DNA of 50,576 nt. Origin: Methanobacteriota archaeon (GTDB lineage Archaea > Thermoplasmatota > Poseidoniia > Poseidoniales > Poseidoniaceae). The position numbers were made by a program, and so were the translations under genes. The notes under the pieces were generated by a model. The model did no database searches. It was given only the letters and a program-made list of their open reading frames with translations, and was not told the DNA's origin. The stretch covers positions 1 through 50,576 of the forward strand of contig JABJFI010000106.1 of assembly GCA_018662825.1 (NCBI GenBank), given 5' to 3'. Below are positions 1-50,576 of the stretch, piece after piece; position 1 is the first letter of the stretch, and every line of letters begins with the position of its first letter.

Positions 1-1
1 A

Positions 2-889
2 CACGCTTTCCATGGCATGGGTCGAGAAGATATTGATGTTCGTTGTATGGGCCGAGGGCGGCCTTTTGTCATTGAAATGAAAGAACCAAAGATTCGTTCT
101 GTTGATGTGGTTGAAGCGATGGAAATAATCAATGATGCGGCCGGTGGGAGCATTGAAATTACAGGCTTAAGAGATTCAAATCGAAGTGAAGTAGTTCGTG
201 TAAAGGACACGCCTGCAGAAAAATCCTATACCATTCGTTTCCGCCTTTTACCATTGAGTGAAGCCGAACTTGCAGTCCTTACTGCTCCGGTTGATTTGAC
301 GCATATCGACGTGCAAGAACGCGGTGGAAAAGGCAAGAAACAATCCTCAAAACGAAAGCGACGTGGAGACCGAAAGAACGACCACACCAAACCTCTTCCG
401 ACAGTTATTGATGTCCCTGAAGGACCGGATGAAGCCACATTGAAAGCGATGAAGAAACCTGAACTCGTTGCATTAGCAGAAGAAATGAAACTTTCCACTA
501 CTGGGACAAAGGCTGTTTTGATTGAGCGAATACAGGCTGCAAGTCCACCTGCTCCAACCTATCTCGATTTGCCAGAAAACAAAATGATTTTAGAAATAAT
601 CGCTAAACTTTCTGGCGTGAAATTGGCCCAAAGAACTCCTGAGAGAGTTGCTCACCGGCGAGCTGATTTAATTCGTCGAAGAACGGTTTTTGAAACCTCA
701 AGTCCGACCATCGAAACAATGGAAGACGGAGTGCGGGAAGTCGAATTTACACTTCGCTGTGAGTCCGGTACATATGTCAAAGAAACCGTCCACGGCGACG
801 GGGGGCGAACTCAACCGAGTCTCTCTTCACTCATCAAAGCAAAATGTGATGTTTTATGGCTTGATGTAGGCGATATTCATGCAGATTGA
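2..889 (+). CDS. pus10: tRNA pseudouridine synthase Pus10, 5' end outside window
   Basis: This is the C-terminal catalytic part of archaeal Pus10, which makes pseudouridine 54 (and 55) in the tRNA T-loop. The reading frame is already open at base 2 and reads HAFHGMGREDIDVRCMG, the Pus10 catalytic motif with its aspartate, so the true start lies upstream of the window. The end also fits the family: QRTPERVAHRRADL near base 630 and GTYVKETVHGDGGRTQPS near base 770. Between these halves lies an extra segment (about 310-560). It is a Lys/Arg-rich linker followed by a SAP-like helix-extended loop-helix (LKAMKKPELVALAEEMKL, then GTKAVLIERI), which ordinary Pus10 proteins do not have as far as I know. 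The gene leads a translation/transcription cluster that continues with rpl21e. Confidence in the family is high; the SAP call is inference from pattern. Confidence 0.9.
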   Translation, partial: HAFHGMGREDIDVRCMGRGRPFVIEMKEPKIRSVDVVEAMEIINDAAGGSIEITGLRDSNRSEVVRVKDTPAEKSYTIRFRLLPLSEAELAVLTAPVDLTHIDVQERGGKGKKQSSKRKRRGDRKNDHTKPLPTVIDVPEGPDEATLKAMKKPELVALAEEMKLSTTGTKAVLIERIQAASPPAPTYLDLPENKMILEIIAKLSGVKLAQRTPERVAHRRADLIRRRTVFETSSPTIETMEDGVREVEFTLRCESGTYVKETVHGDGGRTQPSLSSLIKAKCDVLWLDVGDIHAD

Positions 890-915
890 AAGTAAATTAA
901 GGCTCTACATTCTGC

Positions 916-921
916 TTTTTT
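916..921 (+). terminator. T-run after pus10
   Basis: Six consecutive T follow the pus10 stop by about 26 bases, in the short gap before the rpl21e promoter. Archaeal polymerase commonly terminates at such T-runs without a hairpin. This is suggestive only. Confidence 0.3.
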
Positions 922-954
922 CATGATTTGTTTGGTCTTGCATCCGTCGCGGTG

Positions 955-961
955 CTTATAT
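955..961 (+). promoter_or_regulatory. Putative TATA box for the rpl21e operon
   Basis: The sequence CTTATAT lies in the 143-base gap after pus10. With the usual archaeal spacing of about 26 bases, transcription would begin near base 984. That is after the ATG at 982 and leaves a leader of about 50 bases before the TTG at 1033. The placement supports the downstream TTG as the start of L21e. Confidence 0.35.
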
Positions 962-1019
962 GGGAAGGGTAGGTCGCCAAAATGCTCGGAAGATGTATAT
1001 CTGCACACTCGGGCAAAAA

Positions 1020-1027
1020 GGAGGCGA
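1020..1027 (+). promoter_or_regulatory. Shine-Dalgarno that fixes the L21e TTG start
   Basis: GGAGGCGA sits five bases before TTG at 1033. No comparable site precedes the ATG at 982, so this site decides the start of L21e. Confidence 0.6.
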
Positions 1028-1032
1028 CCAAT

Positions 1033-1323
1033 TTGAAACGATCCAAGGGACTGCGAGTCGGAACACGAAGCATTCTACGACGCCGTAAGAGTGAACGTAG
1101 TCGAATAAACATCAGCCGCGTCATGCATGATTATCAAGAAGGCGACCGCGTTGCTATCGTATTAGACGGTGGCCAACAAATGGGTATGCCTCACCGCCGT
1201 TTCCACGGCCGAACAGGTTTCATCGAAAAGCGACAAGGCGTTGCTTGGGTTGTTGCTGTCAAAGACGGTAACATGGCAAAAACGGTCATTGCTCGACCAG
1301 AGCACCTTCGACCACTTGAATGA
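1033..1323 (+). CDS. rpl21e: 50S ribosomal protein L21e
   Basis: L21e is a large-subunit ribosomal protein shared by archaea and eukaryotes. The start LKRSKGLRVGTRSILRR and the centre FHGRTGFIEKRQGVAWVV match the family, as does the length of 96 residues. I chose the TTG at 1033 because GGAGGCGA lies five bases before it and homologs begin at this point. The ATG at 982 would add 17 residues (MLGRCISAHSG...) with no likeness to L21e. The gene is followed nine bases later by rpoF. The order L21e, Rpb4, DUF655, KsgA is widespread in archaea. Confidence 0.92.
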   Translation: MKRSKGLRVGTRSILRRRKSERSRINISRVMHDYQEGDRVAIVLDGGQQMGMPHRRFHGRTGFIEKRQGVAWVVAVKDGNMAKTVIARPEHLRPLE

Positions 1324-1332
1324 GGAATTACT

Positions 1333-1695
1333 ATGGCTGAAGAAGAACGATTTGTCGACTTTGCAACTGTTCGAACCTTATTATTGGATGCTGAAAAGCG
1401 CCGTAAGAATCTCACCTATGAGCAAAAGGCTGCCCTTCAACATGCAGAATGGGCTGCAAGCGATGCTCGTAACGGATTCAAGACTGACCCGAAAGTATTC
1501 CAAGACTTGAAAAACGCTCTATCTGAAGTTGAAACACTCTCAACTCTCCCTCATTTGGCTGCAAAGTTGGCTGAATTAATGCCATTATATTCAAACGATG
1601 TCAAAGCAGTTCTTGCTTCGGAGAGAAAAACCATCAGTGATGAAGAAATTTCAACCGTATTGGAACTTGTTCGCCAGCACATTGGCTTTGAATGA
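1333..1695 (+). CDS. rpoF: DNA-directed RNA polymerase subunit F (Rpb4-like)
   Basis: This is the archaeal Rpb4 homolog, which pairs with subunit E (Rpb7) to form the polymerase stalk. The 120 residues fit family size (about 105-120). They contain the typical helical run LTYEQKAALQHAEWAAS and the end DEEISTVLELVRQHIGFE, where EI..VL.LV matches the HRDC-like C-terminal domain. The start is clear: GAGG overlaps the L21e stop and ATG follows about seven bases later. The protein is likely co-transcribed with rpl21e. Identification rests on this pattern plus the conserved neighbourhood. Confidence 0.88.
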   Translation: MAEEERFVDFATVRTLLLDAEKRRKNLTYEQKAALQHAEWAASDARNGFKTDPKVFQDLKNALSEVETLSTLPHLAAKLAELMPLYSNDVKAVLASERKTISDEEISTVLELVRQHIGFE

Positions 1696-1722
1696 AATTC
1701 CGCCCCCTAGAGGTGATTTGAT

Positions 1723-2493
1723 ATGACCGGTGCACGACGTGACCGTAACATTAAGATTGGTTCTGGAAAGAAAAAGAGTACATCTTCAACGGATTCTACC
1801 GGCTGGTCAAGACCTGCTGAAGGGCGCCGAGAAATTACTCCGCCAAAAAAAGCGGCTCCTCCGCAGAAATCATCTCCTCGGCGAAATGAACCTCGGCGAA
1901 ACAACACAAACCGCCAGGATAATCGTTCAAATCGAAATCAACAAAATTCACCCTTGATGGATGAACAATGGGCACGAATAATTGACCATGACCTAGCAAC
2001 AAATGTGGCTGTAGCGGTTACTGAATCGAAATTGTTGCTGTGCCGATTGCAACCCAAAGCAGGTCATGAACAACTGTTGACGACCGCTCGAGTCTATATT
2101 GGAACAGATATTTCTAAGCGCGAACATATTGAAAACGTGCTTGGCATGACCAACATTGGTCGTTTGGCTAACCATATCAAAGCTGACCTTCCTTTGGTCA
2201 TTCAAATATTCATTGAAGAAAATGAAAAGCATTTCATATCTGCTTTCTTTAACGTTGCAGGAAATATGTCACTCAAGCAACATGCCTTTGAACTTCTTTC
2301 GGGCGTGGGTAACAAGAAAGCCATGCAAATGGTAGAAGCACGTGGTTCAAGCGGATTTGAATCCTTCCAAGCCCTCAATGAAGCATGTAACATCGATGCT
2401 GGGGAATTACTCGCAAAACGATTCTTATCTGAGTTGGATGACCGAAATATCCAACCACGATTGCTCGACCTGCTCTTGCCGGTGAAGGCATGA
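1723..2493 (+). CDS. DUF655 family putative RNA-binding protein
   Basis: The protein belongs to the archaeal DUF655 family (COG1491), predicted to bind nucleic acid through an OB-like part and a helix-hairpin-helix part. Residues 1-75 are a Lys/Arg/Ser/Pro-rich, probably disordered extension longer than in most homologs. The conserved core starts near residue 76. The hairpin LLSGVGNKKAMQMVEARG lies near residue 190 and is followed by the helical end. GAGGTGAT precedes the ATG at a normal distance. The stop overlaps the ksgA start (ATGA), which indicates translational coupling. The family always travels with rpoF and ksgA in archaea, suggesting a role in ribosome biogenesis, but its exact function is not established. 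Confidence 0.85.
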   Translation: MTGARRDRNIKIGSGKKKSTSSTDSTGWSRPAEGRREITPPKKAAPPQKSSPRRNEPRRNNTNRQDNRSNRNQQNSPLMDEQWARIIDHDLATNVAVAVTESKLLLCRLQPKAGHEQLLTTARVYIGTDISKREHIENVLGMTNIGRLANHIKADLPLVIQIFIEENEKHFISAFFNVAGNMSLKQHAFELLSGVGNKKAMQMVEARGSSGFESFQALNEACNIDAGELLAKRFLSELDDRNIQPRLLDLLLPVKA

Positions 2494-3365
2494 GGGGCGC
2501 CCGTTGGTTGATTGACAGTTTACGCGATAAGCTACCTTTTGACAAATCATTGGGTCAACATTTCTTGGTAAATGATGACTTGATTGCTCAAGCAATTGAA
2601 TTGGGTGATGTTTCACAAGATGACCATGTTCTCGAAATCGGCCCCGGCCCTGGCGTTCTTACTGAGGCATTACTGGCCACCGGTTGCCAAGTGACTGCAA
2701 TCGAAATCGACTCTGTTGCCGTCACTCATCTTAACGAAGCCTTTGGCCCTGAACAACAGGCTGAGAAATTCAAATTACTCGAAGGTGATGCGCTAAATCT
2801 ACGATGGCCTGATTCAATCACAAAGGTGGTTGCAAATATTCCCTACCAAATATCATCACCACTTGTCGATGAACTCACCCGATACCTGCGAAACCCTAGA
2901 ACGACGCGCCTAGAAAAGGTCGTGTTGTTGGTTCAAGAAGAATTTGCGGAGCGCTTAGTGATGGAATACGAAAGTGATGTGGGTTCACTTGGCATGACTG
3001 TATCTTTAGATTGGGAATGTGAAATTGAAGGGAAAGTAGCGCCGCATAACTTTAGCCCAATGCCGAAAGTCAATTCTTGCTATATTTCCATGGAGCCACA
3101 TGATGAAGAATGGGCTTGCGATGTTCGTTTGGTCCGTCAAATGATTCATCTTGCTTTTGACCAACGTAGAAAGAAATTGCGCTCAACACTGAAAAATGTG
3201 CCTCGGCGCTTGGGACGGGTGAAGGGATGGCATGCTGGTCGATGGAAACATGCCTTTGCCGCACATCTCGATGATGAACGCATGGACCTTCGACCTGATG
3301 AATTGGAACTTGAAGACTGGATTGAACTCTGTTGCTCATTCAGCGAGTTAGAGTTTGAATCGTAA
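2490..3365 (+). CDS. rsmA: rRNA small-subunit dimethyladenosine transferase KsgA/Dim1
   Basis: This methyltransferase dimethylates the two adjacent adenosines in helix 45 of 16S rRNA, using SAM, late in 30S assembly. The sequence shows the SAM-binding loop LEIGPGPGVL at residues 48-57, the acidic motif EID near 72, and the catalytic NIPY at residues 116-119. The N-terminal LGQHFLVND is diagnostic of the KsgA/Dim1 family. The 291-residue length fits. The start codon overlaps the stop of the DUF655 gene, so the two are probably translated together. It is the last gene of the rpl21e cluster. Confidence 0.93.
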   Translation: MRGARWLIDSLRDKLPFDKSLGQHFLVNDDLIAQAIELGDVSQDDHVLEIGPGPGVLTEALLATGCQVTAIEIDSVAVTHLNEAFGPEQQAEKFKLLEGDALNLRWPDSITKVVANIPYQISSPLVDELTRYLRNPRTTRLEKVVLLVQEEFAERLVMEYESDVGSLGMTVSLDWECEIEGKVAPHNFSPMPKVNSCYISMEPHDEEWACDVRLVRQMIHLAFDQRRKKLRSTLKNVPRRLGRVKGWHAGRWKHAFAAHLDDERMDLRPDELELEDWIELCCSFSELEFES

Positions 3366-3406
3366 GTTCATAAGGGGTCAAATGCAGATATTATCCTACA
3401 CTGAGT

Positions 3407-3437
3407 GAGGAGAGGCTTTTCTTAGGAGGGTCTCCTC
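3407..3437 (+). promoter_or_regulatory. Hairpin in the leader of the 3463 gene
   Basis: A seven-base perfect inverted repeat (GAGGAGA at 3407-3413, TCTCCTC at 3431-3437) encloses a 17-base loop that contains TTAGGAGGG. It lies after ksgA and before the gene at 3463, whose own Shine-Dalgarno GGAGGGG is at 3451-3457. The right arm is complementary to Shine-Dalgarno-like sequence, so the structure could act on translation or simply end ksgA transcription. Neither is shown. Confidence 0.35.
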
Positions 3438-3462
3438 GCCTAGACTCGTCGGAGGGGATGCT

Positions 3463-4554
3463 ATGGCCAAGAAGGACACATATCTTGCTTTATTACGTCG
3501 TGGCATAGACGAAACAACTGCCCAGCAGTTGGCCGATTCCGGCCTAAAAATTGGCGATTTGAAGAAAATCGACAAAGATATGCTGATTGAAAACTATGGT
3601 TTGAAAGCAGATATTGCAGATGGTGTCATCTCCATCATTACAGCCGGACCGCAAAGTCACGGAAAAGAACGTTATCTCTCAAAGGTTCTTGCACCTGAAA
3701 AGAAGCAGGAATCGAAAATTGAAGAAATCAAATTTCAACGTAAGCAAAAGGATGTTCTCACCGAACTTGCAGAACAGAAAGAACGACTTAAGATTGCTAA
3801 GGTTGAATCGTTCCGGGCTAAGAAACTCATTATGAATCGGCTTGGAAAAACTGTCGAATTGATTGTTAAACTCGAAAATAATCTTCATGATGAAGGCAAA
3901 GATGACCAGAAAGTGAAGATTAGAGACCAACTTGAAACTCGCGGCCTTGAAGCGGCTCGTGACCATGAAATGTTAGAACTCGAAGGCACCCCCCAAGATA
4001 TCGTGGATTTCCGTCGCAATCACGTCCCTGCTCTTATTTTCCATGCATGCCCCGAATGTGGTGATGAATTAGACCCTCGTTCATCTCGCGATAAAGATCG
4101 CCCAGAAGATTGGGCCTTTATCTGCTGGGAGTGTGAAACCAGTTTCACTCCTGAACTTTCTAACCTCGTAGAAGAGCGATTGACAAATGGTAGCCGAATT
4201 AGTATCGACCCCGACAAGCGACCTCGAAACCCTGTTCCACCTAAACCAGCTTCCATGGACTTGTCAAGTGTCAACGAGCTTATTCGTAAGGATTTGGAAA
4301 TCACAGGCGCAACTGCTGATGAAATGGCCAAGGCTGTTGAAGAAGGTGGACTTACTGGTGGTCTGATGGACATTAACGATTGGATTGACCAAACACTTGC
4401 AGCGAAGAATTACATCCAAGCTCAGGAAGACCGAGAAGACTTCATTCTCCTAACCGGCGCTGGTGCAACGAAATTCAACAAGTGGATGAAGAAGGCGGGA
4501 TTGTATTTCAACAAACAAACTGGCCGTTGGACTCGCCACAAGGACATGCGCTGA
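3463..4554 (+). CDS. Unrecognised protein with HhH-like start, coiled coil and zinc ribbon
   Basis: I do not recognise a named family. Residues 1-60 look like a small helical SAM/HhH module (DETTAQQLADSGLKIGDLKK). Residues about 85-175 are strongly charged and helical, probably a coiled coil (TELAEQKERLKIAKVESFRA). A four-cysteine zinc ribbon follows near residues 196-222 (CPECGDELDP, then CWECETSF). The C-terminus is a compact basic segment ending KQTGRWTRHKDMR. GGAGGGG stands five bases before the ATG. A nucleic-acid or protein-binding role is plausible but unproven. The 2Fe-2S ferredoxin gene follows nine bases later, so the two may share a transcript. Confidence 0.75.
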   Translation: MAKKDTYLALLRRGIDETTAQQLADSGLKIGDLKKIDKDMLIENYGLKADIADGVISIITAGPQSHGKERYLSKVLAPEKKQESKIEEIKFQRKQKDVLTELAEQKERLKIAKVESFRAKKLIMNRLGKTVELIVKLENNLHDEGKDDQKVKIRDQLETRGLEAARDHEMLELEGTPQDIVDFRRNHVPALIFHACPECGDELDPRSSRDKDRPEDWAFICWECETSFTPELSNLVEERLTNGSRISIDPDKRPRNPVPPKPASMDLSSVNELIRKDLEITGATADEMAKAVEEGGLTGGLMDINDWIDQTLAAKNYIQAQEDREDFILLTGAGATKFNKWMKKAGLYFNKQTGRWTRHKDMR

Positions 4555-4563
4555 GGTGGTGTT

Positions 4564-4902
4564 ATGTCCGCGCATTCGGTGACTGCCGAAGAAACCCCGA
4601 ACGTAGAAACGGCTCATCCTGTTGTACGTTTTCTACAAGGGGCGAATCTTCTTGGACAGACGGCATACGTTGCTGGAAATACTTTGGTAGAACACGCAGA
4701 AGATGCGGGGGTCAAAATTCCAACGAATTGTACTTCTGGCACCTGTGGAACTTGCATGGTTACGCTTCTCTATGGCGAGGTCCCTTTACCCGAAATCCTG
4801 CCGCCTGGTCTTGATGATTACCTAGTCGAAGAATGTGCACGACTTGCATGTATTGGCATTCCAAATGGAGATGTTGATGTCGATATCCGGCCACCGTTGT
4901 AG
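4564..4902 (+). CDS. 2Fe-2S ferredoxin (plant/adrenodoxin-type fold)
   Basis: This is a small electron carrier with one [2Fe-2S] cluster. Ligand cysteines are visible in the order Cys56-x4-Cys61-x2-Cys64 (NCTSGTCGTC), with the fourth most likely Cys96 in RLACIG. The core from about residue 20 to 112 fits the beta-grasp ferredoxin fold. The first 18 residues are an additional tail. The start follows GAGGTGG overlapping the end of the preceding gene. Its redox partner cannot be told from the neighbours, a zinc-ribbon protein and a small membrane protein. Confidence 0.85.
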   Translation: MSAHSVTAEETPNVETAHPVVRFLQGANLLGQTAYVAGNTLVEHAEDAGVKIPTNCTSGTCGTCMVTLLYGEVPLPEILPPGLDDYLVEECARLACIGIPNGDVDVDIRPPL

Positions 4903-4913
4903 GATGAGATATC

Positions 4914-5105
4914 ATGATTGGAAATTGGGGGGCCAATGATTGGATTGTTCTAATTGTAGATATTATCGCTTTGTACATCGTTATTCGTTTTCTCTCCTGG
5001 AAGGTTAGCCATAAGTTGACCGAAGTCGAACAACGGCAAAAATTTGAGAGGCGGCAGAGGAAACTGAACCAATCAAACCGGTCTTTTACCCCCGAAGAGG
5101 AATGA
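4914..5105 (+). CDS. Small single-span membrane protein
   Basis: The protein has 63 residues. Residues 9-30 (DWIVLIVDIIALYIVIRFL) form one transmembrane helix, followed by a charged, probably cytoplasmic helix (EVEQRQKFERRQRK). The start has AGGATGA upstream, and only 11 bases separate it from the ferredoxin stop, so it is likely in the same transcript. No family is recognised. It could be a membrane anchor for a partner protein, which is inference only. Confidence 0.65.
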   Translation: MIGNWGANDWIVLIVDIIALYIVIRFLSWKVSHKLTEVEQRQKFERRQRKLNQSNRSFTPEEE

Positions 5106-5138
5106 AAACATCAACAAAGATGAGCGTCACGGCGAGTC

Positions 5139-6140
5139 ATGGCCGAATTGCGTTTACAAACTGCTACATCCGGCTTAATCGCTCGAGAAACGTATGAATT
5201 AAACAACGTAAAAGAGGTTGTCAAAGAGGAAGGGTTGGCGTGGCTGGATATTCTTCGTCCTGATGATGAAGTGCGTGATTTTTTACTTGAGAAAATGGAC
5301 TTTGATGAATTGGCGGTTGAAGACGTATTTGGTCCAGCGGATACAACGGCTCAGAAATTCAAAAATCATCGTTTTATTGTCATCAATGCTCGAGATGCTG
5401 ACAATCAGTTGGATACCGAACCTGTCGCGATTTTCATCAAAGAAAACTTGATCATCACGGTTAGGCATTATAGCATTCCAGCACTGAAGAAATTCCGTCA
5501 TCGTTTCAAAAAGGCAGATGAAGAAGACTTGGCCTTAGGAATTGATTTCTTGCTTTATGAAATACTTGACGCTATTGCAGACGATTGGACACCTATTTTG
5601 AAATCGTATTCACGCCAACTCGATCAACTTGAATTTCAAATCTTTGACCCTAGTAGAAAATATGATAATGTGCTTGAAGGATTACACGATTTGAAGCGAT
5701 ATCTTCGTGAAGCAAGTAAATCGATTGAATCCTTGAACACGGTGACAATGCGCTTGCTCAAGCCGAATGAACGCCTAATTGGTTCAGGTACAGAACATTA
5801 TTTCTCAGATTTAAACCAACTTTCAGTTTCACTGGTAAAGCGAGCGAATAACTATTCATCTGGTGCGACATCTGCCAGGGATTCTTATCTCAGTAACATC
5901 AGCATGCAATTATCTGAATCTAATGCACAACTAACTGAAGTCATGACAACATTAACCATTATTGGAGCCATCATGCTTCCATTAACACTCATCGCTGGAA
6001 TTTTTGGCATGAATAACGAAGATTTGCCTCTAAAACAAGTAGGGGGTTTCTGGGGAATTATATTCATCATGCTCGCATTTGCTTGCATTATGCTTATGTT
6101 CTTTTGGCGTCGTGGCTGGTTAAAGACCTTTGATGAATAA
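5139..6140 (+). CDS. corA: CorA family magnesium/cobalt transporter
   Basis: CorA forms a pentameric channel that imports Mg2+ (and Co2+/Ni2+). The 333 residues have the standard layout: a large soluble N-terminal domain, a long stalk helix (residues about 170-270), then two transmembrane helices at the C-terminus. The signature GMN is at residues 290-292, inside GIFGMNNEDLP, just after the first membrane helix. The end is basic (FFWRRGWLKTF), as expected for the cytoplasmic C-terminus. The gene lies between the small membrane protein and xseA on the same strand. Confidence 0.93.
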   Translation: MAELRLQTATSGLIARETYELNNVKEVVKEEGLAWLDILRPDDEVRDFLLEKMDFDELAVEDVFGPADTTAQKFKNHRFIVINARDADNQLDTEPVAIFIKENLIITVRHYSIPALKKFRHRFKKADEEDLALGIDFLLYEILDAIADDWTPILKSYSRQLDQLEFQIFDPSRKYDNVLEGLHDLKRYLREASKSIESLNTVTMRLLKPNERLIGSGTEHYFSDLNQLSVSLVKRANNYSSGATSARDSYLSNISMQLSESNAQLTEVMTTLTIIGAIMLPLTLIAGIFGMNNEDLPLKQVGGFWGIIFIMLAFACIMLMFFWRRGWLKTFDE

Positions 6141-6180
6141 TCGCACAGTGTTCAAGAACCGTGGACTCTCCTTTTGATGC

Positions 6181-7443
6181 ATGACCGGTACGGGGCAAGT
6201 CACTACTGGGCCGCTTCCAATCGGTCAATTTGTGCAACTGGTCAAACAAACCGTCACTCGGGACCCTCTGTTCAAAAATCAAGCCTTGAAAGGCGAGGTT
6301 ACACAATGGAAACAATACCCGAGTGGCCATACCTATTTTTCTCTGCGTGACCAAGATGGGCAGATGAGAGCGGTGATTTGGAAGGGGAGATGTGCCATTG
6401 ACCCAGGTATCAAAGAAGGTAGTGAAGTTGTCATCTTAGCAAGTCTTGACCTCTACATTAGACGAGGAGAGATTCAACTCAATGTAGAACGCATTGAACC
6501 TGTAAGTGTACTTGGAGAACTTGAAAAGACGAAACGCTTACTTGTTGAGCAATTGAAAAAAGAAGGGGAATTTGACCGTCCTCGACAAGCCATACCAACA
6601 ATTCCTAAACACATTGCCATCATCACAGGTGCGGGTTCTGCAGCGCTTTCCGATATGCAACGATTGATTGAAAATCGCTGGCCAGGTTTGCGTCGTACCG
6701 TGATAGGAGTATTGGTTCAAGGCCCTAGGGCAACTGAAGAAATAGTTCGAGGCCTTGCAGTTGCCCGCCGCCTCTCACAACCTAGTGTGGCTGAAAGTCG
6801 AGGAGAACCTCCCGTTGATTTGGTGATTGTTGGAAGAGGCGGGGGGTCTCCTGAAGATTTGTGGGCTTTCAATCTCGAACCTGTAGCCCGCTCAATTATT
6901 GCAAGCCCTGTTCCAGTAGTTTCTGCTGTAGGTCATGAATCCGATGTATTGGTCTCTGACCTCGTTGCTGATTTACGGGCTTCTACACCCTCTGATGCTA
7001 TCGAACGTGTTGTTCCAGTCCTTCCTGAACTACATTATTTCCTAGACGAATGTGAAGAGCGATTAGCCGTTGCAGCACGAAGGCAATTTCGGGATAACAT
7101 GCAGCATTTACGTACACTTCACGCCCGTTTACGAGTTGCCCCAATGGCAGGTTTGAATCGTGCAAAATCAAAAATTTTAACCCTCTCATCTCGAATGAAA
7201 GTCTCGGTAAACCAAAGTATTGGAATTCAAACAACTCGATTGGCACAATTTGAGGCTTCACTTTCTGCCATACATCCTCAACGGGTGTTAGAACGAGGTT
7301 ATTCGATGACACAAACAACCGATGGCGTCGTTCTCAGTAGCGTTGAAGGCTTGAAATCTGGGCAGGAAATAATACTTAATTTTGCGGATGGCTCTGCAGA
7401 TGCTGAAATCAAAAATACACATTCCAATGAGGGAGAAAAATGA
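6181..7443 (+). CDS. xseA: Exodeoxyribonuclease VII large subunit
   Basis: XseA is the catalytic subunit of exonuclease VII, which degrades single-stranded DNA from both ends to short oligonucleotides. The N-terminal OB fold is visible (ALKGEVTQWKQYPSGHTYFS, residues about 36-55). The family core follows: ITGAGSAALSDMQR, DLVIVGRGGGSPEDLWAFN and VSAVGHESDVLVSDLVADLR. The last includes the conserved GHE.D element. The helical region and C-terminal barrel segment ERGYSMT complete the protein. At 420 residues it is full length. The ATGA overlap with xseB (7440-7443) couples the two subunits. The enzyme is typical of bacteria and patchy in archaea, so acquisition by transfer is likely. Confidence 0.94.
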   Translation: MTGTGQVTTGPLPIGQFVQLVKQTVTRDPLFKNQALKGEVTQWKQYPSGHTYFSLRDQDGQMRAVIWKGRCAIDPGIKEGSEVVILASLDLYIRRGEIQLNVERIEPVSVLGELEKTKRLLVEQLKKEGEFDRPRQAIPTIPKHIAIITGAGSAALSDMQRLIENRWPGLRRTVIGVLVQGPRATEEIVRGLAVARRLSQPSVAESRGEPPVDLVIVGRGGGSPEDLWAFNLEPVARSIIASPVPVVSAVGHESDVLVSDLVADLRASTPSDAIERVVPVLPELHYFLDECEERLAVAARRQFRDNMQHLRTLHARLRVAPMAGLNRAKSKILTLSSRMKVSVNQSIGIQTTRLAQFEASLSAIHPQRVLERGYSMTQTTDGVVLSSVEGLKSGQEIILNFADGSADAEIKNTHSNEGEK

Positions 7444-7664
7444 CTGATAAACAACCAACCTACACCGAAGCAATGCAACGACTAGAAACCATCGTATCGA
7501 CGTTAGAACGCGGCGGTATGGGTCTTGATGAAACACTGAAGTTATACGAAGAGGGGGCGAAATTACTTCGTCTCTGCAAAACAGAATTAACCACTGCAGA
7601 AGGTCGACTCAATGAGTTGCAACTCGACGATATTGAATCAGAACTTCAAGCAGAAGAACAGTAA
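7440..7664 (+). CDS. xseB: Exodeoxyribonuclease VII small subunit
   Basis: XseB is the small helical partner of XseA and binds along its coiled-coil region in several copies. The 74 residues match the family. The core is YTEAMQRLETIVSTLERGG, followed by the GLDETLKLYEEGAKLLRLC helix and the acidic end. The start codon overlaps the xseA stop in the form ATGA, so the subunits are made together. Confidence 0.92.
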   Translation: MTDKQPTYTEAMQRLETIVSTLERGGMGLDETLKLYEEGAKLLRLCKTELTTAEGRLNELQLDDIESELQAEEQ

Positions 7665-7697
7665 AGCAAGCCACCCATAGCCAAACGAGGTGCGAGA

Positions 7698-8000
7698 ATG
7701 AATGCTAAGAAAATTCAAGCGGTTCAACGCCGACTTTTACGCGTCCTTAACTCTTGGAAAGAACCGCATACTGATGTAGCCTTATCTGATTCTGAACAAA
7801 TCCTTGGCATTGATATTTCCCCAGAGGGGATAGTGCAAATCGCCATTACTCCACAACGCCCACATTGCCCCTGTTGCTTATTTGATTTGAGGGATTTGCG
7901 GAAAAAAATATCTTCGATTAAAGGCGTCATATCGGTTGAAATTCTCGTTAATGGCGTTCCTGCTTCCGAACGTTGGACTCGTGTACTCAATTCGGACTGA
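7698..8000 (+). CDS. DUF59/MIP18-like protein, possible Fe-S assembly factor
   Basis: DUF59 (MIP18, SufT, PaaD) proteins help assemble or transfer iron-sulfur clusters. The 100-residue protein has the expected order. A strand pair ILGIDISPEGIVQIAI comes first, then the cysteine motif PHCPCCLFDL near residues 53-62, then the helix and strand IKGVISVEILVNG and a final Trp in ASERWTRV. The CPCC form is denser in cysteine than the usual TxxxCP loop. GAGGTG precedes the ATG. It follows xseB by 33 bases. The fold assignment is by pattern and moderately sure; the function is inferred. Confidence 0.6.
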   Translation: MNAKKIQAVQRRLLRVLNSWKEPHTDVALSDSEQILGIDISPEGIVQIAITPQRPHCPCCLFDLRDLRKKISSIKGVISVEILVNGVPASERWTRVLNSD

Positions 8001-8078
8001 TGCGCCTGTGTAATATCAAATGAGCACAGAGGTTACAAACATTGTACCGCCTCAAGAACTGTTCTTTGAAATACACGC

Positions 8079-8900
8079 TCATTCAAATGGATCAAGGTGA
8101 ACAATTTGTTCAACATCAATTCTCTTGTATCCTCGCTCTCGGGCATTTTCTGCAGCTTTACTGAGCATCGACCTCATCCATCCTAATGACATTAGGGTCT
8201 TCATTTTGCCAATAGATTCGATGAAATGAACGGGGTTGCCGCCAAATTGAGCATTACTTCGAATATCGGATTCTAATTGTTCAATCACCATGTAATAGGT
8301 TTCCAGTAATTCTCCAATAGCGTCTTTTGTCACCGGCATTTTAGCATGGGTTTTGGCTAGAGAAAGAAGTGATGATTCGGTCAAAATGCCGCCGCCTTGA
8401 CTGACGACGAAATCTTCGGTTTGAGCAACTTCTTGATGCTCTTCATCTTCACTTGTCGCACCGATGTTCAAACCTGTGATGGCGATTTCTAAGTGGCGTG
8501 GTTTTATTGTTGCCACTCTATCTTTTTCCGCAGCGACTTCAGCATGTTTGATTAACGTTGAAAGATGCTTTTCAATGTGAGAAATCCCTGCTTGAACCGC
8601 TGCAGAACCAACTGATTCTACCGCATCGATTTCAGCAATCATCAATTCACGTGTTCGATTGTAATTCAAACGAGTACGGTAAGGGTCATCCAAAGTTTTG
8701 CGCTCGGGGTCTTGTTGAAGTGTCGCTGCTTCCATCTCAGGTACATAGCGAGCAAGTTCTGCACAGACTAATTCCACCAACTGCTCTTTTACTGCACCGG
8801 CAAGTCTCATTTCAGTGTAATTTGATGCGACTGCACCTATGTGTCCGGTCGAGTAAGGCTTTGCCATACAAACAACACATCGCGGACATAACTTGAACAC
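8079..8900 (-). CDS. Protein with two possible histone folds
   Basis: No named family is recognised. Residues about 96-143 read like a histone fold long helix plus short helix: AAVQAGISHIEKHL, then KHAEVAAEKDRV and TIKPRHLEIAITGL. This resembles the archaeal histone ending (AKHAGRKTIKAEDIELA). A second similar pattern occurs in the last 85 residues: PVTKDAIGELLETYYMV, then GWMRSMLSKAAENARERG and KRIDVEQIVHL. The two are separated by an acidic linker (SEDEEHQEVAQTED). The open frame starts at GTG 8900 with a CPRCVVC motif; ATG 8867 (MAKPYSTGH) is an alternative that loses it. It is the last gene of a minus-strand group that begins with a DNA methyltransferase. The histone-fold reading needs structural confirmation. 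Confidence 0.5.
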   Translation of the reverse strand: MFKLCPRCVVCMAKPYSTGHIGAVASNYTEMRLAGAVKEQLVELVCAELARYVPEMEAATLQQDPERKTLDDPYRTRLNYNRTRELMIAEIDAVESVGSAAVQAGISHIEKHLSTLIKHAEVAAEKDRVATIKPRHLEIAITGLNIGATSEDEEHQEVAQTEDFVVSQGGGILTESSLLSLAKTHAKMPVTKDAIGELLETYYMVIEQLESDIRSNAQFGGNPVHFIESIGKMKTLMSLGWMRSMLSKAAENARERGYKRIDVEQIVHLDPFE

Positions 8901-8918
8901 TATGGTGAAATTTGTTGC

Positions 8919-9182
8919 TCATTCAACCATGCCGTCATCTCGACCCATGGCTTGAGAAATTTCCCATGCATGCAAACATTCATGTCCGCCCAAAAAGCCA
9001 CCTGCTTCTCGACTTGGGCCAACAAATTCAGAACCACAAAATTGACAAAATACACTGACTATTGGTTCGTTGTAATATGTTCCATTCGGAGTTTTTCTTT
9101 CCAGTATACGCTTTCCAACATCTTCATGGGTCCAGCCTTCCATCTTTTCACAAATTTCGTCTTCAGTTTGTTCTTGTGTCAT
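8919..9182 (-). CDS. Small zinc-binding protein (CxxC...HxxxxH)
   Basis: The protein has 87 residues. A probable zinc site is formed by FCQFCGSEF and GGHECLHAWE, a Cys2-His2-like arrangement with about 20 residues between the pairs. The rest is acidic. I start it at ATG 9182 (MTQEQTEDEI), two bases after the stop of the M24 peptidase. An ATG at 9209 would overlap the peptidase end. The tight spacing points to one transcript with its neighbours. The function is unknown. Confidence 0.65.
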   Translation of the reverse strand: MTQEQTEDEICEKMEGWTHEDVGKRILERKTPNGTYYNEPIVSVFCQFCGSEFVGPSREAGGFLGGHECLHAWEISQAMGRDDGMVE

Positions 9183-9184
9183 CT

Positions 9185-10441
9185 TTACCACTCCGTTAAC
9201 CAAGGCCAAGCACCATCAGCAGTTACTGGGCGCATTCCTTCATCATCACGAATCCAAGTATCTTCACTGCCGATACTGCCTTCTTGATAGACCACTTTCG
9301 GTTCAATCGCCATAGTCCCTCCAATCGGTAATGGGCGGTCAAAGCCTGCCGCCACAACTGGAGATTCATCCAATTGTAGCCCAACTGAATGACCGAGGAA
9401 TCGACTTTGGTCAGGCTTCATTCCCATGAGATTGTCCTGATATCCAAGTTCAACCGCGAGGGCAAAAGCTTGCTCCCATGCGGCTTCACATGTGTCGCCT
9501 TGGTCCAACACATCAACGACTGTATCCTTGATTGCCAACATATCTTCAAGGCGTTGATGCCATTGTTGAGAAAGAGTTCCTGCAACAAACATTCTCGTCA
9601 TATCTACAATATAACCGCGATGAGCATGGACGAGGTCGACCAAAACCGGCTCATTGGTTTTGATTCGATTGAATCCTGACCCCATACCTGAAAGTGGATG
9701 GGCGCCTGTTCCGCCAACTGCAGAATCGAAGAAAGACGGTATTCCACCTGCACGCCCTGAAACGATGACTCCTCGGTCACACTGAAGTGGGAATCGACGC
9801 ATATGGATATTTCCGCCAAACCCTTCTGAACGGCTGATTGCTTCTGCAGCTGCAACCAATTCCAATTCACTGACTCCTTCACCACCTATTGCTTCGACCG
9901 CTTCAAACATTCGGATTTGGATTTCAGCAGCGACCTCCATTTGCTCCATTTCCCATGCTGACTTTGTTTCTCGCTGTCGATGAATGATGGATGTGACATC
10001 TGGACATTTCCCAAATTCACTGAAGATATTTACAAAACGTTCAGAATAAGTGGCAGGTATCTCTCCAAATTGAAGACCAGGTGCGGAGGTCACTCCACGC
10101 TGACGGAGTTTGGAAACCAATTGTGCCATTCTAGGGAATGCGATAATCTCGTGAGGTGCGTTGTCGCCACCGCCTTCAAAGCGTGCACGTTGAAGTGAAC
10201 GGCGAACAAAGAGTACTGACTGGCTGTTTTCAGCACCGTGTGCAGGGATGTACATCGAAGCACTTTGCCGTCCGCCTGCATAATAGTAAAGGTCAACAGG
10301 ATGTTGGATGAAAGCACCAGAAAATCCTGCCTCGGCTAAGTATTCTCCCAACCGATATTGGCGGGCCGATAATTCTGAAACTGGAACTCTCCAGTCCTCC
10401 CCTTCGGGCCCAGTTAGGTCAGCCTCATTCCAACCGGTCAT
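9185..10441 (-). CDS. M24 family metallopeptidase (Xaa-Pro aminopeptidase-like)
   Basis: This is a pita-bread-fold metallopeptidase that probably removes N-terminal residues before proline. The N-terminal domain includes FIQHPVDLYYYAG. The catalytic domain carries all five metal ligands: two Asp in VDLVHAHRGYIVDMTRMF (D-x10-D), His in FLGHSVGLQLDESP, Glu in AIEPKVV and Glu in GSEDTWI. The enzyme is therefore probably active. I start at ATG 10441 (MTGWNEADL). An in-frame ATG at 10507 adds 22 residues unlike the family and overlaps the methyltransferase gene. It is co-oriented with the genes on both sides with very small gaps. Its substrate cannot be read from sequence. Confidence 0.85.
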   Translation of the reverse strand: MTGWNEADLTGPEGEDWRVPVSELSARQYRLGEYLAEAGFSGAFIQHPVDLYYYAGGRQSASMYIPAHGAENSQSVLFVRRSLQRARFEGGGDNAPHEIIAFPRMAQLVSKLRQRGVTSAPGLQFGEIPATYSERFVNIFSEFGKCPDVTSIIHRQRETKSAWEMEQMEVAAEIQIRMFEAVEAIGGEGVSELELVAAAEAISRSEGFGGNIHMRRFPLQCDRGVIVSGRAGGIPSFFDSAVGGTGAHPLSGMGSGFNRIKTNEPVLVDLVHAHRGYIVDMTRMFVAGTLSQQWHQRLEDMLAIKDTVVDVLDQGDTCEAAWEQAFALAVELGYQDNLMGMKPDQSRFLGHSVGLQLDESPVVAAGFDRPLPIGGTMAIEPKVVYQEGSIGSEDTWIRDDEGMRPVTADGAWPWLTEW

Positions 10442-10479
10442 GGTTGAAGGGTGATGGCGACCGTTCAAAACGGCTCCGC

Positions 10480-11436
10480 TTAAACTTCGACAACCGGAGC
10501 GGTCCAAGCATCGGTATCATCAAGACGTTTTTGAGCGATGTCACAATACTCTTCGGAGAGATCAACGCCGATGTAGATGCGGCCTGTCATCTTCGCTGCC
10601 ACGCATGTTGAACCTGAACCATTGAAGGGGTCAAGAACGATGTCTCCTGCAAAGGAATACATCTCTATGCACCGCTTTGGCAATTCTACTGGGAAAGGGG
10701 CTGGATGATTAACACGCGAAGCCCGTTCAGTCGGAAATGACCATATCGATTTGGTATGGTGAATGAAATCATCACGTGGTATCGTATCGATTCGTCCTTC
10801 TGCACGTTCTGATTTCTCGCGCATAAGTTTGTAATTGCCTTTTGAGAATACAAGCAGGTATTCATGAACATCTCGTAGACAAGGATTGCTTGCACTTTGG
10901 AAAGAACCCCAAGCACAAGATGACCCAGCACTTGCTGATTTATCCCAAATGATTTCACCTCGCATCAAAAAGCCGAGTTGATTCATCATGATGTTAATGT
11001 GGCTGGATAGGGGAATGTACGGCTTACGACCAAGGTTAGCAACATTAACGACCATTCGGCCCCCTGGGGCGAGAACTCGATAACATTCGGCAAATACATC
11101 ATACAACAATTCAAGATATTCGCTCAACGATAGGTCTTCATCGTAGGCTTTACTGGCGTTATACGGTGGCGAGGTGACGACCAATTGAACGCAGTTATCA
11201 GGCAAGTCCAAATTTCGGGAATCTCCAGTAATGAGGGTGTTTGCAAGCGTCGGTGGTAGTTCCTGTTGTTTTCCAACATCTCGGCTTGAAACAATTCCAT
11301 CATAGAGGCGACTGCCATAGTAGACCGAGGAATCGTGGCCTTCTCGCTTAGAGACACCAAATGAAGATGTGCTGGTACCAGCGCGACGACGTGGACCCTT
11401 GAGGGTTTCATCCTCTGCCGGTCCTTCCTGCGCCAT
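10480..11436 (-). CDS. DNA amino-methyltransferase, TSPPYN type (probably N4-cytosine)
   Basis: The protein has the N4/N6 DNA methyltransferase fold with motifs in beta-group order. Catalytic motif IV is TSPPYN at residues 88-93. A motif-VIII-like middle follows, and SAM-binding motif I ([13 protein letters not shown]) lies near the C-terminus. The SPPY form is common in N4-cytosine enzymes, so N4-methylcytosine is the likelier product; N6-adenine is not excluded. The first 60 residues are polar and family-free. No restriction endonuclease is adjacent, so it appears to be an orphan methylase. Upstream and divergent lies pgk. Downstream on the same strand follow the M24 peptidase, a small zinc protein and the histone-fold-like protein. 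Confidence 0.88.
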
Positions 11437-11576
11437 CCTTTGACAGCGAACTTTACGGCTTTATCACCTTTCGCGCCAAGTTGAGGGGTGAGACGCGCGG
11501 TTGTTGGGTTCAGAAAAAGAACCGTTGGGTTATTTCATCCGTTGCAATGAAAAGCCGAAGGCTTCTGGAATGTTCA

Positions 11577-12836
11577 ATGGCGAGTGTCTTGACCCTCGAC
11601 AATGTCAATGTCGACAACATGACTGTCTTGGTTCGTGTTGATATCAACTGTCCACTTCTCCCAGGCACCAAATCCTTCCTCGATACCACTCGTATTCGTG
11701 CCATTGTTCCCACATTAAACAGATTGACAAGTGCAAAAGTTGTGCTCCTTGCCCACCAATCTCGGCCCGGAAAACAAGATTTCACTTCTACTCTTGGCCA
11801 TTCTCGCGAACTCGGACGCCTCCTTGGCCGGCCTGTAAAGTGGGTGGATGACCTTTATGGCGACAAAGCAATGAAAGGAATTGAGGCATTACAATGTGGA
11901 GAAATTCTCATGTTGGACAATGTTCGGATGTATGATGAAGAAATCAAAACAAAAGGTGATTTTAATGCACATTCCGAAACCACATTGGTTCAAAATTTAG
12001 CCAGTGTTGCCGATTTATTTGTCTATGATGCTTTTGCTTGTGCTCACCGTAGCACTCCATCTGGTGTTGGATTTACTCATTTGATTCCTTGCGTTGCTGG
12101 AGAATTAATGAAATCTGAAATCTCAAAACTCGATCATGCATTGAATAATCCGTCACGACCCTGTATTGCCGTGTTGGGTGGAATCAAAGTCGATGATTCG
12201 ATTCTTGTAGCCGACAATATGCTTCGCAACAATATTTGTGACGAGTTTTGGCCAACAGGCGGTGTTGCGAACCTACTCTTGGAACTTTCTGGAATTGAAA
12301 TTGGTGTTTTGAACCATGACTTTTTGGTTAATGAATTAGGTAAATCATGGCATCAAACTGTTGAAACTGCCAAATCACTGTTACGTGACTTCGGCTCAAA
12401 AATACATCTACCTGTAGATGTTGCTGCTAATGTCGAAGATAATCGGGTTGACCTTGAGGTCTCCAAACTTCCAATAGATGCTCCGATTTTTGACCTTGGA
12501 ATCCAATCCATACGTAACCTCTCTGCGGCAATAAAATCTGCTGGAACTGTCCACCTCAATGGCCCTGCGGGCGTGTTTGAACTTCCTGATTTTGCTTTTG
12601 GAACCATTGAAATGTTGAATGCGTGTGCTGAAACCAAAGGATATGTCGTCGTTGGCGGAGGTCATACCGCTACACTCATCTCCAAGTATGGGCTTTCCAA
12701 GAATATGGGTCACCTTTCAACAGGCGGTGGTGCATGTTTGGACTATATTGCTGGAAAAACACTCCCCGCTATTGCAAGTCTTGAAGCAAGTGCAGAAGCG
12801 TTTACCCTCAACATTGCACGAAGCGTCGATCAATGA
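11577..12836 (+). CDS. pgk: Phosphoglycerate kinase, archaeal type
   Basis: Pgk interconverts 1,3-bisphosphoglycerate + ADP and 3-phosphoglycerate + ATP in glycolysis and gluconeogenesis. Conserved elements appear in order: LVRVDINCPL, substrate-binding HQSRPG, the Lys in LGGIKVDDS, NGPAGVFELP, and the nucleotide loop GGGHTATLISKYG followed by LSTGGGACLDYIAGK. These are the archaeal forms of the motifs. I start at ATG 11577 (MASVLTLDNV), giving 419 residues. The open frame reaches back to 11481, but those residues are basic and unlike Pgk. The stop lies two bases from the 3' end of a tRNA-Thr gene on the other strand. Confidence 0.93.
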   Translation: MASVLTLDNVNVDNMTVLVRVDINCPLLPGTKSFLDTTRIRAIVPTLNRLTSAKVVLLAHQSRPGKQDFTSTLGHSRELGRLLGRPVKWVDDLYGDKAMKGIEALQCGEILMLDNVRMYDEEIKTKGDFNAHSETTLVQNLASVADLFVYDAFACAHRSTPSGVGFTHLIPCVAGELMKSEISKLDHALNNPSRPCIAVLGGIKVDDSILVADNMLRNNICDEFWPTGGVANLLLELSGIEIGVLNHDFLVNELGKSWHQTVETAKSLLRDFGSKIHLPVDVAANVEDNRVDLEVSKLPIDAPIFDLGIQSIRNLSAAIKSAGTVHLNGPAGVFELPDFAFGTIEMLNACAETKGYVVVGGGHTATLISKYGLSKNMGHLSTGGGACLDYIAGKTLPAIASLEASAEAFTLNIARSVDQ

Positions 12837-12838
12837 AG

Positions 12839-12911
12839 AGCCACTGGGGAGGTTCGAACTCCCGACCTCCTGATTACGAATCAGGTGCTATACCAGCTAA
12901 GCCACAGTGGC
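12839..12911 (-). tRNA. tRNA-Thr (anticodon CGU)
   Basis: Read on the minus strand, the 73 bases fold as a full cloverleaf. The acceptor GCCACTG pairs with CAGTGGC and the D-arm is GCTTAGCTGGTATAGC. The anticodon stem CCTGA/TCAGG carries loop TTCGTAA, and the T-arm is GGGAG-TTCGAAC-CTCCC. The anticodon CGT reads ACG (Thr). The discriminator base is U, as expected for archaeal tRNA-Thr. CCA is not encoded, and no intron is present. Confidence 0.95.
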
Positions 12912-12989
12912 GCAATCCATCCGCAGCATCGAATGGACATAAGACAAACGGTTGAAAGCGTTCATGAGGGTTGAGCCTAACCCAAGTTC

Positions 12990-14249
12990 ATGGCCGATGA
13001 TGCGAGTGTGCGCTATCGCAACGCGGTTTTGTATGATGAAAGCGGCAATAAGCACGTTGGTGATGTACTCCTTCACCAAGATGGTGGATGGTCAAAATCA
13101 AACGGGGATGAAGATGTTCAACGAGAACTGGATGGTTCTGGAAGGCTCATCACACGAAGTTTACAAAATTGGCATACTCATCTCGCAATGCAATTGAATG
13201 CCCGAGATTTTAGCGATGGATTTCCTCTACACCGATGGTTGAACGAAGCGGTATTCCCTACTGAAGCACGATTGAACCCTGAATATGTTCGTGTTGGCGC
13301 TCAAGCAGCAGCAGCGGAAATGATTCGAACAGGTTCTTCATTTGCAGCTGACATGTATTTTTATCCTTTAGTTACTGGAGAAATACTTGAGAATGCTGGA
13401 TTGCGCGGCTTGGTCGGCGGTCCAGTCAGTGATGCGGCATTGCCTTCACACCCAGATGCGGCTTCTGCTCTTGATGAACTTGACTCTATTCTTAAGCAGC
13501 AGAAAAGTGATGATAAAATTCAGTATGCAATTGCGACCCATTCAGTATATCTTTGTAGTGAAGATACACTCCGTAGAGCGTCGGAACTCGCTGAAAAAAG
13601 AAAGGCTCGCCTTCACATTCATGTCAGTGAAACACGTAAAGAAATCGCTGACTGCCATCAAAAAACAGGATATTATCCTGTTGAATACCTCAATAACATT
13701 GATTTTTTCAAGCCTGGCACTGTATGTGCTCACGCATCATGGGTGAAGAAAAATGAAATTCGAATGTTAGCGGAACATGGGGTCACTGCAGTTCATTGCC
13801 CATCTTCAAATATGAAAATTGCTTGTGGAGGAACCATGTCACTTCCAGCGTTCAATGACGCTGGTGTCGATGTGAGGATAGGCACAGATGGGGCTGCTTC
13901 ATCCGGTAGTGGCCTCAATATGTTGGCAGAGGCTCGTCTAGCAGCATTGGTTCAACGGCATGACCATTGGGATGCTACCTTGCTCCCAGCTACAGATGTC
14001 TTTGAAATGGCTACCAAAGGTAGTTCTGATTGGGCAGTATGGAATCTTGATGATATTAGAATGCGGCCTTTTGGCCGTTCAGGAAATCGGCATCTTGCAA
14101 ATCTCATATTCAATGGAGCAGATTGTATGGATTTGTGGGTTGATGGACAAGCACTTCGAATGAATGGTAATACGCAAACTATTGATGAAGAGTCGGCTTG
14201 GAATGAATTGGACTTAGCAGTAGGCACCTATTACGAAGGTGTCGAATAA
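12990..14249 (+). CDS. Amidohydrolase: SAH/MTA/5'-deoxyadenosine deaminase-like
   Basis: This is a metal-dependent deaminase of the amidohydrolase superfamily, close to the MtaD/DadD group. That group converts S-adenosylhomocysteine, methylthioadenosine or 5'-deoxyadenosine to the inosine form. Visible elements are the metal site HTH at residues 62-64 (NWHTHLA), then HIHVSETRKE, CAHASW, VHCPSSNMKIACGG and the metal Asp in RIGTDGAASSGSGLNM. The C-terminal part carries the FEMATKGSSDWAVW and GADCMDLWVDG segments typical of these deaminases. At 419 residues it is full length. It would clear the by-products of SAM chemistry. Exact substrate preference is not readable. It stands alone between tRNA-Thr and a convergent membrane-protein gene. 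Confidence 0.85.
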   Translation: MADDASVRYRNAVLYDESGNKHVGDVLLHQDGGWSKSNGDEDVQRELDGSGRLITRSLQNWHTHLAMQLNARDFSDGFPLHRWLNEAVFPTEARLNPEYVRVGAQAAAAEMIRTGSSFAADMYFYPLVTGEILENAGLRGLVGGPVSDAALPSHPDAASALDELDSILKQQKSDDKIQYAIATHSVYLCSEDTLRRASELAEKRKARLHIHVSETRKEIADCHQKTGYYPVEYLNNIDFFKPGTVCAHASWVKKNEIRMLAEHGVTAVHCPSSNMKIACGGTMSLPAFNDAGVDVRIGTDGAASSGSGLNMLAEARLAALVQRHDHWDATLLPATDVFEMATKGSSDWAVWNLDDIRMRPFGRSGNRHLANLIFNGADCMDLWVDGQALRMNGNTQTIDEESAWNELDLAVGTYYEGVE

Positions 14250-14795
14250 TCATTTCATTCTAGAAAGACCAAAACCACCGATACCAATCAGGAAACTGAA
14301 GAGATAGGTTGGGAACGATGCTGAGAGTTTGACCTCGTAATGAAGATTCAATTCAGCCCCTTGAGGAAGTACGCCCGACTGCGTGCCGATTCCTGCATAA
14401 TATTCACCGGAAATGACGTGCCATTCAGCACCAGCATTTCCATCAGACGCTGTGGCCTCATATCCTGTGTCACCATATTGGCATGTTTTACTACTTGATT
14501 CAGATTGGAGGAAGGCTCCACCGCTTGCCCTGATTCCATCGCATTGGTCTTTCTTGGTTTCATCTGCAATCACCAAAAAAATGTCATCTCGGTCCCATGT
14601 AATGGTTGTATCAGCACTCACAAAAAGTCCAACCGGATTACCGGGTAGTGCCTCTTCAGAAAAGAATACAAATCCATCGATGTTTGGTGTTGGTATCTCT
14701 TCCACTTCTCCCTCAATTGTATAGCCTATCGTGCCTATTACCATGATGAAAATAGCAAGACCTGCCATGGAATAACCAATTATTTTACTTTGCAT
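14250..14795 (-). CDS. Small exported protein with two membrane helices
   Basis: The 181-residue protein has an N-terminal hydrophobic helix (IIGYSMAGLAIFIMVIGTIGY), an extracellular beta-rich domain of about 125 residues with two cysteines, and a C-terminal hydrophobic helix (YLFSFLIGIGGFG). No family is recognised. GAGGTGA stands seven bases before ATG 14795, which fixes the start. It follows the calcium antiporter gene by 12 bases on the same strand, so they are likely co-expressed. Its stop directly abuts that of the convergent deaminase gene. Confidence 0.7.
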   Translation of the reverse strand: MQSKIIGYSMAGLAIFIMVIGTIGYTIEGEVEEIPTPNIDGFVFFSEEALPGNPVGLFVSADTTITWDRDDIFLVIADETKKDQCDGIRASGGAFLQSESSSKTCQYGDTGYEATASDGNAGAEWHVISGEYYAGIGTQSGVLPQGAELNLHYEVKLSASFPTYLFSFLIGIGGFGLSRMK

Positions 14796-14807
14796 CAATA
14801 ATTCACC

Positions 14808-15968
14808 TCACATTTGGTAGAAAGCTAAAGCCAGAATAACATAACTTGCCAACAACATTGCCCCTTCAAGCCAATTTGATTTACCGTCACTTAAAATTGA
14901 ATTTGCCACTAAGACCGAGATGAACGTTGCTGCAGTTTCAAGAAGGCCAAATTCTAAAGTGAGTCCAACGCCAAGGAACCAAGCTAACAAAATCATCATG
15001 GGGGCGACAAACAAAGCAATTTGAACACTGCTGCCAATAGCAATCGCAATGGATAGGTCCATCTTATCTTTTCCAGCAACTAATACGGCGGTAAAGTGTT
15101 CCGCAGCATTACCAAAGAACGGTAGTAAGATTACTCCAATAAAGAGTTCTGGTAAATGCCATTTTTCAAGAGCGGCTTCAAGGCTGTGAACCAATATATG
15201 AGCCATCCATGCCACCATGATGGTCGAAAGAAGAAGAAGAATCCATGCATCCCTATTGGTCATGTGTGGGTCTTCGTGGTTACCATGGCCGGCTTCTGTA
15301 GCAAATACATCAACGTGGGTTTTGAGTTGGAACAATAATGCTAAACCATAGATAATGAGCAAAACAAGCGCTGCATAATGAGATAATTTTGCAACATCGC
15401 CTAATGAACCACCTGCATGATGTACTGCACTTGGAATAATAAAAGCAACAATTGCAAGTAACAAAAGAGAACCATTCATCTGCCCAGCATCTATGCTGAA
15501 ATTCTGCACTTTATGGTTGAGCCCTCCCCAGACCATGGCCAATCCAAGTACCAGCAAAAGATTGCCGAGAATCGAACCAATCAGAGATGCTTGGGTAACG
15601 GTAATCATTGTTTCAGCAATCTCTGGATTTTGTGATGCTGTATACAGCGCTAATCCGGCAATAATCATTTCGACGGCATTTCCAAAAGTGGCGTTGAGAA
15701 GTCCACCAACCGCTTCTCCGGTACGCAAAGCAATCTCTTCAGTTGCTTTCCCCATGAGAAAGGCGAGTGGCATGATTGCAATCATTGAGAATACAAATGC
15801 AACCTCTCCCATATGAGCATAGTTCGCGTAAACAGCAACTGGTATTGCTAAAAGAAGAAAATTCAGTTTATTCTTTCTTGGGTCAAACGATGATAAAAAA
15901 TGGTCCATGATTTCTTCGATGTCATCTGATAAATCGTTGATAGAATCGGCAATCTCATGTTTCGCCAT
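14808..15968 (-). CDS. Calcium/proton antiporter (CaxA/VCX1/ChaA family)
   Basis: This membrane antiporter is expected to export Ca2+ in exchange for H+. The two signature repeats of the CaCA superfamily are visible: FGNAVEMIIAGLAL in the first half and FFGNAAEHFTAVLVAGKDK in the second. Each has the GNxxE ion-binding core. About eleven transmembrane helices can be traced along the 386 residues. The first 40 residues form a polar cytoplasmic start with an acidic stretch. The gene is followed by the small two-helix membrane protein, probably in one transcript. Confidence 0.9.
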   Translation of the reverse strand: MAKHEIADSINDLSDDIEEIMDHFLSSFDPRKNKLNFLLLAIPVAVYANYAHMGEVAFVFSMIAIMPLAFLMGKATEEIALRTGEAVGGLLNATFGNAVEMIIAGLALYTASQNPEIAETMITVTQASLIGSILGNLLLVLGLAMVWGGLNHKVQNFSIDAGQMNGSLLLLAIVAFIIPSAVHHAGGSLGDVAKLSHYAALVLLIIYGLALLFQLKTHVDVFATEAGHGNHEDPHMTNRDAWILLLLSTIMVAWMAHILVHSLEAALEKWHLPELFIGVILLPFFGNAAEHFTAVLVAGKDKMDLSIAIAIGSSVQIALFVAPMMILLAWFLGVGLTLEFGLLETAATFISVLVANSILSDGKSNWLEGAMLLASYVILALAFYQM

Positions 15969-16017
15969 GTATTGGTCGAAGGGGGCACAGCCCTTGACTT
16001 CACCGCTTCAAAAGTGT

Positions 16018-19000
16018 TCAATCGTCACTCTTTTTTCTACTTACAGTACGGCGTTTTGGCGCCTTTCGAGGAGCCGCACGACGACCGACAGAGCGCTTCT
16101 TAGCAACAGGCTTCTCTTCCTCTTCCTCTTCATCGTCATCATCGTATTCACCCCAATCAATGCCATCGTCCTCATCATCTTTTTCTTCAGCAATCTCTGG
16201 AACGTCCTTCTTTTGGCGGGTTTTGCGAGCCACAACGTTCACTGCAAATGGATCTTCTTCTTCTTCTAAGTCTTTAGTTTCAGCAACCTTGTCCTCAGAT
16301 TTATCACTAGTGTCCGTCACTGCATTCATATCAAGTTCCTGTGAAGTACCGATGAATTCTGACATCCAATCTTCATCTTCATCATCATCGTCATCCTTCT
16401 TCTTCTTTGGACCACTCATACTGGTTTGAATAATCATTAGCATAATGATTAACGAAAATACAAACACAATTGCAAGAATCCATACAATTACATAAGGCGG
16501 GTCAGTCATTGAAGGGTTTACAATAATTGGTTCAGGTTCAGGCTGAAGTGATTCAACATAGTTACATGAAGTCGTTCCATCGAGACGGTTTCGGCACTCA
16601 TCGACAACGAAAATTACCGAAGACGAACGCTCATTGCCTGCAGAATCTATTGCTCGCACGTAAACAGCATGTTGACCTGGTAAGAAATTGCCCGCAGAAA
16701 ATTCAAGGTCGAAAACAATAGAACTGTTATCGCCGTTTAAATTTGTAATTGAAGTAGCTTCAGTCCAAGGTGTGGAAACCGATTGTCCAGTTCCATAATT
16801 ATAGGTGAATTTGTATTGGAAAGAGTCTATTCGAACATCGTCTTCAGCTCCAGCAAGAACTTGCACTTTGTTGCCGTAGAGATATTTGGAACCGCTATCT
16901 GAACTGGATGAAGGAGAATATATTGTCACTTGAGGTGGAACTGCATCTACCGAGCGGTCATTCCAAATTTGAGTTGCTTGATTATTTGCTAAATCTTCCA
17001 TATGCACTTCAAAAATCATCTCCCCAGCAATGGTTGAAGTGGTGATAAAGAAGTCTAATTGATAGACAGGCCCGCGGTCCGGATTTCCTGCATTTAATTG
17101 AAACTCTGCCATTTCTCTTAGACCGTTTGAAATGTCGCCACCATCGACAGTCGTGATGTTAATCATTGGATTCACATCGAGGTATTCATCAAATTCGATT
17201 TGAACCTTATAATCGCCGGCAATCAATGAAGGGCTGGTAAATGCTTCGTTGTCTTCATTAATGAGCGTCATAGATGCTTGAGGGGGTTTCGTATCTTCCG
17301 TTACTTTAACTGCATTGGAACCCGTTCCGGAAAAGAGTTCTGGGTTGTTGTTACCCCACTTGTCAATGACGATAATGGCATACCAAACATCGCGGTCCAC
17401 ATCTTCGGGAATGTCAATTTGACGGAAGAAGGTTTGTTCCTCTGAATTTCCAGCAGCAATGTTGTCGATAGCCAGTTCCCACCCATCATCGTCAATGGAA
17501 CTAATTTCGCTTTCGTCTTCACCAAATGGTTCACCATAGTGGCGCCAAACTTGATACTCTTCATCCACTTCCAAATCATCGTTAAACCATTCTAATCGGA
17601 CTTTTTCCAACGTACCGATTGATTCAATAATTTTAATTTCCGCTCGGCCGGGAGCAACCGTATCTTCTTCATTTCCTTCATCGATTTGATAGACGTTTTG
17701 AGTCAAACTCTGGTCCATATAAGTTCCAGAGATATGGCCATAGAGGGCTTCAGTGGTTACGAAGTAGAATGGGCGAATGCCGATTAGGCCGTCTGCGAGT
17801 TCAACATCGAAAAAGCCAATTCCGTCACTTACAGTACCAAGCCATGATAGGGAACCGTTGAAACTCTGCCATTCACTACCAGATACTCTCCAAGAAGATG
17901 TCCAAATGTGATAGCGTTCGCCTTCAACACCAAGTTGGTCGGTCCACGTAACACGTGTTGTGTGATTGCCGATGAATTCTGCATGGACATCAGTTGGTTC
18001 AGCAATCCAATTACCAAACGCATCTTCTTCAACGGATGAACAAGCATTTGCAGAGATGCTTGAGTCAAAAACACCATACAAATCGATGGTGATGATGCAA
18101 TAATAGGCCCATCCTAAACGCCCAATTGGGACATTATAGTCAAAAGAGTTAGCTCCACCATCGGGATTTCCGGAGACAGTTGCGATGAGTTGTACGTCGG
18201 AACGGTAGATAGTACTGAACGATGTTCCAGACATGTAAATTCGATACGATTCACCGGTTTCACTAGACACGTCGGTCCAACTAACATTGGTAGTTCCTCC
18301 GCCAGTCAAAGGGTCAGGAATGAAGGTGGTGGTGATACCATTTACTTGTGCTGGGGGCATGTTATCTTCGGAAATTGGAGTTGTCATAGCGTTGTTAGAA
18401 AGGAATCTGGTGTCTTCATAATCTGCCCCAGGTCCAAACCAATTTGGAAGGAAGTAGGTAATTGAATAATACGCATCTCTTTCAGTTTGTTCAGGGACGA
18501 CCAACGTATGCGTAGAAGTGCCTGCAGGTAATTGTGCAACCGGGGTTTCAACCGATATCATGTTTGCTCCATTTTCTCGAGTGGTTGGAATAGTTGTTCT
18601 GTAAATATTGATGCTGTATGCATTTGGTCCGGTCTCAGGAAGTATTGGAAATAGGTCGTTATAATTGATCCATTGTAATGTTGTGTTGCTGGTTGCAGGG
18701 TCAAAAGTTCCAACGATGTTATATGGTGTTCGAATGGGAGAAGTTTGTTCCATTACAGGATTTTCGAGTGTAGAAGCATTCACGTCCAAAGTAAACAATT
18801 CAGTGCCGTCATCAAGTGTAGTTGTTACTGCGTAATAGCTTGTTTGATTAACACCTGGTGGGACCAAATAAGATGTTGAGTGTTGGCCAAAACTGTTCTC
18901 CCCCTTGCATTGCGTAATATCCATGCCTGAATAGTCACAAGCAAGAATATTGGTTTCAAAAGGTATAAGGGTTAAAATCGAAGTTTGATTGATTGGTTGG

Positions 19001-19260
19001 TCTGAACGGTAGACACTGTAGTTCACAGTTAGCAATTCTTGAAGGATTGAGGCGCCGTCACTGTTGATGTTTCTCCAAATTATCGTTGTCGATTCCGAAA
19101 TCGGATCGAAAAAAGCATTGAGATCTTGAGCTTGTAATTCACTAGGATCTCCGATATCTTCAGCAGATACTGGGGTGAGTGGCACCATGGCCAGAAGCAT
19201 GCAAATCACAAGGAAAATCGCTTTTCTCTTGCCTTCAAAACCGAGCAATTTGTCTGTCAT
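16018..19260 (-). CDS. Large anchored surface protein with Fn3-like repeats and charged tail
   Basis: The protein has about 1080 residues. The start MTDKLLGFEGKRKAIF plus the hydrophobic stretch LVICMLLAMVPLTPVSA is a signal peptide. The ectodomain consists of repeated beta-sandwich modules that look like fibronectin type III. Examples are VSWTDVSSETGESYRIYMSG, VTWTDQLGVEGERYHIW and LEWFNDDLEVDEEYQVWRH. A segment YAIIVIDKWGN and an Ig-like QVTIYSPSSS module follow. One transmembrane helix near residue 925 (YVIVWILAIVFVFSLIIML) is followed by a cytoplasmic tail. The tail is first very acidic (runs of Asp/Glu) and ends in a Lys/Arg-rich stretch. AGAGGA overlaps the first of two adjacent ATG codons, so the second, 19260, is preferred. 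A cell-surface or adhesion role is likely. Confidence 0.75.
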   Translation of the reverse strand: MTDKLLGFEGKRKAIFLVICMLLAMVPLTPVSAEDIGDPSELQAQDLNAFFDPISESTTIIWRNINSDGASILQELLTVNYSVYRSDQPINQTSILTLIPFETNILACDYSGMDITQCKGENSFGQHSTSYLVPPGVNQTSYYAVTTTLDDGTELFTLDVNASTLENPVMEQTSPIRTPYNIVGTFDPATSNTTLQWINYNDLFPILPETGPNAYSINIYRTTIPTTRENGANMISVETPVAQLPAGTSTHTLVVPEQTERDAYYSITYFLPNWFGPGADYEDTRFLSNNAMTTPISEDNMPPAQVNGITTTFIPDPLTGGGTTNVSWTDVSSETGESYRIYMSGTSFSTIYRSDVQLIATVSGNPDGGANSFDYNVPIGRLGWAYYCIITIDLYGVFDSSISANACSSVEEDAFGNWIAEPTDVHAEFIGNHTTRVTWTDQLGVEGERYHIWTSSWRVSGSEWQSFNGSLSWLGTVSDGIGFFDVELADGLIGIRPFYFVTTEALYGHISGTYMDQSLTQNVYQIDEGNEEDTVAPGRAEIKIIESIGTLEKVRLEWFNDDLEVDEEYQVWRHYGEPFGEDESEISSIDDDGWELAIDNIAAGNSEEQTFFRQIDIPEDVDRDVWYAIIVIDKWGNNNPELFSGTGSNAVKVTEDTKPPQASMTLINEDNEAFTSPSLIAGDYKVQIEFDEYLDVNPMINITTVDGGDISNGLREMAEFQLNAGNPDRGPVYQLDFFITTSTIAGEMIFEVHMEDLANNQATQIWNDRSVDAVPPQVTIYSPSSSSDSGSKYLYGNKVQVLAGAEDDVRIDSFQYKFTYNYGTGQSVSTPWTEATSITNLNGDNSSIVFDLEFSAGNFLPGQHAVYVRAIDSAGNERSSSVIFVVDECRNRLDGTTSCNYVESLQPEPEPIIVNPSMTDPPYVIVWILAIVFVFSLIIMLMIIQTSMSGPKKKKDDDDDEDEDWMSEFIGTSQELDMNAVTDTSDKSEDKVAETKDLEEEEDPFAVNVVARKTRQKKDVPEIAEEKDDEDDGIDWGEYDDDDEEEEEEKPVAKKRSVGRRAAPRKAPKRRTVSRKKSDD

Positions 19261-19328
19261 CATTCCTCTTGTCGCATGCAACGGTTATGAGCATGTCGCA
19301 TATTCATCCGTTAAACAAGGGTTTCATC

Positions 19329-19345
19329 CCACCCCTACGGGGTGG
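19329..19345 (-). terminator. GC-rich hairpin downstream of the CDP-alcohol transferase gene
   Basis: A perfect seven-base stem (CCACCCC / GGGGTGG) with a three-base loop lies between the stop of the CDP-alcohol transferase gene and the start of the Fn3-like surface protein, both on the minus strand. No T-run follows, so it may be a processing or pausing element and not a classical terminator. Confidence 0.4.
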
Positions 19346-19360
19346 CGGGGTGAATGGAAT

Positions 19361-20068
19361 TTACTCGTCTTCCCGTGCTTGATTTGGTTGGGGTAATGGG
19401 TTTTCAGAATCGATTTGTGAGATTTCAAATTTGGCCTGTTGAAAACGGACGAGGAAAGTCCACAATCCACCAAAAGCAGAAATCAGTACAATGACACTCA
19501 TTGGATTGATTGGGATATGGTTTAGGATGCCTGGAAACATACCAAAATCACCAATGTCAGCGTGAATGAAAATTCCAGTAAGGAATATCGCCACAATTGA
19601 AAGGATTGTTCGGTCCGCTCTAGAAAAGCCACGATAATTTCGTGTGCCAGCGACTGCTTGGGCTTGAGTGCCCATATATGACCCAAGAAGTGTCAGCCAA
19701 GCAGCGGCTAATCCAAGTGCAAAATCACCAACGAAGACTGAGCCGGCGATGCAGAGTATCCAAACTGCATCCAGTAAGCGATCGAATGTATGGTCAAGAT
19801 AGTCGCCCCAACGAGTTACATTACCGTATTTGCGCGCTAAAGGTCCGTCTAAGCCGTCCAAAATCATAGCCATGATGATCAAGAGGCCGCCCCCAAACAA
19901 CATGTTCGCTCCATAGGTTGTTTCATCTGCTGTCAAAACTGCAAGTCCGCCAAGAACGCCAATCGGGAGAGCAACCCAAGTTACAGTTGATGGTTTGACC
20001 CCTGAAAGTGACTCCAATACTGGATTCAATACGCCTTCCCACGCACCCCGTAATTTCTCCAAAGCCAT
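19361..20068 (-). CDS. CDP-alcohol phosphatidyltransferase (membrane lipid headgroup synthesis)
   Basis: Family members transfer a phosphate-linked lipid or alcohol between CDP-lipid and a headgroup such as inositol phosphate, serine or glycerol phosphate. The signature DGx2ARx8Gx3Dx3D is complete: DGPLARKYGNVTRWGDYLD, then HTFD. About six transmembrane segments are visible. The protein could be an archaetidylinositol-phosphate synthase-like enzyme, but the substrate cannot be fixed from sequence. The start is ATG 20068, with AGGAGAT eight bases upstream; an upstream TTG at 20077 is possible. The gene lies between the AK6-like kinase gene and the large surface protein gene on the same strand. 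Confidence 0.87.
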   Translation of the reverse strand: MALEKLRGAWEGVLNPVLESLSGVKPSTVTWVALPIGVLGGLAVLTADETTYGANMLFGGGLLIIMAMILDGLDGPLARKYGNVTRWGDYLDHTFDRLLDAVWILCIAGSVFVGDFALGLAAAWLTLLGSYMGTQAQAVAGTRNYRGFSRADRTILSIVAIFLTGIFIHADIGDFGMFPGILNHIPINPMSVIVLISAFGGLWTFLVRFQQAKFEISQIDSENPLPQPNQAREDE

Positions 20069-20137
20069 GATTCTCAATCTCCTGCCGTAAGCGAGAGGTG
20101 TTTGTTGTTGCGGTTCATCGTGAACAAAAATGATGAC

Positions 20138-20671
20138 TTACATCCATCCAATCGCTTGCGAACTCGATTCTTCAAGTGGCAAAGAAGGGCATTGATTGTT
20201 CAACCATTCAATAATTTCCGCTTGAATTTCTTCGAGTGGCGATGTAGTTGTATCCAGTTCCAAAATTGGAATGTCTATTTCAAATTCCAAAAGTTCGGAC
20301 CATGTTCCCGAGAGTAATTCCCATTCCACATTTGCTTCGATTTTCTCAGGCGAATATGCTCGGGTTTTCAATCGCTGCTTCAATTGTTCAGGGTGGCACC
20401 GTAAAATCACGATGGCATCGACTTCAAGAAAATGGGACAGATGTCCATCGATGAAACAAAATCCTTCGCCTTCATAATGCCATTTTTCTGCTAGTTGGTG
20501 TATGTCAAGAGGGGCTGCATCATCCGATGAATCAATCTCTCCTAAACACCCATGTTGCTCTGCTAAATTTTGCAGAGAAATTACCGAATATGATTCGCGT
20601 AATGCATCGCAAAGTGATGTTTTTCCAGTGCCGGGGGTGCCGGTAATTGCGATACTGGTTCGGTCGCCCAT
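20138..20671 (-). CDS. AK6/Fap7-type adenylate kinase
   Basis: AK6/Fap7 proteins are small P-loop NMP kinases/ATPases. In archaea and eukaryotes they act in maturation of the small ribosomal subunit. The Walker A loop GTPGTGKTS is at residues 11-19. The region FCFIDGHLSHFLEVDAIV near residue 78 is the HxxH-type motif of the family. The lid sequence RCHPEQLKQRLKTRAYSPEKIEANVEWEL is also typical. I start at ATG 20671 (MGDRTSIAITG), which removes six residues of the longer frame. The 177-residue length fits. Confidence 0.85.
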   Translation of the reverse strand: MGDRTSIAITGTPGTGKTSLCDALRESYSVISLQNLAEQHGCLGEIDSSDDAAPLDIHQLAEKWHYEGEGFCFIDGHLSHFLEVDAIVILRCHPEQLKQRLKTRAYSPEKIEANVEWELLSGTWSELLEFEIDIPILELDTTTSPLEEIQAEIIEWLNNQCPSLPLEESSSQAIGWM

Positions 20672-20808
20672 GTTGGCCCATAACCTCAATCAAATAAACG
20701 CCAAGGCTTGATTATTAGCGGTGGCGGGGCATCTGAATGTGTTTTGTATCGGCCGAGACGTACAAGCAAAGGCATGATAGGTCATCACTCACAGCATTGA
20801 TTGTCGCC

Positions 20809-21558
20809 ATGTTTGGAATGAATGACCCCGCCCAAACCCTCCTCCAATTGGAGCGATATGTTGAGGACGGGCGAATGGAAATGTCCGAAGTCATGGCTAC
20901 ACAATTCACAGAGTTGTTTCTCGCACAGAAAAAACGACCTGCAGATGCTCAAATTATGCTGGTCAAAGGTTTACGTATTTTGTGTGATGTTTTTTTATCT
21001 CGTGGCAAATTCAAACGGGCAATTGCGAGCGTAAAAATCCTACACCGTGAACGTAAAAAATTAGTTCGCACTCTCAAAGCTGGGGCGCCTCAATTACTTG
21101 AAAAAATGACGCCCGCATCAGAAGATTACCGAAGAGCCGGTAAAATATATGCTCATGCTGGAAAAAAGGGAGCGGCGATGAAGGCTTTTGCGACCTGCGA
21201 AAAGCAATCTCCTGGCCATGTTGCCAGTGCAATGGAAGCATGTCAACTTCTTGGATTAGAAAAGAAACTCGTCGCGCGATTGGTGGCTACCGTTCAAGTT
21301 GCTGGACCAGTGATTCTATACAATGAACAATTTGTATTTCAACCGCCTAACAGGCCATCTGCTGATGCTCGAGAGGTTCAAACAGTAATGCAATCAGCAG
21401 TTGATTCAGGTGTTGATTCCAAGGATACTTGTCGAAATCAAATCTCCCGTATCTCTGAAGAAATTGATGCAATTGAACGCGGTGAAGCAGCAGCAAACGC
21501 CCGATTACAGGCGGCGATGGATCTTCTCAAACCTCAACACGACTACTACAAGTATTGA
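20809..21558 (+). CDS. Unrecognised all-helical (TPR-like) protein
   Basis: The protein is about 249 residues and almost wholly helical. Stretches such as DYRRAGKIYAHAGKKGAAMKA and FATCEKQ with ASAMEACQLLGLEKK resemble TPR-type helix pairs. A C-terminal helix (EEIDAIERGEAAANARLQAA) could be a coiled coil. No family name is offered. The frame is open from ATG 20737. I prefer ATG 20809 (MFGMNDPAQTLLQLERY) because the first 24 residues are unlike the rest, but no ribosome site decides it. It is divergent from the AK6-like gene and followed by tRNA-Met on the opposite strand. Confidence 0.65.
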   Translation: MFGMNDPAQTLLQLERYVEDGRMEMSEVMATQFTELFLAQKKRPADAQIMLVKGLRILCDVFLSRGKFKRAIASVKILHRERKKLVRTLKAGAPQLLEKMTPASEDYRRAGKIYAHAGKKGAAMKAFATCEKQSPGHVASAMEACQLLGLEKKLVARLVATVQVAGPVILYNEQFVFQPPNRPSADAREVQTVMQSAVDSGVDSKDTCRNQISRISEEIDAIERGEAAANARLQAAMDLLKPQHDYYKY

Positions 21559-21564
21559 GCATGG

Positions 21565-21639
21565 TAACGAGAGATGGATTTGAACCATCGATCTCCGGGT
21601 TATGAGCCCGACGGGATATCCAGACTACCCCACCTCGTT
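21565..21639 (-). tRNA. Initiator tRNA-Met (anticodon CAU)
   Basis: Read on the minus strand, 75 bases fold into a full cloverleaf. The acceptor AACGAGG pairs with TCTCGTT (last pair G-U). The anticodon arm TCGGG-CTCATAA-CCCGG carries the three consecutive G-C pairs of initiators. The T-arm is GATGG-TTCAAAT-CCATC. The A1:U72 first pair and the GGGCTCATAACCC arm are hallmarks of archaeal initiator tRNA and argue against an elongator. The discriminator is A, and CCA is not encoded. Confidence 0.93.
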
Positions 21640-21779
21640 ATGGCCTTGGCTGAACTCCTCCCGTTCTTCAATGCACCGATGGCTCGCTGACCTAAAATAA
21701 TCTTGAAGATGCCTGTTTTCAAGCAAAAACTACCAAATCCAGCATTGGATTGATGAAGAAGGAGTGCTTGTCTTGACAT

Positions 21780-22601
21780 ATGCGAGCACGCTTATCCATT
21801 CCGCTCTTCATGTGTGCGCTGCTTTTTTGCGCTTCTTTTGCCGGTTGTTTAGGTGATGAAGAGGAAAATGGAAAGAATAATGCTATCGATTTTGTCGTCT
21901 ATTATGATACGACTTCTGGCGTAATCGAAGAAGTTGTGCAAAATAATCAGCAAATCTCTGAAACTGGTGTTGATGTCTCGTTTGATTTCTCTTACACCAA
22001 ATCCTCTGCCGGAGAAATGGTCACCTTCTATTACATCCCAGGCGATGGCTCGAGTACAATAGAAAACAATGCCGCTGAAAATGGAAAGATCGACTACACC
22101 TACCTCACCCATGGATTATTTGATGCGGCGATTGGTGCGATTGATGACCAAGGCAACGAGTACTTTGAGAACGTCACCATTCGCATTGACAAGAAAATCA
22201 CATGGTCTGATGACAACACCGCTTCGCCAGATACAATGAACATTGAAACAACACCGGATTGTGATTGTGGCGCTCCTGAGCAAATCCAAATCGAATCAAC
22301 AGTTGCCAACCCACAGAACCAACTATGGGGGGGTCAATCAGTTACTGTGCAGTGGAGATTATTGAATTCGACTGATGCGACTGCTACTGAATCAGCACCC
22401 GAACAAGTCGGTGATGGACAAGATGCGAACTGGGCGCACAACCAATACTTCATCGAACCAGGAACTTGGAAACTCGATGTTGAAGTTACGGCTGAAGGAA
22501 GTGGAGATGAGCAAGTCAATGTTGACCATGTTGTAACCATCGCATATGTCGCTGACGAAAGTGTCCCCAACCCAATGGATCCATCACCGCCTGAAGAGTG
22601 A
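21780..22601 (+). CDS. Secreted lipoprotein with PKD/CARDB-like beta domains
   Basis: A signal peptide (PLFMCALLFCASFAGC) ends in a lipobox, FAGC with Cys23, so the mature protein is probably lipid-anchored outside the cell. The mature part is acidic and beta-rich. One module around residues 60-135 (VSFDFSYTKSSAGEMVTFYY ... YTYLTHGLFDAAIGAID) looks like a PKD domain. A second, around 160-262 (EIESTVANPQNQLWGGQ-like pattern with a DCDCG pair), may be an Ig-like domain. No catalytic motif is visible. A T10 run follows the gene. The protein could be a surface binding factor, which is inference. Confidence 0.75.
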   Translation: MRARLSIPLFMCALLFCASFAGCLGDEEENGKNNAIDFVVYYDTTSGVIEEVVQNNQQISETGVDVSFDFSYTKSSAGEMVTFYYIPGDGSSTIENNAAENGKIDYTYLTHGLFDAAIGAIDDQGNEYFENVTIRIDKKITWSDDNTASPDTMNIETTPDCDCGAPEQIQIESTVANPQNQLWGGQSVTVQWRLLNSTDATATESAPEQVGDGQDANWAHNQYFIEPGTWKLDVEVTAEGSGDEQVNVDHVVTIAYVADESVPNPMDPSPPEE

Positions 22602-22628
22602 TGTCGCTCGCCCCTCATTCACTTTCCG

Positions 22629-22638
22629 TTTTTTTTTA
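22629..22638 (+). terminator. T10 terminator after the lipoprotein gene
   Basis: Ten consecutive T lie 27 bases after the lipoprotein stop, without a strong hairpin. This is the form usual for intrinsic termination by archaeal RNA polymerase. Confidence 0.6.
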
Positions 22639-22739
22639 AGTGAACTAAAAGTGAAGTATTGCCGCGCAGTGACCCTTTTAATCTCAGATAAATATCGGTC
22701 AAAATAGGTCGTGAAAGTCGCGCCCTGTTTCTGTCCTTC

Positions 22740-22745
22740 ATATAC
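22740..22745 (+). promoter_or_regulatory. Putative TATA box for radA
   Basis: ATATAC lies 37-42 bases before the radA ATG. With usual archaeal spacing, transcription would begin near 22768 and give a leader of about 14 bases. The 180-base gap after the lipoprotein T10 terminator otherwise holds nothing recognisable. Confidence 0.4.
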
Positions 22746-22781
22746 CGTTGGCATACCAGCAGGGGTTAGAAGTGAACAAAT

Positions 22782-23819
22782 ATGGCATCGAAAGCAAAGA
22801 AAAACGCAAAAATAGAAATTGAAAACAATGAAGACCCTAAGGAGGAAGCACCTGTATTGATGCCACCCGAAGAGGACGTACCCGAACCCCTCATCGAAGA
22901 CCTCCCTGGCGTTGGGCCAGCAACCGCAGAAAAACTACGTGAAGCAGGATTCGATGAACTCCTCGCACTTGCAGTAATGTCACCTGGCGACCTTGCAGAC
23001 CAAGCCGAACTAGGTGAAGCAGTAGCAACAAAAATTATCTCAGGCGCAAAGAAAATGGCGAACATTGGTGGCTTTATTTCTGGTGGCGCATTACTAGAGC
23101 GACGGCGTGAAGTTCTCAAACTCTCCTCGAAGGTCGAATCCATTGACGATTTACTCGGCGGCGGATTTGAAACTCAAGCACTGGTCGAAGTCTATGGTGC
23201 ATTTGGAAGCGGTAAAACGCAAATTGGGCATCAACTTGCAGTCAATTGCACCCTCCCTATGGAAGAGGGTGGTTTTGATGGCGATGTCTTTTACATCGAT
23301 ACCGAAGATACATTTCGGCCTGAACGAATTACTCAGATGGCACGAGGACACGGTCTTGACCCCGATCAAGTTCTCAGCCGAATTCATGTGGCACGAGCGT
23401 ACAACTCTGCACACCAAATGCTCTTGGTCGATGAAATCAAGCGAATGAGTAAAGGTCTCAATGTCAAGATGATTATCGTTGATTCACTCACTAGCCATTT
23501 CCGTGCTGAATTTATCGGACGTGCAATGCTTGCCAACCGACAACAAAAGCTCAATCGGCACCTCAAAGACCTGAAGCAACTTGCTGATGTTAACAATGCT
23601 CTGGTATTAGTGACCAACCAAGTCCACTCCAAGCCTGATGCCATGTGGGGCGACCCTACCAAGCCAATTGGTGGTCACGTTCTTGCACACGCATCGACAT
23701 TCCGACTCTATCTGCGCAAGGCGAAAGGTGGGCGAAGAATTGCTCGTTTAGTCGATTCTCCTAATCTGCCAGACGGTGAATGTGTCTATCAAGTCACTCA
23801 AGAAGGTCTTCGTGACTGA
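22782..23819 (+). CDS. radA: DNA repair and recombination protein RadA
   Basis: RadA is the archaeal Rad51/RecA recombinase that forms filaments on single-stranded DNA and catalyses strand exchange. An acidic N-terminal extension (residues 1-40) is followed by the helix-hairpin-helix domain ([20 protein letters not shown], about 43-62). Next come the polymerisation motif region ([14 protein letters not shown]), Walker [10 protein letters not shown] near residue 139 and Walker [19 protein letters not shown]. The DNA-binding loop region includes [20 protein letters not shown]. The 345-residue length is normal for the family. It is followed by ftsZ on the same strand after 79 bases. Confidence 0.96.
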
Positions 23820-23844
23820 GTGGTGCTAGAAAAACCCCCTAAAA

Positions 23845-23861
23845 ACCGCTTGTTTCGCGGT
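23845..23861 (+). terminator. Small hairpin between radA and ftsZ
   Basis: ACCGC and GCGGT (five pairs, seven-base loop) lie in the 79-base gap between radA and ftsZ. No T-run follows. It is a weak candidate for a terminator or processing site. Confidence 0.25.
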
Positions 23862-23898
23862 CAAGGTTTGCGGCACATTCAAGGCCACTTGTGCAAGC

Positions 23899-25038
23899 AT
23901 GACGCTCATGCGACACTTGATTGAACGTGTATTGGAACTTACCGAAACTGAAATTTCGAGCCCAACACCAACGGCTCCCCCTCTTGGTGAGGGAAGTGAA
24001 GTTGAACTTCAAGCACTCCTAGAATCTCTCCAACCACGCATACGTGTCTATGGTGTTGGGGGGGCAGGTTGCAATGCGATTGGCCGACTTTCAGAAGAGG
24101 GTTTGTTTGAAAATTCATATGTGACTGGCTATGCAATTAATACCGATGCTCAAGCACTACTCATGTCTCCAATCGATGAAAAAATATTGATTGGGAGAAC
24201 TGCTCGAGGACGAGGTGCTGGTGGCGACCCTACCAAGGGCGAGGCTGCAGCGCTTGAATCCGAATTGGTGCTGCGCCGAATTACCAATGATACTCAACTC
24301 GCTATCATTACTGCTGGAATGGGTGGAGGTTCTGGAACTGGTGCTGCAGGACAAATAGCACGGCTCGCAAAGCAACAAGGGGCTATGACCATCGCTGTAG
24401 TGACCTATCCATTCCAATCCGAAGGAGCACTTCGTAAACAAAATGCAGAATGGGGCCTTGAGCGATTGAGAGAACATTGTGATACAATCTTGGTAATTCC
24501 AAACGAACGGTTATTAGAGATTGAGGGAGTCAAAGATTTGCCAATTTCAAGTGCCTTTAGAGTTGGAGATGAATTACTCGTTCGTTCGATTACCGGTGTT
24601 GCCGAATTACTAACCATTGATGGCATGGTCAATCTTGACTTTGAAGATTTACGCTCAGTGATTAACTTTGGAAGTGGGGTTGCAATGATTGGATTAGGTG
24701 CTGCTTCTGGCCCTGGACGTGCTGAAGCTGCTACAATGGAGGCGTTACATTCTCCGCTCCTTGATATTGATGCATCAGATGCAAGGGGAGCGCTGATTAA
24801 TGTTGTTGGCGGTGCAAATTTGACACTTGGAGAGGCAGAACGTTGTGCTAAAATCATCAAAGACAAAATTTCGCCACATGCTCAAATCATCTGGGGTGCT
24901 GCAGTGAAGGAAGAATTGGAAGAAGAACTTCGCGTTATGCTTGTGCTAACCGGCGTAAAGAGTGAACAAATTCATGGCGCCAGCGAGAATCGTCAATTAC
25001 GGGCCTTGCGAAATCAGCAAATTGAATTCGTAAACTGA
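23899..25038 (+). CDS. ftsZ: Cell division GTPase FtsZ
   Basis: FtsZ is the tubulin-like GTPase that forms the division ring. After a 45-residue variable start, the GTP-binding elements appear in order: VYGVGGAGCNAIGRL, INTDAQAL, RTARGRGAGGDPTKGEAA and the tubulin signature GMGGGSGTGAA near residue 142-152. NLDFEDLRSVINFGSG and the C-terminal domain (VVGGANLTLGEAERCAKIIK) follow. The protein has 379 residues. The first ATG (MTLMRHLIER) is taken; MRHLIER three codons later is an alternative. The gene follows radA and converges on a secreted-protein gene. Confidence 0.95.
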   Translation: MTLMRHLIERVLELTETEISSPTPTAPPLGEGSEVELQALLESLQPRIRVYGVGGAGCNAIGRLSEEGLFENSYVTGYAINTDAQALLMSPIDEKILIGRTARGRGAGGDPTKGEAAALESELVLRRITNDTQLAIITAGMGGGSGTGAAGQIARLAKQQGAMTIAVVTYPFQSEGALRKQNAEWGLERLREHCDTILVIPNERLLEIEGVKDLPISSAFRVGDELLVRSITGVAELLTIDGMVNLDFEDLRSVINFGSGVAMIGLGAASGPGRAEAATMEALHSPLLDIDASDARGALINVVGGANLTLGEAERCAKIIKDKISPHAQIIWGAAVKEELEEELRVMLVLTGVKSEQIHGASENRQLRALRNQQIEFVN

Positions 25039-25656
25039 TCACTTTATGGCAAAATAAAGGAAACCAAGGATGGCAATAATGCCGCCGATAATGATGGAAT
25101 AGTCAATCAATGAATACGACTGATTGAGGTTTAGTTGAATTATTGTTCCCTCAAAACTTGAACCGGGGATTGTTATTCCATAGGAATTCCATGCATCGTC
25201 AAACTGGTTTTGGTTTCCATTTACTGCATTTCCATGTGCAATTATTTCGACCGCTGAAGTGTTATCTTCAGGTGCTGTCCATGTGAAGTTCCACCAACGA
25301 TGGGTATTTCCTTCACTTGTATGTGTCCAGCCCGCATCGAGATTTTGGACTTGAGTTTCGTTCTCGAATTCAATTGTGCCAGCGGATACAAGCAACCTGA
25401 AACCGCCTTGTGCATTTTCGGAGTGCACATCAATGCTGCTGTTAATTTCCAAGGTGAGGTTAAACGTTTGATTACTTTCAAACAAAGTTGGTACACCGAT
25501 TAGTGAAATTTCAGTTGTATTTGATGCACTTCCATGACACAGGCAACCACCATCAGCGCTTTCTCCTATACCCATTGGATAACTTTGGCTTGGTGTGAGC
25601 CCGAGTGAAGAGACAAAGAGAATGAGTAAACCCAAATGCAGCCGACTTAATCTCAT
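25039..25656 (-). CDS. Secreted, C-terminally anchored Reeler-like protein with CxCH motif
   Basis: The protein has a signal peptide (MRLSRLHLGLLILFVSSLGL), a beta-rich domain and a C-terminal membrane helix (SIIIGGIIAILGFLYFAI) ending in Lys. Just after the signal peptide stands GGCLCHGSASN. The later text has the form of Reeler/choice-of-anchor type domains: EISLIGVPTLFESNQTFNLT, GGFRLLVSAGTIEF and WNFTWTAPEDN. In related domains the start often has a cytochrome c-like CxxCH. Here the spacing is CxCH, so covalent heme is not assured. I start at ATG 25656, where the signal peptide begins; the frame is open to ATG 25722. It converges with ftsZ with no gap. Confidence 0.65.
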   Translation of the reverse strand: MRLSRLHLGLLILFVSSLGLTPSQSYPMGIGESADGGCLCHGSASNTTEISLIGVPTLFESNQTFNLTLEINSSIDVHSENAQGGFRLLVSAGTIEFENETQVQNLDAGWTHTSEGNTHRWWNFTWTAPEDNTSAVEIIAHGNAVNGNQNQFDDAWNSYGITIPGSSFEGTIIQLNLNQSYSLIDYSIIIGGIIAILGFLYFAIK

Positions 25657-25965
25657 CTTTACCCAACAACAAGTCATGGTGGGGCTCATATGACTTTTTC
25701 CCTGCCTCATGCACCTTTTCATTGACTTAATTTCGGCGTATTATGCAAAGTATATTTCATCTCAATCCTGGCCTCCATTGTATATTGCATTGCAATAATT
25801 ACTCGTCCAAGCCATGAGTTTACTTTCCAAGTGAATGTATGAAAGGGGCCCTCTGTACAGGCGTCCATACAAAGGGTAGCGTTAGCAGCGACCCACCGAA
25901 TGCCCATCAAACGCAATGGTGTCACGAGGGTAATTTCGATTTTGGCCAATCGGGTGAATGCTAAT
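25657..25965. other. Gene-poor stretch before tRNA-Gly
   Basis: About 309 bases carry no gene that I can support. An antisense frame of 94 codons (25719-26003, minus) spans most of it but runs through the tRNA and shows no recognisable domain. A short GGGGCCC palindrome occurs near 25852. The rest may serve as the upstream region of the neighbouring genes or be decayed sequence. Confidence 0.4.
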
Positions 25966-26037
25966 GCGAGAGTAGTGTAGTGGTTATCACCGGGCGTTAC
26001 CAACGCCTGAACTCGAGTTCGAGTCCCGGTTCTCGCA
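25966..26037 (+). tRNA. tRNA-Gly-like gene with anticodon ACC, possibly degenerate
   Basis: The 72 bases fold as a cloverleaf of glycine type. The acceptor GCGAGAG pairs with TTCTCGC and the discriminator is A. The D-arm GTGTAGTGGTTATCAC is standard for archaeal tRNA-Gly. The anticodon arm GGGCG-TTACCAA-CGCCT places ACC at positions 34-36, where GCC would be expected. The T-arm TCGAG-TTCGAGT-CCCGG has an A-C mismatch at 52-62 and a T-G pair at 49-65. A34 tRNAs are not normally used for glycine. The gene is either a mutated or decaying copy or an odd functional tRNA. A T-rich stretch follows at 26040-26057. Confidence 0.75.
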
Positions 26038-26097
26038 CTCTATTATTTTCTTTTATTCATGGCATTAGTCTAAATGCTAGTAAAAAGACGCAGTAAT

Positions 26098-29000
26098 ATG
26101 TCAAAAGGTACTACGATTGTAGTTTGTCTTTTGATGGTTGGAACTATTTTTGCTTCAGGTATTGGATTTGAAGATCAGAAAGTGATTTCCCAAGAAGGCA
26201 TAATTTCCTACACTGAAGATACTTCAAATTGGTCTGTAAATCCTTCATCGGGCCCTAGTGAAGGAGGTACTAATCTTACAATAACTGGTAGTGGATTTTC
26301 ATCATTATTAGATAATGTCACTCTTCCCGAAGAGATAGTTCGCTCTTGGACAAATACAACCATTGACAGTATTGGACAGTGGGGCTACGGCAACTCATTG
26401 GCCGTTGATTCAAGCGATAATATCCATATTTCTTATTATGATGAAGTCAATGGAGATCTCAAGTATGTCTCCTATGATGGTAGTTCTTGGAGTACACCGG
26501 CAACCTTAGACAGTACAGGAGATGTGGGCTGGTCACCCTCATTGGTCGTTGATTCAAGCGACAATCTCCACATTTCTTACAATAGTGCCTCAAGTGGGAA
26601 CCTCAAGTATGTCTACAATAATGGTAGTTCTTGGAGCATACCGGTAATCCTCGACACATGTTCATGCGGCCAACAGAACTCATTGGCCGTTGATTCAAGC
26701 GACAATCCTCATATTTCTTACCTTGATGCAGATATTACGGATCTCATGTATATCTCCTATAATGGTAGCTCTTGGGGAACACCGACAACCCTAGACAGTT
26801 CAGGATCTGTGGGCGGCGCCATCTCATTGGCCATTGATTCAAACGATAATATCCATATTTCCTACAATGATGGCACCAATAGTAAACTCAAGTATATTTC
26901 CTATGATGGCAGTTCTTGGGGCACAATACATGGAGTATCTGGTTCAGGAAATGTTGGCTACACTTCATTAGCCGTTGATTCAAGCGACAATATCCATATT
27001 TCTTACATCCAAAGCGGGTTTCTCAAGTATATCTCCTACAATGGCAGTTTTTGGGGTATACCGGGCGGTTCTTGGGCCATACCGGCAACCATAGACAGTA
27101 TAGGAAGCGGGGGTGAGTGGGCACCATTAGCCGTTGATTCAAGCGACAATCTCCATGTTTCTTACTATGATGTCACCAATAAAGACCTCAAGTATGCAAC
27201 CTATGATGGCAGTTCTTGGAGCACATCGGCAACCATAGACAGTATAGGAGATGTAGGTGGGTTGGCATCATTAGCCGTTGATTCAAGCGACAATCTCCAT
27301 GTTTCTTACTATGATGGCACTAATGGAGATCTCAAATATGCAAAATATTCCAGCAATCCAATAATAATTGAAGGACCAATTGCTCATTGGAAACTCGATG
27401 AATTATCAGGGATTCTTGTTGATTCAAGTGGAAATGGATGGAATGGCACTGCCTATAATAATCCAACCTTTGGTGTAGATGGTAAGGTTGGAACAGGGTT
27501 GAATTTCGATGGAGATGCGCATGTCAACATTTCGAATGATGGATTTGAGAAGGAGCGGGGGACCATCGCTTTATGGTATCAGATCAAGAACTGGAGTACT
27601 GACAATCACCAGCGCCATTTCGTAACTGATATAGGCATAAATCCTCCACCTAACTCCGTCCGTCACGCAACTCGGTTGTTATCTAATGGCTCACTAGACA
27701 TCTGGGAATACGGTAGTGGGGGTTTACAATTTAGCACACCTCCACTTCTATGGAATGATGACCAGTGGTATCATCTCGCATTTATGTGGGACTCGAGTGG
27801 AATATCAATACTTCGTGATGGAGCAATAGTTGGCCAGACCAATCAGAACGGTTCTTTTAGCTATGACGCAGCCAACTCAATGATTGGTAACGCCATCTAC
27901 GATATTGCATATAATAGTGGTACTGGAATCGGTGCTGCTGAAGGTGTTATAGATGATGTATATTTTTATGACCGCACTTTATCACTTAATGAAATACAAG
28001 ATTATTACTATGCTACTTCAGGTCCAATCGCTCATTGGAACTTTGATGAAATTGGACCACGCAATTGGGCTACTTCTACACTCAATTCAACTGGAACTTT
28101 AGGCACACACACTTCATTAGTTGTAGATTCCAATGATGAGATTCATGTATCATATTATGATACAACAAATACAAATCTGAATTATGCTCATTTTGACGGT
28201 AGTTCTTGGACACATTCCGTTATCGATACCTATTTTGTTGGTGAATACAATTCAATTGCAGTCGATTCAAATGATAATGTTCATATTTCATATTATGACT
28301 CATACAATGTAGATCTGAATTATGCATACTTTGACGGCAGTACCTGGTCGGTTTCGACCGTTGATACCGCGGGGGATGTTGGAAAAGATTCCTCTATTGC
28401 TATTGATTCCAATAATGATATACATATCTCATATTATGATGAGACAAATGATGATTTGAAGTACGCATTTGGAGTCGGCAGTGGAGTCAGTGTAACTTGG
28501 TCGATTTCAACCGTTGATAGTGTAGGCGATGTTGGTGATTATTCCTCCATTGCAGTGAATTCTTCGAATAATGCACATATCACTTATCTAGATGTTAGCA
28601 ATGAAAATTTGAAATATGCTTACTACAATGGCAACTCTTGGATAAATTCAACAATCAATTCAGGAGGGAGAGTAGATCATCAAACCTCTATAGCAATTGA
28701 TAGTTCTGATAAGATTCATGTTTCGTATTTTGATAATCAAAATAACAATTTGAATTATGCATATTACAATGGTAACTCTTGGGCAACCTCAACCATTGAT
28801 ACAGGAGGAGGCACAGGGTCTTCAACTGCTGTCGGGTTTCATTCCTCAATCGTTGTTGAAACTAATGGGAGGGCGTATATTTCGTATCAGGATATCACAA
28901 ATAGTGATTTGAAATATGCATTTTACGACGGTAATCAATGGTCGAGTACAACTGTGGAATCTATTGGTACTGTAGGTGATTACACATCTATTGGAATTGA

Positions 29001-32000
29001 TTCAAATGAAGAGATTCACATCTCTTATCGAGATTCCACTAATGACGACCTCAAGTATGCAAAAACCTCTCGTGATTATCTTTCCGACAGTTCTGGAAAT
29101 GGCCATGACGGCACATGTTCGACTACCACCTGTCCGTCATGGCATCCAAGCTATGGGAGAATGTGGACTGGAGCAATGTCGTTTGATGGAATTGACGATA
29201 ATGTTGACCTAAATTTCCGTTTCAATTCTCTACCACCGACTGGTTTCTCAACATGTATGTGGGTCAAAAACGATCGTTCAACCTTTTCCAATGCTAATGT
29301 GATATGGGGTACTGATGGCGGTGATGAGTGGAAAATAGTCCTTTCAACAGATGGTTCAATACAAACTTACATTCGTGGTACAGGCGGTGATGCAACCGCT
29401 TCTATGGAGAATTTTTCTGTGAGGATTGGTGGTAGTTTTTGGTGGCATCATGTTTGTTCCGTATATGATGTTAATTTAGGTGAATTACAATTGTATATTG
29501 ATGGTACAATCGGTAATACAGCTTATGTAAATCTAACTGGATTTAATCAAGGTGTAAATCAATTTCTTGGTTGCATGAGTCAAGTTAGTAGCCAAACCTG
29601 TCGTACAGATTATGACAATTTCAAAGGAAGAATTGAGGATGTTCGAATCTATGACCATGCTTTATCACCTAGCGAAATACAAGATTACTATATTGCCAAT
29701 ACCGAGCCATGGGGTCATTATACATTGGATGAAATAACCTTCGGTAATCATGTTCTGGATTCATCCGAAGGAGCGTTTCGTCAGGCAGGTAATGTTTTTG
29801 GTACACCAACTGAAGTTCCTGGAAAGATTGACATTGCTTTGAACTTTGATGGGATTGGCGATAATGATTCACTCGATCTTGGTAATGGTGCTACTGAAAG
29901 AATTATTCAATATGGTGCGATGACTTTTTCGACTTGGGTGAATGTTGAGCCAGGAATTACAGGAGACCCATATATTGCTAGTTTAGGTAAAGGAAATAGC
30001 AACTTAGGCTCATTGATTGGTTTAACAATCGCACCTAATGGGACTGTGCGCTTTTTTACACCATCTACAACAATGATTTACCCTATGATTTGGTCAACAA
30101 CTTCGATTGATGATGGTACATGGCATCAAGTTACTGCAACGTTAGAAGTTACAAATAATGTAGTAGAAATTAAATTATTTATTGATGGTATTTTAGAATC
30201 AAGCCTTTCAGGATTCCAATGGGATACATTTCAGTCAAATGAGGATTATTCGACTAATTTCTTTATTGGAACAATGAACGCTTATTCACCGAGTGCGCGA
30301 CTTCAACAATACTTTGATGGGAAATTGGATGATATTTGGTTGTTTACTCATGTTTTGAACAATACTGAAGTTGCTGAACATTATGGTTTCAATCTAACTT
30401 CAAACCAGACGCCATCTAAACTTTCAATACAATTCGGAGATTATGGCAATGTCACCGCAGATATCGTAAATGATACTACAATCACATTGGTCGCACCATC
30501 CGGTCCACCAACTGGAGGAGTTGTGAATCTCACAATGTGGCTAACAGACAACTATAGTATTGAGTTACCATTTGATTTCACTTATACCTATGATGACCCT
30601 GATAGAGATCTTGATGGAATAATAGATTCAATTGATAATTGTCCTGATGATTGGGGCAATTCCACAATTGGAAGTACTGGGTGTCCAGATGACGATGGAG
30701 ATGGATACAACAATTCAGATGATGACTTCCCTACTGATCCTGGAGAATGGAGTGATGGAGATGGGGATGGAGTAGGCGATAATGGCGATGCATTCCCTCA
30801 AGATGAGGATGAAACCGAAGATTCTGATAATGATGGAGTCGGTGATAATGGCGATGCGTTCCCATTGGATGAAAATGAAACTGTAGACAGTGATGGTGAT
30901 GGTATTGGCGATAATGCTGATGAATATCCTGAATTAAATAATTTCAATGATACAGATGGAGACAGCTTTTTCGATATTGAAGATGCATTCCCCTATGACT
31001 CATCACAATGGAGCGATTATGATGGCGATGGTCATGGAGATAATCTTGAAGGAAATGATTCGGATGTATTCATCCACAACATAACCCAATGGTCTGATAG
31101 TGACGGTGATGGGTTTGGAGACAATTGGGGTAATTCCTCATGGAATGCGACACGACTCTTTGTATGGCCAGGGGAATTTGTTGAAGGTGCAGAGTTAGCA
31201 GATCATTGCCCAACACAATTTGGTAATTCTTCAGCAGATGGATTCTATGGCTGTCCAGATGATGACAAAGATGGAATTGCAAATATGTATGATAATTCAA
31301 CCGATGATGAAAACGAAACAACACAAATTGATACTGACGGAGATGGAGTTTGGGACTCAGAGGATCTATGTCCTTCAACTGTTCCAGGTGGATTTGTTGG
31401 CCTAGATGGATGTATACTTGATGCAGATGGGGATGGAGTGGACGATCTAAATGATAGGTGTGCAAATACTCCACAATACATAATTGTCAATGTTGAAGGT
31501 TGTGAGATTGTAAAAGAACCTGAAGAGGAAACTGAAACCTACATGGAACAGTTACTTGCTGGTGATGAAGGAACTGTATTCAAAACGGTTGGTTATGGTG
31601 CAATACTAATTGCAGTTCTCGGGTTTATGCAAACAAATTTCGTTGCTGCAATGCTACCTGATGCATTTAGATGGGTTCAAGTCTTTAGGAAGAAATCTAA
31701 ATTAAGCACTGAAGAAGAACAAGAACTTGGATATTTGCAATCTGTTGTACAAGCCTATTATTACGATTCAGAAATTATGCATGAAGAACTACATCAATTA
31801 AAGTCTGATCTTACTGCACGATATACAAATAGTGAATTGAAAAAGGCCACTAGAGAGAAAATAAATACTTTGATTGCTGATTTACTAGAAATGGATAATT
31901 CTGAATTGAAGCGTATAGCCCACAATGATGCATACTTTGGACTAGCAGGTACAATCGATACAAAAGAGCGTTCAGAAATGTTGTCACAAGATTTGGCTAT

Positions 32001-32190
32001 GAGGATAGATGATACTGATCAATTCCAAGATGAAGGCCAAGAAATCTATGATACAAATATTCCAAGAGATTCGGCAGTAGGAGAAATCAATAAAGTTGAT
32101 GGTTACGAATATCTTGAATGGCCATCAAATAGTGGACGTTGGTTTATTCGAAATCAAAGAACTGAACATTGGGAAGAATGGAGAGATTAA
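26098..32190 (+). CDS. Giant anchored surface protein with nested TIG, propeller and LamG domains
   Basis: The protein has about 2030 residues. A signal peptide (TTIVVCLLMVGTIFASGIGF) starts it at ATG 26098; ATG 26074 adds eight residues. The first half of a TIG domain (SSGPSEGGTNLTITGSGF) lies at 26227-26313. Seven repeats of the SLAVDSSDNLHISYYD type follow (26344-27357), then LamG 1 (27379-28020). LamG 2 begins with IAHWNFDEIG at 28027 and is interrupted by seven more repeats (28057-29073). It resumes with LSDSSGNGHDGT and runs to about 29697. LamG 3 is about 29704-30400. The second half of the TIG domain (ITLVAPSGPPTGGVVNLT) is at about 30409-30600. Asp-rich thrombospondin-3-like Ca2+ repeats run from 30601 to about 31520. 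A membrane segment (about 31591-31650) and a helical tail ending in a WW-like WPSNSGRWFIRNQRTEHWEE complete it. Base composition looks more AT-rich than neighbours. An adhesin or glycan-binding role is inferred. Confidence 0.82.
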   Translation: MSKGTTIVVCLLMVGTIFASGIGFEDQKVISQEGIISYTEDTSNWSVNPSSGPSEGGTNLTITGSGFSSLLDNVTLPEEIVRSWTNTTIDSIGQWGYGNSLAVDSSDNIHISYYDEVNGDLKYVSYDGSSWSTPATLDSTGDVGWSPSLVVDSSDNLHISYNSASSGNLKYVYNNGSSWSIPVILDTCSCGQQNSLAVDSSDNPHISYLDADITDLMYISYNGSSWGTPTTLDSSGSVGGAISLAIDSNDNIHISYNDGTNSKLKYISYDGSSWGTIHGVSGSGNVGYTSLAVDSSDNIHISYIQSGFLKYISYNGSFWGIPGGSWAIPATIDSIGSGGEWAPLAVDSSDNLHVSYYDVTNKDLKYATYDGSSWSTSATIDSIGDVGGLASLAVDSSDNLHVSYYDGTNGDLKYAKYSSNPIIIEGPIAHWKLDELSGILVDSSGNGWNGTAYNNPTFGVDGKVGTGLNFDGDAHVNISNDGFEKERGTIALWYQIKNWSTDNHQRHFVTDIGINPPPNSVRHATRLLSNGSLDIWEYGSGGLQFSTPPLLWNDDQWYHLAFMWDSSGISILRDGAIVGQTNQNGSFSYDAANSMIGNAIYDIAYNSGTGIGAAEGVIDDVYFYDRTLSLNEIQDYYYATSGPIAHWNFDEIGPRNWATSTLNSTGTLGTHTSLVVDSNDEIHVSYYDTTNTNLNYAHFDGSSWTHSVIDTYFVGEYNSIAVDSNDNVHISYYDSYNVDLNYAYFDGSTWSVSTVDTAGDVGKDSSIAIDSNNDIHISYYDETNDDLKYAFGVGSGVSVTWSISTVDSVGDVGDYSSIAVNSSNNAHITYLDVSNENLKYAYYNGNSWINSTINSGGRVDHQTSIAIDSSDKIHVSYFDNQNNNLNYAYYNGNSWATSTIDTGGGTGSSTAVGFHSSIVVETNGRAYISYQDITNSDLKYAFYDGNQWSSTTVESIGTVGDYTSIGIDSNEEIHISYRDSTNDDLKYAKTSRDYLSDSSGNGHDGTCSTTTCPSWHPSYGRMWTGAMSFDGIDDNVDLNFRFNSLPPTGFSTCMWVKNDRSTFSNANVIWGTDGGDEWKIVLSTDGSIQTYIRGTGGDATASMENFSVRIGGSFWWHHVCSVYDVNLGELQLYIDGTIGNTAYVNLTGFNQGVNQFLGCMSQVSSQTCRTDYDNFKGRIEDVRIYDHALSPSEIQDYYIANTEPWGHYTLDEITFGNHVLDSSEGAFRQAGNVFGTPTEVPGKIDIALNFDGIGDNDSLDLGNGATERIIQYGAMTFSTWVNVEPGITGDPYIASLGKGNSNLGSLIGLTIAPNGTVRFFTPSTTMIYPMIWSTTSIDDGTWHQVTATLEVTNNVVEIKLFIDGILESSLSGFQWDTFQSNEDYSTNFFIGTMNAYSPSARLQQYFDGKLDDIWLFTHVLNNTEVAEHYGFNLTSNQTPSKLSIQFGDYGNVTADIVNDTTITLVAPSGPPTGGVVNLTMWLTDNYSIELPFDFTYTYDDPDRDLDGIIDSIDNCPDDWGNSTIGSTGCPDDDGDGYNNSDDDFPTDPGEWSDGDGDGVGDNGDAFPQDEDETEDSDNDGVGDNGDAFPLDENETVDSDGDGIGDNADEYPELNNFNDTDGDSFFDIEDAFPYDSSQWSDYDGDGHGDNLEGNDSDVFIHNITQWSDSDGDGFGDNWGNSSWNATRLFVWPGEFVEGAELADHCPTQFGNSSADGFYGCPDDDKDGIANMYDNSTDDENETTQIDTDGDGVWDSEDLCPSTVPGGFVGLDGCILDADGDGVDDLNDRCANTPQYIIVNVEGCEIVKEPEEETETYMEQLLAGDEGTVFKTVGYGAILIAVLGFMQTNFVAAMLPDAFRWVQVFRKKSKLSTEEEQELGYLQSVVQAYYYDSEIMHEELHQLKSDLTARYTNSELKKATREKINTLIADLLEMDNSELKRIAHNDAYFGLAGTIDTKERSEMLSQDLAMRIDDTDQFQDEGQEIYDTNIPRDSAVGEINKVDGYEYLEWPSNSGRWFIRNQRTEHWEEWRD
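26344..27357 (+). repeat. First block of seven propeller repeats
   Basis: Seven tandem units of roughly 45-55 residues (about 135-165 bases) share the pattern SLAVDSSDNxHISYYD, DLKY and YDGSSWS. Several units are close to identical in DNA, for example around 27127-27160 and 27270-27305. Seven units are the number expected for a closed seven-bladed beta-propeller. Confidence 0.8.
28057..29073 (+). repeat. Second block of seven propeller repeats
   Basis: Seven further units follow the same scheme as the first block (SIAIDSNxDIHISYYD, NLNYAYYNG, NSWxxSTID). They differ more from each other in DNA. The block sits inside the second LamG domain, between IAHWNFDEIG and LSDSSGNGHDG. Confidence 0.78.
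30601..31520 (+). repeat. Thrombospondin type 3-like calcium repeats
   Basis: Repeated Asp-rich units such as DSDNDGVGDNGDAFPLDENE and DTDGDGVWDSEDLCPST give the DxDxDGxxD ladder of calcium-binding thrombospondin-3 repeats. They form a probable rigid stalk between the nested head and the membrane segment. Confidence 0.85.
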
Positions 32191-32270
32191 TCCCATTCAA
32201 TTGGTTGAAATTGCTTCATGGACATCGTCATGAGTTGAAAGTGGAAAAACACCTAATTCGTCAGATACGA

Positions 32271-32287
32271 GTACTGTCAGCCAGTAC
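32271..32287. terminator. Hairpin between convergent genes
   Basis: GTACTG and CAGTAC form a six-base stem with a five-base loop in the 118-base gap where the giant surface protein gene and the osmC-like gene converge. It may serve as a terminator in either direction, but no T-run is adjacent. Confidence 0.3.
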
Positions 32288-32308
32288 ACTGCCTACCGTC
32301 TGTATCGT

Positions 32309-32692
32309 TTAATCTCGGTGAATAACGACTTTTGACGTCATCTCTACATCGATGAACATGTTCGATACACTGCAAAGTTTCTCATGGCTTTTAGCGACAA
32401 TTCGCTCAAATAGTTTTTCTGGCACATCACCTTCGACATGGTATGTCATTTCTACTGTTTTGAAAACTCGTGGTGATTGCTCTGCACGCGTACTGTCAAG
32501 TTCAACCCACACCTTGGTAAATGGACGCTCTTTTAGACCAATGACTACATCTACTAATGAGCATGCTCCTATCATTTGAAGTGTTATTTGCATTGGTGAA
32601 GGGCCATCTTCCCAATCAAGTTCAATGCTTTGCCCATTTGCATTTGTGCATAAAAGCCCATTTCCGCCGGTCCAATCTACCCGTCCTCGCAT
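32309..32692 (-). CDS. OsmC/Ohr family peroxiredoxin-like protein
   Basis: OsmC-type proteins reduce organic hydroperoxides with a pair of cysteines. Both are present: Cys44 in MIGACSLVDVV and Cys107 in EKLCSVSNMF. The N-terminal strand region (VDWTGGNGLLC, DWEDGPSPMQ) and the length of 127 residues match short archaeal OsmC proteins. It is divergent from icd with a 58-base gap. It may protect against peroxide stress in sunlit surface water, which is inference. Confidence 0.85.
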   Translation of the reverse strand: MRGRVDWTGGNGLLCTNANGQSIELDWEDGPSPMQITLQMIGACSLVDVVIGLKERPFTKVWVELDSTRAEQSPRVFKTVEMTYHVEGDVPEKLFERIVAKSHEKLCSVSNMFIDVEMTSKVVIHRD

Positions 32693-32750
32693 GGAGGTCC
32701 GTGGGGCGGTTCATTCTTGAAGGGGATGCATCTGCGTCAGTTTGATTGCC

Positions 32751-33977
32751 ATGACAGGAACGCCAGTTACATTGAACAACGGTAAACTTCACATTCCAAA
32801 TGACCCAATTATCCACTACATCGAAGGCGATGGGATTGGTATTGATATTACACCGGTAATGATGAAGGTCGTGGATGCGGCTGTTTCAAAATCTTATGGT
32901 GGTGAAAAAGGGATTGTTTGGTCTGAAGTTCTTGCTGGCGAAAAAGCATTCAATGCAACTGGAGAATGGTTGCCTCAAGCAACATTGGACGCAATGCGAA
33001 CTGGTTTGGTTTCGATAAAGGGGCCATTGACTACACCTGTAGGTGGGGGGATTCGTTCCTTGAATGTGGCTTTGAGACAGAAACTCGACTTGTATGCTTG
33101 TGTTCGCCCCGTTCGTTGGTATGATGGCACACCATCTCCAGTAAAATCGCCTGGTGATGTAGACATGATTATTTTTAGAGAAAACAGCGAGGACGTCTAT
33201 GCTGGTATCGAATGGGAAGCAGGTAGTGATGAAGTAAAGAAAGTCATTGATTTCTTGCAAAATGAAATGGGTGTTGATAAAATTCGATTCCCTAACACTT
33301 CAGGAATTGGCATTAAACCAATTTCGCAAGAAGGAACTGCACGTATCGTTCGAGCTGCATTCCAATATGCCATTGATAACGATAAAGAAAGTGTAACACT
33401 TGTTCACAAAGGAAACATCATGAAATTTACCGAGGGCGGATTCCGTGATTGGGGATATTCAATTGCCAAGGATGAATTTGGCGCTGTTGAACTTGATGGT
33501 GGTCCTTGGTGCACTCTTCAAAACCCAAAAACAGGCAACACGATTCTTGTTAAAGACGTCATTGCAGACGCAATGTTACAGCAAATTATTACTCGGCCTG
33601 CTGAATATTCAGTATTGACAACAATGAATCTGAATGGCGATTATATCTCCGATGCATTGGCTGCACAAGTTGGTGGAATTGGTATCGCCCCAGGTGCGAA
33701 TATTAACTATGACACTGGCATTTCAATCTTTGAAGCGACACACGGCACTGCACCAAAATACACTGGCCAGAACAAAGTCAATCCAGGTTCTCTTATCCTT
33801 TCTGCAGAAATGATGCTTCGGCATATGGGCTGGATTGAAGCGGCTGATTTAATCGTCAAAGGAATGGAAGGAGCGATTTCTGCTAAGACGGTCACCTATG
33901 ACTTTGAGCGTTTGATGGACGATGCAACTCTTCTCTCTTGCAGTGCCTTCGGCGATGCAATGATTACTCACATGTGA
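32751..33977 (+). CDS. icd: Isocitrate dehydrogenase (NADP-type)
   Basis: Icd oxidises isocitrate to 2-oxoglutarate and CO2 in the TCA cycle. The sequence contains [16 protein letters not shown], the substrate loop [53 protein letters not shown] and the metal/cofactor region [20 protein letters not shown] with ATHGTAPKY. These are features of the prokaryotic homodimeric enzyme. The K..Y-type residues after THGTAPKY favour NADP, but this is not certain. I start at ATG 32751; TTG 32742 is also in frame. The 408-residue length is normal. Confidence 0.94.
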
Positions 33978-33980
33978 GTA

Positions 33981-36900
33981 TCACTTGAGCCAAGCATTTA
34001 GTGAGCGGCTGTTTCTAGCAATGCCAAAGCCGAATTGCTCTTCGAATGCACGTGCGACGAGTGTGAAATCTCCATCGCGTGTTGCAATAAGCACTGTTCC
34101 AAGGTCTTGCAATGATTGTGTGGCAAGTTGTGCAGCAATACACATCAAGGTTCGATCTGGAGATTCTGGATAAATATCTCGACCTTCTAGAACAGTGCGG
34201 ACCGGTTCACCTCGAGTTCGCTTCATTGCTGTGATTTCTTCATAGATTTCAGTCGATTCAAGCAAGAATTTTTCAATTGCTTCTTTGATATCACTGGAGC
34301 CTGCTTCAGATTCAATTTCCAAGTCTAGAGGCCTCCAAGTGTTGTAATCACTCAACACATCATCGACAAGTGCTGTAAGCGTTTTTTCGTTGAAGATATT
34401 ATCGAGTAAATCGGGCGATACAAGGGCATCATCAAATCGTCTCTTGAGATTATTCAATCCAGATGCAATGCCGATTAATTCTTGCTTAACCACACTTGGT
34501 AACCACAAATGCAATTTCTTGTCCTTCGCCTTACTGAGAAGGATTTTATGGAAACTTCCTTGCCCTTGGATATCAAGACTTATTTCACCAACTAGATGCA
34601 ATTTTGACGAGATACGGTCAATCAAAGCATCGACCAAAATATTTGTATCGACAATTACCAAAGGAATCAACGAAAGGTTTCGCAAATAACGACGGGATGC
34701 ATTTGGAATCTGAGATTTATTTACCGAGAAAAGAGAAAGTTCAGCCTGTTGCAAACTTCGAATTTCACTTTCGTTGAAATACGCGCTGTTTTGGGCACGT
34801 TCGAGGAACATCAAACCATCAACCGGACGAACTTTTGCAGCTTCACTGGCGAGAGAATAAACTTCTTCGGTCGAAGGTGAACCGTATTGCATTAGTTGAT
34901 TGAAACGAATATCGAATGTGTTCTTCTGTCTTCGACGGTTCTTGTGTAATGAATTAGTTGCAGCTGTGACTCGCCCACAGAAAGGATCTGTTGGGAGTGG
35001 GCGAGGGTGTTCATGAGGATAGGTTTTGAGCATGTCCAAATCATCTTCAGCGTAGTAAACTCGCATTACTTCGACCATCTCGCCTTCTTCATTTTCTTCC
35101 ACTTCCATTTTGGTTCTTGTAACGAAATCCTTCAACAAACGTGTAGCAGAATTGGTATCCTTGGATTTTGCTGTGTGAGAAACTCGAAGATACAATTGGA
35201 ATCGTTGGGTAATCGCACTCTTCAGAGCGGGTTGAGCGTCCAAGAGTTCAACTGCCTCTCGCCATTGTTCCGCGAATGCCAAGTGGATTAGGGCTTTACG
35301 ATATAGCGTGAGGGAGTACTCATAATCAAATTCTTCATGGTCACCTGCTTTCCGGTAATCTCTTGCTGCATTCAATTCTTCTTTTCTCGATGCATAGACC
35401 GCTGCGCGAGCAAGGGTGTGCCAAGGAGATAATGCATCGTTATTTTGGTACCATCGGACAAGAGATGGCAACCCAATATCATGCTCCAAAACAAGATGGC
35501 GAACACTGCGAATGACTCCTGTTGGGATGACATCGTTGCTCATAAGGGAATTGAGAGTTTCGATATGTTCCGGATCTGTATTGCCATGTTGGAGCATTAG
35601 AGCCACATGGTTGAGGCGCAATGTCGCTATTACAGCATTGAACAAGATACGTTCCATTACCGTGAGGTCTGCTGAAGCGACACTTTGTTCAAGATTCGAA
35701 AGGTGAGTCGAAGAAGCAATTCCACTGCCACCATCTCGAAGTGCTTGACGAACAGGGCCGAACGCTAACAATCCTTGCTTATCAAGCACCGTAGTAAGGC
35801 GTTCATCTTCGATGTTTTCTCCTTCAAACAACATCAACAATGCTTCAGAAGTTGATGAAAATGAATCTGGTGCATCCATACTGTGAACCTCAGAAAGGGC
35901 TGCTCTTCGTGCTGCACGAACCTGCATCCACAATTCATTATCACTTCCTGCATCCAGCAAATGAGATACAAGTAAGGTCTCATAGGGATTGGACATTGGA
36001 ACTAAATCATTGGAAGTGACCATCTTGGCAAGCAGATTCAATTCCATACTTTGTGTGTAAATGTCAATGAGAAGAGGGAATACGCTTTCCCAAGCCTCGC
36101 TTGAATCATTAGAGAGATTTTTTGCTGCCGCTGAACGGATGTGTAATGGCAATGTTTTCATCTGTATCAAGGCAACAATTGCTCCATCATCCAAAATTGG
36201 AATTTGTTCAAGTAGCCATTCATTGATAGATTCACTAGAGAGTTCCGAAAGAAGCGGGGCTAATGTGGATAATTCTGTATGATGATCGAGTTTGAGGCTT
36301 GTAAGAAGTTCAATTGTTTCTTTTGATTTCCCTTCCTTGTGGAGGGCATTTAAGCGCCACCACATTATTTTCTCAATTTGAACTGTATTAGTCGTATGTT
36401 CACGTAGTAATTCAAGACCTTCTGCAAGTTGTTTTGAAGTGAGTTTGGCCGCTTCTGGCGGCGTATGTTGCCAAGCCAATAATTGGCGTGCCACAGCCAA
36501 CGAATTGCTACCTTTTGCGGTTCTTGATTTCTTCCAATCCAGCACTTGACCTTGACGAAGACAATGTAAATCATTCAATTGTTCGGCTAAATCTGAATCG
36601 ACTGCTTTGAGGCGTTCAATGGATTCTGCAGGGTCATGACCTGATGCCAATGCAAGCAACACACTCAATGCTGAGCCTTGGCCTTCGAGTTGAAAAAGAA
36701 TCTCGGCTGGATGTAATTGCCGTCCAGAAGAGAGTTGAGATGCGATGTTTCTGAGCGCTACTTGGGATTCTGCATCTGTTACGGCAGGTGACAATTCATC
36801 AATGGCAATAATCAAATCTTCTGCAATCAATGGATTGATGAATGCCGAAGTCAATTTGACCTTCTTGCCTGTTTTTGCCTTACTGACCTTCGCTTTAGGA

Positions 36901-37370
36901 AAGGCTGCAAATTGTCCGAGAAGTGCGGTATGTTGAGCAAGTTCGTGCCAAACTGGATGCACTCCTTTTTCCAAACAGGTTTCTCGTAATGATTTTTCAG
37001 TGGTCTCCCATTGCTCTTCCCACTCCTCTTTGTTGAGAAGTTTGTGAATCATAAGCGTAGCAAGCCGATAAGCAGAACTGTACTCCGAAGGTAGGAGCAT
37101 TTCTATTGCGGGTGGAAGTGAATCCATTGGTCCTGATGAACCTCGACCCCCCCGACGGTTTCGACCTCTTCCACCAGATGAACGACGACGGGGTGTCGAA
37201 TCCGATTCTTCTTCATCAGCAGCTGGCAGTTCTGTCTCCGCTAGTGCAAGGAGAAGAATAGGCCGCCAAGACTTCTCAAGCAGTTGCCAATCAGCAGTTT
37301 TCACCACTAAGGATTGTCTACGGGGTTTTGTCAAGTTTGTTTTGAAAGCAACTTCTAAACAATTTAACAT
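33981..37370 (-). CDS. Giant helical-repeat protein with RG-rich stretch and C-terminal PIN domain
   Basis: The protein has about 1129 residues with no overall family recognised. Near residues 55-85 it has a low-complexity RG-rich segment (RRRSSGGRGRNRRGGRGSSG), as in many RNA-binding proteins. Residues about 100-890 are almost all helical with Leu/Ala-rich helix pairs, a likely alpha-solenoid of TPR/HEAT type. The last 230 residues form a PIN nuclease domain. Acidic sites are visible in LVIVDTNILVDALIDR, LPSVVKQELIGIA, SPDRTLMCIAAQ and LIATRDGDFTLVA, so catalysis is plausible. I start at ATG 37370; TTG 37385 has a GGGAGAG upstream and is an alternative. It converges with icd after three bases. 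An RNA-processing or decay role is inferred. Confidence 0.75.
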   Translation of the reverse strand: MLNCLEVAFKTNLTKPRRQSLVVKTADWQLLEKSWRPILLLALAETELPAADEEESDSTPRRRSSGGRGRNRRGGRGSSGPMDSLPPAIEMLLPSEYSSAYRLATLMIHKLLNKEEWEEQWETTEKSLRETCLEKGVHPVWHELAQHTALLGQFAAFPKAKVSKAKTGKKVKLTSAFINPLIAEDLIIAIDELSPAVTDAESQVALRNIASQLSSGRQLHPAEILFQLEGQGSALSVLLALASGHDPAESIERLKAVDSDLAEQLNDLHCLRQGQVLDWKKSRTAKGSNSLAVARQLLAWQHTPPEAAKLTSKQLAEGLELLREHTTNTVQIEKIMWWRLNALHKEGKSKETIELLTSLKLDHHTELSTLAPLLSELSSESINEWLLEQIPILDDGAIVALIQMKTLPLHIRSAAAKNLSNDSSEAWESVFPLLIDIYTQSMELNLLAKMVTSNDLVPMSNPYETLLVSHLLDAGSDNELWMQVRAARRAALSEVHSMDAPDSFSSTSEALLMLFEGENIEDERLTTVLDKQGLLAFGPVRQALRDGGSGIASSTHLSNLEQSVASADLTVMERILFNAVIATLRLNHVALMLQHGNTDPEHIETLNSLMSNDVIPTGVIRSVRHLVLEHDIGLPSLVRWYQNNDALSPWHTLARAAVYASRKEELNAARDYRKAGDHEEFDYEYSLTLYRKALIHLAFAEQWREAVELLDAQPALKSAITQRFQLYLRVSHTAKSKDTNSATRLLKDFVTRTKMEVEENEEGEMVEVMRVYYAEDDLDMLKTYPHEHPRPLPTDPFCGRVTAATNSLHKNRRRQKNTFDIRFNQLMQYGSPSTEEVYSLASEAAKVRPVDGLMFLERAQNSAYFNESEIRSLQQAELSLFSVNKSQIPNASRRYLRNLSLIPLVIVDTNILVDALIDRISSKLHLVGEISLDIQGQGSFHKILLSKAKDKKLHLWLPSVVKQELIGIASGLNNLKRRFDDALVSPDLLDNIFNEKTLTALVDDVLSDYNTWRPLDLEIESEAGSSDIKEAIEKFLLESTEIYEEITAMKRTRGEPVRTVLEGRDIYPESPDRTLMCIAAQLATQSLQDLGTVLIATRDGDFTLVARAFEEQFGFGIARNSRSLNAWLK

Positions 37371-37529
37371 GTGAGTCTCTTGCAATTCTCTCCCCCCTCT
37401 CCCGTTGGCTCAACCTACCCTCCTTCAACCCACCGGCATGGCCACCTTGAACTCAAAACGATTCGTTTTGATTAGAAGTCTGCCAACATCCTTGAACAAA
37501 GAACACTTGGGGTTCAATGGAGGACTTGG

Positions 37530-37997
37530 ATGGACATCGTTCGAATCGTGGTATTATTGCTCCATCCTTTACTTGCATTGGGCCTACTTGGATGGATTTG
37601 GTGGCAATATTCATGGCGGAAAAAAAGCCATGAACTCAAAGGGGATTTACGGAAAAAAGCCCTCAAACAACATGAAAAATATGGTGGCCGATTAATTTGG
37701 GCTGCATTTTTTGTCATCTGTGTTGCCTTTTTCAGTCGAGCTTTCATTGGGTGGAGAGAAAATGAAAGTATTCTCGCCTCTCTGATTCCTCAAAGCCTTC
37801 ACGGTTTCATGGGACCAATTGGTTTTGTCTTGTTATTCATACTTGCACGCATGGGACGACGGGCACGTGATGCACGAAATCAAGGGGAAAAATTTGCCCA
37901 TCATACCTTGAAGCATGGACGTGCTGCAGACCTCATTATCGTACTTGCATTTCTCCATGCATTCTTAGGATTCTTGTATATTTTCGCCGTATTGTGA
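37530..37997 (+). CDS. Four-helix membrane protein (DUF4079-like)
   Basis: The 155 residues have four transmembrane segments: IVVLLLHPLLALGLLGWIW, LIWAAFFVICVAFFSRAFI, HGFMGPIGFVLLFILAR and DLIIVLAFLHAFLGFLYIF. Histidines occur in or beside helices 1, 3 and 4 (LLHPLLA, LHGFMGP, FLHAFLG). This recalls the DUF4079/cytochrome b561-like families and could bind heme b; that is a guess. GGAGG lies six bases before the ATG. An overlapping frame from 37405 is rejected. The gene is convergent with the DHH phosphoesterase gene (two-base gap). Confidence 0.7.
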   Translation: MDIVRIVVLLLHPLLALGLLGWIWWQYSWRKKSHELKGDLRKKALKQHEKYGGRLIWAAFFVICVAFFSRAFIGWRENESILASLIPQSLHGFMGPIGFVLLFILARMGRRARDARNQGEKFAHHTLKHGRAADLIIVLAFLHAFLGFLYIFAVL

Positions 37998-37999
37998 AA

Positions 38000-38998
38000 T
38001 CATCTTATTGCAAGTTCTTCGTCCCGATTGGCCCACATTCCTAACCAAGTCTCAAGATTTGCATCAACACCTGGTGCTTGAATTCGACATCCACAAGCAT
38101 TTGCATGACCCCCGCCCGTTGAGTCCATAGCAGTTGCCAAGCGAGAAAGATCGTATCGGTTTTGACCGTTTTCGAGAAAGGAATTGGCGTAAAAACTCGC
38201 TGAAAGGGCTGGACGGCTGGGGGTTTCAATCGAGCCATCTGCATAGCCGTGAATAATGCAGCAAGCATCTGCACGGTCGCCTGCCCAAGCCGTAACAAGG
38301 TAACCGTTTGAACGAACACCTTTCTCATCCATTCGGCAGATTGCAAGGCGGTCAATGATAACGGTATGTTGTTCGACGACGAGTTGTGCTGCTTGCCGTT
38401 CTTGTCGAGCCCTTTCAATGTGTGGAGATATCTTTGAGTCATGTAATACTTCACTCAAACTTGCACCTTGAGATAGCAGAGAAAGTACATACTGCATATG
38501 CTCAGATTCGTTCATTGAAAGGGAGCGAGCCAATTGAAGAATAGGTCCATCTTCAATGAATTCTTCGCGGGTGATTTGTCCCGAATCAAGGGCATCAACT
38601 ACGGGCATTATTTCTTCTAAATGTGAGACGTCAAGATACGGGCTCAATACATCATACGCAAGGCGGGCAGCGGATGGTGTTGACTCCCAATGGCATGTGC
38701 CTCCGTCTGCAACAAAACGTGCCTCTTGTTCCTTATTCGGGCGATTGGTTTGATGATGATCTAAATACCATCCACATTGAGGATGGAATGGCAAATCGAC
38801 CATTGCTGTATTTCGGTCGATGAGTGAATCAATAGCCCCAGAACGTATCAATGCTGCATGAGCAAAATGAACTTCTGCATCTGGATTCGCTGCTTTTAGT
38901 ACCGCGGCCGCACACAAACCATCTAGATCAGAGTCGGCAATAATCCGAGAAAATTGGGGCAACCCTGCTCTTTTCAATGGTGATGAAGATGTAGGCAT
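38000..38998 (-). CDS. DHH family phosphoesterase
   Basis: DHH proteins are metal-dependent phosphoesterases and include RecJ-like nucleases, nano-RNases and cyclic-dinucleotide phosphodiesterases. Motif I is IIADSDLDGLCAAAVL. A metal-binding Asp appears in MVDLPFHP and the name motif in YLDHHQTNRPN. The C-terminal DHHA1 glycine motif is GGGHANACGCRI. The length of 332 residues suits a small oligonucleotide or nucleotide phosphoesterase better than a full RecJ. I start at ATG 38998 (MPTSSSPLKRAG); the frame is open to 39052 but overlaps the Nudix gene region. It is divergent from that Nudix gene. Confidence 0.85.
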   Translation of the reverse strand: MPTSSSPLKRAGLPQFSRIIADSDLDGLCAAAVLKAANPDAEVHFAHAALIRSGAIDSLIDRNTAMVDLPFHPQCGWYLDHHQTNRPNKEQEARFVADGGTCHWESTPSAARLAYDVLSPYLDVSHLEEIMPVVDALDSGQITREEFIEDGPILQLARSLSMNESEHMQYVLSLLSQGASLSEVLHDSKISPHIERARQERQAAQLVVEQHTVIIDRLAICRMDEKGVRSNGYLVTAWAGDRADACCIIHGYADGSIETPSRPALSASFYANSFLENGQNRYDLSRLATAMDSTGGGHANACGCRIQAPGVDANLETWLGMWANRDEELAIR

Positions 38999-39086
38999 AA
39001 CGACATGCGTGTGCACGCTCCCCAAGAAGGTTTTCGGGGAACAATACGCCACAATTGACTTGACCTATTGCTTCTCTGCTTGCGGT

Positions 39087-39497
39087 ATGGAGACCTCATG
39101 TGGCATAGTCTTGGTCAATTATGGGACTGTCCTTCTTCTTCAATATCCGCAAGGCCATTGGGATTTTCCGAAGGGTCATGTCGAAGAATCGGATAATGAC
39201 CACCATGCAACTGCTCGCCGAGAACTTGAGGAAGAAACTGGAATTGATGAAATTGAGTTTGTTGCAGAATTTGTTGAACGTAGTGAATATTCATACTGGC
39301 ACAAAGGTCGGAATCGAACAAAGCAAGTGTATTGGTATTTGGCAGAAACTGAACGGATAACTGTGACGCTGTCCAATGAACATCAAGGGCATGTGTGGCT
39401 GGATTGGGAGCAAGCTAAAGACCAACTATCTCATGATGAAACTAAAAAGATCCTCGAAAGTGCTCACATGCACATGATAAAACTCGGCAAGGACTGA
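39087..39497 (+). CDS. Nudix hydrolase (Ap4A-hydrolase-like)
   Basis: Nudix enzymes cleave nucleoside diphosphates linked to another group. The motif region reads FPKGHVEESDNDHHATARR, then ELEEETGI. It keeps the REL.EE.G helix but has one residue more than the canonical spacing between the first Gly and Arg-Glu. The start METSCGIVLVNYG is the usual first strand of Ap4A-type proteins, so ATG 39087 is chosen; the frame is open back to 39009. The WDFPKGH tract is characteristic of diadenosine tetraphosphate hydrolases, which makes them the best guess. Confidence 0.83.
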   Translation: METSCGIVLVNYGTVLLLQYPQGHWDFPKGHVEESDNDHHATARRELEEETGIDEIEFVAEFVERSEYSYWHKGRNRTKQVYWYLAETERITVTLSNEHQGHVWLDWEQAKDQLSHDETKKILESAHMHMIKLGKD

Positions 39498-39498
39498 T

Positions 39499-40194
39499 TC
39501 AAAGTTGTTCTAAATCGTCATCGCTTTGATTCATTTTCCGAATCAAAGACCCTGCGCCGCTTTCTGGGCCTCTCCGCCCTAGAGGCATCCAATATTCTTC
39601 ATCATTCCCAAGCTTCAAACAAACCCATCGACAAAACACAAAAAGCCAATCAGAAAGCCGGTTGATGTACACAAGTACGATTGAGCGAACTGCGTCATCG
39701 CCTTCAGATTCTATCAAACGTAGAACAGTGCGTTCAAGACGGCGAGTGACTGTTCGAGCAAGATGAATAACTGCCTCGGGACCTTGCCCTGATGGAAGAA
39801 TAAAACTTGTAAGTGGTTCAAGTTGTTCAAGCCAAGCATCCATTTCGTCGACCAAAACCGAGGCTTGATTTTCACTAAGAATCGCCATTTGTTCAGGAAT
39901 TTTAGACGGAGGGCATGCAAGTTCAGCCCCAAGATCGAAAAGTTCATTCTGGATACGGGGAAGAATTTGGTTTGCAATAGATTGAATCCTTTGGACCGTA
40001 GAACGACTTCCGCCATCGCCATGCTTTGGCATACGTCCAATTTCCATAAGACATAAGCCGAAAAGTGCATTCAATTCATCGCATGTACCAACTGCTTCTA
40101 ATCGAGGGTCTGCTTTCGAGCGACGAGAGCCATCAACAAGTGAAGTTTCGCCCCCATCTCCCGTACCTGTATAGACTCGCGTTATGCGTACCAT
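39499..40194 (-). CDS. ATP:cob(I)alamin adenosyltransferase (PduO type)
   Basis: This enzyme transfers the adenosyl group from ATP to cob(I)alamin to form coenzyme B12. The N-terminal ATP-binding signature is YTGTGDGGETSLVDGSRRSK, followed by EAVGTCDELNALFGL. The C-terminal helices contain VTRRLERTVLRL and YINRLSDWLFVFCRW, both typical of PduO/MMAB enzymes. The 231 residues are slightly long. The gene shows that the organism uses adenosylcobalamin-dependent enzymes, but none is encoded in this window. It is followed by a convergent Nudix gene with a one-base gap. Confidence 0.92.
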   Translation of the reverse strand: MVRITRVYTGTGDGGETSLVDGSRRSKADPRLEAVGTCDELNALFGLCLMEIGRMPKHGDGGSRSTVQRIQSIANQILPRIQNELFDLGAELACPPSKIPEQMAILSENQASVLVDEMDAWLEQLEPLTSFILPSGQGPEAVIHLARTVTRRLERTVLRLIESEGDDAVRSIVLVYINRLSDWLFVFCRWVCLKLGNDEEYWMPLGRRGPESGAGSLIRKMNQSDDDLEQL

Positions 40195-40218
40195 GGCTCT
40201 GCCTCAAGTGATGCCATG

Positions 40219-40704
40219 TCATGCTTCTATGAGTGGTTTTCGGGCAAGGAAAGTTGAATCGATTGGATGATACCATTCGATATCCTCTTCTCCAAAGCGC
40301 CACGAATACAAAGCAAGATGTTGGTCGACTACCCCATACCATTCAAGTCTCCCTGGCTCCAAACAAGCGATACGGGTTCCTGTTGCCTCAATCTTAGAAG
40401 TCACGTTTTGCCAATGTGCTACAAGTTGGGCTAATTGCTCAGCCACTTCAACCACATGCTCGCTTTCAGCTTCCAAAGATTCGAGTAAAACTTCTAATTC
40501 TTCGGTAAGGTCATGCGCTTCATCGCTCATTGCTTGAAGTTCGGCTAACCACCGAATCACTTTAGGTAAGTTCTCACGAGCATCTTCAAGAGACACAATT
40601 TGGGCTCCTTTAGGAAGAGTGCGTAATGCATCTTCTTCATCCGCCAATGAACATACATCCATTGGTCGTCCTGAAAAGAAGGGTACATCTGAATGTTCTT
40701 TCAC
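40219..40704 (-). CDS. DUF2203 family protein
   Basis: The protein fits the DUF2203 family. It has a helical first part with an acidic coiled coil (DLTEELEVLLESLEAESEH) and a compact conserved end (ACLEPGRLEWYGVV, LYSWRFGEEDIEWYH, PIDSTFLARKPL). It begins with GTG at 40704. The function of the family is unknown. It lies 24 bases upstream of the cobalamin adenosyltransferase gene on the same strand, so it may be co-transcribed. Confidence 0.78.
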   Translation of the reverse strand: MKEHSDVPFFSGRPMDVCSLADEEDALRTLPKGAQIVSLEDARENLPKVIRWLAELQAMSDEAHDLTEELEVLLESLEAESEHVVEVAEQLAQLVAHWQNVTSKIEATGTRIACLEPGRLEWYGVVDQHLALYSWRFGEEDIEWYHPIDSTFLARKPLIEA

Positions 40705-40800
40705 ATGCGTTCCTTAACTTGGAGGGCCTTCAAGTCATCGGAGAAGTATTTTGAATTTCGGCTTTTTTGGGCGGTTTCGATATAATCGGCATCCTCTAAA

Positions 40801-41082
40801 TTAGGCCGTAGAAACGGGCGATTGATTTTTCGGAGTTGCCTTTCTTACAAACTTCAGGAACACAATAGTCCCAAGTCCAACCCACATGGACAATTCAACC
40901 ACCATCACAACATAATATAGCGGTCCGAATTGCTTGAGAAATGTAACAGCATCATAGGGCACTCCATAAAGCGCCATATAAGCTGCTTGTGAAAGGAGGC
41001 TGGAGGAGAACCAAACAACCACAGCAAACCACAAAATAGTCGACGATTTCCATTCTTCTCGTGTTTCAATTGTTTTTCCCAT
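40801..41082 (-). CDS. Small two-helix membrane protein
   Basis: The 93-residue protein has two transmembrane helices (TILWFAVVVWFSSSLLSQAAY and YYVVMVVELSMWVGLGTIVFL) and a basic C-terminus, which suggests both ends lie in the cytoplasm. No family is recognised. A TATA-like TATAAAAAC lies on the minus strand at 41094-41102, close to the start. A hairpin-plus-T-run terminator for the preceding gene lies just upstream, so this gene probably has its own promoter. Confidence 0.6.
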   Translation of the reverse strand: MGKTIETREEWKSSTILWFAVVVWFSSSLLSQAAYMALYGVPYDAVTFLKQFGPLYYVVMVVELSMWVGLGTIVFLKFVRKATPKNQSPVSTA

Positions 41083-41137
41083 GTATCTATATTGTTTTTA
41101 TACCCCTTAAGTCCTTTGTATTCTTGCATAAAAAATC

Positions 41138-41153
41138 AGTGGTTTTCCCCACT
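41138..41153 (-). terminator. Hairpin plus T6 terminator
   Basis: On the minus strand AGTGG and CCACT form a five-base stem with a six-base loop, followed two bases later by six T (A-run at 41130-41135 on the plus strand). A second stem, CCCC/GGGG at 41159-41170, precedes it. Together they look like an intrinsic terminator for the gene at 41193. Confidence 0.6.
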
Positions 41154-41192
41154 ATATCCCCCTAAAGGGGCGTTTTATTTCCGGAAAATTAC

Positions 41193-41963
41193 TCATTCCT
41201 GTTCAGAAGGGCTCAGAGATGGAAGTCTGATTACAGCTGAAGGGTCGATTTGTACAAGGGCTTCATGGATGGCTTGGATCCATTCAAAGGCTACGGCTTC
41301 TTCACCACCTGAAGCGTGTAAGGATTCAAACCATTCACTGGCTGCGCGCTCATCTTCAAGGAATAGATTAATTCGATGGAGTGCGAGATATGCCATGGGA
41401 TTCAAATGTTCTTCATCAGCATCCCAGCCTTTTTCGAAACATGCTATTGCACCGTTGTCGCCATTAATATTTCCTCGTTGTAATGCAACCATGCCGGCCT
41501 GACTCCATGCAAGAGGTAATCGGCCAATCAATAGACCACGGAAAACTAACCATGTTTGTCCACCGCCTAGCGTGACCAATGAAAAGAATCCCGCCCATTG
41601 TTCAAATTGATTCAAATCACTCCATGTTTGAACCATTAATCCTCCAACACCGACACAGAACAAGAAACCAGAAAAGGGTGCGATGAGTACTTCTCTCCGT
41701 GTGCGGACTAAATGATGAATTCCAGCAAGAAGGCCAAACGAACCCATTCCGGTGAGCAAAACCAAGTGCCCTGTAACAGAAACCGGGTTTGGAGCCATTT
41801 GACCTACAGCAATCAATGAAGCAATGACGAGAATAAAAAGACCGAATCTCCAGGAAGGTTGAGGGAACGGTTGACTTTTCGAACCGATGCACAAGAGTAG
41901 TCCAATTGTTGCTTCAAAGCCAACCAAAATCCACTGCAAAGTGCTCGCATCAAAGATTAACAT
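41193..41963 (-). CDS. Membrane protein with cytoplasmic TPR-like tail
   Basis: Residues 1-165 hold about six transmembrane helices, for example LQWILVGFEATIGLLLCIG, FGLFILVIASLIAVGQM and LIAPFSGFLFCVGVGGLMV. The last 90 residues are soluble and resemble TPR units: GMVALQRGNINGDNGAIACF, EKGWDADEEHLNPMAYLAL and HRINLFLEDERAASEWFES. GAGAGGGAG stands three bases before ATG 41963, which decides the start over ATG 41996. No family is recognised. A role in membrane complex assembly or sensing is possible. A terminator follows the gene. Confidence 0.68.
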   Translation of the reverse strand: MLIFDASTLQWILVGFEATIGLLLCIGSKSQPFPQPSWRFGLFILVIASLIAVGQMAPNPVSVTGHLVLLTGMGSFGLLAGIHHLVRTRREVLIAPFSGFLFCVGVGGLMVQTWSDLNQFEQWAGFFSLVTLGGGQTWLVFRGLLIGRLPLAWSQAGMVALQRGNINGDNGAIACFEKGWDADEEHLNPMAYLALHRINLFLEDERAASEWFESLHASGGEEAVAFEWIQAIHEALVQIDPSAVIRLPSLSPSEQE

Positions 41964-42011
41964 GAACTCCCTCTCGATTGCTCGACCAAACAGCACTTTT
42001 TGACCCTTTGC

Positions 42012-42446
42012 TCAACTCTTATGATAAGCAGTTCCGCGAAGTATCTCAGTAGCACGATACAATTGCTCAACCAAGAGTACGCTTGCTAACTCGTGCGGAT
42101 AAGTCATTTTCGAAAGTGAAAGGCGATTAGCCTGATGTGGCATCTTTGTATTTGGCCAGCCCTGTGCTGGGCCAATTGCTAAATGTGTCTCTTCACCTGC
42201 CATTTTCCAGGCTTGAACGCGGTTTGAAAATTCAATCGAATCAAGAGTTTCACCTCTTTCATCAAGATATATGACCATCCCTTTTCTTTTTTGGAGGAAG
42301 TCTGCGTATGATTCAATACTCATCTTATCAGAATGATATTCGATACGAATACCTCGTGAATGAATACGTTTTGAATACATCTCGATCAGTTCACGATTTG
42401 CTTTCTCCTTTGGCACGCCATGAAGATGGACTGTGACCCTTGCCAT
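42012..42446 (-). CDS. rlmH: RlmH-type 23S rRNA methyltransferase (SPOUT)
   Basis: RlmH methylates N3 of pseudouridine 1915 in 23S rRNA helix 69. The protein has the SPOUT trefoil pattern: strand IYLDERGETLDSIEFSNRV, SAM loop LAIGPAQGWP and the end LSLSKMTYPHELASVLLVEQ, then LYRATEILRGTAYHK. The final ILRG.xYHK is characteristic. The 144-residue length fits. The enzyme is universal in bacteria and patchy in archaea. It is divergent from the gene at 42531 across an 84-base gap. Confidence 0.9.
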   Translation of the reverse strand: MARVTVHLHGVPKEKANRELIEMYSKRIHSRGIRIEYHSDKMSIESYADFLQKRKGMVIYLDERGETLDSIEFSNRVQAWKMAGEETHLAIGPAQGWPNTKMPHQANRLSLSKMTYPHELASVLLVEQLYRATEILRGTAYHKS

Positions 42447-42530
42447 GGTTTCGCCATAGTGTTCTTCTTCATGAAGCCACCATATGCATTAGTACAAAAT
42501 ATCATAGGGAGGGGCCGGAGATTCACTGGC

Positions 42531-42863
42531 ATGGGTTGGTGGCCGTTTGGGCGAAAGAACAATGGCCGCACACCCGTAAACGACCCTTTGTTAAAGGACA
42601 ATAGGATTTTGATTTCGGAATTAAGAGATGCGTGTGAATTGAATTTTGACAACCCAGAGGAAGCTCGCAGACAAATTCGGAGAATGCAAGTTGAATGGAA
42701 TGATGCTGCCCGCGAGGGTGTTTTGAGCGATACCAATCGTAGTGGATTGGATGCCCGCGCATTCCGTTTACTTACTTGCGAAGATTCCGAATGGATGATT
42801 TGGCTTGACAATCTTGATTTTTGGAAGCCCGGTTGGAGACCCGAGGCAGATGACGAGGATTGA
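42531..42863 (+). CDS. Unrecognised small acidic protein
   Basis: The 110-residue protein begins MGWWPFGRKNNGR and ends acidic (PEADDED). Two predicted helices (ILISELRDACELN, PEEARRQIRRMQVEWNDAAR) form its centre. I choose ATG 42531, because the open frame from 42420 would overlap the divergent rlmH start. No family is recognised. Its end is in line with the start of the GST-like gene, and the two are probably on one transcript. Confidence 0.55.
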   Translation: MGWWPFGRKNNGRTPVNDPLLKDNRILISELRDACELNFDNPEEARRQIRRMQVEWNDAAREGVLSDTNRSGLDARAFRLLTCEDSEWMIWLDNLDFWKPGWRPEADDED

Positions 42864-42889
42864 AGAAGGAGTGCCAACTCCGGCAATCT

Positions 42890-43582
42890 ATGGGTCAAAC
42901 TCCCACTCTCCATATGCTCTACACATGCCCCTTTTGTTGGAAGGTTCGTGGATTAATTGAGCATCTTAATCTTGATGTTGAGTATGTAAGTGTCAATGGT
43001 ATGAAAATCAAGAAGGAAGTGAGTTTTACTGGAGGATGGGGTAAAGTACCTGTTTTCACAGATGAAAAAGGTGAGTTCCATGTTGATTCCACTCCTATGC
43101 TCAAACACATTGATGAGGCATATAACGGTGGTAAATTAGCCGCTATTGGTGACCCTGAACGTCAAACTGAATGGCTCGAATGGGCAGATAGCAAAATGTC
43201 GAAAGCAACAATTCCAATCCTCTACGGGAGCATTGGTTCAGCCTTGAAAACAACAGTGAGAATTTCCAAACTCGAAAAATTTGGATTTATTTCAAAACGG
43301 TTGTATGCATGGGCGGGTTTTCCAATAATGTGGGGCTTTATTGCTCGAAAACGAGTCAAAAAGGATGGGCGGAAACCGAAGCAACTCTGGCATGACTTAC
43401 TGACTGAATTTACAGAAGCCCATGGAACTGAGATGTTTTTTGGTGGCGAGGGCCCAAATCTCGTTGATTTCTCTGTGTTTGGCTATATGCGCTCCATTTC
43501 CCCATTCCCTCAATTTTCATTACTTGAAGACCATGACAAAGGTATGGCATGGTATCAGCGAATGCAAGCGACCCTGCAATGA
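42890..43582 (+). CDS. Glutathione S-transferase-like / glutaredoxin-type protein
   Basis: The N-terminal thioredoxin-like domain has the redox-type motif YTCPFCWKVRGLIEHLNLDV near residues 11-30, a cis-Pro segment GKVPVF near residue 56 and VDSTPMLKHIDEAY. The C-terminal half is helical like a GST domain (GPNLVDFSVFGYMRSI). The layout resembles membrane-associated prostaglandin E synthase-2 and glutaredoxin-2-like proteins. I start at ATG 42890. TTG 42860 is in frame and overlaps the previous stop region. Since most archaea do not make glutathione, the thiol partner is uncertain. Confidence 0.72.
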   Translation: MGQTPTLHMLYTCPFCWKVRGLIEHLNLDVEYVSVNGMKIKKEVSFTGGWGKVPVFTDEKGEFHVDSTPMLKHIDEAYNGGKLAAIGDPERQTEWLEWADSKMSKATIPILYGSIGSALKTTVRISKLEKFGFISKRLYAWAGFPIMWGFIARKRVKKDGRKPKQLWHDLLTEFTEAHGTEMFFGGEGPNLVDFSVFGYMRSISPFPQFSLLEDHDKGMAWYQRMQATLQ

Positions 43583-43591
43583 GGTGAGAAC

Positions 43592-44440
43592 TTGGCCATT
43601 CAATACTATGATATTGAATTCTCTCCAATTCAAGCGGGAAGCGTTTTTCTAGGCACTGAAAAAGGAGGGTGGATCTATAGCGGCCAACGACCTCGGCATG
43701 AGGTTCAATGTCCTGATTATTATGTAATGAAAACTGCATTATCGCAAAATCAACTCCAACAACTGCTTCAACGCGAGGGTGAAAATATTCTGTTGAGCGG
43801 CGAACGTATAGAAAAAATTTGTATGCGCTTGTCAGAAGGTTTTGAAGCGAAAGACCATGGCCTTGACCCGGGGAAATCATGGGAAATTCGTTGTCCAAGT
43901 GAAGGAGAATGGCGATATGCCCATGAACAAATCCAATTCGAACTCACCCCCGGGAAAATCGAAGTATTGGCTGATAGTGTTTCGAATAATTACCGGGGAG
44001 CAATGATGGATGGTCGACCACGTACTTTCACAGGAATCGGCCCAATGGCAGAACATCGAGCTGCGATAGAAACCCATCCAACCCAAGAGGGCATAACTGC
44101 ACTTTCAAGCGCACCTATGGACCGAGAGTTGAGAGATCTTACCATCCGTCTTGTCATTACACCAGTGCGCGAAAGTGAGCCGATTTGTGTGCCACATAAT
44201 GCCGATTTGGCAGCCAATATTCGTGGCGAAATGTTTTGGACGTTTGTCCTCGGAATACTCCCTTCTTTTGTCATTCCTATCGCCAGAGGAATGGGAAGTT
44301 ATGCAACCGATGGTTGGGCCAACTTACTCTTTGGGGGATTGTGCGCTGGTTTTGCCACAGGAGCAGTTTGGCGGCCCCGCCGACCTACAATCTTCTTTGA
44401 CGATATTGCGAAATCAATCATCACTGGCGGGCGTGACTAA
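43592..44440 (+). CDS. Formylglycine-generating-enzyme-like protein with two membrane helices
   Basis: The first 210 residues follow the sulfatase-modifying factor (FGE) pattern in weakened form. GQRPRHEVQCPDYYVMKTAL corresponds to the E.P.H.V....Y...T segment, and WEIRCPSEGEWRYAH to RLP(S/T)EAEWEYA. ITPVRES may correspond to the R.RGGS end. The catalytic cysteines of FGE are not visible in that end, so oxidase activity is doubtful. Two transmembrane helices follow (FWTFVLGILPSFVIPIARG and WANLLFGGLCAGFATGAVW), then a short tail. The start is TTG 43592, supported by GAGGTGA four bases before it. The gene overlaps the convergent maeB by 27 bases. Confidence 0.6.
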   Translation: MAIQYYDIEFSPIQAGSVFLGTEKGGWIYSGQRPRHEVQCPDYYVMKTALSQNQLQQLLQREGENILLSGERIEKICMRLSEGFEAKDHGLDPGKSWEIRCPSEGEWRYAHEQIQFELTPGKIEVLADSVSNNYRGAMMDGRPRTFTGIGPMAEHRAAIETHPTQEGITALSSAPMDRELRDLTIRLVITPVRESEPICVPHNADLAANIRGEMFWTFVLGILPSFVIPIARGMGSYATDGWANLLFGGLCAGFATGAVWRPRRPTIFFDDIAKSIITGGRD

Positions 44441-46735
44441 AGACTCCCAATATGAATCTTGACGAATCGCGTCTGCGGCACATATTGCAGCCATGTTCAC
44501 GATGTGCCGGACGCCATCTTGACGGGCTACAAGTTGCACTGGCTTCTGCATTCCTTCCAAGATTGGGCCAGTCATTTCTGCATCTCCGAGTTCTTCGAGT
44601 AATTTGTAGGCGATATTAGCCGCAGCAAGGTTTGGCAAGACCAGAACATTTGCCGGACCATTGAAATCCATAAACGGATATTCAATCTGTACTTCCCCGT
44701 TGAGTGCAGTATCTGCTTGCATTGGTCCATCAATCACGAGTGATGGGTCTAGTTCTCGGGCAAATTCTATTGCGTCTTCAATTCGTTCAGAGCGTTGAGC
44801 GCGGCTTGAACCAAAATTCGAAAAAGATAGCATCGCAACTCTTGGATCTACGCCAAAGCGTCGGGCGACTTTTGCAGTTTGAACTGCAATTTCAGCAAGG
44901 GTTCTACTGTCGGGATAGACATTTACTGTTGCATCTGCGAGAAATATTGTCCGGCCTTTGACATTCATCATGTAGCAGCCAACAACGCAATGCGAATTTT
45001 CATCTGCACCTATGAGTTCGAGTGTCGGGCGCAATACATCGCCATAATTTCTACTGACTCCACCTACAAAGCCGTCAGCATCGCCATTCACGACCATTTG
45101 ACTGGCAAAATAAGGCCGTGATTTGAGTAAGCGATGGGCATCAGCATAAGTCAGCCCTTTTCGGCTACGTTTTTGCATAAACTTTTCAGCAAAAATTCCT
45201 TTACGACGTTTGTCTTTACGGGGGTCGAAAACTTCGTATTCGAAATGTAACCCGAGTTCTTCAATCATAGTTTCAATTCGCTTTACTGGGCCCAATAATA
45301 TAGGGTAGCAGATTTTCTGGTCGACCAATTGAGCAGCCGCACGCAAGACTTTCTCATTATCGCCTTCGGGGAATACAATTCGCTTTCCTCTACCTCGAAC
45401 TTGATTGATAACGTGCCTCATAATTGAATAAGAAAGACCCAGACGAGCCTCTAATTTTTCACGGTAATCGACAATTGAAAATTCCTCGGGTTTGACGGCA
45501 GCCACGCCTTCTTGGACTGCGGCTTGAGCAACAGCAGAAGCCTCCCAAATCAAAACACGGCGGTCAAATGGTTTGGGAATAATGTATTCTGGGCCATATT
45601 GCATTGTTGCTCCATCATATGCAGCCGAAATATAGTCCGGCACCGGTTCTTTTGCAAGTAAGGCAAGTGCCCGAGTGGCTGCCATTTTCATTCCTTGGGT
45701 AATGTCGCGAGCGCGGACATCAAGTGCTCCTCGGAAGATGTAAGGGAAGCCTAGAACATTGTTGACTTGGTTCGGGTAATCCGAACGACCTGTAGCAATA
45801 ATTGCATCATCACGAACTTCCAAGATTTGCTCGGGGGTGATTTCGGGTGTTGGGTTGGCAAGGGCGAAAATTATTGGCTTTTTAGCCATCGAAGCGACCA
45901 TTTCTTTATTGACAAGTCCGCCTCTTGAAAGGCCGAGCATAACATCCGCATTCCGCAATGCATCTGCTAAATCACCTGCCTCTCTGTCATGGGCAAATGG
46001 TGCTTTGTACTCATTCAACTCACCTGCTTCAAGACGTGCTTTTGTAACAATACCTTTACTGTCAACCATAGATATGTTTTTGCGGGTAACACCGATTGAG
46101 ACATAGTGATTCGCACAAGCAATAGCACTCGCACCAGCACCAATGACGACCACTTTGATGGTATCAAGGCTTTTTTCTTGAATTTCAACAGCATTGAGTA
46201 ATGCTGCAGCAGAAATTATAGCCGTACCATGTTGGTCGTCATGCATGACTGGTATATCAGTCGCTTCTGCAATTCTTCTTTCGATTTCAAAACATTCAGG
46301 AGCTTTGATGTCTTCAAGATTAATTCCACCGAACGTCTTTGAAATATTTACGACCGTTTCAATGAATGATTCGGGGTCTTCGGTATCGACTTCAATATCA
46401 AACACATCGATATCGGCAAATGTCTTCAGCAAAAGGCCCTTACCTTCCATAACCGGTTTACTGGCAAGCGCACCGATGTTTCCAAGCCCAAGTACTGCTG
46501 TTCCGTTCGATATGACTGCAACCAAATTTCCTTTCGAAGTATAGCGATAAGCATCCTCAGGCCGTTCTGCGATATCTAAGCAGGGATAAGCAACACCTGG
46601 TGAATAAGCAAGACTCAGTTCATGGGCTGTTGAATGGGGTTTCGTAGGTACAACCTTGATTTTACCACGCGGTTTCGCCTCATGATATTCCAGCGCTTCT
46701 TTTCGAAGCAAGCGCTCTTTTTTATCGAGATTCAT
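44414..46735 (-). CDS. maeB: NADP-dependent malic enzyme fused to phosphotransacetylase-like domain
   Basis: MaeB decarboxylates malate to pyruvate. The N-terminal half (residues 1-420) is the malic enzyme: AYSPGVAYPCLDIAERPEDA, KGNLVAVISNGTAVLGLGNI, the metal region FADIDVFDIEV, HDDQHGTAIISAAALLNA and the nucleotide loop VVIGAGASAIACANHY. The C-terminal half is a phosphate acetyltransferase-like domain: RIVFPEGDNEKVLRAA, SFSNFGSSRAQRSERI and VLVLPNLAAANIAYK. In the bacterial fusion this domain is regulatory, not catalytic; that may hold here. The 773 residues match the fusion. I start at ATG 46735; ATG 46753 is also in frame. It feeds pyruvate and NADPH from TCA-cycle malate, and icd is also in the window. 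Confidence 0.93.
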   Translation of the reverse strand: MNLDKKERLLRKEALEYHEAKPRGKIKVVPTKPHSTAHELSLAYSPGVAYPCLDIAERPEDAYRYTSKGNLVAVISNGTAVLGLGNIGALASKPVMEGKGLLLKTFADIDVFDIEVDTEDPESFIETVVNISKTFGGINLEDIKAPECFEIERRIAEATDIPVMHDDQHGTAIISAAALLNAVEIQEKSLDTIKVVVIGAGASAIACANHYVSIGVTRKNISMVDSKGIVTKARLEAGELNEYKAPFAHDREAGDLADALRNADVMLGLSRGGLVNKEMVASMAKKPIIFALANPTPEITPEQILEVRDDAIIATGRSDYPNQVNNVLGFPYIFRGALDVRARDITQGMKMAATRALALLAKEPVPDYISAAYDGATMQYGPEYIIPKPFDRRVLIWEASAVAQAAVQEGVAAVKPEEFSIVDYREKLEARLGLSYSIMRHVINQVRGRGKRIVFPEGDNEKVLRAAAQLVDQKICYPILLGPVKRIETMIEELGLHFEYEVFDPRKDKRRKGIFAEKFMQKRSRKGLTYADAHRLLKSRPYFASQMVVNGDADGFVGGVSRNYGDVLRPTLELIGADENSHCVVGCYMMNVKGRTIFLADATVNVYPDSRTLAEIAVQTAKVARRFGVDPRVAMLSFSNFGSSRAQRSERIEDAIEFARELDPSLVIDGPMQADTALNGEVQIEYPFMDFNGPANVLVLPNLAAANIAYKLLEELGDAEMTGPILEGMQKPVQLVARQDGVRHIVNMAAICAADAIRQDSYWESLVTPASDD

Positions 46736-46977
46736 AGTTGGACCTTGCCTCACGAAGCAGGTCTTAGGTTTGAGTGTTGCGTGAAAGGCAACGGCTTTGG
46801 AGTCTATCTGTATACATGCGTTGGATTTTCGAGACTGAAATTATATTCAACACCAAGAAAAGAAAAAACAAGATTCTAAAAAATCGTATGTATTTTGGGC
46901 CTTAATTCGATGAGATGTTTTTACACGGCTGAGGGGCCCTTTCAAATACCCTAAAACCCCGATGGTGAGTGACGAAC
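46736..46977. other. Divergent promoter region between maeB and the secreted giant
   Basis: This 242-base AT-rich gap separates two divergent genes and should hold both promoters. A small stem (GTTGC at 46776-46780, GCAAC at 46788-46792) and an A-rich tract at about 46855-46875 are visible. No single TATA element stands out. Confidence 0.4.
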
Positions 46978-49900
46978 ATGAAGGTGAACTCTGCGACCCT
47001 GCCTCGCGACGCTCAAAGAGCACTGCTTCTAGTTGTGTTAATGCTGCTTTCATCGACTGCACCTTTACTTACAATCCCCAGTGTTTCCGCCCATGAATCC
47101 ACCAGCGATACCATTTGGCCTCAAGAGGGTAGTGAAGATACTGGTTGGGTCCAGTTAGACGCGGTTGGTGCAAATGCAGTTACTGGTGGTCAAGCAAGTG
47201 CTTCATGGACTTTAGAATTCGCACCAGGTGCTGACCTGTCTAACGTTTCCTTCCAAATAAGAGTCAATGGAAGTGATGGCTTGATGATTGAAGAACCGAT
47301 GCTTGTAGCGAGTGACATAGGTGTCAATTTACTCGACTGGAGAGGACTTGGTATGCTTGGTTCACAAGACAGTTTTATCGGTCCAAATCCTTATTCTGGG
47401 CGTCTAAATCCTAACAGTGATTCCGGCGCAACTTGGACGCTTCCTTCTGATGCTGAAATTACAGACTTAGTCATCGAGGCGCTTTCGCCTGTCGATCCGG
47501 TCGTCGCACTAGTCCCATTGGAACTCGATATTCGGGCATCCGCAATTCACCCGGTCGACGGAAGGATGTATCTTGCTATCGATGAAGCTCTTTTGGCATT
47601 GGATTACTCAAATGACCCAATTGTCATTGATGTGATTGAGTTCGAATCTCAAATCAATGATTTAGCGATTGATATATCCAATAATTTGCTTCATGTTCTT
47701 ACCCTCGACGAAGGTTTCTATGCATATTCTCTTGACGATACAAGTGAGCAAACTGCTCTTTCAGTTTCTTCAACCTACGACCAATTCATGATTGCATCCA
47801 ATGGCTATGTCTTCGCAGCCAATCAAAATGGAGTAGTGCAATGGGATGGACAGAGTTGGCAGTCCTCCGTGGTGAAAACTACAAGCGGTGCTTGCCTCGA
47901 TATGATAGAAGTCGATAATATCCTTTACATTTCATTTGATGGCGAAGGAGTTGTTCGTTGGGATTTGAATTCGGGAAGCGCATTGTCAACCTGGACTTCT
48001 GCTAACAGTCTCCACTCCGATGAAATTACTGAAATGATTGTTTCTGGTAATCAGTTGCTTTTCGCTTCTCCTAGCAATGGTTTGGCGCGCTATGATTGGA
48101 GTTCTGGTTTTTGGCTCTCGACATGGAATGATGGAAATTGGCTTACAAGTAATACCATCAATGGCATGGTTCGTTCCGGCTCTGATTTATTCATCTTGAG
48201 CGGGGATAATCTCCATGAATACGACACGAATGTAGGTGTCTTTTCATCCTCTCAGCCGATTTCGGCATTTGGATTGACTGGTGATGGCAAGGACCTCATA
48301 GTATGGCCCGCCCTTGGCAATCGTGCTCCTGCGGCAGAGATGTTGTTACTTGGGAATGGGTTTGGTTCGTTTGCTGAATTGACTCCTGGTTCAACACCGC
48401 TTCAAACAGGAACCCTCCTTATCGGAAGCGGTCCAACATCGTCTAGCATGCAAGATGCAACCGAATTGAATGGTGTCGTTTTTGTCGCTGCAGATGATTG
48501 GATGAATCGATTTGATACCCAATCTTCTCGCTGGCTTCAACCGATTTATTTGGGAACGGCTGTCAATCAATTGATGAATGATGGTTCACATGTTTTCATC
48601 GCATCTGAAAGCGGATTGCATCAAATGCATAACAATGGAACACTACTTCAAACTTGGAATTCTTCAAATTCTGATTTGAATGATGACAGTATCATTCGTG
48701 TCGACTCTGATGGTTCGACTGTTGTTGGCATCACAGGTCAAGGCCAAATGCTCCGTGTTGATTTAACGGGCGTGCTACCTTCTGCTGCTCCTGTCTACGA
48801 TACTGCAGCTGTTGACCTTGCTCTGTTCAGTAACACGGTACACTTAGCAACAGATACCAGTGGGGTCCTTCGATATGACCTTACCAATGACTCATGGTTA
48901 ACACCATGGATTTCTACTGGCGTCAACGGCGCAAATAATGTCCCAGTCGCAGTCACTGGCAATATCCTCTACTTTGGCATACCTGGGTATGGAGTTGCTC
49001 GAAAGGACCTTTCAACTGGAGAATTAATGTCTCCACTTACCGAGTTGAGTAACACCGGTGGGCAAAGTTCAGCAACATCTGTACTTCCAAATGATAACAT
49101 CTACGCATTAGAGGCAGATGGAAGCAACCTCTACATCGGAACTAGCGCAGGAGCTATTGAATGGGATGGGTCGAGTTCTACATCATTCCAAACCGGTCGT
49201 CAATGGGATACTCGGCCCCAACAATATTTCGATTTCGCAGTATCTGGAGGGACCATATATGCGGGAACAAACATTGGTGTTTGTTCTTGGTCAACAAGTC
49301 AAATATCTTCTACAGATCCCGATTGTCTCAATGTTCAAGACGGTATGCCAAACTGGGCAACTTATTCTGTTGAAGCCGATAGTTACGGCTACATTTTCGG
49401 AGGAACGACGTCTGGGGTTGGAATCATAACTGCCTCTCCATTTGATGTCGTCGGAGAATGGGAGGCTGGTGAGCAAACCAATAACGCTCCAGTTGTTGTT
49501 ATTGGCGACACGGCGTTTATCGCCTTGGACGGTATAGGAATCGCACGCTATGACATTACAAATAACGCATGGCTGACCCTCTGGACTGAAGACAATTTCT
49601 TAGATGGCGGAAACGAAGATGCAACTGCTCTTTCAGTTGACCTTGACCCAAATAATATTTGGATTGGAGGTTCGGATGGATTCCAACTTCTCAATGCCAC
49701 AACTGGATTTGAAGTCTATGATATCGAGAAGTCGAGCAGTCTTTTTGCTGGAAACGGCGACCCACTTGACATGATTCTCTATGGAAATGTCATGTATTAT
49801 CATGATGGCACCAGCAGCGATAATATCTATCGTTTTGATGCCCTAAACTACACTGCACTCTCGGCATTAGATGCTGGAGCACAGGTTGATGAAAACAATG

Positions 49901-50576
49901 GAGATGTCAATGGCCTCGGCATTGTTGATGATATTCTTATGGCAAGTGTATCTTCGCCAAACTGGTGGCAAGTCGATGGCTCCGGCGGTATTGCTCAATG
50001 GAACATAAGCAACGGTTCTTGGGGTGAAAGCATCTTACCAATTGGACAAGTTGACAGAGTCACTGCATACGAATCTACAACTGGAAATCTATGGATTTCT
50101 TGGGGTGAAAGCAATTTGGAACTCGTCGCACCAAACGGCACTACCATCGGGACTTGGGACGACGACGACTTCGATTTCCCGATTCGAGAAATTCTTGAAT
50201 ATAATGGAGAAGTCTTGTTTGCTACTGAAGATGGAGTAGCCCGGTACAATGAATCTAGCAACCAATGGCTCACACTATGGGAAGAAGGTTCTGGCTTGCC
50301 AAATAATGCTGGAAGCCGCATCTATGAATTGTGGACCGATGGCACAAACCTTGTTGTTGGTGGTGGAGACGTCAGTGGCTTTGGACAATTCCAAGGCGGC
50401 GCTGTTTCACATTGGGACGGTAGTACTTGGACTCAATTTGATTTGGGCCAAAGCGGCACTCCAAATGGTTACCCGATTTCTATGGCTATGTGTGGCGGGG
50501 TACTGAATATTGGAATCTATTCAAATAACGGCGGTGTCGCTCGCTTAGACCTCGTAAATAGTACTATCATTGGTTC
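46978..50576 (+). CDS. Giant secreted propeller-repeat protein, 3' end outside window
   Basis: The reading frame is open from ATG 46978 to the window end (about 1199 codons) without a stop, so the gene continues beyond it. It begins MKVNSATLPRDAQRALLLVV and has a hydrophobic signal region (VLMLLSSTAPLLTIPSVSA). The extracellular part starts with a beta domain (ASWTLEFAPGADLSNVSFQI). It continues as a long series of blades such as GVVRWDLNSGSALSTW, GLARYDWSSGFWLSTWN, GVLRYDLTNDSWLTPW and GIARYDITNNAWLTLWTED. These resemble two-component-regulator or WD-like beta-propeller repeats. No enzyme motif is seen. It is divergent from maeB across 242 bases. A surface-binding or scaffold role is inferred. 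Confidence 0.85.
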   Translation, partial: MKVNSATLPRDAQRALLLVVLMLLSSTAPLLTIPSVSAHESTSDTIWPQEGSEDTGWVQLDAVGANAVTGGQASASWTLEFAPGADLSNVSFQIRVNGSDGLMIEEPMLVASDIGVNLLDWRGLGMLGSQDSFIGPNPYSGRLNPNSDSGATWTLPSDAEITDLVIEALSPVDPVVALVPLELDIRASAIHPVDGRMYLAIDEALLALDYSNDPIVIDVIEFESQINDLAIDISNNLLHVLTLDEGFYAYSLDDTSEQTALSVSSTYDQFMIASNGYVFAANQNGVVQWDGQSWQSSVVKTTSGACLDMIEVDNILYISFDGEGVVRWDLNSGSALSTWTSANSLHSDEITEMIVSGNQLLFASPSNGLARYDWSSGFWLSTWNDGNWLTSNTINGMVRSGSDLFILSGDNLHEYDTNVGVFSSSQPISAFGLTGDGKDLIVWPALGNRAPAAEMLLLGNGFGSFAELTPGSTPLQTGTLLIGSGPTSSSMQDATELNGVVFVAADDWMNRFDTQSSRWLQPIYLGTAVNQLMNDGSHVFIASESGLHQMHNNGTLLQTWNSSNSDLNDDSIIRVDSDGSTVVGITGQGQMLRVDLTGVLPSAAPVYDTAAVDLALFSNTVHLATDTSGVLRYDLTNDSWLTPWISTGVNGANNVPVAVTGNILYFGIPGYGVARKDLSTGELMSPLTELSNTGGQSSATSVLPNDNIYALEADGSNLYIGTSAGAIEWDGSSSTSFQTGRQWDTRPQQYFDFAVSGGTIYAGTNIGVCSWSTSQISSTDPDCLNVQDGMPNWATYSVEADSYGYIFGGTTSGVGIITASPFDVVGEWEAGEQTNNAPVVVIGDTAFIALDGIGIARYDITNNAWLTLWTEDNFLDGGNEDATALSVDLDPNNIWIGGSDGFQLLNATTGFEVYDIEKSSSLFAGNGDPLDMILYGNVMYYHDGTSSDNIYRFDALNYTALSALDAGAQVDENNGDVNGLGIVDDILMASVSSPNWWQVDGSGGIAQWNISNGSWGESILPIGQVDRVTAYESTTGNLWISWGESNLELVAPNGTTIGTWDDDDFDFPIREILEYNGEVLFATEDGVARYNESSNQWLTLWEEGSGLPNNAGSRIYELWTDGTNLVVGGGDVSGFGQFQGGAVSHWDGSTWTQFDLGQSGTPNGYPISMAMCGGVLNIGIYSNNGGVARLDLVNSTIIG

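Follow-up and report, generated by a model that had tools for sequence, protein, structure and literature searches.

A predicted PIN-like nuclease domain joined to an alpha-solenoid in a protein conserved across the archaeal order Poseidoniales

The Poseidoniales, or Marine Group II, are abundant uncultured archaea of the ocean, and the window considered here, meaning the whole 50,576-nt stretch of a Poseidoniales genome that was analysed (GenBank assembly GCA_018662825.1, contig JABJFI010000106.1), contains a gene that raises the question of whether such an archaeon carries a very large helical-repeat protein ending in a nuclease domain and, if so, what that protein might do. An initial annotation had described an open reading frame of about 1129 residues starting at position 37370. 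The gene proved to be real, but that start is an internal ATG and was ruled out, since the starts of the homologs lie upstream; their alignments begin at an upstream TTG, ATG, or GTG and retain a glutamate, E3, which the shorter start drops, and for these reasons we preferred the TTG codon at 37385 as the true start, giving a protein of 1134 residues (Table 1). Present in one copy in its own genome (1.96 Mb in 123 contigs), the gene is probably monocistronic, given a convergent isocitrate dehydrogenase gene (icd) 3 bp away and a divergent gene upstream. A chance ORF was ruled out because, within the class, 152 of 195 genomes keep the gene, as a single open frame wherever the contigs permit. 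Close by in the window (26074-32190, plus strand) lies a gene for a protein of 2038 residues that carries TIG and Laminin-G (ConA-like lectin) domains, matches thrombospondin type 3 weakly, and probably sits at the cell surface.

Table 1. Position of the gene, its putative promoter element, and the predicted parts of its product in the window
Feature	Position	Strand	Details
Solenoid-PIN protein gene	33981..37385 incl. stop	-	1134 aa, TTG start
Putative tRNA-type core promoter element CGGTGGGTTGAAG	37423..37435	-	50 nt upstream of start codon
Arg/Gly box RRRSSGGRGRNRRGGRGS	37137..37190	-	Residues 66-83, in disordered linker
Alpha-solenoid	34710..37118	-	Residues ~90-892; conservation highest at ~630-810
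Solenoid motif YPxEHxxxLPxxPFxGRVxAA	34956..35021	-	Residues 789-810
PIN-like nuclease domain (predicted)	33984..34709	-	Residues 893-1134
D913, predicted metal ligand	34647..34649	-	DTN motif right after strand 1; invariant 43/43
E969, predicted metal ligand	34479..34481	-	Invariant 43/43
Helical insert in PIN domain, ~85 residues	34206..34460	-	Residues ~976-1060, between E969 and D1077 helices
D1077, predicted metal ligand	34155..34157	-	YPExxD motif; invariant 43/43
D1104 + D1106, predicted metal ligands	34068..34076	-	ATRDxDF motif after last core strand; invariant 43/43

From its N-terminus the protein consists of a helical pair, a conserved, disordered Arg/Gly box, an alpha-solenoid of about 800 residues, and the PIN-like domain. 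A full-length AF2 model built on 11 sequences was nearly all alpha-helix, with a mean pLDDT of 65.8 and values mostly between 70 and 93 at residues ~400-890, and its Foldseek neighbours were solenoids of the TPR, HAT, and HEAT type (e.g. IFT-A, SKI, NatA, Tom71), with TM-scores too low for any assignment finer than "alpha-solenoid". These results bear out the helical repeats claimed at the outset, and the strongest motif of the solenoid is marked by invariant Y789, L797, P798, G804, and R805. The RG-rich segment had likewise been recognised correctly. It lies within a linker of approximately residues 51-90 that is predicted to be disordered (pLDDT 27-36); RGG occurs in the same linker in 29 of 43 non-redundant homologs, and R78 is invariant in all 43. 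Arginine averages 22% of the linker as against 6.7% elsewhere, the mean net charge is +4, and an Arg-rich linker is retained in every one of the 43 homologs.

The case for a nuclease fold at the C-terminus begins with five acidic residues (D913, E969, D1077, D1104, and D1106) that were unchanged among the non-redundant homologs at identities down to 25%. A separate AF2 model of residues 885-1134, built on 17 related sequences that share 50-91% identity with the query, reached a pLDDT of 78.6 and a pTM of 0.79 and placed, in order, a strand at 907-912, D913, an E969-bearing helix, the six helices of the insert at ~977-1058, a helix starting just before D1077, and a strand at 1095-1101 followed by D1104 and D1106. 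In this model strands and helices follow each other as in PIN folds, and the acidic residues occupy the canonical places in that order. Profile-profile comparison (hhalign) against 22 Thermoplasmatota VapC-type PIN sequences gave E 5.3e-5 at a probability of 67%, and E 9.4e-7 at 91% when the insert was excised, the controls belonging to the unexcised profile. In those controls, 13 unrelated families and a reversed profile gave whole-domain E-values of 0.046 or worse with probabilities of ~1 or less, and half-domain matches had a probability of 3.3 at most. D1077 was not aligned with the third aspartate of VapC in the hhalign alignment; from the D-x-x-I and alanine pattern of its helix we infer that it would be the third acidic ligand.

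Database searches gave fainter signals. No PIN or other model of Pfam or NCBIfam reached its curated threshold, and the whole window protein matched no PIN family in Pfam at E 1. Its C-terminal segment alone matched PIN_12 at E 0.041, weak matches across the members of the family (PIN_12, PIN_3, PIN_4, PIN_5, and PIN) all started at the DTN strand 1, and NYN matched the C-terminal half of the domain, with E 3.6e-4 in one member. PDB sequence searches with the whole protein and with profiles matched no chain, and Foldseek of the PIN model against the PDB found nothing significant (best E 0.43, with nuclear exosome chains at E of about 4-5), whereas among the BFVD viral models the top two matches were annotated PIN proteins (E 0.0038, probability 1.00, and E 0.033, probability 0.93). 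Several XRN 5'-3' exonucleases ranked lower there, with non-significant E-values. The fold searches that had been proposed as a check thus came out in favour of the solenoid and, with the viral models, of the PIN domain, but not with the PDB. We consider the C-terminal domain very probably PIN-like, and the initial claim of a PIN domain with retained acidic residues was upheld by their invariance, by the profile match, and by the BFVD matches. The protein is a new PIN family whose architecture is of a known kind.

This combination had been called unusual for an archaeon. The protein is no one-off, being order-wide in the Poseidoniales; the remaining Thermoplasmatota that were sampled yielded no copy. 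The 152 genomes were found with a single-protein query and belong to two families, the Poseidoniaceae and what is presumably the other family of the order, the Thalassarchaeaceae (PMC6461757). A profile of 43 sequences found the gene in 61 of 243 genomes of the phylum, every one in these two families, with none in the family taken as Marine Group III or in other sampled Thermoplasmatota. Outside the phylum, searches covered the PDB, Pfam, NCBIfam, and the phage, plasmid, and viral collections, together with close relatives. A locus order common to both families runs through genes for a cobalamin adenosyltransferase, a NUDIX protein, a DHH-type protein (named from its DSDLDG, DHH, and GGGHA motifs), and a DUF4079-like membrane protein to the solenoid-PIN gene and icd; the flanking convergent isocitrate dehydrogenase and divergent membrane protein are widely conserved across the order, and the neighbour order downstream of the gene varies in part of the Thalassarchaeaceae. 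In some genomes a methyltransferase of ~229 residues adjoins isocitrate dehydrogenase (TPMT-like, Pfam E 1.2e-12 for the L152 copy; loci L118, L130, L132, L135, L146, L148, L149, L151, and L152), at some of these loci without the PIN gene.

Two genera, g9 of the Poseidoniaceae and g13 of the Thalassarchaeaceae, lacked the gene even when searched with the PIN profile. Because the flanking genes are contiguous there on one contig with the solenoid-PIN gene missing, these absences are real and an assembly gap was ruled out as their cause; the absences in genomes G094 and G098 are likely assembly gaps, with contigs ending beside the DHH-type gene, and that in G133 could be read either way. In a tree of the neighbouring genes g13 fell inside the Thalassarchaeaceae, and its absence is therefore a loss, while g9 was placed near the split of the two families with weak support, so that g9 is most simply read as a second, independent loss, though this is not proven. 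For L126 and L129 the icd-family gene is located elsewhere and distorts the concatenated tree, and that branch was discounted. The tree of the solenoid-PIN protein itself kept the two families largely apart. We conclude that the gene is order-wide and vertically inherited, and, since two genera do without it, that it is not universally essential and its function is dispensable or replaceable.

Upstream of the gene lies a 13-nt element, CG[AGT][CT]GN[GA]TT[GC]A[AT]D, which 35 of 43 homologs carry 31-60 nt before the start, where ~0.3 would be expected. Several genomes have the same element ahead of tRNA-Met or tRNA-Leu genes, at a distance of 37-39 nt, which ruled out a gene-specific regulator or a micro-ORF in the leader and is more simply explained by a core promoter. 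When a model made solely from seven Poseidoniaceae tRNA promoters was used to compare the gene with 150 other genes, all 20 copies from that family scored beyond the 95th percentile of the others and 15 beyond their maximum (Mann-Whitney p 3e-13, a value that overstates the case because related genomes do not yield independent copies). Judged by its sequence, the gene seems to be served by a core promoter of the tRNA type. The element, which precedes both the solenoid-PIN gene and tRNA genes, reads CGGTGNRTTGAAR in the Poseidoniaceae and CGATGTGTTGATG in the Thalassarchaeaceae and is not AT-rich, unlike the textbook archaeal TATA box; the window holds two copies, at 37423-37435 and 21666-21678, both on the minus strand. 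At two tRNA-Met genes of g9 (L151 and L152) roughly this position is taken by another sequence, the palindromic TTGAATATTCAAG. In many Thalassarchaeaceae copies a perfect inverted repeat, CGCCTTGCATAGCAAGGCG, is found just upstream of the promoter element, ~77-81 nt before the start (e.g. L063, L065, and L073), and several Poseidoniaceae copies instead carry CTCACCCCGTAGGGGTGAG beside the start codon.

Eukaryotes are known to use solenoid-PIN proteins for endonucleolytic RNA surveillance. Of the designs described in the literature consulted, the closest is that of SMG6, which with SMG5 belongs to metazoan nonsense-mediated decay. In SMG6 a TPR-like helical domain is followed by a connecting helix and a C-terminal PIN domain with D1251, E1282, D1353, and D1392 (PMC12923823), and the archaeal protein resembles SMG6 and SMG5 in its TPR-like helical domain with extended loops, its connecting helix, and its C-terminal D-E-D-D PIN domain. 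It differs in the large helical insert of the PIN domain and in the RG box near the N-terminus, and a 14-3-3-like domain was not identified in it, the solenoid model being weak for family-level assignment. PDB sequence searches gave no similarity to SMG6 or SMG5, and the resemblance, which lies in layout and residue order, is one of analogy and not of homology.

The reading that we favour, and hold to be reasonably probable, is that of a chromosomal, constitutive, metal-dependent endoribonuclease of the Poseidoniales with an SMG6-like layout, whose solenoid and RG box would dock on an RNA or RNP substrate. What we infer here comprises the nuclease activity, the RNA substrate, the pathway, and the part played by solenoid and RG box in docking. 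The PIN domain would bind one or two divalent metals through D913, E969, D1077, and D1104 with D1106 and would cut single-stranded RNA, while the non-cutting parts, the alpha-solenoid and the Arg/Gly linker with its positive charge, would dock the enzyme on RNA or RNPs and position the nuclease, possibly for general RNA turnover, surveillance, or processing. Against this reading stand the failure of any PIN model to pass its curated threshold, the non-significant PDB fold search, the dependence of the PIN model on 17 sequences of related proteins, the two genera that live without the gene, and a neighbourhood (icd, DUF4079-like, DHH-type, NUDIX, and cobalamin adenosyltransferase) that offers no operon partner in RNA metabolism.

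Other RNA substrates were weighed against the known archaeal machinery. A solenoid and an RG box would fit docking on RNPs, and together with the tRNA-type promoter they would suit a Nob1-like, ribosome-associated nuclease held on pre-ribosomes for rRNA maturation. Nob1 is itself a PIN-domain ribonuclease conserved in archaea, but it is a separate gene in the same genomes: PF17146 did not match the solenoid-PIN protein, its only match in the window genome was another gene (G000:C67), and a Nob1-type PIN was present in 14 of 14 genomes tested, including those that lack the solenoid-PIN gene, so that we regard this role, which two genera would also have to forgo, as unlikely. The same promoter, and the superhelical repeats that precede a C-terminal PIN-like nuclease in PRORP (PMC5039416), could instead point to a tRNA-processing enzyme such as a secondary RNase P or a tRNA quality-control endonuclease. 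Scaffold and PIN-like metallonuclease are indeed common to both, but the PRORP signature of aspartates and histidine, hhhD(G/A)xN ... DDx15-39(S/T)xDx3DH (PMC5039416), is absent from the archaeal protein, which has DTN, a single D1077, and TRDxDF in its place, and archaeal RNase P RNA was found at high score in the 14 genomes with or without the gene; we think a PRORP-like role quite unlikely. Since genomes with and without the solenoid-PIN gene alike retain RNase P RNA and Nob1 (14 of 14), the gene replaces neither, and such replacement was ruled out as its main role. In HARP, the minimal RNase P of the PIN_5 type, the PIN-like domain carries an inserted pair of helices, the spike, that is proposed to bind tRNA (PMC8266387), which offers a hint for the insert of the archaeal domain, although HARP consists of a PIN-like domain with two spike helices and forms dodecamers, whereas the archaeal protein has an 85-residue insert and a solenoid within 1134 residues. 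Across the 14 genomes tested PIN_5 gave no match over the cut-off, and among the homologs its best match, in a single member, had E 0.13.

The remaining readings, a DNA nuclease and a defence or toxin nuclease, seem less probable still. Flap nucleases are found among PIN-like folds, and the nearest same-strand neighbour of the gene encodes a DHH-type protein, which might suggest a flap- or repair-type DNA nuclease of the kind seen in the fold's FEN branch; the DHH-type gene remains where the solenoid-PIN gene is missing, however, so that there is no obligate pairing, and the XRN proteins among the fold matches are RNA exonucleases and were non-significant, leaving this reading very unlikely. 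VapC toxins account for most PIN proteins of archaea, and the solenoid-PIN protein shares with VapC (PF01850) the DTN and DxDF motifs and the profile-profile match. VapC proteins, however, are small and come with antitoxins, and no small antitoxin ORF adjoins the solenoid-PIN gene, which is flanked by convergent icd and the divergent membrane gene; VapBC was ruled out on these grounds, in agreement with the initial annotation, which had seen no toxin-antitoxin pair here. PADLOC returned no match to a known defence protein family, and the phage, plasmid, and viral contig collections held no match to the protein. Absence from two genera could fit a defence gene, but these null results ruled out a defence or mobile gene, as did the occurrence of the gene once per genome, at a fixed locus that both families share, and the separation of the two families in gene trees, and we regard a defence or toxin nuclease as highly improbable. 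Within the order, VapC-type PIN genes look absent (PF01850 matched in 1 of 31 Poseidoniales genomes, where it overlaps that genome's Nob1-type gene), and they are present in 43 of 77 sampled genomes of the phylum.

Beyond the favoured endoribonuclease lies a bolder proposal, which we consider doubtful, namely that the Poseidoniales, without any link to eukaryotes, evolved a dedicated RNA-surveillance endonuclease of SMG6 layout (a TPR-like solenoid, a disordered basic linker, and a D-E-D-D PIN domain at the C-terminus), expressed from a tRNA-type promoter as a core part of RNA quality control in these abundant archaea of the surface ocean. Our literature search found no paper on RNA decay or PIN proteins of the Poseidoniales. 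An order-wide archaeal protein of this layout, matched by no family model and bearing a tRNA-type promoter, would provide a clean test of whether the solenoid-PIN design had an independent origin, for which the genera without the gene would serve as a natural comparison, and the protein offers a testable nuclease candidate in an uncultured and abundant marine group.
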